Positions 1 to 64,000 of a DNA stretch of 64,000 nt are shown here, piece by piece. The notes below the pieces were generated by a model that saw nothing but the letters and a program-made list of their open reading frames with translations, was not told where the DNA came from and made no database searches. Source of the stretch: Nitrospira sp. KM1 (GTDB lineage Bacteria; Nitrospirota; Nitrospiria; Nitrospirales; Nitrospiraceae). The stretch lies in contig NZ_AP022671.1 of NCBI RefSeq assembly GCF_011405515.1, forward strand, positions 744,001 to 808,000, written 5' to 3'. A program made the translations under genes and the position numbers. Each line of letters starts with the position of its first letter. Position 1 is the first letter of the stretch.

Positions 1-27
1 CGGCCCACGGGAGTCGCGGCTCCTGTT

Positions 28-46
28 CCCCCTTCACGCAAGGGGG
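28..46. other. Short perfect hairpin near window edge
   Basis: CCCCCTT and AAGGGGG pair around the loop CACGC. It lies downstream of the minus-strand his operon, about 140 bases past the HIT gene stop. No T-run follows on either strand, so a terminator role is only possible. The rest of positions 1-184 shows no gene. Confidence 0.3.
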
Positions 47-184
47 ACTGACTTAATGCAAGTGAAAGGAAAATTGAAGGTTTAAGGTACCAGACGGGAC
101 AGAAACCTGTCAATGTTACCTATATGCTCATTCAATGTAAAGGGCCGGAGACCGTCCATAAATATACACATGACGCGGTAACAA

Positions 185-529
185 TTATCCAGGAGGCCAT
201 GACATATGCCGGCCTCCAAGGATATGGACGTGCATGTGGAATACCGTTTGCCCTCCATCTCGACCCGTATTTGTCACCAGGCGGTACCCGGCTGCGTCGA
301 GGCCTTTCTGGGTTGCGACCTTCGTACTGGCAAGAAAGACGTGCGCAAGCAACGATTGATCATGGGCACTCATTTCTTGGACCGAACTCAAGTGACGTTT
401 CGGAATCACCAACACGTGCACCGGAGCCTGCGGATTGATGTCGTCGAATGCCAACGTATGGTCATCCTCATAGACGATTTTCGCTTGAATCTCCTTCCCG
501 ACAATCCTGCAGAATAGACAATCGCTCAT
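185..529 (-). CDS. HIT family nucleotide hydrolase (Hint type)
   Basis: This 114-residue protein has the full HIT fold length. The histidine triad HMHVH is at residues 98-102, and Cys4 and Cys7 with the downstream histidine match the zinc site of Hint-type members. HIT enzymes hydrolyse nucleoside phosphoramidates or dinucleotides in the cytoplasm; the natural substrate cannot be told from sequence. It starts ten bases after the hisIE stop. The ribosome binding site TAGGAG overlaps that stop codon (TAG), so it is the last gene of the his operon and probably translationally coupled. The link with histidine synthesis is positional, although phosphoramidate hydrolysis of a pathway by-product is conceivable. 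Confidence 0.93.
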   Translation of the reverse strand: MSDCLFCRIVGKEIQAKIVYEDDHTLAFDDINPQAPVHVLVIPKRHLSSVQEMSAHDQSLLAHVFLASTKVATQKGLDAAGYRLVTNTGRDGGQTVFHMHVHILGGRHMSWPPG

Positions 530-538
530 GCGTTGCTC

Positions 539-1216
539 CTACGGCTGTTTCTCCGGTCTCAATCCGGATGACCCGAATCGACGTCCCAATTCATCGTAGA
601 TGTCCTTGAGCGCAATATCATGATACCCCAATACCATGAGGGTATGAAAAAAGAGATCGGCCACCTCGTATATGATTTCTTCGCGCTTGCCGCCTTTAGC
701 CGCGATGAGAACTTCGCCTGCCTCTTCAGCCACCTTCTTCAGAATCTTGTCGTGACCTCCTTCGAATAACTTCGTCGTATACGACCCCGGCTGAGGATGT
801 GTCCGACGCGAACTGATGATCCTCAACACCCCTTCGAGTATCCCTCCGAACGCCTCATCCGACTGCTGCAGAGCCGCGGCATTCGGCGCTTCCATTTTCG
901 TAAAAAAACACGCCCGTGCTCCGGTGTGACACGTCGGTCCCATCTGTTGAGCCTTCACCAACACGGTGTCCCGATCGCAGTCGATGAAGACCTGCTTCAC
1001 GGAGAGCTTGTGTCCGGAGGTTTCCCCCTTTTCCCATAGTCGCTTCCGCGATCGGCTCCAAAAATGGACGGACTTTGAAGACAGCGTCTTCTGGATCGCC
1101 TCTTCGTTCATATATCCCAACATGAGCACGGTCCCGTCCAACCAGTCTTGGATGACGGCGGGAAGCAATCCCTTCTCGTCGAACTGTATCGTGTTGCCTA
1201 TCGCGTCCTGCTGCAT
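539..1216 (-). CDS. hisIE: Bifunctional phosphoribosyl-AMP cyclohydrolase / phosphoribosyl-ATP pyrophosphatase
   Basis: This fused enzyme catalyses steps 2 and 3 of histidine biosynthesis. The 225 residues contain HisI (about 1-115), with FWSRSRKRLWEKGETSG and zinc-binding cysteines 80, 96 and 103, and then HisE (about 125-212), with the EEAGEV and EVADL metal-binding helices. The frame stays open upstream, but a start inside hisF is unlikely. The chosen ATG lies five bases after the hisF stop and follows GAAGAG. It is flanked by hisF and the HIT gene in a tightly packed operon. Fusion of the two activities is common in bacteria. Confidence 0.95.
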   Translation of the reverse strand: MQQDAIGNTIQFDEKGLLPAVIQDWLDGTVLMLGYMNEEAIQKTLSSKSVHFWSRSRKRLWEKGETSGHKLSVKQVFIDCDRDTVLVKAQQMGPTCHTGARACFFTKMEAPNAAALQQSDEAFGGILEGVLRIISSRRTHPQPGSYTTKLFEGGHDKILKKVAEEAGEVLIAAKGGKREEIIYEVADLFFHTLMVLGYHDIALKDIYDELGRRFGSSGLRPEKQP

Positions 1217-1220
1217 CTCT

Positions 1221-2003
1221 TCACGCTGTCTTTTCCAATTCAGATTCCAGCCTGACTGCGACCCCTCGTTCATGCAGGAAATTCTTGACCTCTCGAATCG
1301 TAAAGGTCCGAAAATGAAAAATGGATGCGGCGAGCACGGCATCCGCATTCCCTTTCACAAATCCATCATACAGATGTTCCAGAGTCCCCACGCCGCCGGA
1401 GGCAATCACAGGTATGGCCACACGGTTCGAAACCGCGGCCGTCAGTTCCAGATCATAGCCCGATTGCCTACCGTCTTGATCCATGCTCGTCAGTAGGACC
1501 TCCCCAGCGCCGTAACTCTCCATTTGCCGAGCCCATCCCAGCACCTCGAGACCCGTGGCCTTTCTTCCTCCGTGAGTAAACACTTCCCAATGACCGTCGC
1601 CGACCTTTTTGGCATCGATGGCGACTGTGATGCACTGCGTACCGAAACGCCGAGCGGCCTCTTTGACAAAGTCGGGACGCTGCACAGCAGCCGTATTGAT
1701 GCTGACCTTGTCTGCCCCGGCGTTCAACAAGGCGCGAATATCATCCAACGAGCGAACGCCTCCCCCGACTGTCACGGGCATGAACACTCTGGCGGCCGTG
1801 CGTTCGACAACATCGATGATGGTATTCCGGTCTTCGTGAGACGCAGTAATGTCGAGGAAGCAAAGCTCGTCCGCCCCTTCACCGTCGTAGATGGCGGCCA
1901 CTTCGACGGGATCACCCGCATCACGGAGATTGATGAAACTGACTCCTTTCACCACGCGCCCGTCCTTCACGTCGAGACATGGGATGATTCGTTTCGTCAA
2001 CAT
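1221..2003 (-). CDS. hisF: Imidazole glycerol phosphate synthase, cyclase subunit
   Basis: HisF takes ammonia from HisH and converts PRFAR to imidazole glycerol phosphate and AICAR. The protein has 260 residues, the normal length of this (beta/alpha)8 barrel. Catalytic Asp11 (CLDVKDGR) and Asp130 (VAIDAKK) are present, as are the phosphate-binding glycines in VTVGGGVRS and VIASGGVG. The start overlaps the hisA stop by seven bases, consistent with coupled translation. Its partner gene hisH is two genes upstream in the same operon. Confidence 0.97.
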
Positions 2004-2731
2004 AGTTCCTGAAACAGGCGCGCCGCCTCGGCGTAGTCCAATTTTCCGTCGTAGAGTGCTTTTCCAATAATGGCGCCTTCAATACGCGGACCCAGTGAAC
2101 GGATGGCACGGAGATCTTCGATTCGCGTGACCCCACCGGAGGCGATAACCGGGAACGAGGAATGTTCCACGATATCTCGCAAGGCGATCAGGTTTGGCCC
2201 ATTCAACATTCCATCCCGTGCGATGTCGGTATAAATCACCGCCCCGATATCATGACCCGACAGCTCTTGGAGCAGATCAATGGCTTTGGTCTCCGACACC
2301 GATGTCCATCCCTTGACCGCCACTCTGCCGTCCCGAGCATCCAGGCCAAGCAGAATACGCCGCGGAAATTCTTTGCAGGCTTGAGCCAGAAATGCACGGT
2401 CGGTCAGCGCGGAGGTGCCGAGTACCACACGAGAGACCCCGGCGTTCAGATAGCGTTCGACCGTCGGCATATTTCGAATTCCTCCGCCGACTTGGACTTG
2501 AATGTCAACGGAACGGATCACAGACTCGATCTCAGGAAGATTGCGCGGTTCACCGTCGACGGCGCCGTTCAAATCCACAAGATGGATGACCGAAGCTCCC
2601 TGCTCCTTCCACTTTCGAGCGACCGCCGGAATGTCATCGGAATAGACCGTCTCCGCGGCCATGTCGCCTTGTCTGAGCCGTACGCAACGGCCGTCTTTCA
2701 AATCGACTGCAGGAATGATGCGCACCGTCAA
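1997..2731 (-). CDS. hisA: ProFAR isomerase (phosphoribosylformimino-AICAR-P isomerase)
   Basis: HisA isomerises ProFAR to PRFAR, the substrate of HisF/HisH. It is a 244-residue (beta/alpha)8 barrel, paralogous to HisF. The general base Asp10 (PAVDLKDGR) and general acid Asp169 (YTDIARDG) are in place, with phosphate-binding VGGGIRN and VIASGGV loops. The start ATG overlaps the stop of the preceding lipoprotein gene in an ATGA, and its own end overlaps hisF, so the three genes are almost certainly cotranscribed and coupled. Confidence 0.97.
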
Positions 2732-3471
2732 TCCTCCGTGATTCCGAACGGGAATGACTTCAAAATTTCATCAACGCCGTAGCGGGCCAACTCCTCCGCC
2801 GTGACGAATACGCCCCCGTGTTGGACAAATCCCATGAAGTCCTGGGTCATGGGCATCTGTTTCTCGTAGTAGTTGCCGACCCAGAGCACTTGTCCGTCCG
2901 CGGCCACCGTCTTGACCTCAAACCCCACAGTCGCAGGTGGGTTCGCCCCGAGTCGACCGCCGACGCGTTCCTGATAGATCAAGACCTGACCGATGAACGC
3001 GGCATCCGCCTTGAGCTGTTTGGCCGCCTCCGCAGCGGCAAATTCACGGCCGGCCGGATTCTCGTCATTGGCCGCTTTACGCCCCGCCTGTTCCGCATTC
3101 GAAGGGGAAAGCACGACCACTCCCTTGCGGTTTTTGAGGCGGTTCCAGAACAAGTGCGTGACTTTTTCAGCCGCATGGTCCGGAACCGTCACTGTGTGTC
3201 GCATAGACGGCTCTCGCGACGAAGGGACCCCGAGGGAAATATCCGAGCGTCGCGCCCCCTGCGGAGTGGACAGATAGAGATCTCCGGGATCTGGAATCTG
3301 CGGTGTCGCGATGGCCGTAAACGGCAGCAGCGCGACCGTCTTGATTTGATACCGGTTCAATTCGCTCGATGAGTGAGTCGTGATTTTCGAACCGCTGCAA
3401 CCGGCTGCCATTCCGGCGGCCAACACCGTCGTCAACAGCACGTCGCGCCTGAGCAACGCCGGCGACATCAC
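2728..3471 (-). CDS. CsgG/GNA1162-like lipoprotein inside the his operon
   Basis: The 247-residue protein begins with a positively charged n-region, a hydrophobic stretch and a lipobox ending AAGC, so it should be a lipoprotein with the mature Cys at about residue 25. The rest resembles small periplasm-facing lipoproteins of the CsgG/GNA1162 type: KTVALLPF near the start, the QERVGGRLGANPPATVGFEV segment (about residues 165-185) and a VLWVGNYYE strand. No histidine-biosynthesis function is evident. It lies five bases after hisH and overlaps hisA by ATGA, so it is cotranscribed with biosynthetic genes without an obvious biochemical link. The function is unknown and the family placement is tentative. 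Confidence 0.75.
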   Translation of the reverse strand: MMSPALLRRDVLLTTVLAAGMAAGCSGSKITTHSSSELNRYQIKTVALLPFTAIATPQIPDPGDLYLSTPQGARRSDISLGVPSSREPSMRHTVTVPDHAAEKVTHLFWNRLKNRKGVVVLSPSNAEQAGRKAANDENPAGREFAAAEAAKQLKADAAFIGQVLIYQERVGGRLGANPPATVGFEVKTVAADGQVLWVGNYYEKQMPMTQDFMGFVQHGGVFVTAEELARYGVDEILKSFPFGITED

Positions 3472-3475
3472 GACG

Positions 3476-4084
3476 TCATTTCCAATCTCCGAAGTTTCTG
3501 ATCAATCGGAGACCGATCGACTGGCTTTTCTCGGGATGGAATTGGCAGGCAACCACGTTCTCCCGCCAGATGCTGGAGGCGAAATCCGTCCCGTACGTTG
3601 TGGTGCTGGCCACGATCGATCGATCGGTAGGAGCGACGAAATACGAGTGAACAAAATACCATGCCGAGTGATCGGCGATTCCGGCGAATACCGGGCAGGG
3701 TCGTCGTACATCGACTTGGTTCCAACCCATGTGAGGAATCTTGAGGCCGGGATCCGCAGCGAAACGTTTGACGGAGCCGGGAAGAATCCCGAGGCCCTTG
3801 TGTCGCCCGAACTCCTCACTCTCCTCAAATAGGAGTTGCAACCCCAAACAGATTCCCAAAAATGGCTTTCCCGATCGAATGGCGGCGTGAATGGGCTCTA
3901 TTAATTGGTGACGATCCAGGTTCTCCATGCAATCTCCGAACGCCCCCACCCCCGGTAATACGATGTGGCTGGCACTCGCAATGACCCCACGGTTTCGGGT
4001 GACAACGGCCGCATGGCCCGCCGTCTCGAACGCCTTGGAGACGCTGCGGAGATTTCCCATGCCATAATCGATGATCGCTATCAT
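3476..4084 (-). CDS. hisH: Imidazole glycerol phosphate synthase, glutamine amidotransferase subunit
   Basis: HisH hydrolyses glutamine and channels ammonia to HisF. The 202-residue class I amidotransferase has nucleophile Cys79 in GICLGLQLL, and His183 and Glu185 in QFHPEKSQ. The N-terminal MIAIIDYGMGNLRS is typical. It is the first gene of the minus-strand operon visible here. The roughly 190 bases before it are shared with the divergent OmpA-like gene and should hold both promoters. The other his genes (hisG, D, B, C) are not in the window. Confidence 0.97.
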   Translation of the reverse strand: MIAIIDYGMGNLRSVSKAFETAGHAAVVTRNRGVIASASHIVLPGVGAFGDCMENLDRHQLIEPIHAAIRSGKPFLGICLGLQLLFEESEEFGRHKGLGILPGSVKRFAADPGLKIPHMGWNQVDVRRPCPVFAGIADHSAWYFVHSYFVAPTDRSIVASTTTYGTDFASSIWRENVVACQFHPEKSQSIGLRLIRNFGDWK

Positions 4085-4275
4085 GGTCGAGTCGACGGCC
4101 TCATCAATAAAGCCCCAACCTCGTGAGAGAAACGGTCATCCCTAATCCAGACCGGTGTCCCGTAACATACCTTAACCGTCCCGACGCCCGCCACTCCTGT
4201 GGGTTAACTGTGGGCTGACTTGCCCAGGGGGAATATGTTAGGTTGCCGCTTAATGTAATTGATGAGGTTCATGAC

Positions 4276-5154
4276 ATGAAGCGCGCTGCCATTCTCGTCG
4301 GAGGTCTATCGGCCCTGACGCTCCTGGCGCTAGTGTGCGTGCCGCGGCATCTCCCCGTTCCCGCGCCGACCATCGCCAATCCAATCCCTGCCAGCTTTCA
4401 CGCACGTTTGGAGCAGGGGACGCTGACGCTAAGAGGATCGATGCCCGATGCGTCGACGCGTGAACGTATTTTGAAAGAAGCCCGCGCTCGTTACGACGCC
4501 GGCAAAATCAAAATCGACGATCAGTTGGTTGTCGATCCACAAGTGGCGTCTGCTCCTTGGCTCGAGGCGCTGCCGGGGATTCTCCCGGTGTTGGGCATGA
4601 TGAACACCGCCAGAGGATCAATCATCATCGACGGGCGGTCACTCGTCCTGAGCGGCCGCGTGGCGACGGAGCAGTCCAAGATCGCCTTACTCAGTTCCAT
4701 CACACCCATGACTGCTGCCGGGCTCGAACTGGAAGACCACATTCTGTCATCCGGAGGACACACGACACCCTCGTTGCGGCGAGGCTCGTTGCAGCCAAAA
4801 CTTGATGCCGTACTCGCGAAAGCACGAATCGAATTCGAGTCCAATAAGGCGGTCTTGAGCGCCAAAGGCATCGCCGCCCTGGATCAAATAGTCCCCTTGA
4901 TCAGGGATTATCCTCAGGCCTCGATTGAAATCGGCGGGCACACCGATCCCTTTGGTGCACCGGCGTACAACGTGGACCTCAGCCACCGTCGCGCCGAAGC
5001 CGTCCGCCAATATTTTGTCAAGCATGGGCTCGGCAACAAATTCACGGCAGTGGGTTACGGCGCGTCCAAGCCGCGCTCGAAAGAGCAGACCCAGGCCGCG
5101 TTACAACGCAATCGGCGAATCGAATTGCATGTAACCGGAAACGGTGACCTATGA
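4276..5154 (+). CDS. Membrane-anchored OmpA-family protein with BON-like region
   Basis: The start follows GAGG with good spacing; an upstream TTG at 4243 is less likely. The 292 residues begin with one hydrophobic segment (about 5-22) that may be an uncleaved anchor. Two short BON-like stretches follow (GTLTLRGSMPD and SLVLSGRVAT). The C-terminal OmpA domain has FESNKAVLS, EIGGHTDPFG and NVDLSHRRAEAV, the peptidoglycan-binding signature. The arrangement resembles mycobacterial ArfA (OmpATb): anchor, BON, OmpA. It probably tethers the envelope to peptidoglycan. Its stop overlaps the start of the next gene (ATGA), pointing to a joint function. Confidence 0.85.
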   Translation: MKRAAILVGGLSALTLLALVCVPRHLPVPAPTIANPIPASFHARLEQGTLTLRGSMPDASTRERILKEARARYDAGKIKIDDQLVVDPQVASAPWLEALPGILPVLGMMNTARGSIIIDGRSLVLSGRVATEQSKIALLSSITPMTAAGLELEDHILSSGGHTTPSLRRGSLQPKLDAVLAKARIEFESNKAVLSAKGIAALDQIVPLIRDYPQASIEIGGHTDPFGAPAYNVDLSHRRAEAVRQYFVKHGLGNKFTAVGYGASKPRSKEQTQAALQRNRRIELHVTGNGDL

Positions 5155-6482
5155 TCGCGCTCGTGGGCCAGATCCTGACATGCCTCCTCGTGGCCGCGGG
5201 CATCGGCCTGATCATGGGATGGCTTCTTCGGCAGCTGTCGATCGATCAGCTCAGCCAGCACATCTATGACGTCACGGCGGCGTTGCGAGACAAAGAACAC
5301 GCGCTGCATGACGCGCAGCTCGAACTGAAGGCCAATGAGACCTCCATCGAAGCGCTCGAGAGCGATCTTGAAGAAGCCCAAGCACTCGCGGCCTCGCAAC
5401 AGCACGACCTCACATCATCTGCCGAACGCGTATTGAAGGTCCAATCGGACCTCGCACAAGCGAGTCAACGTGTCGCCGAATTGGAAGCCGAGCGGTCCGC
5501 CTCCCAACAAAGCGACGGTGAACGGCCCGATATCATGGCGGCATTTGAGCAGGAAGCGCGGCTCGCCAATGCAGCGAGGTCATCAGCGCGGCGGGAATTG
5601 AGTCTCAAAGAAGCTGAAGTCATCGAGTTGCACGCGAAACTCGAAGAGGCCGGGATAGCCATCGCAAAACTTGAACGGCTCAAATCCCAAATGTCGGAAA
5701 TGGAACCCGCCCAAGGGCGGGTGCATTGGCTTGAAGTTCAGCTCAGCGAAAAAGAAGTTCAATACCGCGCCGGCATGAATGAGAGTGAGCGGCAGCGGGC
5801 GGATCTCGCTCGCCGCGTGAGCGAACTGGAACCCCTGGTGCAGCAGGTTCAGGATCTCACAGCCGCGAATGCGAGTTGGGAATCCAGGTACACTCGGGCG
5901 GTCAAGCAGCATGCGACGGACGAAGGAATCATCGAAACTCAGCGCGGAGCGATCCAGGACCTTCAAAATTCGTTAACCGACCGTGACACATCGATTCGGA
6001 AGCAGAGCGATCAATTGGCGGCGCTGCAGCGGCAATTAAATGAGCTACAGTCGCTCTACGATGGGCTGGCGTCCCAACACGAAGGAAAAGTCCAGCAAGC
6101 GGGAGCCGAGCGACAGGTCAGAGGACGTGAAAAACCCATGAGGACCGCGCTGAAAGGCCGAGCGGCGCGTGACGGTGTGATTCCCGCCCAAAAATCCATG
6201 AAGAAGGATCAGCTCAATTTGCAGATCGCCGATTCCCATGTCGCATTAGAATCCGCGGCTCAAAAGGACGATCTCAAAAAAATCCGGGGAATCGATTCCA
6301 TGCTCGAACAAGCTCTTAACGAATTGGGGACCTGTACGTTCATCCAAATTGCCAAATGGACCACTTCGGACATTACAAAGGTAGCACGGCATCTCGAAAC
6401 TCCAGCCGATCGAATCAGACGGGATAATTGGATCGCAGAGGCAAAAAAGCAGCATCGAGTCAAGTATGGAGAGCAGATTTAG
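5151..6482 (+). CDS. Membrane-anchored coiled-coil protein with C-terminal helix-hairpin-helix domain
   Basis: The 443 residues start with a transmembrane segment (about 4-24). A long heptad-rich coiled coil follows (about 35-310), rich in Glu, Gln, Leu and Ala. The last 65 residues (DDLKKIRGIDSMLEQALNEL, then FIQIAKW and TPADRIRRDNWIAEAKKQH) match the helix-hairpin-helix domain often found in NADH-dehydrogenase subunit E-like and ribosomal L21-like proteins, where LKKIxGIGPxLExxLN is the consensus. It is translationally coupled to the OmpA-like gene. A structural role linking membrane, coiled coil and a nucleic-acid or protein partner is plausible, but no specific function is recognised. Confidence 0.75.
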   Translation: MIALVGQILTCLLVAAGIGLIMGWLLRQLSIDQLSQHIYDVTAALRDKEHALHDAQLELKANETSIEALESDLEEAQALAASQQHDLTSSAERVLKVQSDLAQASQRVAELEAERSASQQSDGERPDIMAAFEQEARLANAARSSARRELSLKEAEVIELHAKLEEAGIAIAKLERLKSQMSEMEPAQGRVHWLEVQLSEKEVQYRAGMNESERQRADLARRVSELEPLVQQVQDLTAANASWESRYTRAVKQHATDEGIIETQRGAIQDLQNSLTDRDTSIRKQSDQLAALQRQLNELQSLYDGLASQHEGKVQQAGAERQVRGREKPMRTALKGRAARDGVIPAQKSMKKDQLNLQIADSHVALESAAQKDDLKKIRGIDSMLEQALNELGTCTFIQIAKWTTSDITKVARHLETPADRIRRDNWIAEAKKQHRVKYGEQI

Positions 6483-6496
6483 GCATCTTGATGCCT
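6481..6496. terminator. Possible weak terminator hairpin
   Basis: AGGCATC and GATGCCT pair around TT, overlapping the stop codon of the coiled-coil gene. No T-run follows, so this is weak support. Confidence 0.25.
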
Positions 6497-6592
6497 CTGG
6501 ATCTTGCGGAGATGATTACGAACCCTGGGTAGGCTGTCGGTCATGAATAGTGACCTATTTCCTTTCAAAGCCGTACCGTACCTTCCCTTACA

Positions 6593-6610
6593 TTCGTAGG
6601 GGTAGACCCC
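6593..6610 (+). promoter_or_regulatory. Shared upstream motif, copy 1
   Basis: The sequence TTCGTAGGGGTAGACCCC lies 124 bases before the first GCNDVSN lipoprotein gene. Part of it is a palindrome (AGGGGT AG ACCCCT). Related sequences lie at similar distances before the other two lipoprotein genes (9409 and 11699). It may be an operator or a promoter-associated site. The remaining bases of 6483-6716 show no gene. Confidence 0.45.
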
Positions 6611-6716
6611 TCCTAATCCTTGCCGTAAAATCCCCGCACTCATGGTCATGCCGCTCAAAAAATGTAAGCCTCATACTGTCCCCTAGTCCTATCGTCCTCT
6701 AACACGAAAGAACTGG

Positions 6717-9218
6717 ATGCCTATACAACTGTTCGTCTCTAAGACCCTGAGAATCCTTTCTCTATTAGGTACAGTCACATTTGGTTTATATGGATGCAAT
6801 GATGTATCCAATGCGCCCGCTCCGACAGTTCCTCCATCCGCTGACTCCCAACTTTCTCAGCTAACTGTCACACCTGGGACCCTCGTACCAACATTTGCAC
6901 TCACTACCAACAATTACACGGTCGATGTGACCAGTGACATAACCAGCGTTACGGTCACGGCGCTAACACAGCATAGTGGGGCATCGGCAAGCATCAACCA
7001 AAGCAAAGCGACAACGAGTCAGGCAAATCAATCAGTACCTCTCGGAGAACCGGGCTCCGGCACACCGATTCCCATCGTGGTAACAGCTCCGAACGGGACT
7101 CAGAACACCTACGTTGTAACCGTGAATCGGGCGGCGCTCACCGGAAATAACAGCCTTCAGAGTTTAACTATCTCGCCGGGAACTTTGAGCCCAGCCTTTG
7201 ACGAAAACACCCTCAGTTATTCAGACGATGTCGCCACCACTGCTGCGAATGTCACTGTGACGGCCACCTTGCAAGATACTCATGCGACCATGACCATAAA
7301 TGGGCAGCCGACAAACCCTGGCCAGGCGCGGATCATTCCCCTTGGAACGCCCGGATCGAGTACGCAGGTCGAGATTGCAGTGACTGCGCAGAACGGGACC
7401 GTCAAAACATATTCTGTAACCGTGAACAAGTCGGGGGGAAGTAACAACCTCCAAGGCTTGACGATTTCGCCAGGAACGTTAACCCCTGCATTCGCCCCTA
7501 ATACATTGAATTATTCGGACGAGGTTGCCAGCAACGTGACCAATGTTTCCGTGATTCCTACCCTGGTGGATACCAATGCCACCGTGACGGTAAACGGACA
7601 GGCAACAAATTCAGGCGAGGCAAGTACCGTCTCGCTTGGAGTAGCAGGATCGAGCACGACAATCTTTATTGTCGTGACAGCGCCGAGTGGAGCTCAGAAA
7701 ACGTACATTCTTACGGTGAATCGAGCGGCCCTCGGGGGAAATAACAATCTCCAGAGTTTGACTGTGACATCGGGCACCCTGGCCCCGGCATTTAATGCAA
7801 ACACGACTAACTATTCAGTGAACGTTGCCAGCGGCGTCACCAGCGTCACGGTCACGGCGCAAGCACAGGACGCCGACGCCACCGTAAACATTAACGGTCA
7901 GGGCACGACTAGTCGCTCAGTCACTCTCGGTGGCGCGGGATCGAGCACCCCGATCTCAATTGTGGTCACAGCCCCGAACGGAAGTCAGAAAACATATCTG
8001 GTGACGGTGAATCGAGCGGCCCTCGGAGGAAACAACAATCTCCAGAATTTGACCGTCTCACCGGGCACCCTGGCCCCGGCATTCAACGCAAATACGACGA
8101 ACTACGAGGTGGATGTGGCCAGCGGCGTCACCAGCGTCACGGTCACAGCGCAAGCACAGGACAATGGTGCAACGGTAAGCATTAACGGCCAAAGCACGAC
8201 TAATCGCTCAGTCACTCTCGGTGGCGCGGGATCGAGCACCCCGATCTCGATTGTGGTCACGGCCCCGAACGGAAGTCAGAAAACATACTTTGTGACAGTC
8301 AATCGCGCGGCACTGGGAGGGAACAACAATCTCCAAAGTCTGACTGTCTCACCAGGGACTTTGGACCCGGCATTTAACACAAATACGACAAGCTATTCAG
8401 TGGACGTGGCCAGCGGCGTCAACAGCGTTACGGTGACGCCTACTCTCCAGGATACCAGTGCAAGCATGATGGTGAACGGACAAGGAACAAGTTCGGGGCA
8501 GGCGCGGATCATTACGCTTAATGGACCCGGATCGAGCACCACGATCTCGATTGTGGTTACGGCGCCGAATGGAAGTCAGAAGACATACTTTGTGACGGTG
8601 AATCGAGCGGCACTTGGAGGAAACAACAATCTCCAGAACTTGACCGTCTCACCGGGCACCTTGAACCCGGCATTTAATACAAACACGACAAGCTATTCAG
8701 TGGACGTCGCCAGTAACGTCGGCAACATCACGGTGACCGCTACCCTGCAGGATACCAATGCGAGCATGACGATCAACGGACAAGGAACCAGCTCTGGTCA
8801 GGCACGCTCCATTTCACTACAGCCGGCCGGATCAAACACTACTATCACGATCATCGTGACCGCCCCCAATGGAATTTCAAATCCTTACACCATCACTGTA
8901 AATCGGGCGATGCCCGGAACCAGCGCCGACCTATCAAGCTTGACCGCCTCAGCGGGACAACTTCAGCCATCATTCAACGCGGCGACGCTGAATTACACTG
9001 TTGCTGCTCCCCTTCTCACACTGAGCACTACAATCACGGCAACGCTGGCAGACTCCAACGCGACCTTGACGATCAATGGTTCGTCAGCGACGTCCGGAGT
9101 GGCATCACCAAATATTCTTTTAATTCCATTATTAAATCCTCCAATCAATATAGTCGTAACAGCACAAGACGGAGTAACAAAGAAAACTTACACTGTTACG
9201 ATCACAGTAGGACCATAG
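6717..9218 (+). CDS. Lipoprotein with eight cadherin-like beta-sandwich repeats
   Basis: The 833-residue protein has a signal peptide ending in the lipobox LYGC (Cys27), followed by NDVSNAP. Eight repeats of about 95-100 residues follow, each starting like NNLQSLTVSPGTLAPAF, continuing NTTNYSVDVAS and ending VTAPNGSQKTYxVTVNRA. This is the pattern of the cadherin-like beta-sandwich family PF12733. Repeats 4-7 (about 7740-8900) are nearly identical in DNA, which implies recent duplication or gene conversion. It is probably outer-membrane anchored and surface or periplasmic, perhaps adhesive. It is the first of three tandem genes sharing the GCNDVSN leader. The stop codon is followed in the same frame by a fragment of another domain type (see 9219-9383). 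Confidence 0.88.
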   Translation: MPIQLFVSKTLRILSLLGTVTFGLYGCNDVSNAPAPTVPPSADSQLSQLTVTPGTLVPTFALTTNNYTVDVTSDITSVTVTALTQHSGASASINQSKATTSQANQSVPLGEPGSGTPIPIVVTAPNGTQNTYVVTVNRAALTGNNSLQSLTISPGTLSPAFDENTLSYSDDVATTAANVTVTATLQDTHATMTINGQPTNPGQARIIPLGTPGSSTQVEIAVTAQNGTVKTYSVTVNKSGGSNNLQGLTISPGTLTPAFAPNTLNYSDEVASNVTNVSVIPTLVDTNATVTVNGQATNSGEASTVSLGVAGSSTTIFIVVTAPSGAQKTYILTVNRAALGGNNNLQSLTVTSGTLAPAFNANTTNYSVNVASGVTSVTVTAQAQDADATVNINGQGTTSRSVTLGGAGSSTPISIVVTAPNGSQKTYLVTVNRAALGGNNNLQNLTVSPGTLAPAFNANTTNYEVDVASGVTSVTVTAQAQDNGATVSINGQSTTNRSVTLGGAGSSTPISIVVTAPNGSQKTYFVTVNRAALGGNNNLQSLTVSPGTLDPAFNTNTTSYSVDVASGVNSVTVTPTLQDTSASMMVNGQGTSSGQARIITLNGPGSSTTISIVVTAPNGSQKTYFVTVNRAALGGNNNLQNLTVSPGTLNPAFNTNTTSYSVDVASNVGNITVTATLQDTNASMTINGQGTSSGQARSISLQPAGSNTTITIIVTAPNGISNPYTITVNRAMPGTSADLSSLTASAGQLQPSFNAATLNYTVAAPLLTLSTTITATLADSNATLTINGSSATSGVASPNILLIPLLNPPINIVVTAQDGVTKKTYTVTITVGP
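7740..8900 (+). repeat. Near-identical tandem DNA repeats of about 290-300 bp
   Basis: Four units within the lipoprotein gene start near 7740, 8030, 8320 and 8620, each with a version of AACAACAATCTCCAGA. Long stretches such as the GGCGCGGGATCGAGCACC segment recur almost unchanged. These are coding repeats of the cadherin-like domain, not a separate element. Confidence 0.85.
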
Positions 9219-9383
9219 ATTCTCTGGAGTCTCGCTTCCAGAAATATTCCCACTGGTATAGATCCAATCGGAACATTATCCGGAGTTATTTCGGGAACAC
9301 CTACAGCGGCAAGCACTTTCAATTTCACACCACAGGTCACTGATACCCTTATTGCAAAACGGATCCTTCTCCTGCCATATTGA
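9219..9383 (+). pseudogene. In-frame remnant of a putative-Ig (He_PIG) domain after the stop codon
   Basis: Directly after the TAG at 9216-9218, the same reading frame continues for 54 codons to TGA at 9381. It encodes a recognisable putative-Ig domain half: WSLAS, NIPTGI, then LSGVISGTPTAASTFNF and TPQVTDT. These match the repeat type of the two downstream lipoproteins (WSLASGSLP and GVISGTPT), not the cadherin-like repeats of the gene it follows. It looks like a leftover from a deletion or recombination that joined two paralogues. Readthrough of the TAG would add it to the upstream protein, but there is no sign that this is programmed. Confidence 0.7.
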
Positions 9384-9408
9384 CCCGTAATCAACGAGAG
9401 TAAGGATC

Positions 9409-9426
9409 TCCGTAGTGGTAGATCTC
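9409..9426 (+). promoter_or_regulatory. Shared upstream motif, copy 2
   Basis: TCCGTAGTGGTAGATCTC lies 114 bases before the second lipoprotein gene. It shares CGTAG, a G-rich step and TAGA with copy 1 at 6593. It is the most diverged of the three in its 3' part. Confidence 0.4.
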
Positions 9427-9522
9427 CATTTCTGAGATGAAGCTCGGCTTTAACCATAACCGTACCTGTAAACAATTTTTCGATCTTCCACCAAGTTTTC
9501 TGTTGCGCAAGCTCCCTCTGGA

Positions 9523-11586
9523 ATGCACAGTCACGTCATGATCACACTGCCGTCCTCCCGCAGCCCGGCCGTTCAATTGATCGGCATAATCCTCTTCATA
9601 GCCACCAGTATTGGTTTTTATGGCTGCAATGATGTCTCAAACGCCCCTCCTCCACCGGAAGGACCGGGTGCACTCACAGTGTCCTCAAACGCTCTGCCGA
9701 CGGGTTTTATTGGAGTCGCATATCCCAACCTGCAATTGGCAGGGGCGGGAGGAACCCCTCCCTATACTTGGAGCGAAGGTGCGAGTTCGCCGGGACTACC
9801 TCCGGGACTCGCATTGAACTCTTCAGGCGTGATAAGCGGGACCCCGACACAGACCGGGGCATTTTCGCCGACGTTCAGATTAGTCGACTCGGCGAAACCG
9901 CCGGCTGCAGTAGAAAAAGTCTTGACCGTCACTGTTTCACAAGTTCCTCAGCCATCGATCAACAACCCCTCACTTCCTAACGGAGTCCAAAACAGGAATT
10001 ATTCCGCAACACTCACTGCATCAGGCGGCACTCAGCCTTATACGAACTGGTCGGTCACTCCCGCGCTTCCGCCTGGTTTGACTTTCACTTCTGCAGGAGC
10101 CACGGCCACGATCACCGGGACCCCAGCCGGCATCACGAACACCACCCATACGTTCAGGGTAACCGATTCCTTTTCTCCCACGCCTCAAACTGGTTCGACC
10201 CAGTTGACGTTGACCGTCACCGCCGCGCCACTGCCACTGTCGATTTCAACCGGCTCACCTTTACAGGACGGAACAGTAAACCAATCCTATGGCCCAATTA
10301 CCTTGTCGGCCGCCGGCGGCACCCCTACGCTCGTGTGGGACCTAGCTTCCGGCTCACTTCCTCCCGGCCTTCAATTAAGTCAGGGAGGAATTCTGAGCGG
10401 CACTCCGACCGCGCCCAGTTCGGTCACACCGGTTTTCAGGGTCCGGGATGGAGGATCTCCGCAACAGACTGCCACCAAGCCTCTCGCGATTTCTATCAGT
10501 CTGCCGGCACCGCTTACGATCACGACGGCTACGCTGCCGGATGGACAGCTAGGCCAGTCTTATAACCAAACAGTCCAGGCAAGCGGCGGGTCGGGCGCTC
10601 GCAACTGGAGTTTCCAGGGTGGCAACATCCCTAATCTCTCCATTAATCCGTCAACCGGAGTGATCTCCGGCAGCCCCACTCCGACAGGGACATTTACCTT
10701 CACAGTTCAAGTTACGGATGCAGTATTTACTACTCCCGCCACTCAGACCTTCACGATCAAGATCAATCCGCCGGCGCCGCCAAATATTACGACTTCGTCG
10801 CTTCCAACTGGCACGGTGAATTTTCCCTACACGCCAACAACGCTAACGGCAACGGGCGGTGCAGCTCCCCTTTCGTTCCAACCAGTGGGCCTGCCATTTG
10901 GATTAAGCTTCAACGCTTCTACTGGAACGATCAGCGGAACTCCGACCAGCAATGGCACGCAGAACGTGACATTCACGGTCCAGGACTCGACGGTTCCGAC
11001 CAACCAAACGGGATCGAAGGCGTTAACGCTCACCGTAAACGCGGCTCTGACCATCGACACCGCGTCTCTTCCTGGCGGTACGGTGAGTCAATCCTATGGT
11101 CCTGTCACTTTGTCGGCATCAGGGGGAGCCGGCCCTTCAACTTATACGTGGTCGGCTACGGGTCTGCCTCCGGGCATTTCGGTCAGTCAGAGCGGTATCA
11201 TCGGCGGAACGCCATCGGCTGTTGGTCAATATCCTGTTACCTTCCGGGTTCAGGACGGCAACAACATCGCCGTCACGAAAGCTTTGACGATTACAGTGTC
11301 CGCGGTGGTCATCACCCCCACTTCCCTGCCGCCCGGCAAAGAGCTGCTCCCTTACGCATTCAACATGTCGGCTAGTGGGGGGACACCGCCGTACACTTGG
11401 AGCGCGACAGGTCTTCCGTCAGGTCTCTCCATAAGTCCATCTGGACCCACAGCCGGACTGATCACCGGTATTCCCGGTGTCGGAACATCAACGGCTTCGC
11501 CGTATTCAGTCACTATTACAGCCACTGATTCTGCCAATGTGAGCTCGCCCTCGCAGCCGCCGTTCAGCTTGACCATAGCGCCTTAA
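9523..11586 (+). CDS. Lipoprotein with seven putative-Ig (He_PIG) repeats
   Basis: The 687-residue protein has a signal peptide with lipobox FYGC followed by NDVSNAP, the same leader as its neighbours. An ATG at 9538 is an alternative start; neither has a clear ribosome binding site. Seven repeats of 85-95 residues follow, each with a strand like LPxGTVxxxY, then SASGGTPPYTWS, GLPPGLSxxxSGVISGTP and a final VTVxA strand. These are hallmarks of the putative-Ig family PF05345, a cadherin-related fold found in bacterial surface proteins. It is probably an exported, lipid-anchored adhesion or matrix protein. No catalytic domain is present. Confidence 0.88.
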   Translation: MHSHVMITLPSSRSPAVQLIGIILFIATSIGFYGCNDVSNAPPPPEGPGALTVSSNALPTGFIGVAYPNLQLAGAGGTPPYTWSEGASSPGLPPGLALNSSGVISGTPTQTGAFSPTFRLVDSAKPPAAVEKVLTVTVSQVPQPSINNPSLPNGVQNRNYSATLTASGGTQPYTNWSVTPALPPGLTFTSAGATATITGTPAGITNTTHTFRVTDSFSPTPQTGSTQLTLTVTAAPLPLSISTGSPLQDGTVNQSYGPITLSAAGGTPTLVWDLASGSLPPGLQLSQGGILSGTPTAPSSVTPVFRVRDGGSPQQTATKPLAISISLPAPLTITTATLPDGQLGQSYNQTVQASGGSGARNWSFQGGNIPNLSINPSTGVISGSPTPTGTFTFTVQVTDAVFTTPATQTFTIKINPPAPPNITTSSLPTGTVNFPYTPTTLTATGGAAPLSFQPVGLPFGLSFNASTGTISGTPTSNGTQNVTFTVQDSTVPTNQTGSKALTLTVNAALTIDTASLPGGTVSQSYGPVTLSASGGAGPSTYTWSATGLPPGISVSQSGIIGGTPSAVGQYPVTFRVQDGNNIAVTKALTITVSAVVITPTSLPPGKELLPYAFNMSASGGTPPYTWSATGLPSGLSISPSGPTAGLITGIPGVGTSTASPYSVTITATDSANVSSPSQPPFSLTIAP

Positions 11587-11629
11587 GTCAAGACTTAATA
11601 CTTCCTCTATTTGAACAAACCATTTTCTT

Positions 11630-11653
11630 CCAGAGGTCCGCACGGACCTCTGG
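11630..11653. terminator. Candidate terminator hairpin
   Basis: A perfect 11-bp inverted repeat, CCAGAGGTCCG and CGGACCTCTGG with loop CA, lies 44 bases after the second lipoprotein stop. The following ATAGTTTC is only weakly T-rich. Confidence 0.5.
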
Positions 11654-11698
11654 ATAGTTTCACCGTCGCAATCGTGTAACATTAGACCCACTCCCCCC

Positions 11699-11715
11699 TT
11701 CGTAGGGCTGACCGC
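11699..11715 (+). promoter_or_regulatory. Shared upstream motif, copy 3
   Basis: TTCGTAGGGCTGACCGC lies 145 bases before the third lipoprotein gene. It matches copy 1 in TTCGTAGGG and the following GACC. Position relative to the gene is similar in all three cases. Confidence 0.4.
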
Positions 11716-11843
11716 AGGGAAGCTTCTCCCGTATCATGCCTTTGCCTGTCACTGGGAGTCACCGCTTAATCGGACTCTCGGATGTTCGGCTCGATCTTAC
11801 AGTAAGTTTCAAGGTCGATCTGGGTTGTCATACGCACTGAACC

Positions 11844-13352
11844 ATGAACACCACGGTTTCTCGGAATCATTTAGGGCGAAAGAGTTCTGTCCTAGCTCGA
11901 GCTTATGAATTCAGTTGTGTATCGGCTTTATGCTTCGTCTATGCGCTTGGTCTGACCGGCTGTAACGACGTCTCAAACTCGCCGCCGGCGCCGACCGGTC
12001 CGGCGCCGCTTACAATTACATCCGGCTCGTTGCCGGTAGCCACGCTTGATCGCCCCTATGCGACCGCGATGGGCGGATCCGGAGGCGTCAGTCCGTATTC
12101 GTGGTCGGTCTCTCCCGCATTGCCCGACGGTCTCTCCTTCGACAGCTCTACCGGCGCGATCACCGGCACCCCGACTTCGCAAGGCACGACGGTTCATACC
12201 TTTGCACTGCAAGACTCATCCTCACCGCCTCAGTCGGTCCAGAAATCGTTTTCGATTACCATCAGTGATGGTCCTCCGCCGCTTTCAATCACGACGTCAT
12301 CGCCTCTTCCTGACGGCAATGTGGGAAGAAGCTACACCGTAACGGTACAGGCGGAAGGCGGGACAGGGGCACTGACTTGGAGCGTACCCTCCGGATCGCT
12401 TCCTCAGAATCTGAATCTGGATTCGGCAACCGGCACGATTTCAGGAATACCGACGGCGGCAGGCACATCGAATTTCACGCTGCGCGTGGCCGACGGAGCA
12501 GGCCAGACTGATGCACAACCCTATTCATTGACGATCATTCCACCTTCACCGCCCACCATTACCACGACCTCTCCTCTTCCAGGAGCCACTGTCGGCCAGG
12601 CTTACAGTCAGACCCTCCAGGCGGCGGGTGGAAACGGTACCCTCACGTGGAGTCTGGCGAGCGGTTCGCTCCCTGCAAATCTATCGCTCAATGGTGCGGG
12701 CACGATCGCGGGAACCCCAACGAACGCGGGCAACTCGAACTTCGCCGTGAGAGTCACGGATTCGTTGTCTCAAACCGCAACAAAATCTTTATCGATCATC
12801 GTGAGCGCGGCGCCCAATCCTCCCGTCATCATTACGACCTTACTGCCAGGGGGCACCGTGGGCGTTTCGTACGATCAAACCTTGCAGGCGACCGGAGGAA
12901 CAGGCACGCTCGTCTGGAGCCGCGCAAGCGGTTCGCTTCCCGCGAATTTGTCATTGAATTCGAACGGAAGGATCTCCGGGACACCGACCAATACCGGCAC
13001 CTCCAATTTCACGGTGAGAGTGACCGATGCATTGTCTCGTTCGGATACTCAGCCGCTGTCGATTTCGATCACCGCCGCCTTGACGATCACGACAAATTCC
13101 TTGCCCAACGCCAGAGTGGGACGCTCTTACAGCACCACGCTGCAGCGATCCGGAGGCGTACAACCGTTCAACTGGTCAGTCTCTCCCGCACTTCCTCCAG
13201 GGCTCAATCTGAACTCATCCACCGGCGTCATCAGCGGCACGCCGGCACTCGCGGGGCTCGGCTCGCGCAGCCTGACTTTTACTGTCCGAGACTCCTCGAC
13301 GCCGACGAACCAGACCGCAAACAAGACTCTCACCCTCACGGTCAATCCCTAA
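11844..13352 (+). CDS. Lipoprotein with five putative-Ig (He_PIG) repeats
   Basis: The 502-residue protein has a longer n-region (about 25 residues), a hydrophobic segment and lipobox LTGC followed by NDVSNSP. Five putative-Ig repeats follow, with motifs such as TVGQAYSQTLQAAGG, LTWSLASGSLPANLSLN, GTISGIPTAAGTSNFTLRV and VTDALS. Repeats 2-4 are most alike. It is a shorter paralogue of the preceding gene and the third member of the GCNDVSN set. Probably surface or periplasm-facing; no enzyme domain is seen. It is followed by dnaE, which starts 56 bases later and is unrelated. Confidence 0.88.
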   Translation: MNTTVSRNHLGRKSSVLARAYEFSCVSALCFVYALGLTGCNDVSNSPPAPTGPAPLTITSGSLPVATLDRPYATAMGGSGGVSPYSWSVSPALPDGLSFDSSTGAITGTPTSQGTTVHTFALQDSSSPPQSVQKSFSITISDGPPPLSITTSSPLPDGNVGRSYTVTVQAEGGTGALTWSVPSGSLPQNLNLDSATGTISGIPTAAGTSNFTLRVADGAGQTDAQPYSLTIIPPSPPTITTTSPLPGATVGQAYSQTLQAAGGNGTLTWSLASGSLPANLSLNGAGTIAGTPTNAGNSNFAVRVTDSLSQTATKSLSIIVSAAPNPPVIITTLLPGGTVGVSYDQTLQATGGTGTLVWSRASGSLPANLSLNSNGRISGTPTNTGTSNFTVRVTDALSRSDTQPLSISITAALTITTNSLPNARVGRSYSTTLQRSGGVQPFNWSVSPALPPGLNLNSSTGVISGTPALAGLGSRSLTFTVRDSSTPTNQTANKTLTLTVNP

Positions 13353-13408
13353 TTTTCCTCCCGCTCGCGACGTTTGACTTCCATATCCTTGCCTCCTAGA
13401 ATCCGCCG

Positions 13409-16400
13409 ATGACTTCTTCCTTTGTGCACCTCCATCTCCATACACAGTTCAGTCTTCTCGATGGCGCGAACCAGATTGAACCGCTGGTTCAACAGATCAA
13501 GTCGTTCGGGCAACCGGCGGTCGCCATGACCGATCACGGCAACATGTTCGGCGCCATCGAGTTTTACCGCAAGGCGAAGGACGCGGGGATCAAGCCGATT
13601 ATCGGATGTGAAGCCTATATGGCACCCGGCAGCCGTCTGAATAAAGACGGCAGCAAACTCGCACATAACGATTACTACCATCTGATTCTGCTCGCGCGAA
13701 ATCTGACCGGATATCAAAACCTCATCAAGCTCGTAAGCAAAGCATATCTTGAAGGATTTTATTACAAACCTCGGATGGATAAGGAAATTCTAAAAGATCA
13801 TCATGAAGGGCTGATCGCACTGTCCGGCTGTCTCAGCGGGGAGATTCCCTATCTCATCGGTCAAAAGGACATGGCCGGAGCCATGGCGGTGGCAGGCGAA
13901 TTTCAAGAAATATTCGGCAAAGATCATTTTTACCTCGAGGTGCAGGCGAACGGGCTGGAGCATCAGCGCATTGCCAATGCTGGGTTGATCGAGATCCATA
14001 AGAAGCTCGGGATCCCGCTCGCCGGGACCAACGACTGTCATTATCTGAAGAAAGAAGATTCCAGACCGCACGATTTGATGCTCTGCCTGCAGACCGGCAA
14101 GACCATCAGCGATCCCAATCGCATGAAGTTCGACACCGACGAACTGTACGTCAAATCAACCGAAGAAATCGCTCCCGCCTTTGCCGAATTCCCGGACGCC
14201 GTCGCGAATACCTGCCGGATCGCCGATCATTGCGATCTCGAATTGGCGCTGAACAAAACGTACCTCCCGCAATATAAAGTGCCGGAAGGGTACACGCGCG
14301 AATCGTATCTGGAACACCTCGCAACGGAGGGGTTGCGATCGAGGCTCAAAGAGCGGCCCGGTACCGCCCCGTCCGCTACATACGAGTTGCGACTTCGGGA
14401 AGAACTGATGGTGATCTGCTCGATGGGATTTGCGGGATATTTTCTGATCGTGTGGGACATCATTCGCTTTGCGCGGTCGCAAGGGATTCCCGTGGGGCCG
14501 GGCCGCGGCTCGGCCGCCGGCAGCCTCGTGGCCTACGCCCTTCGCATCACCGATCTGGACCCGCTCGTCTACACGCTCCTCTTCGAACGGTTCTTGAACC
14601 CGGAGCGAATCTCGCTGCCCGATATCGACATGGACTTCTGCATGGACCGCCGCGGCGAAGTCATCAATTACGTCGTGGACAAATACGGGTCCGACCATGT
14701 CGCGCAGATCATTACCTTTGGAACGCTGGGTGCAAAAGCCGCTATTCGGGACGTCGGCCGTGTGCTCGAGATGCCGTACGCCGAAGCGGACAAAGTCGCC
14801 AAGCTGGTCCCCACCCAATTGAACATCACGCTGCAGCAGGCCTTGGATACGGAGCCCAGACTACGGGAACTGGTCGAGACCGATATCAAAGTCAGGGAAC
14901 TGATGACGATCGCCCAGTCGCTGGAAGGTCTGGCTCGCCACGCGTCGACTCACGCCGCAGGCGTCGTCATCTCCGAAGGTCCGCTCACGGACCACGTCCC
15001 GCTGTACAAAGGGGCCAACGACGAAATCGTGACGCAGTACTCGATGGGGGACGTAGAAAAAATCGGCCTCGTCAAATTCGACTTCCTCGGCCTCAAGACC
15101 CTGACGATGATCCGGCGGGCCGAAATGCTGATCAACCAGGTCCGCCCCAACCAGCCGCCGCTCGCAGTCGATCAACTTCCATTCGACGACCCGAAAACAT
15201 TCGCCCTCCTGGCGTCCGGCAAGACCACCGGCGTGTTTCAGCTTGAAAGCTCCGGCATGCGCGATCTTCTGACCGGATTCAAACCAGATCGCTTCGAAGA
15301 CATCATCGCCATCATCGCGCTCTACCGTCCGGGGCCGATGGACCTGATTCCGGACTTTATCAAACGAAAACAGGGCAAGGTGCCGATCACCTATGAAACG
15401 CCAGAACTGGAGCCGATCCTCAAGGACACCTACGGGGTCATCGTGTATCAGGAACAGGTCATGGCGATCGCCAATACGGTCGCCGGGTTTTCCCTCGGGC
15501 AAGCCGACATTCTCCGCCGAGCGATGGGGAAGAAAAAACCCGAGGAGATGGAGAAGCTTCGTATCAAGTTTCTGGAGGGCGCCAAGAAGAACAAGACACC
15601 CGAGAAGAAAGCCGAGAAGCTGTATGAGCTCATCCAAAAATTCGCGGGATACGGCTTCAACAAATCGCATGCCGCGGCCTATGCCGTCGTGTGTTACCAG
15701 ACGGGATATTTAAAGGCACACTACCCCACGGAATTCATGGCGGCCCTGATGACGAGCGACATGGGCAACCAGGATAAGATCGTGGGATATTTCACGGAAT
15801 GCCGCGACCTCGGCATCAAGGTTTTGGGACCTGACGTCAATGTGAGCCAGAAAGATTTCGCGGTGGCCGACGGAGCCATTCGGTTCGGACTCGCCGCGAT
15901 CAAGAATGTGGGAGAGGGGGCGGTGGAATCCGTCCTCGAGATCCGCACGGGAGGCGCTGCGTTCGTCTCGTTCTTCGATTTCTGCCGTCGTGTCGATCTG
16001 CACAAGGTGAACAAACGTATGCTCGAGGGACTCATCAAAGCGGGGGCCTTCGATTCGACCGGCGCCAAACGCTCTCAACTCATGGCCTGCCTGGACCAAG
16101 CCATCGAAGACGGCGCGGCAGCTCAACGAGAGCGTGAACTGGGACAGACCAGCATTTTCGGAGAAGTGCTGCATGCTCAGGGCGAAGGGTCTCATGCCGC
16201 AACTCCTCAACTGCCGCCTATCCCTGAATGGGATCAACCACAACGCCTCAAATATGAACGCGAGCTGACCGGCTTTTATATCACCGCCCACCCACTCGCG
16301 CGGTACGAGGCGACAATCCATGCACTTGCCAGCGCGACAACCGCCGGCCTGACCGAATTATCGGACGGGAAAGAGGTCAAACTTTGCGGCATCATCGCCA

Positions 16401-16870
16401 CCGTCAAATCCATGCTGACGAAGAAAGGCGACCGGATGGCCTATGTCAGCTTGGAAGATCTTCAGGGAACAGTTGAGGTCATCATTTTCCCCGACCTGTT
16501 CAAAACCTCCGGAGACCTCATCACGCCCGAACGGCTCGTCCGGATCACAGGGACGATCGATCGTGGAGACAAAGGCACGAAATTACGGGGCAGTAAGATC
16601 GAGCCTTTGGCTGAAGTTCAAACTCAGTCGATCAAACGCGTGCATATTCGTCTCTCGGATGCTCCGGAAGTCGCGGGACAGCTGCCGCGACTTCTCGACA
16701 TCTTCAAGCGGCATCCCGGCGCTACGGCCGTGTCTCTTACGTTCCGGACCGAAACAGCGCTCGAGGCAGACACGGCTCCCCTGCCGAACCTATCAGTTAC
16801 GGCCAGCGAGCACTTCGTCGCCGATGTTGAAGAAGTACTAGGCAAGGGGGCCCTATCTTTGGTATCGTAG
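13409..16870 (+). CDS. dnaE: DNA polymerase III alpha subunit
   Basis: This is the catalytic subunit of the replicative polymerase. Its 1153 residues match the DnaE1 length. The N-terminal PHP domain begins FVHLHLHTQFSLLDGA (His7, 9 and 11). The palm carries the catalytic aspartates in LPDIDMDF at about residues 404-411. The YGFNKSHAAAYAVV helix and a C-terminal OB-fold (VKLCGIIATVKSMLTKKGDRMAYVSLED, about 990-1030) are intact. No obvious Shine-Dalgarno precedes the ATG, but the N-terminus aligns with the family. accA follows 65 bases downstream, an association found in many bacteria. Confidence 0.98.
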   Translation: MTSSFVHLHLHTQFSLLDGANQIEPLVQQIKSFGQPAVAMTDHGNMFGAIEFYRKAKDAGIKPIIGCEAYMAPGSRLNKDGSKLAHNDYYHLILLARNLTGYQNLIKLVSKAYLEGFYYKPRMDKEILKDHHEGLIALSGCLSGEIPYLIGQKDMAGAMAVAGEFQEIFGKDHFYLEVQANGLEHQRIANAGLIEIHKKLGIPLAGTNDCHYLKKEDSRPHDLMLCLQTGKTISDPNRMKFDTDELYVKSTEEIAPAFAEFPDAVANTCRIADHCDLELALNKTYLPQYKVPEGYTRESYLEHLATEGLRSRLKERPGTAPSATYELRLREELMVICSMGFAGYFLIVWDIIRFARSQGIPVGPGRGSAAGSLVAYALRITDLDPLVYTLLFERFLNPERISLPDIDMDFCMDRRGEVINYVVDKYGSDHVAQIITFGTLGAKAAIRDVGRVLEMPYAEADKVAKLVPTQLNITLQQALDTEPRLRELVETDIKVRELMTIAQSLEGLARHASTHAAGVVISEGPLTDHVPLYKGANDEIVTQYSMGDVEKIGLVKFDFLGLKTLTMIRRAEMLINQVRPNQPPLAVDQLPFDDPKTFALLASGKTTGVFQLESSGMRDLLTGFKPDRFEDIIAIIALYRPGPMDLIPDFIKRKQGKVPITYETPELEPILKDTYGVIVYQEQVMAIANTVAGFSLGQADILRRAMGKKKPEEMEKLRIKFLEGAKKNKTPEKKAEKLYELIQKFAGYGFNKSHAAAYAVVCYQTGYLKAHYPTEFMAALMTSDMGNQDKIVGYFTECRDLGIKVLGPDVNVSQKDFAVADGAIRFGLAAIKNVGEGAVESVLEIRTGGAAFVSFFDFCRRVDLHKVNKRMLEGLIKAGAFDSTGAKRSQLMACLDQAIEDGAAAQRERELGQTSIFGEVLHAQGEGSHAATPQLPPIPEWDQPQRLKYERELTGFYITAHPLARYEATIHALASATTAGLTELSDGKEVKLCGIIATVKSMLTKKGDRMAYVSLEDLQGTVEVIIFPDLFKTSGDLITPERLVRITGTIDRGDKGTKLRGSKIEPLAEVQTQSIKRVHIRLSDAPEVAGQLPRLLDIFKRHPGATAVSLTFRTETALEADTAPLPNLSVTASEHFVADVEEVLGKGALSLVS

Positions 16871-16935
16871 CTCCGGCTGGATGAGCAGTGGATGCTGACC
16901 ACTGTATCAACGCTTTTCCCTATAGATAGAACGGT

Positions 16936-17904
16936 ATGCGCGATTACCTTGAATTTGAAAAACCGCTCCGCGAGGTCGAGGAAAAGATCGAAAAGCTGGC
17001 CTCGTCCGGAAGCGGCAAGTCCAATCAGCAGGAAGAAGTCCGCAAGCTGCGGATGAAATTGGCACAGCTCGAGCATGAGCTGTACGGCCGCCTCACCCCG
17101 TGGCAACGGACGCAACTCGCGCGACACCCGCAACGACCCAGCACACTGGACTATATCAACGAAATCTTCCGCGACTTTCTTGAATTTCACGGAGACCGCG
17201 CCTTCGGCGACGACCGTGCCATCGTCGGCGGCTTTGCACGATTCAACGACCGATCGGTCATGGTCATCGGCCATCAAAAAGGCAAGACCCTGAAGGAGCG
17301 CATGCAGCGCAATTTTGGCATGCCGAATCCGGAAGGATACCGCAAAGCGCTCAGGCTTATGAAAATGGCGGAAAAGTTCAGCCGGCCGATCATCACGTTT
17401 ATCGATACCCCCGGCGCGTATCCCGGGATCGGCGCGGAAGAACGCGGACAGGCAGAAGCCATTGCGAGAAATCTTCTCGTCATGTCGCGATTAACGGTGC
17501 CCATCGTCTCGGTCGTCATCGGTGAGGGCGGCAGCGGTGGCGCACTCGCGCTTGGGGTATCGGACAAGGTTCTCATGCTCGAGCATGGCGTCTATTCGGT
17601 CATTTCTCCGGAAGGCTGCGCTGCGATCCTGTGGGACGATCCGGCTAAAGTACCGGACGCCGCCACGGCGCTGAAAATGACGGCCCAGGATCTTTTGCAA
17701 CTCGGCATCGTCGATGACGTCATTCCTGAGCCCATCGGAGGCGCTCATCGCGAACCCAAAGCCGTCACCGACCGTGTGGCCAAAGCGCTCACGAATCATC
17801 TGTTCCCTCTTACCGAATACTCTCCCAGTCAACTCCTTGAGCAACGCGACCAAAAATATCGCCGCATTGGATCTGTCAGCGGCATGGACTCTCCTACCCT
17901 GTAA
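16936..17904 (+). CDS. accA: Acetyl-CoA carboxylase carboxyltransferase subunit alpha
   Basis: AccA pairs with AccD to transfer CO2 from carboxybiotin to acetyl-CoA, forming malonyl-CoA for fatty acid synthesis. At 322 residues it has the usual length. It starts with the helical MRDYLEFEKPLREVEEKI region. The crotonase-like core contains FIDTPGAYPGIGAEERGQ, VIGEGGSGGALALGV and SVISPEGCAAILW. A small inverted repeat (CAGTGG/CCACTG, 16886-16904) sits in the gap after dnaE. The downstream gene is convergent. Confidence 0.98.
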   Translation: MRDYLEFEKPLREVEEKIEKLASSGSGKSNQQEEVRKLRMKLAQLEHELYGRLTPWQRTQLARHPQRPSTLDYINEIFRDFLEFHGDRAFGDDRAIVGGFARFNDRSVMVIGHQKGKTLKERMQRNFGMPNPEGYRKALRLMKMAEKFSRPIITFIDTPGAYPGIGAEERGQAEAIARNLLVMSRLTVPIVSVVIGEGGSGGALALGVSDKVLMLEHGVYSVISPEGCAAILWDDPAKVPDAATALKMTAQDLLQLGIVDDVIPEPIGGAHREPKAVTDRVAKALTNHLFPLTEYSPSQLLEQRDQKYRRIGSVSGMDSPTL

Positions 17905-17997
17905 TTGTTCGCGACTCCCTGACTCTTCCTTTTGAGTACGCTCGAGAACAGCGCCCTTTCGGCTATCGTCTTCTCCTCGCCGACGGTGCGAAATATC

Positions 17998-19221
17998 TCA
18001 TCGGTTGAGACGCATCCATCGTGCCGCTCCGATTCCAGCCGCACGACCGCTGGCGAGGCAGGCGGTCAGCAGGTAGCCGCCAGTCGGCGCCTCCCAGTCC
18101 AGCATTTCACCGGCGCAGAAGACGCCGTGGATCTGTCGGAACATGAGCCATTCATCCAGCCCTTCGAATCGCACGCCTCCCGCCGTGCTGATCGCTTCAC
18201 GAACCGGTCTGGCCGCAGTCAATTTGATTGGCAACGATTTGATTGCCCTCGCCAAGCTCACCGGATTGCCAAAGTCTTCCTTCGGCACCACCTCGCGCAG
18301 CAGCGCCGACTTGACCCCCTCGATCCCCGCATAGCGTTGAAGATGCGTCGCCACGGTCCGCTTTCCTCGTGGTCTTGAAAGATCGGTGACAAGGCGGGTC
18401 AGGTCGCGGTCCGGACTGAGGTCGAGATGCAGCATAGCCGAACCGGCGCGGTCGATCCGGTCGCGAAGAAGCGCCGCAATCGAATAGATGACGCCTCCCT
18501 CGACTCCGTATTTGGTGACGACGAACTGTCCTTGCCTCCTGACAGGGAGATCCGAGGCATCGTGCGCCGACACCTCGACCGCTTTGACCGGACATCCTTC
18601 AAATCGTTCTCGGATATGATCGCTCCAGTTGACGTCAAATCCGCAGTTGGCAGGGCGGAGCGGAGCCACATCGATGCCGCGCATTTTTAGGAATGGAACC
18701 CATGAGCCATCCGAGCCGGTCTTCGGCCAACTTGCGCCACCCAGTGCGAGAATGGTGGTCACCGATGAGACGGCGCGTATGCCCTGTGGGGTCTCAAATC
18801 GGAGGCCTCCGGACTCGTCCCATCCGCACCAGCGGTGCCGCAAATGAAACGTCACTCCGCCGCTGCGAAGCCGGCGCAGCCAGGCTCGTAACAGCGGGGC
18901 AGCTTTGAAATCAGTTGGAAAGACGCGCCCTGAGGTCCCGACAATGGTGGAGATTCCCAGCTCCCCGGCCCATGTACGGACGGCTGTTGCATCGAAGGCC
19001 GACAGGAGAGGCGTCAGTTCCCCCTCGCGCCCGCCATACCGCGAGAGGAAGAGACACGCCGGCTCGGCATGGGTCAGATTGAGACCACCTTTGCCGGCCA
19101 GCAGTAGCTTGCGGCCAACCGATGGCATGGCATCAAAGACGTGTACTCGAACGTCTTCGCTCCTGACCGACTCCGCGGCCATTAATCCGGCCGGACCGCC
19201 ACCGATGATGTGAATGTCCAA
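17998..19221 (-). CDS. HI0933/YhiN-family flavoprotein (NAD(P)/FAD-dependent oxidoreductase)
   Basis: The 407-residue protein opens with a Rossmann dinucleotide-binding motif (MDIHIIGGGPAGLMAAE). It has the family signature GRKLLLAGKGGLNLTH (about 37-52), the ALGGASWPKTGSDG segment and a C-terminal second FAD contact, GVFCAGEMLDWEAPTGGYLL. These place it in the HI0933-like group (subgroup resembling PP4765). The reaction of this family is not established. It begins three bases from the end of the C39-like peptidase gene on the same strand, so it may be the last gene of an operon with the antiporter. Confidence 0.9.
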   Translation of the reverse strand: MDIHIIGGGPAGLMAAESVRSEDVRVHVFDAMPSVGRKLLLAGKGGLNLTHAEPACLFLSRYGGREGELTPLLSAFDATAVRTWAGELGISTIVGTSGRVFPTDFKAAPLLRAWLRRLRSGGVTFHLRHRWCGWDESGGLRFETPQGIRAVSSVTTILALGGASWPKTGSDGSWVPFLKMRGIDVAPLRPANCGFDVNWSDHIRERFEGCPVKAVEVSAHDASDLPVRRQGQFVVTKYGVEGGVIYSIAALLRDRIDRAGSAMLHLDLSPDRDLTRLVTDLSRPRGKRTVATHLQRYAGIEGVKSALLREVVPKEDFGNPVSLARAIKSLPIKLTAARPVREAISTAGGVRFEGLDEWLMFRQIHGVFCAGEMLDWEAPTGGYLLTACLASGRAAGIGAARWMRLNR

Positions 19222-19224
19222 AAC

Positions 19225-19662
19225 TCACCTCTTGGCCGACACCGCAAGATACCATTTCGGCTTCATCCGCCCGAAGTCCGTCCTGACGTGGACCTTCAAC
19301 GATTTTTTCGAATCCAGTACGCATGTACAATCGCTGGTCCTGACAAACACGACCCAATGCCAGTACGGTCGACCATCCTTGACATGCCACTTGATTGCCA
19401 AGAGCGCCATCGGAGGCAGCCGCTGCCACGAACGAAATGGTCGCGGCATTGCCGATCGATATCCAAATCGCGTGAGCAAACGCCGCACGGGTTGGGTGTC
19501 AGACCACAATCGCGCATCTGCCGCGGAAATCCCCAATTCATCTGCAGCCGTCTTGGCCGCGGCATAAGACACGCCGGCAACGGCTGCCACACTCGCGATC
19601 CCGCAGCCGGTCCGTTCACACTGGACGACAGAATTGCGACAGAGGCTCTTGGGTCGGTTCAT
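19225..19662 (-). CDS. C39-like cysteine peptidase-fold protein
   Basis: The 145-residue protein resembles the papain-like C39 peptidase family. Gln14 and Cys20 (QCERTGCGIASVAAVAG) fit the oxyanion Gln and nucleophile Cys, followed by the helix after the nucleophile. His in YWHWVVF and Asp in CVLDS supply the rest of the triad. There is no signal peptide, transporter or ATPase domain, so it is a free-standing domain and not a bacteriocin exporter. It overlaps the antiporter stop by four bases (ATGA), implying coupled expression. The substrate is unknown. Confidence 0.75.
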   Translation of the reverse strand: MNRPKSLCRNSVVQCERTGCGIASVAAVAGVSYAAAKTAADELGISAADARLWSDTQPVRRLLTRFGYRSAMPRPFRSWQRLPPMALLAIKWHVKDGRPYWHWVVFVRTSDCTCVLDSKKSLKVHVRTDFGRMKPKWYLAVSAKR

Positions 19663-21278
19663 CGATGACGTGATCTTTCAACGCGGCGTTCTCCGACACC
19701 GAGATGAAGAGCCGCCACGTCGAGCTCCTGTTCCAGATGATGCAACACGTCATCGCTGATCGTCCCGTCATTGCGCAGCCCGACGAGCGCCAGACGCTCC
19801 GCGGTCATGGTTTCATGTTGTAGCCGCTGAAAGGCGGCGGTCGAGTCGGCGAACACAGTGCCGTCAGCCGACGCCGCCCGTGCAAAACGTTCGAGTCTCC
19901 GGCTGTACTGCAGTTTCAGTCGTTCGACGTGCTCTGGAGCAATCCAGTCCTCGGCTCTGACCTGATCCAAGCGATTCAAGGCCGCCGTCACCGCATGTTC
20001 ACGCGCGAGACGTTCCTCTTGTTCGAGTCCGTGATCTTCCGTACGTGGCAGGAGACGGATCAGAGGCGGCAGGGACAACCCCTGAAAGACAAGAGTTGCC
20101 AGGATCACGGCAAAACTGATCAGAATAATTTCCTCACGAAATGGAAAAGGGCTTCCGGACTGCGTGGTCACCGGCAGTGCCAGCGCGGCAGCCAACGTCA
20201 CGATCCCCCGCATTCCGGTCCAAGAGACGAGAAAGACCCAGGTCCAGGGAGGCGTCGGTTCCTTCTTACGAACCGACGCGCTGAACCATCTGGGAATGAC
20301 TGCGGCAAGTGGAACCCAGATGAGACGCACGACGATGACCGTCACGCTGACCAGTGCTCCCGCTCTCAACAGAGAGCCGATCTGGTCGGGGGAAATGGCG
20401 CCCCGCAGCGCGCCCAACTGCAACCCGATGAGGATGAAAATGACGCCGTTGAGCATGAAGATGAGCAGGTCCCAGACCGCACGAGCCTGAAACCGCGTGG
20501 CAGGCGCCACCGCGTTGCTGAATGTTTGCCGTAGATGAATCCCGCCGGCCACGCACGCCAGGACAGCCGATGCATGAAGGGATTCGCTGATCACCCATGC
20601 AATGTAGGGTGACAGCAAGGTGATCGCCACCTGAGTAAAACTGTCCTCGCTATAGCACAACGCCCATCGCGTGAGGAACGACACGCCGATGCCGACCGCC
20701 GCGCCGATGATGGCCGCGTAGACGAACTGGGTGGCCGCATCTCCGATCATGAAGGTGCCGCTCGCCGCGGCTCCCACCGCCACGCGATACAGTACCAACG
20801 CCGTGGCATCGTTGACGAGACTTTCTCCCTCTAGAATCGTTACGACTCGCCGTGGAATTCCCAGTCGCTTTCCGATCGCCGTGGCAGAAACGGCATCGGG
20901 AGGCGACACAATGGCTCCGAGGGCGATTGCGGCGGCCCACTCCATCCCGGGAAACAGCATCCTGGCGACGACAGCCACCACCACGGTCGTGACCAGAACC
21001 AGTCCGACGGCCAGGAGAAAGATGGGTCTCAGATTCTGGCGAAAATCACGAAATGAAGTGAAATAGGCCGCCGCCCACAGGATCGGAGGCAGAAAAACGA
21101 GGAACACGAGGTCCGGATTGAATGTGACCGTCGGCACGCCGGGGATGATGCCCAGGACCAGTCCGCCCAGCACCAGCAAAATAGGATACGGGATCATGAT
21201 CTTCTGCGCGAGCGTCGTCAGGGCCAGAACGATGGCCAGCAGCAGGATGACGATTTCGAGTTGATGCAAATCTTCCAT
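19659..21278 (-). CDS. Na+/H+ antiporter, CPA1 family
   Basis: The 539-residue protein has about 12 hydrophobic segments spread over residues 5-415 and a soluble C-terminal tail of about 120 residues. The conserved CPA1 stretch ALGAIVSPPDAVSATAI and the EGESLVNDATALVLY segment, which holds the Asn-Asp pair typical of electroneutral exchangers, are both present. It should exchange Na+ (or K+) for H+ at the inner membrane, for pH or salt homeostasis. The tail is helical and may be regulatory. It shares an operon with the C39-like protein (ATGA overlap). Confidence 0.92.
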   Translation of the reverse strand: MEDLHQLEIVILLLAIVLALTTLAQKIMIPYPILLVLGGLVLGIIPGVPTVTFNPDLVFLVFLPPILWAAAYFTSFRDFRQNLRPIFLLAVGLVLVTTVVVAVVARMLFPGMEWAAAIALGAIVSPPDAVSATAIGKRLGIPRRVVTILEGESLVNDATALVLYRVAVGAAASGTFMIGDAATQFVYAAIIGAAVGIGVSFLTRWALCYSEDSFTQVAITLLSPYIAWVISESLHASAVLACVAGGIHLRQTFSNAVAPATRFQARAVWDLLIFMLNGVIFILIGLQLGALRGAISPDQIGSLLRAGALVSVTVIVVRLIWVPLAAVIPRWFSASVRKKEPTPPWTWVFLVSWTGMRGIVTLAAALALPVTTQSGSPFPFREEIILISFAVILATLVFQGLSLPPLIRLLPRTEDHGLEQEERLAREHAVTAALNRLDQVRAEDWIAPEHVERLKLQYSRRLERFARAASADGTVFADSTAAFQRLQHETMTAERLALVGLRNDGTISDDVLHHLEQELDVAALHLGVGERRVERSRHR

Positions 21279-21339
21279 GAACAGCCCCTCAAAGTGGTTC
21301 GAGAGCAGGCGCTAGGCTAACGAGTGCCGATCCGGAGTG

Positions 21340-21753
21340 TCAATGAGAAGAAGACATTGAACGGGAGGGGGGGGCCTCATCCGGCCGATCCAATTGGCGC
21401 GAAACGGTTTCCAGAAGCAATTCGAGGGGAACAGGTTTGGCGAGAGTGGCATGCGCCCCAAGGTATCGTGCGGCATTGCAGAAACCCATATCCTGACGTC
21501 CGCCCGATACGACGACGATTTTTACCTGTGGAAAATCCTGGTGGATGGCTCTCGTGATTTCGAGCCCATCCATATCGGGCATCAATATATCGGTGATTAC
21601 CAGCTCGAAAGGATGCTCCCGGAGCCGGCGGACCCCCTCCTTGCCGGACGATGCTTCGGCTACCTGGTGGCCGGCGCTCTTCAGAACGATGCTAAGCAGT
21701 TTTCGTACGGAAGCTTCATCGTCGATCAACAGGATGTCCCCCACGGCTATCAT
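21340..21753 (-). CDS. Single-domain response regulator
   Basis: About 137 residues form one receiver domain. Acidic residues follow DILLIDDEASVRK, the phospho-acceptor Asp is in VITDILMPDMDG, and the Lys is in LAKPVPLELL. No output domain follows, so it acts through protein partners or a phosphorelay. The start is uncertain: ATG at 21753 leaves a standard receiver N-terminus with GAGG very close; ATG at 21786 and TTG at 21801 are in-frame alternatives. No kinase is adjacent. Confidence 0.85.
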   Translation of the reverse strand: MIAVGDILLIDDEASVRKLLSIVLKSAGHQVAEASSGKEGVRRLREHPFELVITDILMPDMDGLEITRAIHQDFPQVKIVVVSGGRQDMGFCNAARYLGAHATLAKPVPLELLLETVSRQLDRPDEAPPSRSMSSSH

Positions 21754-21876
21754 CCCTCGCAGATAAGCCGACCACTCTCCGGACATCTGTTCTTGTGCCA
21801 AAGGAGCGGGATTTGGAGTACTGGCGGCTACGCCAGGTGCCTTTGCAGACGTATGCTAGCAGCCGACGGATCGATT

Positions 21877-22716
21877 TCAACGCCCGATCGACTCAATCCG
21901 CTGCAGTTCGTCCGGTGAGAGGGTAAAGCGCTCGGATTGAAGGTCCGCTGCCATATGCTGCGGGTTGGTCGTGCCGGTGAGGGGAAGCATTCCAATCTGC
22001 ATGGAAAACCGGAAGATGATCTGGGCGGGTCCGGTTTCATACTTCGCGGCCATCGATCGGATATCGGAATCGATCAGGACCTCTCGATTGGCCGTCAGCA
22101 GCGAAAACCCTTGGTACACAATACCATGGGCACGGCATAGTTCCCGGACCTCATGGTCCCATCCGAATGCTGCATAGCAGCGGTTCTGGACCACCATGGG
22201 CTTGTGCGCCGCCTTCTCGCAGAGTAACGACAATTGTTCGGCAGAGACGTTGCTGATCCCTATCATTCTTGTTCTTTTGGATTCGTACAGTCGCTCCATC
22301 GCCGACCAAACCTGCCAATCCTCTGCGCCCAACCCACGACGATAATAGGGGCCGTGCAGCACATACGAATCGAGATAGTCGGTGTGCAGATGGGCCAGCG
22401 AGCTATCGAACGATTGTGCCACCTGAGTCGGCACATCGGCGGATGCATCGTATGGGGTGCGGTGATCCTGGCCATTGACTGGCGTGAATTTTGTTTGGAG
22501 AAATAGTCTTTCGCGCGCGACCCCTTGGGCCGACAACTGCTTGAGGGCCTCCCCGACTCGTGCCTCATCGTAGTGGATCAACTGGTTCGCCGTATCAATG
22601 GCGGTAAAGCCTGCCTGGACCGCCTCCAACACCAGTCGCGTCGTGGCGTCCTTTTTCCAGGCGGTGCCATACATAAAGGAAGGAATCGCCGTGCCGGTAT
22701 AGGTCGAAAATGTCAT
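21877..22716 (-). CDS. Aldo/keto reductase
   Basis: The 279-residue (beta/alpha)8-barrel enzyme should reduce aldehydes or ketones with NADPH. The catalytic tetrad is visible: Asp in IDTANQ, Tyr in LIHYDEARVG, Lys in LQTKF and His in YVLHGPYY. The cofactor-binding C-terminal region (PLTGTTNPQHMAADLQS) is typical. The substrate is not predictable. The gene stands alone between a response regulator and the Sm-like gene, all on the minus strand. Confidence 0.92.
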   Translation of the reverse strand: MTFSTYTGTAIPSFMYGTAWKKDATTRLVLEAVQAGFTAIDTANQLIHYDEARVGEALKQLSAQGVARERLFLQTKFTPVNGQDHRTPYDASADVPTQVAQSFDSSLAHLHTDYLDSYVLHGPYYRRGLGAEDWQVWSAMERLYESKRTRMIGISNVSAEQLSLLCEKAAHKPMVVQNRCYAAFGWDHEVRELCRAHGIVYQGFSLLTANREVLIDSDIRSMAAKYETGPAQIIFRFSMQIGMLPLTGTTNPQHMAADLQSERFTLSPDELQRIESIGR

Positions 22717-22776
22717 GGTGATCTTCGCTCTACCTTGTCTGATTGAGGTTCAGCTCATTACAGTGATCGTTTCGCT

Positions 22777-23094
22777 CTACTTACTTCGTGCTTTGACGAT
22801 GACCGCGGCAATCTGGTCGATACGGATCGTGGCGTCGTAAAATTCCATGCTCGCCAGTTCTGTCATGACGACGGCCTGCGCACCCACCTTTGCGACTTTG
22901 CCATCGAGATCATGTCCGGATACCAATTTAACCTTGACCCGTTTCCCAGCCTGCTGTTCGAGCGCTTGGCGGACGGAATCCAGGCTATTGAGCTCGACGG
23001 CCGGTTCTTCGGCTTGCGCCATCGAAAGGACGTCCATGCTCCCTGATAGAACAGTCATGTAGACGATTGCCATACCGATCAGCACTGCGTTCAT
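22777..23094 (-). CDS. Small exported protein with Sm-like (LSm/Hfq-type) domain
   Basis: The strong site GGAGGAGGG six bases before the ATG sets the start at 23094, so the protein has 105 residues. Residues 1-28 form a signal peptide (hydrophobic MNAVLIGMAIVYMTVLSG, ending near AQAEE). The mature part reads LEQQAGKRVKVKLVSGHDLDGKV, then VVMTELASMEFYDATIRIDQIAAVIVKAR. This pattern of bent strands matches the Sm fold: first strand with KVKLVSGxxLxG, last strand with the IDQIAAVIV motif. Sm proteins normally bind RNA in the cytoplasm, so an exported version is odd; it might instead be an assembly ring or a lipid-facing protein. The family match is by eye. Confidence 0.65.
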   Translation of the reverse strand: MNAVLIGMAIVYMTVLSGSMDVLSMAQAEEPAVELNSLDSVRQALEQQAGKRVKVKLVSGHDLDGKVAKVGAQAVVMTELASMEFYDATIRIDQIAAVIVKARSK

Positions 23095-23137
23095 AGAGAC
23101 CCTCCTCCTGCCTTGGACAGGCATGGCGCGAAAAGTC

Positions 23138-23564
23138 CTAGCAGGATGTTGAAAAAGTCGCTCATATCACCCACCCGCCCGGACGCGCCGAGACGCGTCT
23201 TCACCAAGCTTTGTTCTCGCGGGACACTGCCGCCTCACTATCTCGGCGGCGTTCACAGGCGTGCCGTGCCTTATTCGGCACGGCGTGAACCTCAGAGGCT
23301 CAGCGTACGGCCCGGGTAAGAGCGGCTTGGGCCGCTCGGGGCGGGCGGGTGAGAAATGTTACGATTCACCTCTAAGACACGGGGCGCTCACCGACTCGCG
23401 CCCGTCCGCAACCGTGACGCTCATTATTCTTCGCGTCGCGGACCTCGCTGCGGCCTTGCCGGAAGGCCTTTTTGAACATCCTATGAGCTCTTCCAACCCA
23501 ATCAGCGATCATGCCCGGCTCTGTGTTTTCCGGGGTCCAAAACAGTTTTTCAACGGCCTGCTAG
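23138..23564. mobile_element. MITE-like element with 22-bp terminal inverted repeats
   Basis: The left end CTAGCAGGATGTTGAAAAAG (22 bp to position 23159) and the right end (23543-23564), read in reverse complement as CTAGCAGGCCGTTGAAAAAC, match at about 18 of 22 positions. The element is 427 bp, has no credible ORF, and is full of internal palindromes, for example CCGTGCC/GGCACGG near 23265-23285 and a CACCCACCCGCCC/GGGCGGGCGGGTG pair. CTAG occurs at both boundaries and could be a 4-bp target duplication. It sits 43 bp before the Sm-like gene and may affect its promoter. It appears to be non-autonomous. Confidence 0.75.
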
Positions 23565-23606
23565 TATACTGGGGAAACGCCTGAACAGGAAAGGGGCTCG
23601 GAGAGC

Positions 23607-23987
23607 TTATGGGGCGATGCCGAATATTGTTTTGATCTTCTGCTCCAGCAATCCGAAATCGATGGGCTTGCGCACGTAATCGCGGGCGCCGGCACGGACC
23701 GCATCCTCGAACGCTTTCCGTTCAGGATGCCCCGACATCATGATGACCGGGATCTCGGCATGGCGGACTTGGAGTTCCCCCAACACCCACATCCCGTCCA
23801 TGCCCGGCATATGCAGATCGAGAAGGACCAGATCGACGGGAGACCGGGCGGTTTCCAAGGCTATCGTCGCGAGCGCCGAGCATCCGTCGGTGAACGCCAT
23901 CCCCTCGTAGCCCAATGAGTCGAATCTGTCTTTGAGCGCCTCGCAGATAAATCGATCGTCATCGATGATCATGATGCGCCGCGCCAT
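23607..23987 (-). CDS. Single-domain response regulator
   Basis: The start at 23987 is supported by AGAGG about ten bases upstream. The 126 residues form a receiver domain: RRIMIIDDDRF, phospho-acceptor Asp in VLLDLHMPGMDG, Thr/Ser switch region MMSGHPE and Lys in YVRKPIDF. There is no output domain. The start lies 29 bases inside the end of the 94-residue gene upstream in another frame, so the two are probably cotranscribed. Confidence 0.88.
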   Translation of the reverse strand: MARRIMIIDDDRFICEALKDRFDSLGYEGMAFTDGCSALATIALETARSPVDLVLLDLHMPGMDGMWVLGELQVRHAEIPVIMMSGHPERKAFEDAVRAGARDYVRKPIDFGLLEQKIKTIFGIAP

Positions 23988-24243
23988 CCTCGCCTCTCTT
24001 GTGTCCGGAGAATTGCGCCAAGCGCACCATGTAAGTAAATCCTTTTCTACGCAGCTCGACATCTCCCCGGCGGCTCAGAATGTCTACGCCGAGAAACAGC
24101 TGCGTCCAGCTCATGTCGGGAATGTGCTCCATGACTTCTTCGATCGGCATCCATAGGTCGTACTGCACAACGGCCAGTATCCGGTCCTCAGGCAATCCGT
24201 CCCGTCCACGGCCTTCTCCTGTCCCAGCCTCCCGACCAACCAT
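23959..24243 (-). CDS. Small hypothetical protein, possible winged-helix fold
   Basis: A strong AAGGAGG site seven bases before the ATG shows that this 94-residue ORF is translated. Residues 20-75 (RILAVVQYDLWMPIEEVMEHI, SWTQLFLGVDILSRRG, DVELRRKGFTYMVRL) look like three helices and a beta wing, as in winged-helix domains. No defined family is recognised. It overlaps the following response regulator by 29 bases. A DNA-binding or adaptor role is only inferred. Confidence 0.7.
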   Translation of the reverse strand: MVGREAGTGEGRGRDGLPEDRILAVVQYDLWMPIEEVMEHIPDMSWTQLFLGVDILSRRGDVELRRKGFTYMVRLAQFSGHKRGEDGAAHHDHR

Positions 24244-24321
24244 AGGCGACCTCCTTCATCTGCTGTTACGCCCACACACCCGATGCATGCCCAGTGCCTC
24301 TCTGTTACGACTCATCAATTA

Positions 24322-24750
24322 TCATCGGATCGAATCTGGCAGAGTAATCTCAGCCCCAACGGTGCCCTGCGGTGATTCGATCACGACCAGGGTGCCCCGC
24401 ATGATCGGATGCAACTCGCAATGATACGGGTAGCGGCCGGGCGGCAACGGGGCAATCGCAAAGCTGTTGTCGGGCGGCACAAAGACAGAATTGAATGCAC
24501 AGACGCCGTCGGTCAGGCAGCCGTCATGGCGGATGCTGTGCGGCGAGGCCGTTCCGTTCGACCACCGAACCGGCATCCCTGCGGCAACGATTGCCAACTG
24601 CGGCTGATAGTATGGCGCGCTCGTTTCAAAGGCGATATCCGCCATGAGTGCGTCTGCCCGGGCGGCCGGCATGGTGACAGCCTCGGGAGAGAAGGGCATC
24701 AGCAACCAAGCGCATATTCCGATGTGACGGATGCAGCGCGGAGATTTCAT
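24322..24750 (-). CDS. Exported amicyanin/plastocyanin-like cupredoxin
   Basis: The start has AAGGAG eight bases upstream. Residues 1-32 are a signal peptide. The mature domain has the type 1 copper ligands: His in SPHSIRHDG, then Cys, His and Met in YHCELHPIMRG, the compact C-x2-H-x2-M arrangement of amicyanin and pseudoazurin. An extra Cys pair (GCLTDGVC) lies between the first His and the rest and could form a disulphide. It is probably a periplasmic electron carrier. It sits between the OmpR-type regulator and the small winged-helix-like gene on the same strand, so copper- or redox-related regulation is possible. Confidence 0.87.
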   Translation of the reverse strand: MKSPRCIRHIGICAWLLMPFSPEAVTMPAARADALMADIAFETSAPYYQPQLAIVAAGMPVRWSNGTASPHSIRHDGCLTDGVCAFNSVFVPPDNSFAIAPLPPGRYPYHCELHPIMRGTLVVIESPQGTVGAEITLPDSIR

Positions 24751-24914
24751 GGCGGGCTCCTTTTGCCTTACCAACGTAAGCAGCGGCGTCAGGAATGAGC
24801 CTATGCCAGACCGGCATAAAGACTCGATACGGCGTTGTCGCGCCACCTATAAAGATTGCATAAAGATCAGGGAGGACCGGGGATGCCACACGGTTCAGTA
24901 AACGGCGGGAGAAC

Positions 24915-25616
24915 TCAGGATACAGAATCGGACTCGATGCAAAACCGATAGCCGACACCGGGGTCCGTCAGGATAAACGAGGGACGGGCCGGAGCTTTTT
25001 CGATCTTCTTCCTCAGCTGCCCCACGAAGACGCGGAGATATTGCGCTTGATCACTATAGGCCTCTCCCCACACGGCTTCGAGCAGCATGCGATGGGTCAG
25101 AACCTTTCCGGCATGTTCGATCATGTACTTCAACAAATCATATTCGGTCGGCGTCAATTTCACCGGCTCCCCATTCACGACGACCTCACGGCGGTCGAAA
25201 TTGACCGACAGTCCGCCGGAAGAAAAGATTGGCTGCGTGCCGCGAGCGCCGGCCGCACGTCTGAGCAACGAGCGAATCCGCGCCAATAATTCATCGACGC
25301 CGAAGGGCTTCGTCATGTAGTCGTCCGCACCGGCTTCCAGTGCTTCGACTTTTCGGCGCTCGTCGCCGATGGCGGAGAGGACGATGATAGGCACCGAGGA
25401 CAAGGCTCGAACGTGACGCGTCACGTCCACACCGTTCATCTCCGGCAGCAAGAGATCCAGAATGATCACGTCCGGATGACGGTTTCGGACCATCGCCAAG
25501 GCCTGTTCACCCGTATCCGCCGTTTCAACGTCGTAGCCTCTGGCCTCCAGATTGACCTGCAGGGATCGCCTGATCGGCGGCTCGTCATCGACAACTAGGA
25601 TTTTGGCTCCGCGCAT
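24915..25616 (-). CDS. OmpR/KdpE-family response regulator
   Basis: The 233-residue protein has a receiver domain (KILVVDDEPP, phospho-acceptor Asp in IILDLLLPEMNG, Lys in MTKPFGVDELL) and a C-terminal winged-helix domain (LTPTEYDLLKYMIEHAGKVLTHRMLLEAVWG, then LRVFVGQLRKKIE and GVGYRF). It most resembles KdpE, but no kdpFABC genes are nearby. It starts 17 bases after the sensor kinase gene and is its likely partner. The cupredoxin gene follows 164 bases downstream and may be a target. Confidence 0.92.
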   Translation of the reverse strand: MRGAKILVVDDEPPIRRSLQVNLEARGYDVETADTGEQALAMVRNRHPDVIILDLLLPEMNGVDVTRHVRALSSVPIIVLSAIGDERRKVEALEAGADDYMTKPFGVDELLARIRSLLRRAAGARGTQPIFSSGGLSVNFDRREVVVNGEPVKLTPTEYDLLKYMIEHAGKVLTHRMLLEAVWGEAYSDQAQYLRVFVGQLRKKIEKAPARPSFILTDPGVGYRFCIESDSVS

Positions 25617-25633
25617 GCTTGCACTCGGAGAAA

Positions 25634-27043
25634 TCAGGCGTGCGACAGGTGGTGCAGCGTACGCACCGCGTCCCGCGTCGCCAGGGGCAAGGTGAACTCG
25701 ATGATCGTGTGCGATCCTGGAGTCGAGCGTGCGGCGATCTCTCCGCCGTGAGATTCGACGATGGCCTTGCAGATCGCCAATCCAAGGCCGGTGCCGGGAA
25801 TCCGAGAGGAACCTCGCGCAGGGACGCGGTAGAATCGATCAAAGATCTTCTGGAGTTCTGTTTCAGGAATTCCCGGTCCATCGTTCGCGACGCTGACCTC
25901 GATGTAGTTGCTCGTCCGTTTGGATCGCAGTGCGATCGATGCCCCAGGAGGGGAAAATTTTATCGCATTGTCCAGCAGATTGACCAGAACCTGCTGGATC
26001 TCAACCCCGTCCACCCACAGTGGAGGGATATCGGGATCAAGATTGATTTCGAGCAGGCGTCCGTTGAAACGAGCGCTGACCAGACGGACCGCCCCTTCCG
26101 CCAGCTCCTCCAACAGGTGCCATTCTCGGTTTCGACACATCGCCCCCGCCTCGATGCGGGACATGTCTAGAAGGTTGCCGACCAACCTATCCAGATAGTC
26201 GAGTTCTTCATCGATGCGATGAATCAACTCCTGTCGCAACGGCGCCTGAAGCATGGCCGCGTCGTCGCGAAGGTTGAACAGCATGGTCTTGATCGATGTC
26301 AACGGAGTTCGCAGTTCGTGTGATACCGATGACAGCAAGGAGGACTTGACCGCATCCCGCTGGCGAAAGGCCTCCATCACGGTCGCCTGACTGCGCTCAA
26401 CCTCGGCCTCAGCCTGTTGAAACTGCCAGGTCCGTAGCGAGCCGACTCCGATCACGACCAGGACGGCAAGGAGCTCCCAACGGATCAGGGCATTAATGCG
26501 AGCCGCGGAATGCCGAGTCAGGAGCGAGACGACATCATTGGCGACAATCAGCAGGGCATCACTTTCATGAAGCATTTCGTCCCTCTGTCGAATGAAGTCG
26601 GGTCCACGGCTTGAGGCATTCAGCATGGCGCCCGCCATAACCGAGAGTCCGTCCAGAAGGCGGCGTTGCTCACGCAATCCGGCCCGAATCGCTTCCGTCG
26701 GAGCCGGTGGCAGCACCGGGCCCGTCATGCGGTCATCGCCCAATCCAACAGGACCTCCATCAAGCAATGACGTGACCCGATGCTTCAGCAATTCCAATGT
26801 CCGCTCATGCCGACCAACCGGGCCCTGACTCTCAAGCAGCAACTCTTTTGTATAGCGCTCGATGAGCATGCGCTGACGACCTGCGACGTCGATGACGAGC
26901 GCATCCGACTCCTGATAGTGAATGCTGGTCAGGGTCAAGGGAATGATCGAAACAGCGGTGATGACCAGAAGACCGAAAATGCCGGCAAACGTCCAGTTGC
27001 CTTTGCGACTCCGCCCGGAGATGGAGATCCCCGCCTCGCTCAT
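25634..27043 (-). CDS. Membrane sensor histidine kinase with PilJ-like sensor region
   Basis: The 469-residue protein starts after GGAGGTC. A first transmembrane helix (about 17-42) is followed by a periplasmic region of about 130 residues. This region contains SDALVIDVAGRQRMLIERY, the signature of the PilJ/type IV-pilus methyl-accepting N-terminal domain also found in nitrate sensors. A second transmembrane helix follows near residue 190. The DHp helix has the phospho-acceptor His in SSVSHELRTPLTS, and the ATPase has VNLLDNAIKFSPPG, NDGPGIPE and GTGLGLAICKAIV. It is paired with the regulator 17 bases downstream. The signal is unknown. Confidence 0.93.
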   Translation of the reverse strand: MSEAGISISGRSRKGNWTFAGIFGLLVITAVSIIPLTLTSIHYQESDALVIDVAGRQRMLIERYTKELLLESQGPVGRHERTLELLKHRVTSLLDGGPVGLGDDRMTGPVLPPAPTEAIRAGLREQRRLLDGLSVMAGAMLNASSRGPDFIRQRDEMLHESDALLIVANDVVSLLTRHSAARINALIRWELLAVLVVIGVGSLRTWQFQQAEAEVERSQATVMEAFRQRDAVKSSLLSSVSHELRTPLTSIKTMLFNLRDDAAMLQAPLRQELIHRIDEELDYLDRLVGNLLDMSRIEAGAMCRNREWHLLEELAEGAVRLVSARFNGRLLEINLDPDIPPLWVDGVEIQQVLVNLLDNAIKFSPPGASIALRSKRTSNYIEVSVANDGPGIPETELQKIFDRFYRVPARGSSRIPGTGLGLAICKAIVESHGGEIAARSTPGSHTIIEFTLPLATRDAVRTLHHLSHA

Positions 27044-27199
27044 AGCGACCTCCGGCCGGAAACATCATAGCAGGGTCATAGCGGGCAACTCCACAGAACT
27101 AGCCCGTTCTGTGGCCGTCATGCCCAGTGACTCAATTCCCATGGTGAAATCCCGGTGAAGGAGTATACTGACGCAGTGGGTCAGATGGACGAGGCTGGC

Positions 27200-28288
27200 A
27201 TGCATCGCATACTCGTTCTCGGCGCCGGCAAAATTGGTTCTCTCATCGCCTGCTTGCTTGCCGAACAGGCCGGCTACACTATTCACCTGGGCGACCAATC
27301 GCTGGCCGTCGCGAAGCATCTCGTCGAAGACCTCGGCCTCGAACGTGTCACCCCCTGCCTCCTGGACGCCCGCCAACCTCATCAACTTGACGCCTATCTC
27401 TCGGCCCATCCTATGGATGCGGTGATTTCAAGCCTGCCCTATTTTTGCAATCCAGCCGTGGCGGAACTTGCCCGTTCCCATCACATCCATTATTTCGACC
27501 TGACCGAAGATGTCGCAGTGACTGACAGGATCCGCCACATCAGCACCGGTGCTTCAACCGCTTTCTTCCCACAATGCGGCCTGGCACCCGGATTCATCAG
27601 CATCGTCACCCATGACCTCATGTCTCACTTCGAGCAACTGGACACGGTCAAAATGCGTGTCGGAGCGCTTCCGCTCCATCCCAGCAATGCGCTCAAATAT
27701 TCACTGACCTGGTCCACGGACGGTCTCATCAATGAGTATGGGAATCTCTGTTACGGCATCGAAGAAGGGGCGAAAGTTCCGCTTCAGCCGCTTGAAGGAT
27801 ATGAAACCATCGAACTGGACGGATTGTTGTACGAGGCGTTCAACACATCCGGAGGTCTCGGCACGCTCGCCGACACTGCAGCCGGCACCGTGCGGACGAT
27901 GAATTACAAAACGCTGCGGTATCCCGGACATTGCGAAAAAATTCATTTCCTCATGAAGGATCTTAAACTGAACGAAGACCGGGCGACGCTGAAGCGCGTC
28001 CTCGAACATGCGATCCCGCAGACGCTGCAGGATGTGGTCCTGATCTATGCCTCCGTGTCCGGAACGAGCGAGGCCGGGTTCTTTGAGGAAAATTACGTGA
28101 AGAAAATCTATTCCCAACCTATCAAGGGAAGAGTGTGGTCGGCCATTCAAGTGACGACGGCTTCCAGCGTGTGCTGCGTGGCCGACCTCGCGCTCAACAA
28201 TCCCGGACGATACAATGGATTCGTCGCGCAGGAATCCATTTCACTGCCCGATTTCCTCAGAAACGATTTTGGAGCCTATTACCGATGA
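27200..28288 (+). CDS. Saccharopine dehydrogenase / lysine dehydrogenase-like protein
   Basis: The start at 27200 follows GAGG at good spacing; earlier in-frame starts at 27155 and 27185 are possible. The 362-residue enzyme begins with the NAD(P)-binding motif HRILVLGAGKIG. It carries CGLAPGFISIVTHDL and the C-terminal YKTLRYPGHCE typical of saccharopine dehydrogenase and lysine 6-dehydrogenase. Either activity would produce aminoadipate semialdehyde (from saccharopine or lysine). This agrees with the next gene, which encodes the matching aldehyde dehydrogenase and overlaps it by ATGA. The exact substrate is unresolved. Confidence 0.85.
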   Translation: MHRILVLGAGKIGSLIACLLAEQAGYTIHLGDQSLAVAKHLVEDLGLERVTPCLLDARQPHQLDAYLSAHPMDAVISSLPYFCNPAVAELARSHHIHYFDLTEDVAVTDRIRHISTGASTAFFPQCGLAPGFISIVTHDLMSHFEQLDTVKMRVGALPLHPSNALKYSLTWSTDGLINEYGNLCYGIEEGAKVPLQPLEGYETIELDGLLYEAFNTSGGLGTLADTAAGTVRTMNYKTLRYPGHCEKIHFLMKDLKLNEDRATLKRVLEHAIPQTLQDVVLIYASVSGTSEAGFFEENYVKKIYSQPIKGRVWSAIQVTTASSVCCVADLALNNPGRYNGFVAQESISLPDFLRNDFGAYYR

Positions 28289-29823
28289 GCACATGGCACA
28301 CGGTCCTCAAAGATCTCGGTGTTCACGCGCTGAACCCGGGAGGAAGCACCGGGCATAGCTGGTGGTCGAGTTCACAAAAAGCCGGCCCGGTGTTGCAATC
28401 GATCAACCCAGCAACCGGCGATGTGATTGCCGGCATTCACCCTTGCGCAGCAGATGATTATGAACGCATTATTAAAGAATCACATGAGACATTTCTTCAA
28501 TGGCGCTCGGTGCCTGCGCCCAGACGCGGTGAACTGGTTCGATTGATCGGGCACGCTCTCCGAGAGAAGAAACATGAGCTGGGCACCCTGGTCTCGCTTG
28601 AGGTAGGGAAGATCAAGGCGGAAGGTGATGGCGAAGTTCAGGAAATGATCGATATGGCCGACTTTGCGGTCGGTCAATCCCGCATGCTGTACGGTGCGAC
28701 GATGCCGTCTGAACGGCCCTCCCACCGCATGTCCGAGCAGTGGCATCCGCTGGGACCGGTGGGAATCATCACGGCGTTCAACTTCCCGGTCGCCGTCTGG
28801 GCATGGAACGCGTTCCTGGCCGCAGTCGCGGGCGACACGGTGATCTGGAAACCTTCACCAAAAGCTCCCCTTTGCGCCATTGCCATCCAGCACATCTGCA
28901 ACCGCGTGATGGAGCAGCAGGGTTATACCGGAATTTTTTCCCTGTGCGTCACCGATCAGGATGAGCTCGCCGAACGCATGGTCAAAGATGCGCGGTTACC
29001 GCTCATCTCATTTACCGGGTCGGTGGCGGTCGGCCGCCGTGTAGCATCGGCGGTCAGCCACCGACTCGGAAGAACCCTCCTCGAACTCAGCGGCAATAAT
29101 GCCGTCATCGTCGACGAAGACGCTGACCTGGAACTGGCGCTCCGCGCGATCGTCTTCGGCTCAGTCGGGACCGCGGGCCAACGCTGCACGACGACCAGAC
29201 GTCTACTGATCCACGAGGCGCGGGCAGAAGAGCTGACCGGCAAGTTGATCAAAGCCTATAATCAGATCTCAATCGGCAATCCGTTGGACGCCACGACGCT
29301 CATGGGTCCGCTCATCGATCAGGCGGCGGTCGAGTCTTTTCGCGCGACGCTTGCCGCCGTGACACATGACGGAGGCGAAGTGCTGTGCGGCGGCCGTGTG
29401 CTCGACCGTCCAGGTTTCTTCGTCGAACCGACGATTGTACGGGCCCAGAATGACTGGCCGGTCGTGCAGCGGGAAACTTTCGCACCGATCCTCTATGTGA
29501 TGACCTTCCGCACCATCGAGGAAGCCGTCCAGATGCAGAACGACGTCCCGCAAGGCCTATCGTCGGCGCTATTCACGAATAGCCTGCGTCATGGTGAGCA
29601 GTTCATGTCGGCTGCGGGAAGCGATTGCGGCATCGCCAATGTCAACATCGGTACGTCCGGAGCCGAAATTGGGGGCGCCTTCGGCGGCGAGAAGGAAACC
29701 GGCGGAGGCCGGGAAGCGGGATCCGATTCATGGAAGGCCTACATGCGCCGTCAAACCAATACTGTGAACTGGGGACGGGAGCTTCCGTTGGCCCAAGGGA
29801 TCAAATTCGGATCATCACCTTAA
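28285..29823 (+). CDS. Aldehyde dehydrogenase, ALDH7 (aminoadipate-semialdehyde dehydrogenase) type
   Basis: The 512-residue protein has catalytic Cys301 in GTAGQRCTTTRRL, a diagnostic stretch of ALDH7/antiquitin, and Glu267 in LLELSGNN. The SFTGSVAVGRRVA segment is the NAD-binding loop. ALDH7 oxidises alpha-aminoadipate semialdehyde to alpha-aminoadipate in lysine breakdown. The start overlaps the preceding gene stop (ATGA). The frame is open upstream, but that part lies inside the previous gene. The pairing with a saccharopine/lysine dehydrogenase supports this specificity over a general aldehyde role. Confidence 0.9.
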   Translation: MSTWHTVLKDLGVHALNPGGSTGHSWWSSSQKAGPVLQSINPATGDVIAGIHPCAADDYERIIKESHETFLQWRSVPAPRRGELVRLIGHALREKKHELGTLVSLEVGKIKAEGDGEVQEMIDMADFAVGQSRMLYGATMPSERPSHRMSEQWHPLGPVGIITAFNFPVAVWAWNAFLAAVAGDTVIWKPSPKAPLCAIAIQHICNRVMEQQGYTGIFSLCVTDQDELAERMVKDARLPLISFTGSVAVGRRVASAVSHRLGRTLLELSGNNAVIVDEDADLELALRAIVFGSVGTAGQRCTTTRRLLIHEARAEELTGKLIKAYNQISIGNPLDATTLMGPLIDQAAVESFRATLAAVTHDGGEVLCGGRVLDRPGFFVEPTIVRAQNDWPVVQRETFAPILYVMTFRTIEEAVQMQNDVPQGLSSALFTNSLRHGEQFMSAAGSDCGIANVNIGTSGAEIGGAFGGEKETGGGREAGSDSWKAYMRRQTNTVNWGRELPLAQGIKFGSSP

Positions 29824-29839
29824 CCGGTCGAGGCAACGC

Positions 29840-30436
29840 ATGGATACGAATCGGGAGTTGGATGAACTGCTGGAGCGGATGGTCGCCGACTATCTATCAC
29901 GGAACAGCGCGGCCACGCAGCTGAAGAAAATGCTCGACGAAGCCGGCGTGGGCTTCTACCCTGTCATGGATCACGTCACGTTGCGGACACTCGACATCGA
30001 CCGCCGGGCACGACCGTTCATGTCGCTTGGGTACACCTATGACGAGACACTGGAATATGACGACTGGTACGCGAAGGTGTACCGGAAGACCGGGTACCCT
30101 GCTCTCTTCGTCGACCAGGCCTATCCGGGAGAGCGCGGCCGGAGCAGTATCATACCCGGCTGGGTCAACACATTCGGAGACGAGACCTTCCATCACATCG
30201 CGGCCAGGGTTGAGGATATCGAGAAAGCCATCGACCGGCTGAAGAACAAAGGCGTCGTGTTCGCCGGCAAGATTGTCGGCGGAGCGGGAGGACCGCTTCG
30301 GCAGATTTTTTCCACTCCCGAGATGGTGAACGGCCAGCCCTTCTCCGTTCTTGAACTGGCCGAGCGGCACCGCGGCTATCAGGGATTCATGCCTCCGCAG
30401 GCGGACAGCTTGATGAAATCTTCAGCCGGACGATAG
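29840..30436 (+). CDS. DUF1338 / VOC-fold protein, 2-oxoadipate dioxygenase-decarboxylase-like
   Basis: The 198-residue protein belongs to the DUF1338 group. Metal-ligand candidates are His in VMDHVTLRTLD, His in FHHIAARVED and Glu in SVLELAERHRG, giving the His-His-Glu set of vicinal-oxygen-chelate enzymes. HglS-type members convert 2-oxoadipate to 2-hydroxyglutarate with Fe(II) and O2, the last unusual step of bacterial D-lysine and plant lysine catabolism. This copy is about half as long as HglS (around 450 residues), so activity needs testing. It starts 16 bases after the ALDH7 gene and would complete the same pathway. Confidence 0.8.
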   Translation: MDTNRELDELLERMVADYLSRNSAATQLKKMLDEAGVGFYPVMDHVTLRTLDIDRRARPFMSLGYTYDETLEYDDWYAKVYRKTGYPALFVDQAYPGERGRSSIIPGWVNTFGDETFHHIAARVEDIEKAIDRLKNKGVVFAGKIVGGAGGPLRQIFSTPEMVNGQPFSVLELAERHRGYQGFMPPQADSLMKSSAGR

Positions 30437-30455
30437 GACATCGTCTTGGGAACCT

Positions 30456-32060
30456 TTATCCCATGTCCAGCAACACGTGCGCCGGATTCCTGTCTCTCGC
30501 GATCGTTTTCATCAGTTGATCCCCGAACAACACCACCACTCGCCCGCGCTGGTCCTTCACCAGCATCGAATTGGACGGGGCCTTGAAGGTCGCTGGATCG
30601 CCTTCCAGCCAGGCGCTACAGGTAAATCCCAATGAATCCAGAATGGTTTCGACGCGGTACTCGTGACGCAGCCGATACTGCAGCACATCGAACTGCAAAC
30701 GGCCGACCGCCGCGACCAGGGATTCGAGATCGTTCAGGCTGCGCATGATCTGCACGGTCCCTTCTTGGGCCATTTGCTCCATGCCCCTGTCGAACGCCTT
30801 GCGTTTGCCCACATCGGTCGGACGGATTCTCGCGAAAATTTCCGGTTGGAACTGCGGCAACGGCTTGTAATTGAACCCGCCTGTGACGGAGATCGTATCC
30901 CCAATGGCAAACAGGCCGGGATTGATAATCCCGATAATGTCGCCGGGAAACGCTTCTTCGACCGTGCTGCGTTCCTGGGCCACCAGGCTATGCGGTCGGG
31001 AAAGGCGGACCTCTTTCCCCAAGCGATGATGCCTGACCACCATGTCGCGTTCGAAACGGCCCGAGCAGACTCTCAAAAACGCCGTACTATCCCGGTGCTT
31101 CGGGTTCATGTTGGCCTGCAGTTTGAACACATAGGCGCTGAACGGAGTCTCGACGGGATCAATGGACACTTCCTCGCCGTTGTCCGCATCTGCCGGTCTG
31201 GCCCCAGGGGCGGGCGCAAGGGACACGAATGCATCCAGAAAGCTCTCAATACCGAAGTTGGTCAGCGCCGACGCAAAAAACACCGGCGTCACATCTCCTT
31301 CGAGAAAACGGTCGCGGGAAAACGGATTTCCCGCCACCTCCAGCAATTCCAGATCATGCCGGACGGCAGCGATCACCTCCGGCGTCACTCGTCCGCTGCC
31401 CTCCAGGTCGCGCAAGAACATGCGCGCGACATCAACCTTTGTGGCTCCGCCATGGGCGGTCCTGCTGAAAAGCTGCACACGGTCATCTGCGCGGTCCACG
31501 ATGCCGGCGAAATCACTGCCGGATCCGATCGGCCAGTTGACTGCGGCGGCATGGATATTCAGCGCCTCTTCCACTTCCGTCATGAGGTCCAACGGTGGAC
31601 GCCCCGGCAAATCCATCTTGTTCATCAGCGTCAGGACCGGAATGCGCCGCATGCGGCAGACGGCAAATAATTTACGAGTTTGCGCCTCGACGCCTTTGGC
31701 GGCATCGATCACCATGATCGCGCTGTCTGCAGCGGTCAGGGTCCGGTAGGTGTCTTCCGAAAAATCCTGGTGTCCGGGAGTATCCAGAAGATTGATCACG
31801 GCATCCTTGTATGGAAACTGCATCGCGGATGCGGTGATTGAAATACCTCGCTCCTGTTCCATGCCCATCCAATCGGATGCGGCGGTCTTGCCGCCTTTCC
31901 GCCCGCGAACCATGCCGGCGGTCCTGATGAGTCCTGAATACAACAACAATTTTTCCGTTAGCGTCGTTTTGCCCGCATCCGGGTGGCTGATAATCGCAAA
32001 CGTTCGGCGCTGCGCAGCAGCAGCGGCCAGTCCGTGTTGGAGTGCAGTGCCGGGGGTCAT
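30456..32060 (-). CDS. prfC: Peptide chain release factor 3
   Basis: RF3 is a translation GTPase that recycles RF1 and RF2. The 534-residue protein has G1 SHPDAGKTTL, the switch RGISITASAMQF, G3 DTPGHQDFSEDTYR and G4 NKMD, followed by EF-Tu-like and RF3 C-terminal domains (GRLQFDVLQYRLRHEY). ATG at 32060 aligns with the Escherichia coli N-terminus; another ATG at 32075 is in frame. Neither has a clear ribosome binding site. Confidence 0.95.
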   Translation of the reverse strand: MTPGTALQHGLAAAAAQRRTFAIISHPDAGKTTLTEKLLLYSGLIRTAGMVRGRKGGKTAASDWMGMEQERGISITASAMQFPYKDAVINLLDTPGHQDFSEDTYRTLTAADSAIMVIDAAKGVEAQTRKLFAVCRMRRIPVLTLMNKMDLPGRPPLDLMTEVEEALNIHAAAVNWPIGSGSDFAGIVDRADDRVQLFSRTAHGGATKVDVARMFLRDLEGSGRVTPEVIAAVRHDLELLEVAGNPFSRDRFLEGDVTPVFFASALTNFGIESFLDAFVSLAPAPGARPADADNGEEVSIDPVETPFSAYVFKLQANMNPKHRDSTAFLRVCSGRFERDMVVRHHRLGKEVRLSRPHSLVAQERSTVEEAFPGDIIGIINPGLFAIGDTISVTGGFNYKPLPQFQPEIFARIRPTDVGKRKAFDRGMEQMAQEGTVQIMRSLNDLESLVAAVGRLQFDVLQYRLRHEYRVETILDSLGFTCSAWLEGDPATFKAPSNSMLVKDQRGRVVVLFGDQLMKTIARDRNPAHVLLDMG

Positions 32061-32155
32061 AGCGGCGCGCAGCATACCACATTGTATCGTGCAACACGCA
32101 ATGCAACAGCGAGCCGTTCCGTCCAGGGATGGCCGGCGCGGCGGACGCTACGCAT

Positions 32156-32620
32156 TCAGCTTCCACCAGAAAACTCGATGCGCCTCCAGGCTTCGTACAC
32201 CACAACCGCCGCGGCATTCGATAAATTGAGGCTTCGACTTCCCTGTACCATCGGCAGCCTGAGGCGCCGGTCATCCGGAAAGGTCTTCAATATGTCCGCG
32301 GGCAGGCCTCGCGTCTCCGGGCCGAATACGAAGACATCTCCCTCGAGAAAATCAGCCTGGTCATAGCGGCGACTTCCCTTCGTCGATACCGCAAAGAGTC
32401 TGCGTCCATCGAATTGTCTCAAGCATTCCCGCCAGTTCTCGTGGAGCGTGACCGCCGCGTATTCATGGTAATCAAGGCCGGCCCGGCGTAGCTGGCGGTC
32501 ATCCATGGCAAATCCCAGCGGTTTGACCAGGTGAAGCGTGATGCCGGTATTCGCGCACAGGCGAATGATGTTGCCGGTATTGGGCGGAATTTCCGGCTCG
32601 TATAGGACGACGTCAAACAT
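32156..32620 (-). CDS. trmL: tRNA (cytidine/uridine-34-2'-O)-methyltransferase
   Basis: TrmL methylates the wobble ribose of tRNA-Leu. The 154-residue SPOUT protein shows the family sequence: MFDVVLYEPEIPPNTGNIIR, LHLVKPLGF, FVFGPETRGLP and a trefoil-knot C-terminus with MVQGSRSLNLSNAAAVVVYEA. Length is standard. It lies on the same strand as prfC, separated by about 95 bases. Confidence 0.96.
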   Translation of the reverse strand: MFDVVLYEPEIPPNTGNIIRLCANTGITLHLVKPLGFAMDDRQLRRAGLDYHEYAAVTLHENWRECLRQFDGRRLFAVSTKGSRRYDQADFLEGDVFVFGPETRGLPADILKTFPDDRRLRLPMVQGSRSLNLSNAAAVVVYEAWRRIEFSGGS

Positions 32621-32915
32621 ACCGCGGCGGTCTCGTGGGGAACGAGTCTATCATGGGTCGTCGATCCGGCGTCGATGGAATCCTTGCTGAGTTGGCCACA
32701 TACCCAAATGGCTTGACTAAGGTCGATGTCGACCGTATGAGTAAATATGACCTCTGGGGCTCGCCGGATGGCTGCGGGCTTCCGTCACGGCATCCTCCCT
32801 GACGAGTTGTGTTACGAAGGGCGTCTTTCACGCACGCATGCGATTCGTCTGGTCGGTGAAATCAAGCGTACCGCCTTTCTTCCGGCTGCTTTCCCCTCAC
32901 ATTCGCGGTCGATGC

Positions 32916-34190
32916 ATGGTCCGAATCATCCTCTGCGTCATGACGCTGAGCGCGACCATCCCATCGTCCGGGTTTGCAGAGGATGAAAAGACCCCGCTCG
33001 CAGGCGAAGAGTTTCATACCGAAGTCATGGGCGAGCCTGTCAAGGTGGAAGCGCGGGACAGGAAAATCGTCACGGCCGCCAGTTTCGGCGTGGAATACCT
33101 GCCGAATGGCCCGAGTTTCTATCAGGTCCTGCCGTTCGGCGCCCTGTACGTCTGGCGCAATTCCGACGACGAGAAACGCCGGTTCAGGGGAACGTTTTCC
33201 GGCCCCGTCAACGACCTCACGTACAACGTGGGAAGCCATTCCTCAAGCGGCTGGGAACTCCGTATGACGTTGAACACCATGATCATTCCGATCGGTCGCG
33301 CTGAATACGTTGAAGGGCAGATCATCCGCGACGTCGAACTCGAGTGGAGCTACGTGTTCGGGGGTCTCGGCATCGCGTACCGCAAACAGCTTTCACCCGG
33401 CAATCAGGATAATGCCTTGGAAATCTCCCTCACCTACGAACCGGGTTTTCGGTGGTTCAGCGGTACGAGCCGGACCGCCTCCAACTTTGTCGTACCGAAC
33501 GACACCTACGAAGGCCACGTGCATGCCCGCCTGCGCAAGGACGCATTGGAGCGCAACCTCATGGAATTGCCGCACCGCGGCTATGCCTTCGGGGGCGACT
33601 TCATCTACGGACATCGCATGAAATGGGACAATTGGGGCGGCGGCCAATTCGGCACCTTCAACGGCCAACAGCAGCGGGAGTTTGTGATGGGCAGCGTGTT
33701 CGGCCTGGCCGCAACCGGGGTACCCTTCGTCAACAGCGAGAAGCACCGTTTGGTCACATCGCTGTATGGCGGGATCGGCAGACATCTCGACCGGTTCTCG
33801 ACGTTTCGCCTTCCCGGACGACCAACGGGCTATGAATGGGAAGCCCTGGCACTGCCGATGCTTCCGAGCGTCGCCTTCAATGAATTATTCCCGACTCGAT
33901 ATGGAATCGGGCATCTCGAATACCGATACGAACCCATATTTTTCCTCTATCCCTACGTGCGCGGGTCGTGGGGCTTTGTCGAGCAGCCTCGCTTCAACCC
34001 GGACAGAAGCATCCGGATGAAAATGGACTCCATGCCGGCGCTGGGCGGAGGTGTCGTCAGCGGAGCCCCCTGGCGCTCACAAGTGGAGATCAATTACAGC
34101 TACAACTTCGGCATCTACAGCGACCACAGCGGAGGCGCGCCGATGGCCGGACGTCATGGATTCTTCGTTTTTTGGTCCAAGCAGCTATAG
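32916..34190 (+). CDS. Predicted outer-membrane beta-barrel protein
   Basis: From the ATG at 32916 the product is 424 residues, starting with a signal peptide (MVRIILCVMTLSATIPSSGFA). The mature part has alternating hydrophobic and polar strands with many aromatic residues (ELEWSYVFGGLGIAYRKQL, IGHLEYRYEPIFFLYPYVRGSW) and ends with FFVFWSKQL, consistent with a barrel. No family was recognised. An ORF start at 32838 is in frame but would put charged residues before the signal peptide. It could be a porin or a lipid-modifying barrel; function unknown. Confidence 0.7.
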   Translation: MVRIILCVMTLSATIPSSGFAEDEKTPLAGEEFHTEVMGEPVKVEARDRKIVTAASFGVEYLPNGPSFYQVLPFGALYVWRNSDDEKRRFRGTFSGPVNDLTYNVGSHSSSGWELRMTLNTMIIPIGRAEYVEGQIIRDVELEWSYVFGGLGIAYRKQLSPGNQDNALEISLTYEPGFRWFSGTSRTASNFVVPNDTYEGHVHARLRKDALERNLMELPHRGYAFGGDFIYGHRMKWDNWGGGQFGTFNGQQQREFVMGSVFGLAATGVPFVNSEKHRLVTSLYGGIGRHLDRFSTFRLPGRPTGYEWEALALPMLPSVAFNELFPTRYGIGHLEYRYEPIFFLYPYVRGSWGFVEQPRFNPDRSIRMKMDSMPALGGGVVSGAPWRSQVEINYSYNFGIYSDHSGGAPMAGRHGFFVFWSKQL

Positions 34191-34233
34191 AGAACAGCCG
34201 AGCGAGCCCGCTGCGCCCATCCGCCGACTCGCG

Positions 34234-34728
34234 TCAGCCGGCAGGTGCATTCGCACGGGCCTCGGTCATGCTGACCGTGCGCCTCACGTGGTGAACCAGA
34301 TAGACGACGACGGCGATATTGACGAGCAGCAGAACAATGCGAAACGTGGTCGCCCGTTCCATGATCTCATAGAGTTCAAACGGAATCAGCAAGCCGGTTG
34401 ACACGACCGTCATGTAGGCAGCCCACCACGCTTCCAGCCAGAGCCCCGTGCCCTCGATCAACAGCACCGTCGCATAAATGAAACTCACGACTCCCGCCAT
34501 CAGCACCGTATGAGGCTGCAACGCGTCGACCCGCAGCACCAGCGCGTGAAGGATTCGCGAGTCTCCGTTGAGGTGCAGAACCTCCATGAGGCTGGCAAAT
34601 TGCGCCGCGATATCTGCATGCACCATCCGAAGCAGACCAAATGCAAGGATCAACAGAGCAACCCCTTTTATCAATCGAAATATGGCGATGATCGCCAAAC
34701 CGGCGTTATGCGAACGGGAGGAGTTCAT
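34234..34728 (-). CDS. DUF2127-like integral membrane protein
   Basis: The 164-residue protein has four hydrophobic segments (about 9-33, 75-95, 98-118 and 130-150). Conserved features include AIFRLIKGVALLILAFG at the start and WAAYMTVVSTGLLIPFELYEI, typical of the DUF2127 family. The biochemical role of this family is unknown. It is convergent with the barrel gene, and a separate unit from the Cys-rich gene upstream. Confidence 0.8.
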   Translation of the reverse strand: MNSSRSHNAGLAIIAIFRLIKGVALLILAFGLLRMVHADIAAQFASLMEVLHLNGDSRILHALVLRVDALQPHTVLMAGVVSFIYATVLLIEGTGLWLEAWWAAYMTVVSTGLLIPFELYEIMERATTFRIVLLLVNIAVVVYLVHHVRRTVSMTEARANAPAG

Positions 34729-34789
34729 CGATTGAGAATGGACAGCACGGGCATCAAGGTTTGTCAGGCTGAACAGGTTGGTTCAAGAC

Positions 34790-35083
34790 CTACTGAGGCT
34801 GATCCTTCTTGGCGTTGCTCCTTTCCTTCTCGATGGCGTCGCGTTCGGCTTTGCATTCGCCTGCTTCGCAACGTTGGGTTTCTTCGTCCTGATTTATTGC
34901 GCACGTATTTTTATCTTCCTGGCTAATGGCGTTATCCATGCATTTCATGAAGGCTTCCTGGGCCGCACGGTAACATTCTCCGCAGGGTGTGTCGGCTGAA
35001 GTCACGGTCGCGCTTACGGTGGAGACGATGCCCCCGGCAAGAACCCACATTCCTAGGTGGCGGAGCAGCCGCGCGCGCGTCAT
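34790..35083 (-). CDS. Small exported cysteine-rich protein with twin Cx10C pattern
   Basis: The 97-residue protein has a signal peptide (residues 1-30, ending VTSADT). The mature part carries six cysteines: CGEC then ten residues to the next Cys, and [12 protein letters not shown] then Cys. Two C-x10-C units in helical, charged sequence suggest a disulphide-stapled helical hairpin. No family was recognised. Its ATG overlaps the methyltransferase stop (ATGA), so the two are coupled. The C-terminus is lysine- and glutamate-rich. Confidence 0.7.
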
Positions 35084-36093
35084 TTGATCCCGATGACCAT
35101 AGAGTCAGGACCCGTGAGCCGTTCCACCTTCGAGCTGCGGAAACCCGCTGTCTTCATCCAGGCCCGGCAATCTGCGCCCGTGAAATCAAATCCCCCGGGG
35201 GTTTCGATCAGCATGTTGAGGCTCATCAACAGGCCGAAGGCATTCGTTTTCCTGGCATCGTCGATCAACGCCTCATGAATGATCAGGGCTCCGCCCGTTG
35301 GCAGCGCCTCATGGGCTTTATGCAACAGCATCATTTTCTCTTCGAGATTCCAATCATGCAGAATGTGCCCCATGATCAGCACATCGGTCTTTGGAAGCGG
35401 ATCCTTAAAGAAATTTCCGGCATGGAAGCGAACCCGAGCCCCTAACCGATTGGCTTCTATATAGCGCTCGAAGACAGGCTGCACGACCGGCAAGTCCATG
35501 CCGAAACCGGTCAGATGTTTGTGAGCCGAAGCAATTTCGACCGCCACGCCTCCCTGTGCGCATCCCACATCAGTGAATGTCTTGTAGCGCTTCCAGGTAA
35601 ATTTCTTGGCGATAACTTTGGCTGATCCGATGCTGAGTCCCGTCATGGCCTTGAGAAATCCTTCTAGCCGCCGCGGGTCTGCATACAACGCCCCGAAGAA
35701 GTCTTCACCGGATTTGGCTTCATTCTGCGGCTTGCCTGTTCGAAGTCCCTCGGTAAGCGAACCCCAGAATCGGTACAGTCTGGCGTTCGCCATCTCGAGT
35801 ATGCCGCCCACATACGATGGTTTGTGGCGGTCCAAAAATAGACCCGTCTCCGGAGTGTTGGCATAGCGCCCCCCGGTTCGCTTGAGCATGCCCAAGGCAA
35901 CGAGAGCATCGAGAAAATCCCGCGCGCCTCGCTCATGAAGATTCACGCGTGCCGCCAATGCCGCAAGGTCGAGTGGTCCCTTGGCGAGTTCCGTAAATAC
36001 GCCGAGTTCGATCGCGCTCAGGAGCGTCTTCGATCCCCAGAACGCCGTGCCGAGCTGAAGGATTGCCGCTGGAGTTGTGTGCCGTGCCGCCAT
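35080..36093 (-). CDS. SAM-dependent O-methyltransferase (acetylserotonin/hydroxyindole-OMT-like)
   Basis: The start follows AAAGGAT. The 337 residues have an N-terminal winged-helix dimerisation domain ([23 protein letters not shown]) and a Rossmann methyltransferase domain. SAM contacts lie in [10 protein letters not shown], and the GHILHDWN segment carries the catalytic-base histidine of this family. Members methylate hydroxyl groups on small aromatic or polyketide substrates; the substrate is unknown. The small Cys-rich gene overlaps its end. Confidence 0.87.
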
Positions 36094-36154
36094 GGATGAT
36101 CCTTTCTGAACCGTGGCTAGAAACTGCCGTGATCCAATGCGCGCATCTCTTGCT

Positions 36155-36538
36155 TCAAGATTTCCTTCCTGCGTCGACGCTCCAGATGCCAGACCCTTGT
36201 GACGAAATATACAAAAACACAAAGCAGTAGAGCGCGGCCAACTCACCCATATTCTGGATCGGGAGAGGAGCCTGGAGCCCATGGACCATCCAATAGGCAA
36301 AAGCCATGAGCCCGCTGCAGAGAAATGCGGCCCAGCGGGTATAGAGTCCGATCATGACGAGAGTGCCTCCAACCAGTTCGATCGGACCCGCCACGCCGAT
36401 CACGAAAGAAGGAATGGGCGGCGGAGGAATCGGGATGCTGAAAAGTTTCTGTGTGCCGTGCCACAGAAACAGGAAGCCGGTTACGATGCGCAGAAGCGCG
36501 TAGGTTTGAGGACCATAGCCTTGCAGAAACGATGGCAT
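36155..36538 (-). CDS. DoxX family membrane protein
   Basis: The 127-residue protein has four hydrophobic segments and the DoxX pattern: [40 protein letters not shown] and a final helix. DoxX members are found beside redox or thiosulphate enzymes, but most have no defined function. It is located 62 bases before the methyltransferase on the same strand. Confidence 0.88.
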
Positions 36539-36688
36539 CGCGTGCCTCCTCTCGAAGTGGTGGGATGACGCAGGAATGGAAAACCGACGGACAGGCTACT
36601 GAGTTCATACGGATCTGTCAACGCGGCCGCATGCCAGATGATGGAATCGTGCGAAACAACGAGACGATGTGCGAGCGCCATGTCACGC

Positions 36689-37957
36689 CTACATGCAGTA
36701 GTTTCCACTGGTCCAATTTCCACCGGCACTGTCGCATTCGTACTTGTTCGTGGCCCTGCCTCGTTCTGCCTGACGCATGGCAGCCTCTGCATCGATTTTG
36801 TCGAACTCTTTAGCCGCGTCTCGAATGTAGGACATGCGTTCGACACTGTTATGAAAAGTGATTCCGACCGGATCGGCCGGGCAGCGAAGTCCTCGTATTG
36901 CGTTTTGTTCCTGTACGTCTCGAAAACCGATACAGTTCGTCCAATCACTCAGCCAACGCGCCCAATAGGCCCCTTTGGGATGCCCAAGTTTCGCAGCTTT
37001 CTTGAACCACTGGATGGCGAGCGCACGATTTTGGGGCACTCCCATCCCGAACTCATACATGCGCCCCAATGCGAATGCCGCATAGTCGTATTTCTCCGCT
37101 CCCTTGGCATACAGACGGGCCGCCTCGGCCCAGTTTTCAGGAACGCCTTTTCCCAACTCATAGAGCAGACCGAGCGTTTTCAGGGCCACCGGGTGGCCCT
37201 GATCTGCGGATTTCATATACCAGAACGCCGCTTGTTTCTCGTTCTTCGGCACGCCGTCACCGAATTCATAGAGTTGCCCGATACCAAGCTGGCAGTCATC
37301 ATTTCCCATGTCCGCACATTGCCGATAGAGCTTCGCCGCCTTGTCGAATTGCTTCTGCTTATAGAGACGATACGCTTCCGCTTTAATGGTCATTCCCGGC
37401 CTTGTGTCATTTCGATCCTTTTCTCGCTTCTCGACATAGGCAGGAGCCGCCTTATCTCCCATCGCAATCGCCTTCTTCAAGAGTTCATTGGATTTGGCTT
37501 CATCGTGCGGCACACCCGTGCCAAGGTGATAGAGAGTGGCCAGCCGGCGCGCGGCGGCCGCGTTGCCGTTATCGATCCCCTTCTGATACCACTTTGCCGC
37601 GGTCGTCACATCCTCCTTTACCCCACTGCCCTGCTCATACAGTATTCCCAATACCAGCGGAGCCCGCATATGGCCGGCGTTGGCGGCTCGTTCCAGCCAT
37701 GGAATCGCTTCCTTGTATTCTCTGGACACATAGAGCTTGATTGCGCCGGCGCAAAACATGGATTGGGCGTCGCCCGACTTGGCCTTGGCAACATGACTCG
37801 TCAGGGCGATGCCGGCAGGAGCTTTGTGAAGACATTCGGTGTCGAGGAAACTATCGGCGGCAAGTGCGTTCGCTCCCGTCTCGTCGAGCATGATGAACAG
37901 CGTCAAGACACCGGCAAGGATTCTCCCAAGGAAGCTGAGAGAGATGATCGCAATCAT
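36689..37957 (-). CDS. Exported Sel1-repeat protein
   Basis: GGAGGTC before the ATG at 37957 sets the start. The 422 residues begin with a signal peptide or membrane anchor (about 1-35). Around seven Sel1-like repeats follow, recognisable by LGxLYExGxGVxxD and AAxWYxKAAxxG (for example LGLLYELGKGVPENWAEAARLY and ALGRMYEFGMGVPQNRALAIQWF). The last 90 residues contain several cysteines and no repeats. Sel1 proteins act as scaffolds for signalling or envelope complexes; the partner is unknown. Confidence 0.9.
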   Translation of the reverse strand: MIAIISLSFLGRILAGVLTLFIMLDETGANALAADSFLDTECLHKAPAGIALTSHVAKAKSGDAQSMFCAGAIKLYVSREYKEAIPWLERAANAGHMRAPLVLGILYEQGSGVKEDVTTAAKWYQKGIDNGNAAAARRLATLYHLGTGVPHDEAKSNELLKKAIAMGDKAAPAYVEKREKDRNDTRPGMTIKAEAYRLYKQKQFDKAAKLYRQCADMGNDDCQLGIGQLYEFGDGVPKNEKQAAFWYMKSADQGHPVALKTLGLLYELGKGVPENWAEAARLYAKGAEKYDYAAFALGRMYEFGMGVPQNRALAIQWFKKAAKLGHPKGAYWARWLSDWTNCIGFRDVQEQNAIRGLRCPADPVGITFHNSVERMSYIRDAAKEFDKIDAEAAMRQAERGRATNKYECDSAGGNWTSGNYCM

Positions 37958-38131
37958 CAGCCGACCTCCGGGGCATTCTGAGCCGCGCATAGCAGCCTGG
38001 TCAAATAAAGCAGTTCGCCTTAAGATCAGAAAGGCAATGTGACGATCGCCCGCCGTCAGTTCGGGTGATCATCCCGGGAGCGCTCAGGTGGGGCGCAGGA
38101 ATGTATTTGAGCATTTTATCGCAGAGGTCGT

Positions 38132-38155
38132 GGCAGCCGCCTTCAGGCGGCTGCC
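38132..38155. terminator. Candidate terminator hairpin
   Basis: Perfect 10-bp inverted repeat GGCAGCCGCC / GGCGGCTGCC with loop TTCA. It lies between the CotH-like gene end and the Sel1 gene start on the minus strand. No clear T-run follows. Confidence 0.45.
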
Positions 38156-38227
38156 GCGGATAAATCGTTTCCAATGATTTGAACGTCCGCTGTCACGTTC
38201 GGTTCTGCCAACCTGACACGAGCCGCG

Positions 38228-39577
38228 TTACGAGCCCAGTTGAGTGTCCATCCAGTTGACTCGGCTTCGCAGCCATGCCTTCATCGCGGCCACTTCATCT
38301 TCGTACGGACTGATGGCGACCGGGTTGCGCCACCAGACATCGGTGTAGGCATCGATGGGCCAACGGTCGAAATTTTTTGACTGCACACTGCTCAAGTACG
38401 TGGTCCGGTTATCGATAAAAGTGAAGATGCCGTCGAGAACTCCGGCGGCCTTCAACTGCCGCCATCTGGCCTTCACCCGTGCGTCGAAAGCCGGGTCTTG
38501 GAACATTCTGACGAACCAGGCTCCATTTCGTGTCCACCAGCCTTCCGGCAACCCGGCATCGCTGAACGTAGCGTTCCCGCTGGACATGTCGAAGTCCCAC
38601 ACAGGCCCGAACGTCAGCTTCCCGTTGCGTTTTTTGAACAGATAGACGCTCTTGTAGAGCGCCGAATCGAGATTCTTGGTCACTTCGCTCACGAGATAAA
38701 AATTAATTGCGGAATCGACGTCGAGGTAGGCTGCATACCCTGCCGTCGGATCGGCGAACTGGTCTGAGTAAATCGCGTCCTCCGTCTGCTTGATATAGCC
38801 CTCGATGTAGGCTCGCTGACTCTCTCTTCCCGGCTCCAGCAGCGAATCAGGATCACTCAGGCAAAACACGATTTGTGTGCGCGGTGACTCATAGCAGTAA
38901 TCTTCTCCCTTGGTCACATCGATTTCGATCAAATATCCGCCCGTGATGACATCCGGCCCGGTATCCCCCTCATCGAGCTCAGGAATATTGACGCGATTGG
39001 GATCGATCCGGATATGTTCGGTCAGTTGATAGATGCCCCGGTAGGTCCCGTTGAGTTGCAATTCCACCTGTACGCTTCGGGGCGTATATTCCATGCCGAC
39101 TTGCCTGCTCAGCTCGAACGCCAGCTCGTTGCGCGTCAACGTGATATCGGCATAATTGGCGAGGAGTGCCCAATTCCGGTTTGCGGGCATGCCGAGAAGC
39201 GACGTGCTGGTCGTGAGCTGAAGCCGGTAGGGCTTTTTGGCCATCTCCCAGGTCGAGTTTCCTCTTCCTCTGATCCCAAGCGTGCTGTTGAGCAATTGCT
39301 GGCCGGTTTCGCTCGTCAGGGTATATCGCGATGCTTCATAATCCTCTTTGGACGTAATTTCGGCTCCGCTATTTGTCGTAATGGCAAGAACGGGAAGTGC
39401 GGATGCGGCCGCAGTCGGTGTCGTGGTTTGCGTCGGAGACTGGCTTGGCGGATTACTGCCGGCCGGCTGGTCGCCACTCCCGCTACTGCAGCCCGCGGCG
39501 AGAACGAGAGCGAATGCGACGAACGGCATGTGCAAACGGACAAATCTTCGTGATCGAGTGAGTGCAGATAACATCAT
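38228..39577 (-). CDS. CotH-kinase-family lipoprotein
   Basis: The 449-residue protein starts with a signal peptide and lipobox AAGC (Cys at about residue 29), followed by a Ser/Thr/Pro-rich linker. The CotH kinase domain has the lysine-bearing KKPYRLQL, GIRGRGNSTWE, and WDFDMSSGN near residue 330, matching the metal-binding DFD motif of this atypical kinase family. Related secreted CotH proteins phosphorylate coat or surface proteins. A protein with a lipid anchor would act at the envelope. AAGGAT precedes the start. Confidence 0.9.
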   Translation of the reverse strand: MMLSALTRSRRFVRLHMPFVAFALVLAAGCSSGSGDQPAGSNPPSQSPTQTTTPTAAASALPVLAITTNSGAEITSKEDYEASRYTLTSETGQQLLNSTLGIRGRGNSTWEMAKKPYRLQLTTSTSLLGMPANRNWALLANYADITLTRNELAFELSRQVGMEYTPRSVQVELQLNGTYRGIYQLTEHIRIDPNRVNIPELDEGDTGPDVITGGYLIEIDVTKGEDYCYESPRTQIVFCLSDPDSLLEPGRESQRAYIEGYIKQTEDAIYSDQFADPTAGYAAYLDVDSAINFYLVSEVTKNLDSALYKSVYLFKKRNGKLTFGPVWDFDMSSGNATFSDAGLPEGWWTRNGAWFVRMFQDPAFDARVKARWRQLKAAGVLDGIFTFIDNRTTYLSSVQSKNFDRWPIDAYTDVWWRNPVAISPYEDEVAAMKAWLRSRVNWMDTQLGS

Positions 39578-39831
39578 GGGGTCATCCTTTTGAGGGTGGG
39601 TTGTATGAAAGCGTTGCCGTCGGGAATCGGTGGAAACCCAAGCGGGCCACGCTACGGCCAGAGAATAGGCACCCTACACGATCTAAATCAAGGGAGAAAA
39701 TCAGTCGGGCGTTTTTCCTTTATGCGATCATTGCATAGTCGCACATTCATGAATCGACCTGTGCGTCCCGTTCGCTGGGACGGTGATCGAGCGCAATTGT
39801 GATAAAGTACCGCGGCATATTGGATATGATT

Positions 39832-40617
39832 ATGACCGCTTCCACTCTGCGCATTGCGTTTCTTCATTTGGCGCCGGTTCCCGGAGATCTCGCCGGCAAT
39901 CGACGCACAATCGAAACAGCGCTTCACCGGGCGGCTTCTCACGGTGCAGCCTGGATACTGACGCCGGAACTTCCTGTGACCGGCTACACGTTTGCCGGCA
40001 CGTTGGGTACGGCTTGGATCGAGCCTCAACCCGATGCCTGGCTTACACACCTTTACGGATTGGCCCGCACGCTGGATGTCACACTGTTTTTGTCGCACCC
40101 GGACCGAGACCGGAAGACGGGCTTTTTGTACAACTCGCTTTTTGTCATCACGCCGAACCAATTGATCGCAGGCTCACACAGAAAAATCAATGCGCTGCGG
40201 ACCGGCTCGGAATCTTGGTCACAGCGAGGCGAGTCCGCCATACCCATCAATGTCCCGCCCGTCGGGCTGGTCGGCTTGTTGATTTGCGCCGACGCCTACT
40301 CAGCGACGATCGCAACCAGTCTCAAGACACAGGGAGCCCGCCTCCTCGTCTCTTCGGCCGCCTGGGCACCCGGATATCATGGCCCGGACGGAGAATGGGA
40401 GCGCTGTACAACAGAGACGGAGCTGCCGCTGCTCGTGTGCAATCGAACGGGCCGTGATCTGACCTTGGATTTCACACAGGCCCAAAGCATCGTCGCAGGA
40501 GAAGGCCGGCGCATGCTCTCGATGGAGTCGGAGGAAGAAGCGATTTTCTTGATCGAATGGGATCTTGCGACCAACACACTCGCTTCTCGACAGGCGGACA
40601 AGATTAATATCTCCTAG
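39832..40617 (+). CDS. Nitrilase-superfamily carbon-nitrogen hydrolase
   Basis: The 261-residue protein has the Glu-Lys-Cys triad: Glu in TPELPVTGY, Lys in GSHRKINAL and Cys in LLICADAYS. The loop after the Cys differs from the usual CYDLRFPE of omega-amidases, so the substrate is unclear. In-frame starts at 39826 and 39799 (GTG) are alternatives; GGAT precedes 39832. It is monocistronic and has no obviously related neighbour. Confidence 0.87.
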   Translation: MTASTLRIAFLHLAPVPGDLAGNRRTIETALHRAASHGAAWILTPELPVTGYTFAGTLGTAWIEPQPDAWLTHLYGLARTLDVTLFLSHPDRDRKTGFLYNSLFVITPNQLIAGSHRKINALRTGSESWSQRGESAIPINVPPVGLVGLLICADAYSATIATSLKTQGARLLVSSAAWAPGYHGPDGEWERCTTETELPLLVCNRTGRDLTLDFTQAQSIVAGEGRRMLSMESEEEAIFLIEWDLATNTLASRQADKINIS

Positions 40618-40780
40618 AGACCGCCCCGTCTGGTATCATGTTCGGAATGATACATGCGCATGTCTGGTCACCAGAGAATCCTTCCGACTGACCGTGATTC
40701 GTCTCAGCTCGCGGATTGATGCTCAGGTGCACCTGAGCTCATTCCACCTCCATTGTGCAGGGTGAGAGGCTGTCCTTGCA

Positions 40781-42481
40781 ATGAGCGGCCGGCAACGCTT
40801 CCAACGTATGCTTATCCTCTCGATGGCAGCTTACTTTGCTTCTGTCGTTCCGGACACCATATCCGCCGCGGACTCGGCAGGCCTGTCGGAAGAGCAGGTC
40901 GCCGAACGTGCTACAGATTCCTGGGAAAGCGGGGCGACCGATCACGCCATCGAAATCATCGAAGGTTGGACCGAACACCATAAGCCGACGCGTAAGCTCA
41001 ACAAGCTGCGCGGCGATATTCTGGCGACATCGCGGCATCCCGGGGAAGCCATTCAAGCCTACGATGCCGCCCTCGCCGACGATGCATCCGCTCTGGACAT
41101 CCGCTGGGCAAAATGGGGCGTGATGACCCGAACGGGCCAGGGCGACGATGCGATCGAAGAGCTGCAGCACATCGCGAATCTCGATTCGCAGAATCCATTG
41201 GTTCATTTACGTCTGGCCCAGGAGCTTCGAAACAAGGATCGATTGGAAGAATCGCTCGATTCGTACAAGAAGGCGGTGGAACTGGCTCCGGACTTATTGA
41301 ATTGGCGGCTGGCCATGGCACGTGCGCGGTTCGATGTCTTGGATTATCAGGGAGCTGCCGATGAAGTCCAGTATGTGCTTCACAGAATCGCCCCGGGGTC
41401 CGCTCTGGAAATCCCGGCCCAAAACCTTTTGGCGGATATCTATGGAGACTCCAAAGACCGGGGCCGGCGATTCGTTCATATATTCAAGTCCGACGAAACC
41501 GAGGAACAGCTCAAAGAATGGGCGCTCATCCGGGCCGAGGGATGGAGACTCTTCGTCGACGGCCGCTATGATGAGGCCGAGCCCATCTACAAAAAAGTCT
41601 TGGCGCTCAATCCAAAAGATCCGACTGCTCATTATCAGTTCGGGTTGATCCTCATGAAACTCGGCCGATGCGAGGAAGCTCTGAAGACCTTTCGTCTCCT
41701 GTCAGATATGGAAGTGGGTGACGAGGAATATACCGACTCCGTGTTTCGGCGGGGACAATGTCTGGTTCAATTGGAGCGATGGTCTGACGCCTATGTCCAT
41801 TTCCAAATTCTGTATGATGCGGCGATGGAATTTGAAGAGCGGAACAAAGGCATGGAATTGCCTCCGGGGACCCGTGTCTTGGACAAACAGAAACTGGCCA
41901 AATGGCTCGATAGGGTGCGTCCGCACGTCCCTCCGGAAGAAATCGCTCCACCTCAACCGGCTCAGCCACCCAAAGTCTTGTCAGAGGATGAGATGCACGC
42001 GAAAATCGCCGCCGTGCGACTGACACACAAGCCGCTGGATACCCGCGCCTCGCTTATGGGACGAGACGCCGATTTCAGCTGGTTCCGATTCGTGATTCCC
42101 TCCGCAAAGGTATTACGAGATGATTTTCCAACCGGAGCGCATGAATTCATTCCGGTCAAGCCGGGTGATACCTTTCCGACCACCCAGCATGAGATCTTTC
42201 TCGTATTCGGGCTGGTGTCAGCCTCCTACGATGCCATCCCATTGACCGCACAATGTTTCGTTGAACAGTCGGAAACCACCGGACAGGGTCACGCGGTCGC
42301 CCAGGATGAAGTCATGATGGCGATGAACGATCAATCAGGATATTTCACATTATCACCTCCTGCTTCAGGATGGTCGCCCGGTCTGTACCGATGCGGTCTG
42401 TTCGCAGGAGACCGTACCTCTGCGTATACTCATGTCGACGAAGTCCGCTTCCGTCTGATACCGGTGCTGTCTTCGTCCTAG
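40781..42481 (+). CDS. Exported tetratricopeptide-repeat protein
   Basis: The 566-residue protein has a signal peptide (about residues 1-29, ending TISAADS). TPR motifs span about residues 30-360, for example HLRLAQELRNKDRLEESLDSY and HYQFGLILMKLGRCEEALKTF. A Pro-rich linker (PPQPAQPP, about 390) leads to a C-terminal beta-rich domain of about 150 residues. That domain has ASLMGRDADFSWFRFVIPSA and ends with RFRLIPVLSSS. It is probably a periplasmic scaffold. The C-terminal domain was not recognised. Confidence 0.85.
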   Translation: MSGRQRFQRMLILSMAAYFASVVPDTISAADSAGLSEEQVAERATDSWESGATDHAIEIIEGWTEHHKPTRKLNKLRGDILATSRHPGEAIQAYDAALADDASALDIRWAKWGVMTRTGQGDDAIEELQHIANLDSQNPLVHLRLAQELRNKDRLEESLDSYKKAVELAPDLLNWRLAMARARFDVLDYQGAADEVQYVLHRIAPGSALEIPAQNLLADIYGDSKDRGRRFVHIFKSDETEEQLKEWALIRAEGWRLFVDGRYDEAEPIYKKVLALNPKDPTAHYQFGLILMKLGRCEEALKTFRLLSDMEVGDEEYTDSVFRRGQCLVQLERWSDAYVHFQILYDAAMEFEERNKGMELPPGTRVLDKQKLAKWLDRVRPHVPPEEIAPPQPAQPPKVLSEDEMHAKIAAVRLTHKPLDTRASLMGRDADFSWFRFVIPSAKVLRDDFPTGAHEFIPVKPGDTFPTTQHEIFLVFGLVSASYDAIPLTAQCFVEQSETTGQGHAVAQDEVMMAMNDQSGYFTLSPPASGWSPGLYRCGLFAGDRTSAYTHVDEVRFRLIPVLSSS

Positions 42482-42526
42482 CCAGACTCTGTTTAGCGAC
42501 CTGCGTCGATGGGTCCACCCGGCGTT

Positions 42527-42939
42527 TTAATCTTTTTCACCTTCCTTTGAAAGCAGGAACACCAACAACTTTGCCGGCTCTGTCTTACTTCCGTTTCTCG
42601 ACACCACATGAGGCCTCTTCGGGGATTCGTACCAGCTCTGCCCCGCCGTGTACGTCACAGGTTTCTCGTTCTCCGACTGCGAGACGACCGACCCTTCCAG
42701 GACATAGGCAATGACGGAGCCGGGATGGACGTGGGCACATCCGATGCCGCACCGGGAGCATATGAAACGATCAGCACCGTCGCGACCCGTCCTGCCATAT
42801 CGTCGAGCTGCTGCTTCATCAGTACGGCGGTCGATTCGTCCGCCCATGCCGCCGATTGACACATGATGAATCCGATCAGCATGGTACGGAGCCATACCTC
42901 CATCATTCCGGTCATTGAGCCGCCGTAGGACGTTCTCAT
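42527..42939 (-). pseudogene. Exported cupin-domain protein, frameshifted
   Basis: The N-terminal half (signal peptide MTGMMEVWLRTMLIGFIMCQ, then MAGRVATVLIVSYAPGAAS) is in one frame. The C-terminal half (AHVHPGSVIAYVLEGSVVSQ, then YTAGQSWYE and LVFLLSKEGEKD) is in another. A normal cupin would read YAPGAASGAHxHPGSV across the junction. The shift lies near 42738-42745 and fits loss of a single G. The start overlaps the preceding pseudogene stop as TGATG. It may be genuine decay or a sequencing error in a short homopolymer. Confidence 0.7.
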
Positions 42940-43296
42940 CAGGCGATTCCTTTCTTCGTACCCTTGTGGGACCAGTTCGCAACCCACACGACGTGCTTGC
43001 CATGTCCAGGTTTCAACTCGTACGCGAGACGCGCCTGCTCCAGAGGAAAACATCTTCTCCATGCCAACCCGAAAGACATGGGCAATCGATTACACGGTCG
43101 ATTCGAGTCAATTGAGTTCGATTCGGCTCGACAATGAAAAACGCGCCGCGATCCCGCTGCCGCTGATCCCGCCGTTCCCCGTCGGAGGCACCAGTGATGA
43201 GACGGCCGCCCTCCTTGAGAAGGTTCCAGGATCGATCTCTCGTCTCTCCCCCTTCGATGTTCGGCACGACATCCACCCTCTTGGTGCGGCTGCAAG
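42939..43296 (-). pseudogene. Remnant of a zinc-type alcohol dehydrogenase / quinone oxidoreductase
   Basis: Only the C-terminal third remains. One frame reads VDVVPNIEGGETRDRSWNLL, KEGGRLITGA and FFIVEPNRTQL, as in NADP-dependent oxidoreductases of the ADH family. A second frame then gives FPLEQARLAYELKPGHGKHV. The junction near 43047-43050 fits loss of one T in a T-run. The N-terminal two thirds, with the catalytic and nucleotide-binding regions, are absent and replaced by the end of the acetolactate-synthase-like gene. With the cupin remnant it marks a former two-gene operon. Confidence 0.75.
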
Positions 43297-43337
43297 GAGG
43301 ACCCAGCCCATGGTCTCCGATTGAAACCGGGGCCGCT

Positions 43338-44984
43338 TCAATGGGACAGCGATTTCAGGCGCTCGGTCAAGCGAAGATTTTCTTCGTAATCCACCGGGCA
43401 ATCAATAACAGCAGGAATCGTGCTGGCGAGCGCGTTAGTCAAAACCGGTATCAGATCGGAGGGATGCGCCACCCTGAAGCCCGCCGCGCCGAAACTTTTC
43501 GCATAGCCGACAAGGTCTGGATTGCCGAAATCCACTGATGACGTGCGATGAAATTTGACCATCTGCTTCCAGCGGATCACTCCATATCCTCCGTCTCTCC
43601 AGACCAGAACCACCAACGGCAATTGCAGGCGCACCGCCGTTTCCAATTCCTGGGAGTTCATGAGAAACCCTCCGTCTCCCGTGACTGCAATGACACGGCG
43701 GTCGGGATAGAGCAGCTTGGCGGCCACCGCCCCCGGAAGAGCGATCCCCATCGACGCGAAGCCGTTCGAAATGATGCATGAATTGGGGGTTTCACAGGGA
43801 AACATTCTGGCCAACCATAATTTATGCGCCCCTACGTCGCAGATGATTTGATCCTGCGGGGCAAGCACGGATCGTAGCGCGCGCATGATATGTTGCGGGC
43901 GAAGCGGCCAACCTGCCGCGCCGGCGGATTCAGCGTCCAACTTTTCAACGATCGTCGCTCTGGCCCGCCGTGCCCACTCCGCCGGAAATGTCGTCAGCTG
44001 TTCCGTCAGATGATCGCATGCCAATCGGATGTCTCCCAACACCCCAACGTCGGGAAGGTAGTGCTCATCGACTTCTGCCGGCGTTGCGTCGACGTGAATG
44101 ATCCGTTTGTTTCGGTGAGGATTCCAGAGGCAAGGTGCATACTCCACGAAGTCGTATCCGATAGCGATGACCGCGTCGGCCTGCTCTACGACCACCGAAG
44201 CATAATCCCGTGCCTGAAGCCCCAGCGTATAGAGCGACAATGGGTCGCTGTCCGGAACGACTCCTTTAGCCATGAAGGTATGCAGCACCGGAATCTGTAT
44301 GCGTTGCGCGAGACGTCGTACTTCTTCATGGGCCCGCCCCCGAATGACACCGTTGCCGGCCAAAATCACCGGCCGCTGGGCTCCCGCCAGGAGATCGACG
44401 GCACGGGCGACTTGTTTCGGAGTAGGTTCAGGAAGCACCGGGGCCTGAACCAACAGCGGTTCGACCATTCGGTCACCGGAGAGTGTTTCTTCAGCGACAT
44501 CCTCGGGCAATTCGATGTGTGTGGCGCCGGGCTTTTCGGTCTGCGCAATCTTGAACGCCTTACGGATCGCCTCCGGAATCACCTCGGCTTTGGGAAGCGA
44601 GGTATTCCATTTTGTCACCGGCTTGAACATGCCCACCACATCGATATATTGATGGGATTCCTTGTGCCGGCGATTCAATGACGCCTGTCCGCTGATCGCG
44701 ACCAAAGGAGCCCGGTCCAGGTAGGCGTCCGCCACACCGGTCAAGAGATTCGTGGCGCCGGGCCCCAAGGTCGACAGACAGACACCCGCTCTGCCACACA
44801 GCCTTCCATGAACATCCGCCATGAATGCCGCGCCCTGCTCGTGCCTGGTTTCGATGACCCGGATGTTGGAGTTCAGCAGTGCATCCATGATGTCCAGAGT
44901 TTCCTCTCCGGGTACCGTGAACACATAGCGAACTCCCTCATTTTCAAGACAGCGGATGACTAATTCTGCGCCTTTTGTTCCCAT
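43338..44984 (-). CDS. Acetolactate synthase-like TPP-dependent enzyme
   Basis: The 548-residue protein has the full thiamine-diphosphate enzyme layout. The N-terminal Pyr domain has VFTVPGEETLDIMDAL with the activating Glu, and TLGPGATNLLTGVADAY. The central domain lies around GNGVIRGRAHEEV. The C-terminal PP domain has the metal motif GDGGFLMNSQELETAVRLQLP and VLVWRDGGYGVI. It resembles catabolic acetolactate synthase (AlsS), which makes acetolactate from pyruvate, more than the anabolic IlvB. No regulatory subunit or acetolactate decarboxylase gene is beside it. Its stop lies next to the decaying ADH remnant. Confidence 0.88.
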   Translation of the reverse strand: MGTKGAELVIRCLENEGVRYVFTVPGEETLDIMDALLNSNIRVIETRHEQGAAFMADVHGRLCGRAGVCLSTLGPGATNLLTGVADAYLDRAPLVAISGQASLNRRHKESHQYIDVVGMFKPVTKWNTSLPKAEVIPEAIRKAFKIAQTEKPGATHIELPEDVAEETLSGDRMVEPLLVQAPVLPEPTPKQVARAVDLLAGAQRPVILAGNGVIRGRAHEEVRRLAQRIQIPVLHTFMAKGVVPDSDPLSLYTLGLQARDYASVVVEQADAVIAIGYDFVEYAPCLWNPHRNKRIIHVDATPAEVDEHYLPDVGVLGDIRLACDHLTEQLTTFPAEWARRARATIVEKLDAESAGAAGWPLRPQHIMRALRSVLAPQDQIICDVGAHKLWLARMFPCETPNSCIISNGFASMGIALPGAVAAKLLYPDRRVIAVTGDGGFLMNSQELETAVRLQLPLVVLVWRDGGYGVIRWKQMVKFHRTSSVDFGNPDLVGYAKSFGAAGFRVAHPSDLIPVLTNALASTIPAVIDCPVDYEENLRLTERLKSLSH

Positions 44985-45067
44985 CGTCTCGTCCTCTATC
45001 TATCCTGATCTAATATTACCGTTCTATTCATACGCAATTCGAGATGGATCGGGAGTACAATCAATCT

Positions 45068-45406
45068 ATGAACCGTACGCTTCTTTGGTTGACGTTTGTT
45101 TGGTTGACCTGGCCTGGAGTGCTTGCGGCTTCGGAGGAATCATCTCCAATACCGGGATTCAATCAACGACTCAATGATTTCTTGGGATCCGAGGGTGGCG
45201 TGCAAGTCTATAAGGACGCGGATGGGAATGTCGGGACTGTTATCGATCCGCCCGGTGGCGTGCGGCAGGGTATCGTGCAACCACCGCCCAGTCCATCAAT
45301 GAATCTGGGTCCTCCGCTGCAGCTGAATGCCCCCAAATTTCCAGTTCCGCAACCGGTCACACCAACTCAACCTCCCGCGCCGGACTTCCCCCAAAAGGCA
45401 CGCTAG
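45068..45406 (+). CDS. Small exported proline-rich protein
   Basis: From the ATG at 45068 the product has 112 residues; an in-frame ATG at 45044 is possible. A signal peptide (MNRTLLWLTFVWLTWPGVLA) is followed by a short region with GFNQRLNDFLGSEGGVQVYKD and then a Pro-rich tail (PQPVTPTQPPAPDFPQKAR). No known family. Divergent from the acetolactate-synthase-like gene. Confidence 0.65.
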   Translation: MNRTLLWLTFVWLTWPGVLAASEESSPIPGFNQRLNDFLGSEGGVQVYKDADGNVGTVIDPPGGVRQGIVQPPPSPSMNLGPPLQLNAPKFPVPQPVTPTQPPAPDFPQKAR

Positions 45407-45892
45407 CCAGACCTGCTCGATTGCTGTTCACGCCCCCACTCCATATCTGCGCTTTCCAATCCTGTTTGTTCTCCGAACAGTGAAATAGCTCCCCATGCCA
45501 TTTCTGATCGACTATGGTTGCGTCTCAGCTGTTAGGCACGAATGCCCATTGCGATAAGTACATTCTCTAATGAACCGTAGCAGTGAAGTGATTCTCCCAC
45601 ACCTCTCTCCACTGACAAACGATTCGTTCTTGTTCGATCCGATGTTTCATGTATGAATTTGGAACGTCTGCTTCCACTTCCATACGGAAATTTCAGACCA
45701 AGCCTGGATAATCTCGCATTTTTCCCTTGACACTTACGTCCTTACATCGACGACGGATTTTTTGCTCCACGGTCTGGATCTTGCTGGGTGTGGCGAAAAC
45801 CACGACACTGCGCAAGCGTCGCCGGAAATTTTTCAGAGGGAAAAGGTCATCCCTTTGCGTTCGATCAACCTAGGCTCGTTATGGAGGGAAAC
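45407..45892 (+). other. Intergenic region, no gene seen
   Basis: These 486 bases contain no supported ORF or RNA. A TTGACA at 45728-45733 could be a -35 element for the peroxidase gene, but no good -10 follows at 16-18 bp. Confidence 0.4.
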
Positions 45893-47527
45893 ATGTCTTC
45901 GCGTGCACTGTTTATTGCCGTGACAGCCATCATGGCTGCAACCGTGGATGCCGGGTTTATGCTGCCGGCTATAGCCCAAGATTCCACCAGAAATTCCGTT
46001 CATGTGACTCGTCCCACACGCCCGCAGCAACCGGACGATAAGTTCACCCGGATGTTCCCTGGTCTCCCGTCCTTTTCGCCTCAAACCGACGAGGTTCGAG
46101 ACAGGATGAAAAAGCTCGGCGCACTGGGCGGTGTGCTCGATGCCGGAGACAATCTGACCGATCCGATCCAATCCATTGCGAACCCAGATGTCTTCAGCCC
46201 TCACAACCCGGATAACCCAAACATGACGGCGGGCGTGACGTTCTTTGGTCAGTTTCTGGACCACGACATTACGCTGGCCCTAAAGGCCCCTTTGCTTGAA
46301 CGGACGGACCCCAGACGGACAACCAATTTCCGGTCGGCGGCTTTTGACCTCGACAGCGTGTACGGTGACGGACCAGACGGCTCTCCCGAGTTGTATGACC
46401 GCTCATCCGGCGACATCAAGTTCCGGATCGAGGCCATTCCTGGATCCGAATTGGCCTCAAAGAAAGGCGCCACGCGGTACGATTTGCCGCGCGACCCCAA
46501 CAACAATGCCATCATCGGAGACAGTCGGAACGATGAAAACGTCGTGATCAGTCAGTTCCATCTCGCCATGCTGCGGTTTCACAACGCCGTGGTGGACAAT
46601 CTTCGTGCAAACCCGGCGTTTGCCCATCAATCGGCACAACAAGTCTTCCGGCAAGCGCAAAAAATGGTCCGCTGGCACTATCAGTGGATTATTCTCAACG
46701 AATTTCTGCCGCTCACGATCGGACAGGACCGTGTCGACGATATTATGAAAAGAGGTCTGAAATATTATCGAGTAGACAACCGCACGCTGGATGCCGACTT
46801 CCGTAACTCGCGAAAAGACCCGCTTATCCCTGTCGAATTTGCCGTCGCCGCATATCGCTTCGGCCACTCGCAGGTCCGGCCAAGCTATCGACTCAACTTC
46901 GGACCGGACGGCGGTTCGCCGTTCTTTGCCTTCGTGTTCGACGATACGCAGGATCCCAATAGTCCGGATCCGGCCGATCTGAGGGGCGGGAAACGGGCCC
47001 CGCGCCGGTTCATCGACTGGCAAACCTTCTTCAATTTTGGCGACAGCAACTCCCGGTCCAACAAGAAGATCGATGCCAAGCTCTCAAGTCCGCTCATGAT
47101 GTTGCTCGGTTCGCGTGGACCGGCTCCAGGCATGCCGGACGACGGCGTGCAATCCCTTGCCTCACGTAACCTGATGCGTCACGTGAATTTCGGCATTCCT
47201 TCCGGTCAAGCCATTGCCAGGGTCATGAACCTGCCTGTTCTGACGCCTGCTCAATTGTCGGATTTTGCTTCAGCCGGTATGGATAAGAGCACACCGCTGT
47301 GGTGCTATCTTCTGAAGGAAGCAGAAGTGATGGAAAGCGGCCTCCGCCTGGGGCCGGTAGGCAGCCGCATCGTCGGAGAGGTCTTTATCGGACTGCTCAA
47401 AGCCGATGAAGATTCGTACCTGGCAAGCCAACCGCGCTGGAAACCGGTTTTACCATCGGCAACGCCCGGCGATTTCAGAATTACCGATCTGTTGAAACTC
47501 GCTGGTGTGGTCCCGCCGCTCAACTGA
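45893..47527 (+). CDS. Exported animal-type haem peroxidase
   Basis: GGAGGG five bases before the ATG sets the start at 45893. The 544-residue product has a signal peptide (MSSRALFIAVTAIMAATVDA). The peroxidase domain (PF03098 type) carries the distal-His motif FFGQFLDHDITLAL and the proximal-His motif AYRFGHSQVRPSYRL. HLAMLRFHNAVVDNL and LDSVYGDGPDG are further family landmarks. Bacterial members are secreted and oxidise halides or organic substrates with H2O2. It is followed by a strong hairpin. Confidence 0.93.
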   Translation: MSSRALFIAVTAIMAATVDAGFMLPAIAQDSTRNSVHVTRPTRPQQPDDKFTRMFPGLPSFSPQTDEVRDRMKKLGALGGVLDAGDNLTDPIQSIANPDVFSPHNPDNPNMTAGVTFFGQFLDHDITLALKAPLLERTDPRRTTNFRSAAFDLDSVYGDGPDGSPELYDRSSGDIKFRIEAIPGSELASKKGATRYDLPRDPNNNAIIGDSRNDENVVISQFHLAMLRFHNAVVDNLRANPAFAHQSAQQVFRQAQKMVRWHYQWIILNEFLPLTIGQDRVDDIMKRGLKYYRVDNRTLDADFRNSRKDPLIPVEFAVAAYRFGHSQVRPSYRLNFGPDGGSPFFAFVFDDTQDPNSPDPADLRGGKRAPRRFIDWQTFFNFGDSNSRSNKKIDAKLSSPLMMLLGSRGPAPGMPDDGVQSLASRNLMRHVNFGIPSGQAIARVMNLPVLTPAQLSDFASAGMDKSTPLWCYLLKEAEVMESGLRLGPVGSRIVGEVFIGLLKADEDSYLASQPRWKPVLPSATPGDFRITDLLKLAGVVPPLN

Positions 47528-47537
47528 TGTGCATGTG

Positions 47538-47567
47538 CGGCAGGCACCCTTCACTGGGTGCCTGCCG
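47538..47567. terminator. Bidirectional terminator hairpin
   Basis: A perfect 12-bp inverted repeat, CGGCAGGCACCC and GGGTGCCTGCCG with loop TTCACT, lies between the convergent peroxidase and metallo-hydrolase genes. The flanking sequence is pyrimidine-rich (TCCGTCTTCT) on the plus side. Confidence 0.7.
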
Positions 47568-47593
47568 TCCGTCTTCTGAACTCCTGATTTCCC

Positions 47594-48328
47594 TTAGTCC
47601 CTCTCATCTCCGAGAACTTCTCGAAGCATAGTGGCAAAATCATTGAGCGCCTGCCGTCCGTCACCAACAAAGACCGACCCATGCATCGTCGCGACGGCCT
47701 TGGGATCAAGCGCACTCAGCCGGACCAGCGTCGAGTCGGTAAGATGGCTGTACGGCAGATAATTGGCCAGCGGACCCTTCTGATACTCCTCAAGAACATT
47801 CCGGCATCGGCCGACAACATCCGACTGTGTGACCGGTTCGACGTTTCCACCCTGATGAAACAAATCCGAGCAGAACAATGTACGATGTGTTTCTTCAAAT
47901 AACAGCCCGGCTTCCCAACAATGAGGGACATGCGGCGTCTGCAGAAATCGAAACCGGTATTTTCCTGTCTCCAACACTTCACCATCGACCATGCCTTTGG
48001 CCGGCCTTACGGCCACACAGTCATCGACGCTGACCAGTTTTCCTACCATGCTGCATACGGCCGTGGAATGATGAGCCGTCTGCTGCCATTCCGATAGTGA
48101 ACCGCATTCGTCAGCCTCTACATGGCTGAATCCGATCCACCGGAGCGCTGTCGGATCGATTAACGTCGCGACAGCTTCTCGCACGGTAGAAAAGAACCCT
48201 CGGGGTCCGGTGTGGAACAAGAGGGGTTGTTCGTCTCGGACGAGGAACTGGCTGAATTGCAGATTGAACGGTTCCACGAAGAAGGTAATTCGAAAGACGT
48301 CGGGAGCAACCTCGGTAATCTGTGTCAT
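47594..48328 (-). CDS. Metallo-beta-lactamase-fold, ODP-type di-iron protein
   Basis: GGAGG before the ATG at 48328 sets the start. The 244-residue protein has [10 protein letters not shown] (the H-x-E-x-D ligand set of flavodiiron and ODP proteins), His in TPHVPHCWE, Asp in [11 protein letters not shown] and His in ATMHGS. ODP proteins are di-iron O2 sensors or reductases. There is no flavodoxin domain, so it is unlikely to reduce O2 directly without a partner. It may be a sensor or hydrolase. Confidence 0.85.
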
Positions 48329-48856
48329 CGAGCCTCCGTGCTGGTGAAATCGGTCCGACTTTCCTCTCAGGTACCACTTGCGGCCTATCAGCATCCTGAG
48401 CGGTGCGACTTTACAATCGCGCGTCTCACCAGCGGTTTGAAGGCCATCCTACGACCCGAGAGGACCGTACATGGGAAACGCGAAGCAAATCAAGAGCTGC
48501 CCATGCGCAATCTGTTGAACCTTCCCTATCGAGAAATTCTTCGCGGTCGCGTACATCGATACCACTCTGTTCATGCCATAGAACGCTCTCCAGCTTGCGT
48601 CGGCTCCGGATGCGTTCAGGTCTTCACTGGCCCGACCCGCGTTTGCCTTATACATCGCCCGGGACCGCATCGACGTCGGTTCACGTGTCCCTCTCACGAC
48701 CATCTGAAACCCAGCCGCGTATGACTCCTAGATGATCCCTAAAAAGACAAATTGCATCTATTACCTGTGCACGAGATGGAAAACACCGTGTTGCACAAGC
48801 TGTGCGGAACCACCTAGAGTGAAGTATGCATGCACGTCTGTTGCAGGAGGTGGTTC
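48329..48856. other. Divergent intergenic region, no gene seen
   Basis: Several short ORFs (84-170 codons) cross this stretch on both strands, but none has a ribosome binding site, a recognisable domain or typical coding character. It separates the divergent hydrolase and radical SAM genes and should contain both promoters. Confidence 0.45.
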
Positions 48857-50398
48857 ATGAACCTGCTTCTCGTTCACCCCAGTCCGTTGATGTATACCAA
48901 GATTTATCTTCGACTGGAACCACTCGGTCTCGAACTGGTCGCAGCCGCCGCCCTCCGTGCCGGGCACCGCGTCACCCTCTTGGACCTCCAAGTTGAATCT
49001 CATGACCAACTCTTCGACCTGTTGAACGATCAGAAACCGGACGCGGTCGGTTTTTCCTGCAACTACCTCGCGAACGTTCCTGAAATAATCGACCTCGTAA
49101 GAGCCATCAAACGACAACTCCCGAACACAGTCGTGTTCGTGGGAGGACACAGCGCGTCATTCGTCGCTCAAGCCATGCTCGACGATGCCGCCGGCGATAT
49201 TGACTGCGTGTTGAGAGGAGAGGGTGAAGGAGCCGTCATGGCGTTGCTTGAAGCGATTGAACAGCACCGTCCACTGACAGAAGTTCCTGGTGCATTGGCT
49301 CCAATGGGCGAAGGACCTCCACCCCAAATGATTGAGAGCCTGAATGATCTCCGCCCGGCGCGCCATCTTCTCCGGCACCGCCGAAAATATTTCATCGGCG
49401 TGCTCGACCCCTGCGCCTCGATTGAATTCACGCGAGGCTGTCCATGGGACTGTTCGTTCTGCAGCGCATGGACATTCTATGGAAGAAGCTACCGTACGGC
49501 CGCCCCGGAAATGATTGTCGAAGACCTCGCATCGATCCAAGAACCGGGCGTGTTTATTGTCGATGATGTGGCGTTTATACATGCCAAGCACGGCCTAGCC
49601 ATCGGTGAGGCGATCGCCAGACGTGGGATCAAGAAGCAATACTATCTCGAGACCCGTGGAGACGTCTTATTGCGTAATAAGGAGGTATTCCAGTTCTGGA
49701 AGACATTAGGGCTGGCCTACATGTTCATCGGCATCGAAGCGATTGATGAGGAAGGACTGACCCACTACCGCAAGCGCATCAGCATGGGTAAGAACTTTGA
49801 GGCCCTTGAATTTGCCCGCTCGCTGGGGATTACTGTGGCGATCAATCTGATTGCCGATCCTGGATGGGACCGCCGCCGTTTTGAAGTCGTCCGCCAGTGG
49901 TGCCTTGATATTCCGGAGATCGTGAACATCAGCGTCAATACTCCCTACCCGGGCACGGAAACCTGGCATACGGAAGGCCGCTGCCTCACCACGCGCGACT
50001 ACCGCCTGTTTGACATCCAACATGCAGTCCTGCCCACTTTCCTGCCGCTGCCCGAATTCTATGAGGAATTGGTCAAGACACAGCAGATACTCAATCAAAA
50101 GCACCTGGGTTGGACCGCGCTGAAATCGACGGCCCGCATTGCCGCAGGTCACCTGCTTCGAGGCCAAACGAATTTCGTGAAGATGTTATGGAAGTTTAGC
50201 AGCGTATACGATCCGGCGTTACAAATGGCAGATCATGCCCGGCCTATTCAATACCAGATGCCGTTGCCTCCGGATCATACATCCGATGTCAACGCTCAGC
50301 TCTTGTATATACATCGCGCAGAGGGTCGAAAGAGTCGCTTGTACGATGACGCGACGGAACATTTTGTGAATAGGACGCGAAGCGGCACGACCGGGTAA
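48857..50398 (+). CDS. hpnR: B12-binding radical SAM protein, probable hopanoid C-3 methylase
   Basis: AGGAGGTGGTTC before the ATG sets the start. The 513 residues have a cobalamin-binding N-terminus (MNLLLVHPSPLMYTKIYLRL, LGLELVAAA, FSCNYLANVPEIIDLV, VGGHSASF). The radical SAM cluster motif CPWDCSFC has Cys195, 199 and 202. These segments match HpnR, which adds the C-3 methyl group to hopanoids. Hopanoid synthesis genes (shc, hpnC-G) are not in the window. HpnJ or another B12-radical SAM methylase is the main alternative. Confidence 0.75.
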   Translation: MNLLLVHPSPLMYTKIYLRLEPLGLELVAAAALRAGHRVTLLDLQVESHDQLFDLLNDQKPDAVGFSCNYLANVPEIIDLVRAIKRQLPNTVVFVGGHSASFVAQAMLDDAAGDIDCVLRGEGEGAVMALLEAIEQHRPLTEVPGALAPMGEGPPPQMIESLNDLRPARHLLRHRRKYFIGVLDPCASIEFTRGCPWDCSFCSAWTFYGRSYRTAAPEMIVEDLASIQEPGVFIVDDVAFIHAKHGLAIGEAIARRGIKKQYYLETRGDVLLRNKEVFQFWKTLGLAYMFIGIEAIDEEGLTHYRKRISMGKNFEALEFARSLGITVAINLIADPGWDRRRFEVVRQWCLDIPEIVNISVNTPYPGTETWHTEGRCLTTRDYRLFDIQHAVLPTFLPLPEFYEELVKTQQILNQKHLGWTALKSTARIAAGHLLRGQTNFVKMLWKFSSVYDPALQMADHARPIQYQMPLPPDHTSDVNAQLLYIHRAEGRKSRLYDDATEHFVNRTRSGTTG

Positions 50399-50410
50399 CC
50401 AAACGTTTGT

Positions 50411-51514
50411 ATGGCAACGCTTGGCCATAAGCTGTACGATCGAGGCACTGCCGAAGTCGTTCTTGACTCGGTCTCAGTCATTAATAACGGCTCGGTCATC
50501 CTCCGGTTCAGAGAGGTGGAGGTCGAATGGTCCAATGGCGACCAGTCATCTCTTCAGCCCATCATCGATTGCCTTCAACGGGCTGGAGCGAGGCCGCACG
50601 ACGGAAGACCAAAATTGTTCCGTGCACTTTCCCTGTTCTATGACCGCCCGAGGTCGGCACCGGCAGATGCCCCGGTCATCGAACATCTTCGGCAAGATTT
50701 GAATCGACAATGCTACGTCCTCAAGCAATGTGATCCCGGTGTTCGTCTAGAACGCGCCCCAGTTGACCTGCACCATATGCGAGTGACAGTCAGGCGCATG
50801 CGGGCCGTGCTGAAGTCCGCCCGCCAGATCGTGGCCACTGTCTGGGTCGAACCCTTATTAAGCGGTCTTCAATGGCTGGGGCACATCCTTGGACATGGAC
50901 GGGATCTCGACGTGCAAATCGAATACTTTGTTCGGGAAATGCAACAGCTAAAGGGCGCCGACCGCCGTCCGATCGAGCGATTTCTCGCTCGTCTTCAAGG
51001 GGAGCGCGCTCGCTATCAGCAGAAACTGATCGACGAGATGAACAGTGCGCGATATCTGGGATTTCTGACCACGTTGCAAAAATCCGCAAACGACCCGGCT
51101 GTCGTTGATCCGGAGTACAGTCCTGCCGACCTGGCACGGCGGCAGTTTCGGAAGCTCAAACAAATCGTGAATAATCTCAGAGCATCTCCCTCGGACAAAG
51201 ATCTCCATCGAGTGAGGATACGTGCGAAACGGGTCCGGTATGCCGCCGAGTTGGTCAAGGCCTGCGATCGCAAACGCATATCCCGGTTTGTGAAGGCTGC
51301 GAAACGATTCCAAGAGCTGTTGGGAACACACCAGGATGCCGTCCTCGCAGAACAGTACATCTCTGATGTACTGTGACACGAGACGGGCAAACACTTGGCG
51401 GTTACGGCGGGTCTTCTGGTCGCCCGAGCACGGCAGCGGCGAACCGAAGCGCGTGAGCGGTTTTCCCTGGAATGGAAACGGTTCAAGAAAAAAGGCGGAC
51501 AGCTATGGAAATAA
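50411..51514 (+). pseudogene. CYTH-CHAD protein, N-terminally truncated and with an in-frame stop
   Basis: The ORF starts at 50411 with only the second half of a CYTH domain (TAEVVLDSVSVINNGSVILR and EVEVEWSNGD). The CHAD domain follows (LHHMRVTVRRMRAVLKSAR, LGHILGHGRDLDVQ, LHRVRIRAKRVRYAAELVK and LGTHQDAVLA). TGA at 51374-51376 cuts the CHAD domain; the same frame continues to TAA at 51512 with AGLLVARARQRRTEARERF, which is the expected end of CHAD. There is no ribosome binding site. Both the missing N-terminus and the nonsense codon point to decay. Confidence 0.8.
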
Positions 51515-51834
51515 TACAATTACGGCTGATGTCGCCAGGTGTATTAATTCTCTTCATAATGCTGTCTGTCGCTGCCTCCCAAGCAGGAGAGAAGCAAGCG
51601 ACTCTGGTGGTCGATGCGACTCAAGGGCCGTTGCCGGCCGTAAAGGATCAAGCTGCCCGGGCCAGGAAATCCGGAGCTGCCTCCGTGGCGGTTAAATTGG
51701 AAAATACCTCTCAGCTCCAGGATCCTCAGTTGCTTCCACTGATCGAGAAGGAAGTCGCTCATATGCTTGTGAAAGAAGGCTTCATACCGGCGCAGATATC
51801 GTTTCATCATTGCGCTGAAACCTGCCCCAAGTGA
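51505..51834 (+). CDS. Small exported hypothetical protein
   Basis: From the ATG at 51505 the product has 109 residues with a signal peptide (about 1-26, LMSPGVLILFIMLSVAASQAG). The mature part is a mixed alpha/beta sequence (ATLVVDATQGPLPAVKDQAA, GAASVAVKLEN) ending HHCAETCPK. No family was recognised. Its start overlaps the read-through end of the CHAD remnant. An in-frame ATG at 51472 is less likely. Confidence 0.6.
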   Translation: MEIIQLRLMSPGVLILFIMLSVAASQAGEKQATLVVDATQGPLPAVKDQAARARKSGAASVAVKLENTSQLQDPQLLPLIEKEVAHMLVKEGFIPAQISFHHCAETCPK

Positions 51835-51843
51835 CAATACCGT

Positions 51844-52484
51844 TCAGCGTGGCTGCAAATCACGTCCAAACAGTGCGCTCTTAAAGAGCCTCACCTGCAT
51901 CGTTTCAACGTCAAGATTGGGGATATCTCCACTTGATTTCGTCTTTGTAGTTCTCGAACACGCCAGGGCCTTCAGGGTAATACCGTCAGATCGACGGCTC
52001 CTTGTCACAGTCCAACCAAAATGGCCGATGCACACGAGTTCTCCGGCTTGACTGTCGAACGTACCGCCGACCGGTTGGCCGTGATCGATCAATGTCGATC
52101 GGCTCGCGATTCCGACCTTTGTACGAAACGTTGATTCGGCAACGTCAATCTCGTACCGAGTCAGTGCATAGCTGCCTGGTTCAAGCGCCAAGACATAGTG
52201 TCTCGGCTGTTGTTCCGTGTAATGGGCCGATCCCTCAATCACAACCTCCGTCACTGCATCTGCCTTACCTTGATCTCGTTGGCAGGCTTCCCCCACTCGC
52301 CGATATAGTAATCCTTGGACTTCACCCCGATTTCTGATCGACGGGCCGCATCAAATATAATTCCCACCGCTGTTCTAATGTCCGAAAACATCCTGCCAAG
52401 AGGATCAGGTATATGAGCGCCATACAGACCAACGGCATAGACCCGCTTCATAGGGGACTTCCGAAAATTGATCTGCGCATTCAT
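51844..52484 (-). pseudogene. Unrecognised protein, probably split by a frameshift
   Basis: Two frames look like one gene. The first (from about 52451 or 52484 to 52251) has DYYIGEWGKPANEIKVRQMQ. The second (about 52264 to 51844) has TEVVIEGSAHYTEQ, YVLALEPGSYALTRYEI and GELVCIGHFGWTVTRS. WG-x-P-x-x-EI-x-VRQ followed by LEPGxYxL resembles small beta-rich exported proteins. The junction is near 52255-52265. It may be a real frameshift or two small genes; no signal peptide is seen on the first part. Confidence 0.45.
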
Positions 52485-52808
52485 CCTGAATGCGTGGCGT
52501 ACAGATGCAGCGATTGTACCGATTTCATGACACTCCGATCAGCGTCCTTTCAAATGGAAAGCCTGTGCCTTATTTCACATCCACTGGTGTTTAAAGGCAG
52601 TATTCAATGACGCGACCTCAAAGGCCTTCAGTGATGCTCATCAATGCACAGACAGTCCCTTCTGTTACGATATAAGAAATATAAGGTCATGGTAATACAG
52701 TGGATATATCCTCACTCCACCATGGCACCGGCTCTGCATGCCCTTTGAGCCTATGGCTGTATTGGTATGGCTGAAATCATTCCTGTGAACAGGGGAAAGG
52801 ACATTTTT
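52485..52808. other. Intergenic region, no gene seen
   Basis: No supported ORF, RNA or repeat. It lies between the frameshifted minus-strand gene and the PilZ gene on the plus strand, so it should hold divergent promoters. Confidence 0.4.
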
Positions 52809-53135
52809 ATGGTCACCCGCCAACAACCCCGATTTCCGATTACGTTTCACGGCACGCTTGAATATCAGGACCGACTTCACCAGATTACGAGATCCTGGGA
52901 CCTGTCCAGAAAGGGATGCCGATTGGAGAGCCGTTTTGAAGCCTATGCGGGCATGAAGGTGAACTTGCTCTTGTCTTTGCCAGAGGGCGAATCCCCTATT
53001 CTGATCGACCGGGCCGTGGTCAGATGGTGCGGCACTAGAGAAATTGGGCTCGAATTTCAGTCTCTTCTCTCACCGTATCGTGAACGGCTTGACCATACGC
53101 TTGAGAAACTCGAAGCGGAAGTCAGCCATAGGTAG
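52809..53135 (+). CDS. PilZ domain protein
   Basis: AAAGGA before the ATG at 52809 supports this start; 52767 is in frame. The 108 residues have an N-terminal RQQPRFP (RxxxR-like c-di-GMP contact), the DLSRKGCRLES motif (D/N-x-S-x-x-G) and a final GLEFQSL strand. PilZ domains bind cyclic di-GMP; without an output domain it would act by protein contact. An HD-GYP phosphodiesterase-type gene is 7 kb away. Confidence 0.85.
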   Translation: MVTRQQPRFPITFHGTLEYQDRLHQITRSWDLSRKGCRLESRFEAYAGMKVNLLLSLPEGESPILIDRAVVRWCGTREIGLEFQSLLSPYRERLDHTLEKLEAEVSHR

Positions 53136-53173
53136 CCGGCCTTTGCGTCTCTGCGAGGCCACGTCTCAAACAC

Positions 53174-53205
53174 AAAAGGCCTGCCGCGGTTGCGGCAGGC
53201 CTTTT
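53174..53205. terminator. Strong bidirectional terminator
   Basis: A 14-bp perfect stem (AAAAGGCCTGCCGC / GCGGCAGGCCTTTT, loop GGTT) with A and T runs at its ends lies between the convergent PilZ and cold-shock genes. It would terminate transcription from both sides. Confidence 0.9.
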
Positions 53206-53237
53206 CACTTCACAGGGCCTATTCCGGTAGAATTCCG

Positions 53238-53453
53238 CTACGATGCGACCATCGTCTTGGCTACATTGGCCGCCTGGGGTCCTTTGGCACCTTGGACGAT
53301 GTCGAATTCGACATTCTCTCCTTCCTTCAGCGTTTTAAAGCCTTCACCCTGAAGGGCGGAGTAATGCACGAAGACATCCTCCCCGCTATCAAGACGGATG
53401 AATCCGAACCCCTTACGGTCGTTAAACCACTTCACCGTTCCTTTGGTCTTCAC
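53238..53453 (-). CDS. Cold-shock protein (CspA family)
   Basis: The start is GTG at 53453, preceded at six bases by AAGGAGG; this gives 71 residues, the standard length. The single cold-shock domain has RNP1 KGFGFI and RNP2 VFVHY, and WF at TVKWFND. It binds single-stranded RNA or DNA, acting as an RNA chaperone. The longer frame to 53480 has no ribosome binding site. An untranslated leader probably occupies part of 53454-53700. Confidence 0.95.
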
Positions 53454-53749
53454 GAAACCCTCCTTTTTCTCAACGACCACGCTGATTTACGTAGCCGTGC
53501 CCGGCCCAGTTGATACACACCGCACGATAATGAAAGAAAATAGTGAAAAAATGAGAGGTGGGACGGGCTCTTTGAAGAAAGGTGAAACTGGCTCACGAGA
53601 CCCATCTTGGTTAGAAACCGCGGAGCATGTAACACGCCACCTGAAATCTTGTCAAGCCTATCTTCAAGAAAAAAGCTTGATCTCCGTTTGTAGACAAGAT
53701 GGGACTGCTCACCTATAGTGGTCATCCAATCCGGAGACGGCATCCCTTC

Positions 53750-54841
53750 ATGTTCCTCCGCAAGCTGCTCGACCGTTATATTTTTACGGAGCTCCTCTCC
53801 CCGTTCTTGGTCAGTCTGGGCGTCCTGTGTTTCGTCATGCTCACGCGCGAACTGCTCCGGCTTGTCGAACTGTTGGTCTCCAAGGGCGTTGGGATTTTCG
53901 CCGTCCTCAAGGTATTCGCAAATCTTCTCCCTTCCTTTCTCGTGCTGACGCTCCCCATCGCGGGAATTATCGCGTCCATCACGGCCTTCGGACGTCTCTC
54001 GTTCGACAAGGAGCTGGTCGCCATGCGGGCAGCGGGGCTGAGCTTGCTCCGGTTATCGCAGCCGGTATTTCTCTTCGCGGCCTTGGTGTTCACCCTGACC
54101 CTCTGGCTGGCCCAATGGGGACAGCCATGGAGTTCGACCAATCTCAAAAAAGTGGCTCTGAATCTGCTCCGGGATCAACTGGTGCTTGCTCTCGAACGGG
54201 GAACGTTTAATGAACCGATCCCAAAAATGATGATATTCGTCTCGGACCTCGGCGATGATCCCCGCTCAACGGGTATTTTCGTGTCCGATGAGCGTAATGC
54301 GGATGATCCGCGCATCATTGTCGCCAGACAATACGAAGTCCTCGTCGAACCTTCGACGAATCAGATCGCCCTCCGTCTGCTGGACGGAGTGATCCATAGC
54401 AAGCCGGATGAACTGGACGAATACCAGCAAGTCGGATTCTCCAACTATGATTTGAAACTCTCTCTCAGTCAGAGCGGATATACATCGACGGAAGAACGGC
54501 CGTCCTACGAAAGCATCATGCGACAGCTGGCCGACTCACAGGGGAAGGATCCGGCTGCACTCCGTCGGCTGATGGAATATTACAAAGACCTCGCGTTTCC
54601 AACCGCTTCGCTGGTGTTCTGCATTCTTGGAGTCCCGGTGGGAATCGTCTCAAAGCGGTCGGGACGGATTGGCGGATTCGCCGTCGGCGTCCTGGTGGTG
54701 ATTCTCTATTACGTCCTGAACGTCGCATGCGAGTTTCTTGTCACAACTGCCGTGATTCCACCGTTTGCCGGAGCCTGGCTGCCCAACATCATTTTTGCCG
54801 TCATCACGGTCCTATGGTTTTACAAGATAAGCCGCGAGTGA
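53750..54841 (+). CDS. lptF: LPS export permease LptF
   Basis: This YjgP/YjgQ-family protein, with LptG, forms the inner-membrane part of the LptB2FG ABC exporter for lipopolysaccharide. The 363 residues have six membrane helices: three in the first 110 residues (TELLSPFLVSLGVLCFVML, LTLPIAGIIASITAFG) and three at the end. A periplasmic beta-jellyroll lies between. The coupling helix region LSFDKELVAMRAAGLSL is typical. Start is uncertain: 53699 is in frame, and neither has a clear site. LptG follows after 71 bases. Confidence 0.93.
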   Translation: MFLRKLLDRYIFTELLSPFLVSLGVLCFVMLTRELLRLVELLVSKGVGIFAVLKVFANLLPSFLVLTLPIAGIIASITAFGRLSFDKELVAMRAAGLSLLRLSQPVFLFAALVFTLTLWLAQWGQPWSSTNLKKVALNLLRDQLVLALERGTFNEPIPKMMIFVSDLGDDPRSTGIFVSDERNADDPRIIVARQYEVLVEPSTNQIALRLLDGVIHSKPDELDEYQQVGFSNYDLKLSLSQSGYTSTEERPSYESIMRQLADSQGKDPAALRRLMEYYKDLAFPTASLVFCILGVPVGIVSKRSGRIGGFAVGVLVVILYYVLNVACEFLVTTAVIPPFAGAWLPNIIFAVITVLWFYKISRE

Positions 54842-54912
54842 GTATGCCGCTTGGAAGTCCATGCATTCCGGTAACCGGACTCTCGTATTCGCATCACCGC
54901 CTTTTCTGACCG

Positions 54913-56004
54913 ATGAAGATTCTTTTCCGATATCTGCTGCGTGAGTATGCCAAGATCTTCATGATGTGCTTTTCAGGACTCATGACGATCTATCTCGTCA
55001 TCGATTTTTTTGAAAAGGTCCGGCGATTTCTTCGCTACGATGCCAGCTGGCTCGATGTGCTGGCCTACTTTGCGTTAAAGGTCCCGGCCATTTCGTTTCA
55101 GATCGCTCCCCTCGCAATCTTAATGGCAACCCTCCTGACTCTCGGGCTTCTGTCCCGCAGCCATGAAATTACGGCCATGCGCAGTTGCGGAATCAGTCTG
55201 CCCTGGATCGCCTCTCCATTTCTTTCGCTGGCTACGGTGGTCGCCCTGATCCTGCTCTTGTTCAGTTCGACGGTCATTCCGCTGGCATCCAACAAAGCGG
55301 AGGAAATCCGCGCGATTCGGATCGAGAAAAAGCCGCCTTCCACGGTCGTGAAGCTGCCTCAGCCATGGGCGAGAATGGGGGCCGATCATCTGCTTCATGT
55401 CGCCACTGTGGCAATCGGCGGTGAAGCGCTCGGCGGTGTGCAACTGTTCCACTTCGACACGACATTCCGGCTGGTGGACATGACGGAAGCGGAAGAGGCG
55501 AGATACGCAGGCGGAGCATGGACGCTGTACAGGGGCTTCAAGCGTATTTTCAACCGGGACGGTTCAATCACCCTCAACAGCTTCGAGCGGATGCCGGTCC
55601 CACTCACGCTCATCCCTGCTGATTTCACCACTTGGCTGGCCAGTGAGTCGGAATCGATGACGTTCCGGACCATTCGGGAATATACAGGACGCCTGTATCA
55701 GAACAGTTCGCAGATTACGCGGTTGAGGACGGACTACTATGGACGTATCGCATTTCCATTCGTGACGATCATCATGGTCCTGATCGGCATTGCCTTGAGC
55801 CTTCGACGCAGCGGCGTGCGCGGTGGCAGTATGGCCATTGGCATCGGGCAAGCCCTGGCTATCGGGTTCTGCTATTGGACCACGCATTCCATCGCGATCG
55901 CCTTCGGCCGCGGCGGGGCCTTGCCTCCTATTGTTGCAGGGTGGCTTACCGATGTATTGTTCATGAGTTACGGCCTATATTTGATGCTCAAGGTTCGCTA
56001 CTAA
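54913..56004 (+). CDS. lptG: LPS export permease LptG
   Basis: The second YjgP/YjgQ-type permease has the same length (363 residues) and layout as LptF: MKILFRYLLREYAKIFMMCF, FQIAPLAILMATLLTLGLLSR and SHEITAMRSCGISL (coupling helix), then a periplasmic domain and three C-terminal helices. The order lptF-lptG is conserved in many Gram-negative bacteria. LptB, C, A, D and E are not in the window. Confidence 0.94.
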   Translation: MKILFRYLLREYAKIFMMCFSGLMTIYLVIDFFEKVRRFLRYDASWLDVLAYFALKVPAISFQIAPLAILMATLLTLGLLSRSHEITAMRSCGISLPWIASPFLSLATVVALILLLFSSTVIPLASNKAEEIRAIRIEKKPPSTVVKLPQPWARMGADHLLHVATVAIGGEALGGVQLFHFDTTFRLVDMTEAEEARYAGGAWTLYRGFKRIFNRDGSITLNSFERMPVPLTLIPADFTTWLASESESMTFRTIREYTGRLYQNSSQITRLRTDYYGRIAFPFVTIIMVLIGIALSLRRSGVRGGSMAIGIGQALAIGFCYWTTHSIAIAFGRGGALPPIVAGWLTDVLFMSYGLYLMLKVRY

Positions 56005-56161
56005 GACTTCAAATGATTCTTTAAGTACGGCAAGCCGAGACTTGGATCAAACCCACGCGTGAACAGTTAATGAGAGCCTGGCTTCGAGCGGTCGGCGGTT
56101 GACTGATTTCCTCGCTTCCGGTAAGTAATGGTTGGGGATTTTCCTAAGAGGAATGAATAGG

Positions 56162-57418
56162 ATGCGGGCTCGTGTCGTGGTGACGGGACTGGGCGTTGTC
56201 TCCCCGATTGGGATTGGAATCAGTGAGTTCTGGAAATCGGCTTTGGCAGGCCGCTCCGGCATCTCCGCGATCAGAGGATTCGATCCTTTCCCGATAGACG
56301 GCTATCGCTCCAAAGTGGCCGGCCAAGTCCTCAATTTTTCTCCTGAACAATACATCGATTCCGTTCAACCGGACCGCGTCGACCGTTACGCCCAGTTTGC
56401 TTTGGTGGCGGCCAAAGAAGCCCTCACGGATTCCGGCTTGCAAATGACGAGAGAACGGCCGCACAGGGTGGGCGTCTTTGTGGGAGCAGGCATGGGCGGC
56501 ATGGTTATGGGAGAGAGGGAAATTACCCAACTCTATAATCATCAAAAACCTCACCGTGTCCATCCCAATTTCATTCCTGTCATTACGCTGAACAGCGCAT
56601 CAGGCATCGTGGCCATGGCATATGGAGCGAAGGGCCCGAATGTCACGATTTCGACCGCCTGTTCTTCCAGTGCTCACGCGCTGGGGCAAGGTCTTCACTG
56701 TATCCGCGAAGGCCGCGCCGATGCCGTAATCGTCGTGGGAGCCGACGCCAGCATCACACCGCTGGTATTCGCCGGCTTCTGCTCTCTGCGCGCCCTTTCG
56801 ACCAAGCACAACGAACAGCCGGAGCGTGCGTCGCGGCCATTCGATTTGGGCCGTGACGGGTTCGTCATGGGAGAAGGAGCCGGGGCCCTGATCCTGGAAT
56901 CGCTGCCGCATGCGAAAAAACGCAAAGCTAGAATCTACGCCGAAATCGCCGGGTACGCCGCTACGAGCGAGGCCTACCACATGGTCATTCCACGCGAAGA
57001 CGGTGAAGAAGTCGCGACGACGATGCGCCTCGCCCTCGCAGACGCCGGCATGACCGCTTCGCAGATCGATTACATCAATGCCCATGCGACCTCCACATCG
57101 ATTGGTGACGCCGTCGAGGCGAAGGCGATCCGTCAACTCTTTAAGTCACGCGCTGATAAAATCGCCATCAATGCCACAAAATCGTTGGTGGGACATACCT
57201 TGGGGGCTGCGGGATCGCTCGGAGGCATCGCGTCGGTGCTGGCATTGCAAACCGGGCAGATCCACCCCACCGCGAACTATGACGAGCCCGATCCTGCATG
57301 CACCCTAGCTGGGGTGAGTCGCACGACACAGGAACGGAAGATCAAGACGGCCCTCTTGAATGCCTTTGGATTCGGCAGCAATAACGCCGCCGTGGTTTTC
57401 AAACGTTTTGCCGCGTAG
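56162..57418 (+). CDS. fabF: Beta-ketoacyl-ACP synthase II (KAS II type)
   Basis: Start with AGAGGA nine bases upstream; ATG at 56153 is in frame. The 418 residues carry Cys167 in TACSSSAHAL, His308 in NAHATSTS, Lys340 and His345 in GHTLGAAG, the Cys-His-His triad of condensing enzymes that elongate acyl chains using malonyl-ACP. It is followed within ten bases by an acyl carrier protein gene and then lpxD. This suggests a dedicated chain-making pair for lipid A or another envelope lipid, although a housekeeping FabF cannot be excluded. Confidence 0.92.
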   Translation: MRARVVVTGLGVVSPIGIGISEFWKSALAGRSGISAIRGFDPFPIDGYRSKVAGQVLNFSPEQYIDSVQPDRVDRYAQFALVAAKEALTDSGLQMTRERPHRVGVFVGAGMGGMVMGEREITQLYNHQKPHRVHPNFIPVITLNSASGIVAMAYGAKGPNVTISTACSSSAHALGQGLHCIREGRADAVIVVGADASITPLVFAGFCSLRALSTKHNEQPERASRPFDLGRDGFVMGEGAGALILESLPHAKKRKARIYAEIAGYAATSEAYHMVIPREDGEEVATTMRLALADAGMTASQIDYINAHATSTSIGDAVEAKAIRQLFKSRADKIAINATKSLVGHTLGAAGSLGGIASVLALQTGQIHPTANYDEPDPACTLAGVSRTTQERKIKTALLNAFGFGSNNAAVVFKRFAA

Positions 57419-57427
57419 GAACATGTC

Positions 57428-57736
57428 ATGAGCGATCGCGAAATCCTGCAAAAAATCATTCAAGCGCTGGCGGAATATCTCCGCCGCGATCCGTCATCGA
57501 TCGATGAAACGTTTCACTTACGAGACGATCTCGGTTTGGACTCCATGGCCGTCATCGAGTTGCTCTATAAGATAGAAGAAACCTTCAATCTTCAGATTCC
57601 CGATCAGGATCTTCCCGCCCTCACGACGGTGGGAGCGGTCTCCGCTTATGTCCAAAAACGTCTGGCGCCGCAGAAACCCGCCGCATCGGCCAAACTGGCC
57701 AAGGCTGCCACGACTTCAAAAAAGAAAAAAGCGTGA
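57428..57736 (+). CDS. Acyl carrier protein
   Basis: The 102-residue protein is a normal ACP domain (residues 1-80) with the phosphopantetheine attachment Ser39 in [11 protein letters not shown], plus an Ala/Lys-rich tail (about 83-102, ending TTSKKKKA). The tail is unusual for AcpP and may be for specific partner binding. It lies ten bases after the ketoacyl synthase and overlaps the region before lpxD. Confidence 0.94.
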
Positions 57737-57738
57737 CC

Positions 57739-58857
57739 ATGCCACGTTCCGACTCTCCGGTAACCTTGACGCAAATCCACACATTGGTTGGCGGCACGCT
57801 CCATGGGAGCGGCGAAACTCATATCTCCCATCTGGGTTCGCTCGGGGAAGCGCTTGATGATGCGCTCTCCTTTGTCGCCAACGACCAGGCGCTCCGGGCG
57901 GCAGGATCGCTCCGAGCAGGCGCCTTATTGTGTCACCGACACATTCCTGAACTTTCCATTCCCCAGGTGGTCGTGCAGCATCCACTGCTAGCCTTTGCGC
58001 AGGTCGCTCAAACCTTCTTTGTGCTGCCTTATAGGCCACGGGGGATTGGCGCGAATCTCACGAGGGGAACCGGCGTGAAAATCGGGGCCGATCCGTCAAT
58101 CTGGCCGTTCGTCACCCTGGGAGACCACGTCACGATCGGCGCACGCGTGACGCTGTACCCTGGTGTATTCGTCGGCTCAGGAAGCAGCGTCGGCGATGAC
58201 AGCATCCTGTACCCGAACGTCGTCATTCGTGAGGAGTGTTCAATAGGCGCTCGCGTATTCATTCACAGCGGCACGGTTATTGGGTCGGATGGTTTCGGTT
58301 ACGTTCAACACCAAGGGCGTCATCATAAAATTCCCCAACTCGGGGGCGTGGTCATTGAAGACGACGTGGAACTTGGCGCCAATGTGACCATCGATCGGGC
58401 CACGCTGGGGCAAACTATCATTAAAAAAGGGACCAAGGTGGATAACCTCGTCCAGATCGCACACAATGTCACGGTGGGTGAACATGCCATCGTCGTGGCA
58501 CAGGTAGGCATCGCGGGCAGCACAACCATCGACCATCACGTGATGATCGGAGGCCAAGCCGGGTTGGCAGACCATATTCACGTAGGAGCGCAAGTCATGA
58601 TTGCGGCCCGAGCCGGTGTCAACCGCAGCCTTGAGCCCAACCAGATCGTCTCCGGAGCCCCGGTAATGCCGCACGAGACTTGGATGAAAGCACAAGCCGT
58701 TATTCCCCGCTTACCGGAGCTACGCCAATCGGTTCGGTCGTTGGAACAGCGGATGGCCGCGCTTGAAAATCTGAAGAAAACGCCAGAACCCCGCAAGCGG
58801 CGTGTATCGCAATCCGGCAGAAAGCCCTCCGGCCGCAAACGCACATCGTCGCGTTGA
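57739..58857 (+). CDS. lpxD: UDP-3-O-acylglucosamine N-acyltransferase
   Basis: LpxD adds the N-linked acyl chain in lipid A synthesis. The 372-residue protein has an N-terminal uridine-binding domain and a left-handed beta-helix of hexapeptide repeats (for example [20 protein letters not shown] and [20 protein letters not shown]). The catalytic His is within [15 protein letters not shown]. It ends with a Lys/Arg-rich tail that makes it about 30 residues longer than usual. The GTG at 57733 overlaps the ACP stop; ATG at 57739 is chosen. Confidence 0.96.
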
Positions 58858-58867
58858 GCGAATCGAC

Positions 58868-59389
58868 CTATTGCACGATGCCTCGCCAAAAGAATAACTT
58901 TCCCCAATAGAATCCCGCCCAAGGCATCATCAGCGCAGGTAGGGGACTGAGAGAACCCTCGGTCAACGCCCACGTGGACGCTCCAAGCAGCGTGGCGATC
59001 CCCCCGAGATAGGCAACCGGGACGAAGTTTCTGCCTGCATGATCAATAGCCGTTGCCTGCGAAGCCGTTTTTTGTTTTTTCCCCGTCCGTTGAACCGCCA
59101 TCCTGATCCGAGCGGCAAATACGTCCGGAACAGTATCCAGCAGGTATCGGTGATAGCGAGTCTGCACCCAACCAAATAGAATACCGACCAGTAACAGCAC
59201 CGAACTCATTACGAAGGTCGTCCAGGTATAGGAGCCGGATGAAAACAGCTGGTACCCCAAGCCAGCCACCCCGGCAACCATGCAAACCATTCCCAATATG
59301 CCGGAGGGAAATAGAATATAGGACCGCACGTATTGCTTCGCCTGCGCCTGAATCTCCTCTCCGCGCCACATCGCAACCAACTTTGCCAA
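58868..59389 (-). CDS. Hypothetical membrane protein
   Basis: The 173-residue protein has about four hydrophobic segments (28-50, 57-78, 122-138 and 143-165) separated by a basic loop (QRTGKKQKTA). No family was recognised. It is convergent with lpxD; the stops are ten bases apart. Confidence 0.65.
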   Translation of the reverse strand: MAKLVAMWRGEEIQAQAKQYVRSYILFPSGILGMVCMVAGVAGLGYQLFSSGSYTWTTFVMSSVLLLVGILFGWVQTRYHRYLLDTVPDVFAARIRMAVQRTGKKQKTASQATAIDHAGRNFVPVAYLGGIATLLGASTWALTEGSLSPLPALMMPWAGFYWGKLFFWRGIVQ

Positions 59390-59733
59390 TGGAATCCTCC
59401 AAATCTATGCGAGCAGTCAGTGATGTTGCTTCCGACAGAGTTGCATCATAGCATTCTTCAGGCGACATAACATGAGGATGCCAATCCAACGGCTTCGGAG
59501 CGGAACGATACTCGGGCGCTCATCCACAAAAGATGTGAGCCAGGTGTGGATAAGTATGTGGATGGAACAACAAACACTCGTCATTCAGCCAAGAGTGTCT
59601 GATTGCCTAAGACTGAGGCAATGGAGGTTCAACGATTGCGATATGTAAAAGGGCTTCACGCTTCGGCCTTGGCAGCATCGCTGAACGCTGACAAAGCTGT
59701 AGCAGCCGACGGCTGAATGATTTAAAGGAGACC
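59390..59733. other. Intergenic region with DnaA-box-like cluster
   Basis: No ORF is supported. Three 9-mers related to the DnaA box occur: TCATCCACA at 59520-59528, TGTGGATAA at 59545-59553 (exact reverse complement of TTATCCACA) and TGTGGATGG at 59557-59565. A 7-bp hairpin ATTGCCT/AGGCAAT lies at 59602-59622 downstream of the HD-GYP gene. No dnaA, dnaN or AT-rich unwinding region is visible. Confidence 0.5.
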
Positions 59734-61878
59734 TCAAACGGGAAGAATTTCGGCAATAGCGACGCGTTCGACTCGGCCGATACTCACCCACTGTTCGGCC
59801 ATAGGTTCCAGCGCTTCGATGCGCCCCATCACCGTTTCCAGACGTTGAGGAAGATTGGTCGTCTTTCGATACGCCGCAACGACAAGAAATGACCGTAGTC
59901 CTTGAAGGAACATACTGATCATGCCCGCCTGAACATGCCCGGCAGCCTGGTACAATGCGTCCACTTCCTCTACGACAGGGTCGAGTTGAGCAGTCGTGAC
60001 GAAGTCCGTGACGCCGACCTCCCGCAACGCCGTCAGTTTCTGGCTCATGCGAGGCACTCGACTATGTATCTCATGCAGAAATTCTTCGTCCAGCTGATCC
60101 AATTCGCCAAGAATCTGCCGTATCCGCTCCGCCGTCACGTTCATCGGTTCCCGCTCGGCCCGCACAATGACCGCTTCCAGCACATCTCGCGTGGGTTGCA
60201 TCGAGCGAGAGCGAACCTGCTGCAGATCGCGTAAGGCATTCAACAAAGAAGCACCTGAGACCGCATCGAGAGATCGGACAGGAACCGACCTGTCATGTTG
60301 TGTATCGGCATCCTGGATCTCGCCTCCGGCTTCAGGATGGGAATCACTCGATTCGCCGGCCGTTTCCCGCGGATCCGACAATCCAAGATCGACCTCGATC
60401 TGTGCAGAGTAAGGCTCCGCCTCGACCAATTCGGCCGCCTGGAGCTGTGATTCCGACTGGATGCTGGAAGCTCCATGCACGGCAGCGGCAATACGGTCGA
60501 GACCTCTTTGGAGTGACACGACGGCCGAGGTCATCGTCCGCATGTTCTGTTTTCCCACGCGATGTAAGACGGGAAGCAGATCGGTCACCATCCGTTCGAT
60601 TTCCCGTTGATGGACGGTCGAGGCGGACTTGGCCAGATTGGTCAACCCATGCAACATGATGCTATATAATTTTGGACGAAGCGACGCTCTGGCTCCTTCT
60701 CCCAATTGGCGTAGAGCCGCGTGAATCTGTGCAAGCCATTCTCGCGCTTCAAGTGCAAAGAGCCCGATCAGTTCCTTCTCGAAATTCACATCCAAAAGAA
60801 CCGGAAAGCCAGACATAACGGTGGGGCTTTCTTCATCAGCCTCAGGCGTTTTGACACGAGTCGAAATCGTGGCTCCGGCCTCGACCACTCCTTGGATGGC
60901 GGTGGCGAGCGCATCAAGACTTTCGAGAAGTGAGGAAAATTGGTCTGAGGTAGTCGGTGTCGTCCGTCGATCGGCGGGCATGCCGGACGGAAATGCGACT
61001 CGAGCCGTATCCGGGGGCTCGAGCGTTTCGACAATGGCCACAAGGGGAGTTCGGCTCAAGTCCAATTCGCGGGCCTCATGAGACCGCCCGCCATCGATGT
61101 GCAAAACCGGACGAAGAGGGAAATCTGGATTGATGCGCACGACGGCCCCCGACTCCCCCGTCGTCAATCTGACAAGCGTTCCGAGTGGATAGGCCGAGAG
61201 TTGTTGGACCAGTGCCTTGATGACTTCACGTGGAAATGCCTTTCTCTCTGCGACAATCAATTCATGAACCGCCTCATGTGGGAAAAATCGCCGTCGGTAG
61301 GACCGTGGAGAAATCAACGCGTCGAATACGTCGACGACCCCGATAATCTGTGCGAATTCATTGATCGCACGCCCCTTCAATTTGTTGGGATACCCCTGCC
61401 CATTCCAGCGTTCATGCGCCTGACGGACGACATCGGCAAGCCATGCCCATGCCGACCCTACCTTGTGAACGACGTGATAACCGAGTTCCGGATGCTGCTC
61501 GATCAATGTCCGTTCGTCGCCGGTCAATCGTCCAGTCTTCATGACGAGCGACTGCGGCACGGCGAACAGGCCCACATCGTGAAGCAATCCGGCCAATGTC
61601 AACCGATCGAGTTCCTCTCCGTGATACCCCAGTCCTGCCCCAATTTTGGCCGAAAGTATGCTCACGTTGATCATGTTGGTGACGAGCGGAGAGCCGATGG
61701 GGCCGGCCAGAGCATGCACGACGAGATGATCGTTTTGCCGAACGGAATCCCCGATGGCCGCTGCCACTTCGGATACGCACTCAAGGTCAGGGACTTCCTG
61801 CCGTTGAATGGCCGCAGCCACATCCGTCAGGGTGTGCTCAGCCCTTCGGTAGAGATCGACGGTTCGTCGGTCATCCAT
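59734..61878 (-). CDS. HD-GYP domain protein with degenerate Hpt-like domain
   Basis: The 714-residue protein has an HD-GYP domain at residues 50-250: LLHDVG (His100, Asp101) and HERWNGQGYP (155-164). These enzymes hydrolyse cyclic di-GMP. From about 360 a CheA P1/Hpt-like helical region follows (FEKELIGLFALEAREWLAQI, then HGLTNLAKSASTV), in which the phosphoryl His position is Thr. A helical C-terminus completes it. The Hpt-like region is paralogous to the next gene. No GGDEF domain is present. Confidence 0.85.
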   Translation of the reverse strand: MDDRRTVDLYRRAEHTLTDVAAAIQRQEVPDLECVSEVAAAIGDSVRQNDHLVVHALAGPIGSPLVTNMINVSILSAKIGAGLGYHGEELDRLTLAGLLHDVGLFAVPQSLVMKTGRLTGDERTLIEQHPELGYHVVHKVGSAWAWLADVVRQAHERWNGQGYPNKLKGRAINEFAQIIGVVDVFDALISPRSYRRRFFPHEAVHELIVAERKAFPREVIKALVQQLSAYPLGTLVRLTTGESGAVVRINPDFPLRPVLHIDGGRSHEARELDLSRTPLVAIVETLEPPDTARVAFPSGMPADRRTTPTTSDQFSSLLESLDALATAIQGVVEAGATISTRVKTPEADEESPTVMSGFPVLLDVNFEKELIGLFALEAREWLAQIHAALRQLGEGARASLRPKLYSIMLHGLTNLAKSASTVHQREIERMVTDLLPVLHRVGKQNMRTMTSAVVSLQRGLDRIAAAVHGASSIQSESQLQAAELVEAEPYSAQIEVDLGLSDPRETAGESSDSHPEAGGEIQDADTQHDRSVPVRSLDAVSGASLLNALRDLQQVRSRSMQPTRDVLEAVIVRAEREPMNVTAERIRQILGELDQLDEEFLHEIHSRVPRMSQKLTALREVGVTDFVTTAQLDPVVEEVDALYQAAGHVQAGMISMFLQGLRSFLVVAAYRKTTNLPQRLETVMGRIEALEPMAEQWVSIGRVERVAIAEILPV

Positions 61879-61977
61879 ACGTGTTCTTCAATCCAGGGAT
61901 TATTTGACGGACTGTCGACTTCGGCACGACTTGCACCAAGATATCAGGATGAGGGGGAAAATAGTCGGGTGTTGTGT

Positions 61978-62919
61978 CTATGCCTGATGACCGGCTTGCA
62001 GAACCCGGTCGATTGCCGCACGTTCCGTTCGTCCGCATTCAATCCATTGATGAATAAGGTTCTTCACAACGAGAAGACGATCTCTGACCGCATCGATCCG
62101 CCGAGCGGCCAAACGAACGCGATGCTGCGCACACACTGAGAGAAATGTCTGCAGCCCGGACAAAAAGGAGATGGCGGGGACGGCATTGATCTGCTGGGCG
62201 TCTGCCTGCAGTTGCGTCACGTCTTTTAACGACTCTTCCAGCATTCCTTCTCGAGGTCGCGAGGGTTCAGCCAATAGCAGAAGCCGTTCCGCTAACGCGT
62301 CGACGGTGATGTCCAGTGTCTGAGCAAATGCCTCCTCCGATTGGGACATTCTAGCAAGATAACCCTGAATCGCGTCTACTCCCGCCTGCTGAACTCCGGC
62401 TTTGATCTGCGCTTCCACTTGGTCCATCATCGCTCCGACAAGATTCCGATTGTAGGACTCTCCGGGAATCGGATGGCGCGGCAGGCTGCACAGGGCTTGA
62501 AGGAATGCTTCCAACGACACAGAAGGCTGGACTTGGGCCGGTCGCTCTGTCTCGCCATGATCTTCAAATGACACACCTGTGGCACGTGTCAATGCGCTTT
62601 GGATTTGTCCAAGTTGTTTGCAGAGTGAGAGAAAGTCTTGAACGGAAAATGACTTCTGCGGATCGGTCAAGGCTTCAATGAATGGAATGGCACCAAAGCT
62701 TGCCCGTTCAACCTCGGGAAGGTTGATTGTCGCCGCAGAACCACCGAGGTTCGTGACCCCACCGGTCAGTATTCCGATCAATGCGGCATGGCGATCAGGA
62801 TCTGGCCCCTGCTGCAGTTCATCCAGCGCGACATGGATGTTCTGTAGCCATTCCTGTGCTTCCTGAACAAACAGGTCGACCAGTTCCTTCTGAAACTCAT
62901 CTGAAGATTCCCCTGCCAT
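61978..62919 (-). CDS. Hpt-like domain protein without phosphoryl histidine
   Basis: The 313-residue protein starts with FQKELVDLFVQEAQEWLQNI and then GVTNLGGSAATINLPEVER, a clear match to the second half of the adjacent HD-GYP protein and to CheA P1/Hpt domains (canonical AHTLKGSAA). The position of the phosphoryl His is Thr. The rest is helical, with no catalytic motifs. It may be a scaffold or decoy in the same signalling system. Confidence 0.7.
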   Translation of the reverse strand: MAGESSDEFQKELVDLFVQEAQEWLQNIHVALDELQQGPDPDRHAALIGILTGGVTNLGGSAATINLPEVERASFGAIPFIEALTDPQKSFSVQDFLSLCKQLGQIQSALTRATGVSFEDHGETERPAQVQPSVSLEAFLQALCSLPRHPIPGESYNRNLVGAMMDQVEAQIKAGVQQAGVDAIQGYLARMSQSEEAFAQTLDITVDALAERLLLLAEPSRPREGMLEESLKDVTQLQADAQQINAVPAISFLSGLQTFLSVCAQHRVRLAARRIDAVRDRLLVVKNLIHQWIECGRTERAAIDRVLQAGHQA

Positions 62920-62973
62920 GAATCCGGTCCCTCACGCTGTATGCACTCGGTGCACCGCACGCATCATATACGA

Positions 62974-64000
62974 TCAGGACCGCCGCGCCCCGCTTCCCAA
63001 TTGGGAAGCCAGTCCGGCAATTTCTCCGAGCTTCTTGGCCATGTCCTCAAATCGTTTCGTGGCTTGCTGCGCCGATTGCTCGGTCTCCGACACATGCCTC
63101 GTCAGGACGGCGTTCCGATCACGCTCCATTTGCAGTAGCTCCTCGAGTTCTTTGACTTTGGCCGCGATTCCTTCAATCTCCGCCATTCGTTTGGCCATTT
63201 CCTCCATACGCTGCTTTTCTCGGGCGAGGTCCTGGACGAGTTCCTCGGAGCGCTTCTGTTCGAGCGCATAGTCTCGTGCGATCTCCTGCCCTCGGGCTAC
63301 TTCCTCCTCCAGGCCGTTCATCTGCTGCACAAGCTGCATCGCCGCCTGACGCTCGGCATTCAACGCGGCTTCGAACTCTCTGGCCCGATCCGCCATCTTC
63401 TGGACCTCGGCGAGATGCTCCGCCTGCTCAGCCAGCGCATGGCGTTCCTGCTGCAGCGCCGTTTCCAGCTCCGGCACGCGATCTGCCAATTCTTGCAGCT
63501 GCGAAACACGTTGCTTCACGAGTCCGCACTGTTCCTGTTCCGCCCTGAGCTGTACCTCCAATTCGCTCACGCGTCCTGCGGCGAGCATGAGGTCATTCGC
63601 GGTCTGCTTCGCCTGGATCGCAAGTTCCTGCTTGGCCACACGCTCAGCCTCCAACTCTTGAATCTGCCTTCTCAGCAGCTGCAGTTCTTCTTGGGACTTG
63701 TGCGCGACCAGCGCCTGCTCCTGAGCCGACTCCTTCAGCTCCTGCATACGCTGTTTCGCCTCATGAAGCTCTTCGGAGGCGCGGTTAGCATGAGACGCCT
63801 GCTCCTGAGCCGACTCCTCCAGCTCCTGCATACGCTGTTTCGCCTCATGAAGCTCTTCGGAGGCGCGATTGGCATGAGACGCCTGCTCCTGTCCGGCAGC
63901 GACAAGCGACTCGAGCTCCTTGATTCGTCCAAGCTGGCTCTCCAGTTGGGTCAGCTTGTGGCTCAACATCGCCGTCTGATCACGCTCTCGTTTCAGATCA
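62974..64000 (-). CDS. Long coiled-coil protein, cut by the window end
   Basis: The frame is open to the last base (DLKRERDQTAM before the first ATG at 63969), so the gene begins beyond the window. The visible 340 residues are an almost continuous heptad coiled coil rich in Glu, Gln, Ala and Leu, ending AGLASQLGSGARRS. Two adjacent 28-residue units are nearly identical (see repeat). It lies upstream of, and in line with, the Hpt-like and HD-GYP genes, and may be part of the same operon. Function unknown; a cytoskeletal or scaffold role is plausible. Confidence 0.75.
   Translation of the reverse strand, partial: DLKRERDQTAMLSHKLTQLESQLGRIKELESLVAAGQEQASHANRASEELHEAKQRMQELEESAQEQASHANRASEELHEAKQRMQELKESAQEQALVAHKSQEELQLLRRQIQELEAERVAKQELAIQAKQTANDLMLAAGRVSELEVQLRAEQEQCGLVKQRVSQLQELADRVPELETALQQERHALAEQAEHLAEVQKMADRAREFEAALNAERQAAMQLVQQMNGLEEEVARGQEIARDYALEQKRSEELVQDLAREKQRMEEMAKRMAEIEGIAAKVKELEELLQMERDRNAVLTRHVSETEQSAQQATKRFEDMAKKLGEIAGLASQLGSGARRS
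63721..63888. repeat. 84-bp tandem duplication in coiled-coil gene
   Basis: Units 63721-63804 and 63805-63888 differ at only a few positions. Each encodes 28 residues (four heptads) with ANRASEELHEAKQRMQEL. The unit length keeps the coiled-coil register. Confidence 0.9.

Follow-up and report, generated by a model that had tools for sequence, protein, structure and literature searches.

The window, a 64,000-nucleotide stretch of the single-contig Nitrospira sp. KM1 genome (G000:C1:744001-808000; 4,509,223 bases, estimated completeness 99.99%), contains an intact gene for the hopanoid C-3 methylase, hpnR, followed directly by a frame related to CYTH-CHAD proteins (Table 1). The hpnR gene ends with TAA at 50396-50398; its start was picked by eye from AGGAGG, which resembles a ribosome-binding site. 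Twelve bases separate this stop from the ATG (50411-50413) of the CYTH-CHAD-like frame, which is cut by TGA at 51374 and then runs on in the same frame to TAA at 51512, all as placed by the first-pass annotation. Since each of the other five frames across the CYTH-CHAD span holds 7-13 stops, the open frame is not due to chance, and there is no frameshift over its 366 codons. The lack of a ribosome-binding site, also pointed out earlier, is true but weak evidence, as a crude motif scan found the motif at only 4 of 17 other window genes, whose own starts are unconfirmed. The 12-base gap contains a perfect palindrome, CAAACGTTTG (50400-50409), the only exact copy in the window.

Table 1. Features of the hpnR/CYTH-CHAD region (coordinates are positions in the window)
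Feature	Coordinates	Strand	Evidence or remark
hpnR, hopanoid C-3 methylase, intact	48857..50398	+	NCBIfam TIGR04367, E 5.9e-266, 882.6 bits; directly 5' of the remnant
Junction, from the hpnR stop to the first clear CYTH-CHAD-like codons	50399..50448	+	DNA comparison with four intact open frames; palindrome
Remnant CYTH-CHAD frame, 321 codons (C-terminal quarter of CYTH; CHAD lacking the final helix)	50411..51376	+	Sequence, Pfam, alignment, models
Perfect inverted repeat, 10-bp arms, 3-nt loop; last base is the T of TGA	51352..51374	+	Repeat search
In-frame nonsense codon TGA	51374..51376	+	AAA, AAA, GCG and GAG here in the four closest orthologues
CHAD tail 3' of the TGA, 45 codons plus TAA (51512-51514); final helix in intact orthologues	51377..51514	+	Homology and G001 model
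Lipoprotein-like neighbour relic, frame-changing homology, TGA at 51988-51986	51847..52438	-	Open frames in five relatives; window frames by eye

Orthologues were sought in 61 genomes and then in 175 genomes of the family, the window's own counted among the 175. The closest uninterrupted frames encode 508 (G005, 52% identity), 513 (G001, 53%), 512 (G021, 51%) and 511 (G008, 47%) residues; two of these genomes belong to the window's genus and the others to two further genera. None has an internal stop, and the comparison with the full gene in relatives that the first-pass annotation had proposed thus sets intact orthologues against disabling lesions in the window copy. Matches at E<=1e-20 occur in 85 of the 175 family genomes and in 58 of the 114 good ones (completeness of 90% or more, contamination of 5% or less); its distribution is thus patchy and the gene dispensable. 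Within the genus, 5 of 7 genomes, KM1 included, have any match at E<=0.001, the one in G006 being a more distant copy (38%) placed elsewhere in the tree. One of the 85 genomes, G119, from a different genus of the family, holds only a CHAD relic with internal stops (L104, G119:C29:294500-300500). A candidate split or broken copy in G097 was rejected, as it proved to be a single open frame of 604 residues. KM1 itself has a paralogue (G000:C1:2365103-2366026; 45% identical), a 507-aa open frame without a stop that contains both Pfam domains, CYTH then CHAD, in the order common to it, G001 and G005. The suggestion that a polyphosphate-linked protein was lost from this lineage therefore holds for the present copy but was overstated, because the paralogue remains; a role for polyphosphate, if any, can rest on it. 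A search of genome contigs for related loci gave one distant actinobacterial match, which was not useful, all matches to 49 plasmid records were below 60% identity, and none of the papers searched mentions Nitrospira together with the CHAD domain.

What the two lesions remove can be read from alignments and predicted structures. As modelled (mean pLDDT 86.9), the G001 orthologue has eight CYTH strands (22-171) and a last CHAD helix at 458-497, a block with pLDDT 87-96 from residue 461 on. In the window copy the first ~140 residues are missing and the 3' end of hpnR stands in their place. The frame does start within the CYTH domain, as first described, but roughly a quarter of that domain is left rather than half: the Pfam CYTH match of G001 spans 26-185, and only ~residues 144-185 are kept. 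Six of the eight CYTH strands are thereby lost and the last two remain. The missing part includes E26, E28 and K30, nearly invariant on the CYTH side of the orthologue, which we take to be the ExExK-type motif of CYTH (triphosphate tunnel metalloenzyme). The window protein has neither this N-terminal motif nor a match to Pfam CYTH (PF01928) at E<=1, whereas Pfam CHAD (PF05235) covers its residues 103-315 (E 1.5e-44, 153.1 bits against a cut-off of 25.6, profile 9-225 of 228). The column of the TGA corresponds to orthologue residue 453, just before the final helix, so the stop deletes this 40-residue helix together with the nearly invariant G465, R470, R474 and W497.

The model of the 321-residue product (pLDDT 77.2) is poor in the leftover CYTH strands (block means 41-65) and ends at a helix spanning 287-320, without two complete four-helix bundles. 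It resembles CHAD crystal structures with TM scores of 0.57-0.65 for the six structures matched at E<=0.001, among which 6qva is the best (E 4.2e-07), and its helical bundle fold is like that of stand-alone CHAD proteins such as CtCHAD (3e0s, 6qv7, 6qva). However, CtCHAD covers most of the tail helix, while the window product ends before it. As CtCHAD 292 aligns to orthologue residue 480 (of 498), the tail is part of the CHAD domain, although the Pfam model ends before it. The expectation that the end of a CHAD protein lies 3' of the TGA is borne out by real homology: tail identity is 24/45, 21/45 and 22/45 (47-53%) to G005, G001 and G021, compared with 162, 163 and 159 of 310 (51-53%) in the body, and 18/45 and 19/45 to G008 and the paralogue (body 144 and 134 of 310). 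Relative to CYTH-CHAD proteins of the YgiF / phosin type (PF01928 plus PF05235), the window copy thus has a CHAD of the same family but is missing some three quarters of CYTH as well as the last helix of CHAD.

No detached front half was found, since in the KM1 genome the 154 front residues of the G001 orthologue match only the paralogue (E<=1), which is also the only match of the CYTH profile at the same threshold. A remnant of the middle of CYTH between 50399 and 50448, where the first nine residues had been aligned with orthologue FDTLDHCLA, was rejected: compared with the first 480 bases of four intact open frames, the junction DNA scored no better than shuffles (fractions 0.972, 0.966, 0.492, 0.224). 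The hpnR gene occurs at E<=1e-100 in 9 of 36 relatives, with copies 72-78% identical. In the genomes other than KM1 that have both genes (G001, G005, G006, G017), the two sit on separate contigs or have more than 200 kb between them. In G005 and G004, hpnR is located between homologues of window genes 30456-32075 (RF3-type) and 19659-21278 (Na/H exchanger). In the window, ~17 kb separate the RF3-type gene from hpnR, and the stretch is thus rearranged relative to G004 and G005. None of 13 loci examined (eight around CYTH-CHAD, the KM1 paralogue included, and five around hpnR) has the two genes together; L051 and L052 of this neighbourhood set are short contigs, and L100, another region, lies outside the 13. 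Because hpnR lies elsewhere and apart from CYTH-CHAD in the relatives checked, the best reading of the junction is an inferred rearrangement in this lineage.

The neighbour downstream is broken as well. Homologues of its minus-strand portion 51847-52296 are single open frames of 216-246 residues in 5 of 60 relatives (G001, G002, G004, G005, G050), while in the window copy, traced by eye, the homologous sequence shifts frame, one of its pieces contains the TGA, and a start resembling a signal peptide (52438) falls outside the main frame. The 50.4-52.4 kb interval is a small decaying patch beside the relocated hpnR. On the plus strand, a small ORF at 51472-51834 begins with a signal-peptide-like segment (by eye) and continues with a body like EF-Tu ~99-166 (NCBIfam E 9.7e-08). 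The sole similarly short protein among 36 relatives is that of G001 (open frame of 131 aa, 55%), and the remaining matches lie in frames of 318-517 aa that are apparently EF-Tu genes; this ORF and the G001 protein possibly form a family of short EF-Tu-like fragments. Elsewhere in the window, overlapping minus-strand ORFs at 42527-43295 show a cupin match limited to residues 90-148 of the first, which may indicate a wrong start or frame, or a damaged gene.

Sequence conservation bears on the age of the damage. The alignment comprises 42 rows, which are the best loci rather than every match, and the tree 39 of them, L026, L035 and L038 being omitted as near-duplicate or shortened. The window copy groups with G005 and G001 (97/90) and then with G021 (100/100), although the tree program flags it among the long rows, whose placement is less sure. 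Its end branch measures 0.70, against distances of 0.62 and 0.75 between the shared node and the two sisters. Where 90% or more of the other rows agree on a residue, the window copy differs in 12 of 86 columns; the figures are 17/90 for G005, 17/90 for G001 and 10/89 for G021, and 0-10 of 85-90 for six more rows. Relative to orthologues there is thus no clear excess of changes such as relaxed selection would leave. Of the 32 columns conserved in 98% or more of the rows, 31 are kept. The tail is slightly less alike than the body in 4 of 5 comparisons, and the third-position share of changes is a little lower in the tail in all five (0.50, 0.47 and 0.41 for the three closest, against 0.52, 0.51 and 0.50 in the body). 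Such values would be expected after long constraint with no more than a brief release from it at the end, although 45 codons are no proof. Because conservation of the tail is close to that of the body and the branch shows no acceleration, the gene appears to have been constrained until recently, and the well-kept reading frame likewise suggests that decay is recent.

How the TGA arose may be indicated by the inverted repeat at whose edge it lies. Repeats with arms of at least 10 bp (loop 0-12) occur eight times in the window, whereas 20 simulated sequences have 0.95 on average and never more than 4. Some of the eight, judged by eye, are intergenic and terminator-like, and at least two others are intragenic (16667-16694, 20252-20279). 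In 200,000 simulations, such a repeat ended no more than 3 nt from a random TGA 27 times; the test was chosen post hoc, and the window is richer in repeats than the simulation. The right arm encodes Val at a position that is Phe, Leu or Tyr in each of the 41 other rows, and the loop encodes Ser where 35 of the 41 have Arg. The 17-base core of the repeat is found exactly in 4 of 153 loci, all covering the same place of the KM1 genome. The repeat was also considered as a recurring operator; this was rejected, as at up to three mismatches it has one place in the window. Tentatively, the TGA could have been born in a single template switch (quasipalindrome), in which the upstream ACAGTACATC was copied as its complement and the right arm was rewritten across four codons, leaving a perfect 23-bp inverted repeat with TGA at its edge. 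A single switch of this kind would account for both the right arm and the stop, but not for the Ser of the loop. Chance or a regulatory site could instead have given rise to the inverted repeat.

The remnant is very probably a CYTH-CHAD gene that became a pseudogene recently. That this copy has been lost finds good support in the intact orthologues, the two lesions and the broken neighbour. Bacterial pseudogenes can form by truncation and nonsense mutation, and the locus is like them in its 5' loss, its internal stop, its intact orthologues and paralogue and its broken neighbour, with no essential difference. In sister genomes the intact gene encodes a tunnel (CYTH) domain followed by the helical CHAD domain. 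A lineage-specific rearrangement would then have set hpnR against the middle of the gene, with loss of promoter, start and tunnel motif, and the TGA would have appeared by mutation before or after this event, perhaps by template-switch copying in an imperfect inverted repeat. Any 321-residue product would need reinitiation after hpnR. Such a product is nevertheless the premise of the main competing explanation, in which the gene has shed its CYTH half and works as a stand-alone CHAD protein predicted to bind polyphosphate. The nearly full Pfam CHAD match, the absence of frameshifts and the conserved columns retained would be compatible with a shortened protein in use, as would the resemblance of the model to CHAD crystal structures. 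Moreover, two reports describe stand-alone CHAD proteins and the CHAD domain alone as enough for polyphosphate binding (PMC6537752, PMC10892726). However, the TGA removes the entire last helix with its nearly invariant residues, the leftover CYTH strands are poorly modelled, no ribosome-binding site is seen and the neighbour is broken too, which makes a working protein improbable.

Explanations that dispose of the stop itself fare worse. The nearly unscathed tail could be taken to mean that the TGA is a sequencing error in a shortened but working CHAD gene, yet the genome is a single, almost complete contig and both the front truncation and the broken neighbour stand in any case, so an error is very unlikely. 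The first-pass annotation had raised an unusual readthrough, by which the product would reach the TAA at 51512-51514. The conserved tail, the frame open to the TAA and a hairpin overlapping the TGA (z -2.64; 4 of 200 shuffles fold equally well) are what such a reading can call on. Bacterial SECIS elements lie downstream, however, whereas this hairpin is 5' of the TGA, at a place where the ribosome would unfold it during translation. Neither tRNA-Sec nor SelB was found in the genome over the cut-off, which gives no support to selenoprotein synthesis or UGA recoding. For tRNA-Sec, 150 of 609 candidates were scored, and all 12 sub-threshold matches fall on ordinary tRNAs; for SelB, none of 8 matches in the genome passed, while a control search passed in 2 of 14 genomes. 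None of 43 tRNA-family matches, each with its anticodon read, would decode UGA, the sole 'tga' anticodon belonging to a tRNA-Ser that reads UCA; this list, which is without tRNA-Ile GAT or tRNA-Ala TGC, may be incomplete. TGA is the stop of 16 of the 33 window genes checked, the 41 other alignment rows (frames read to their first stop) all extend past the TGA column, and the CYTH front is absent regardless. Readthrough is hence scarcely credible.

The pseudogene reading has practical consequences. A gene caller will probably give a 321-aa CHAD protein at this locus; such a product is not likely to function as a CYTH-CHAD enzyme, and the annotation should be corrected. If the stop arose by template switching, it would be a natural example of this type of mutation killing a bacterial gene. 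Polyphosphate-related inferences for the organism should rest on the paralogue.
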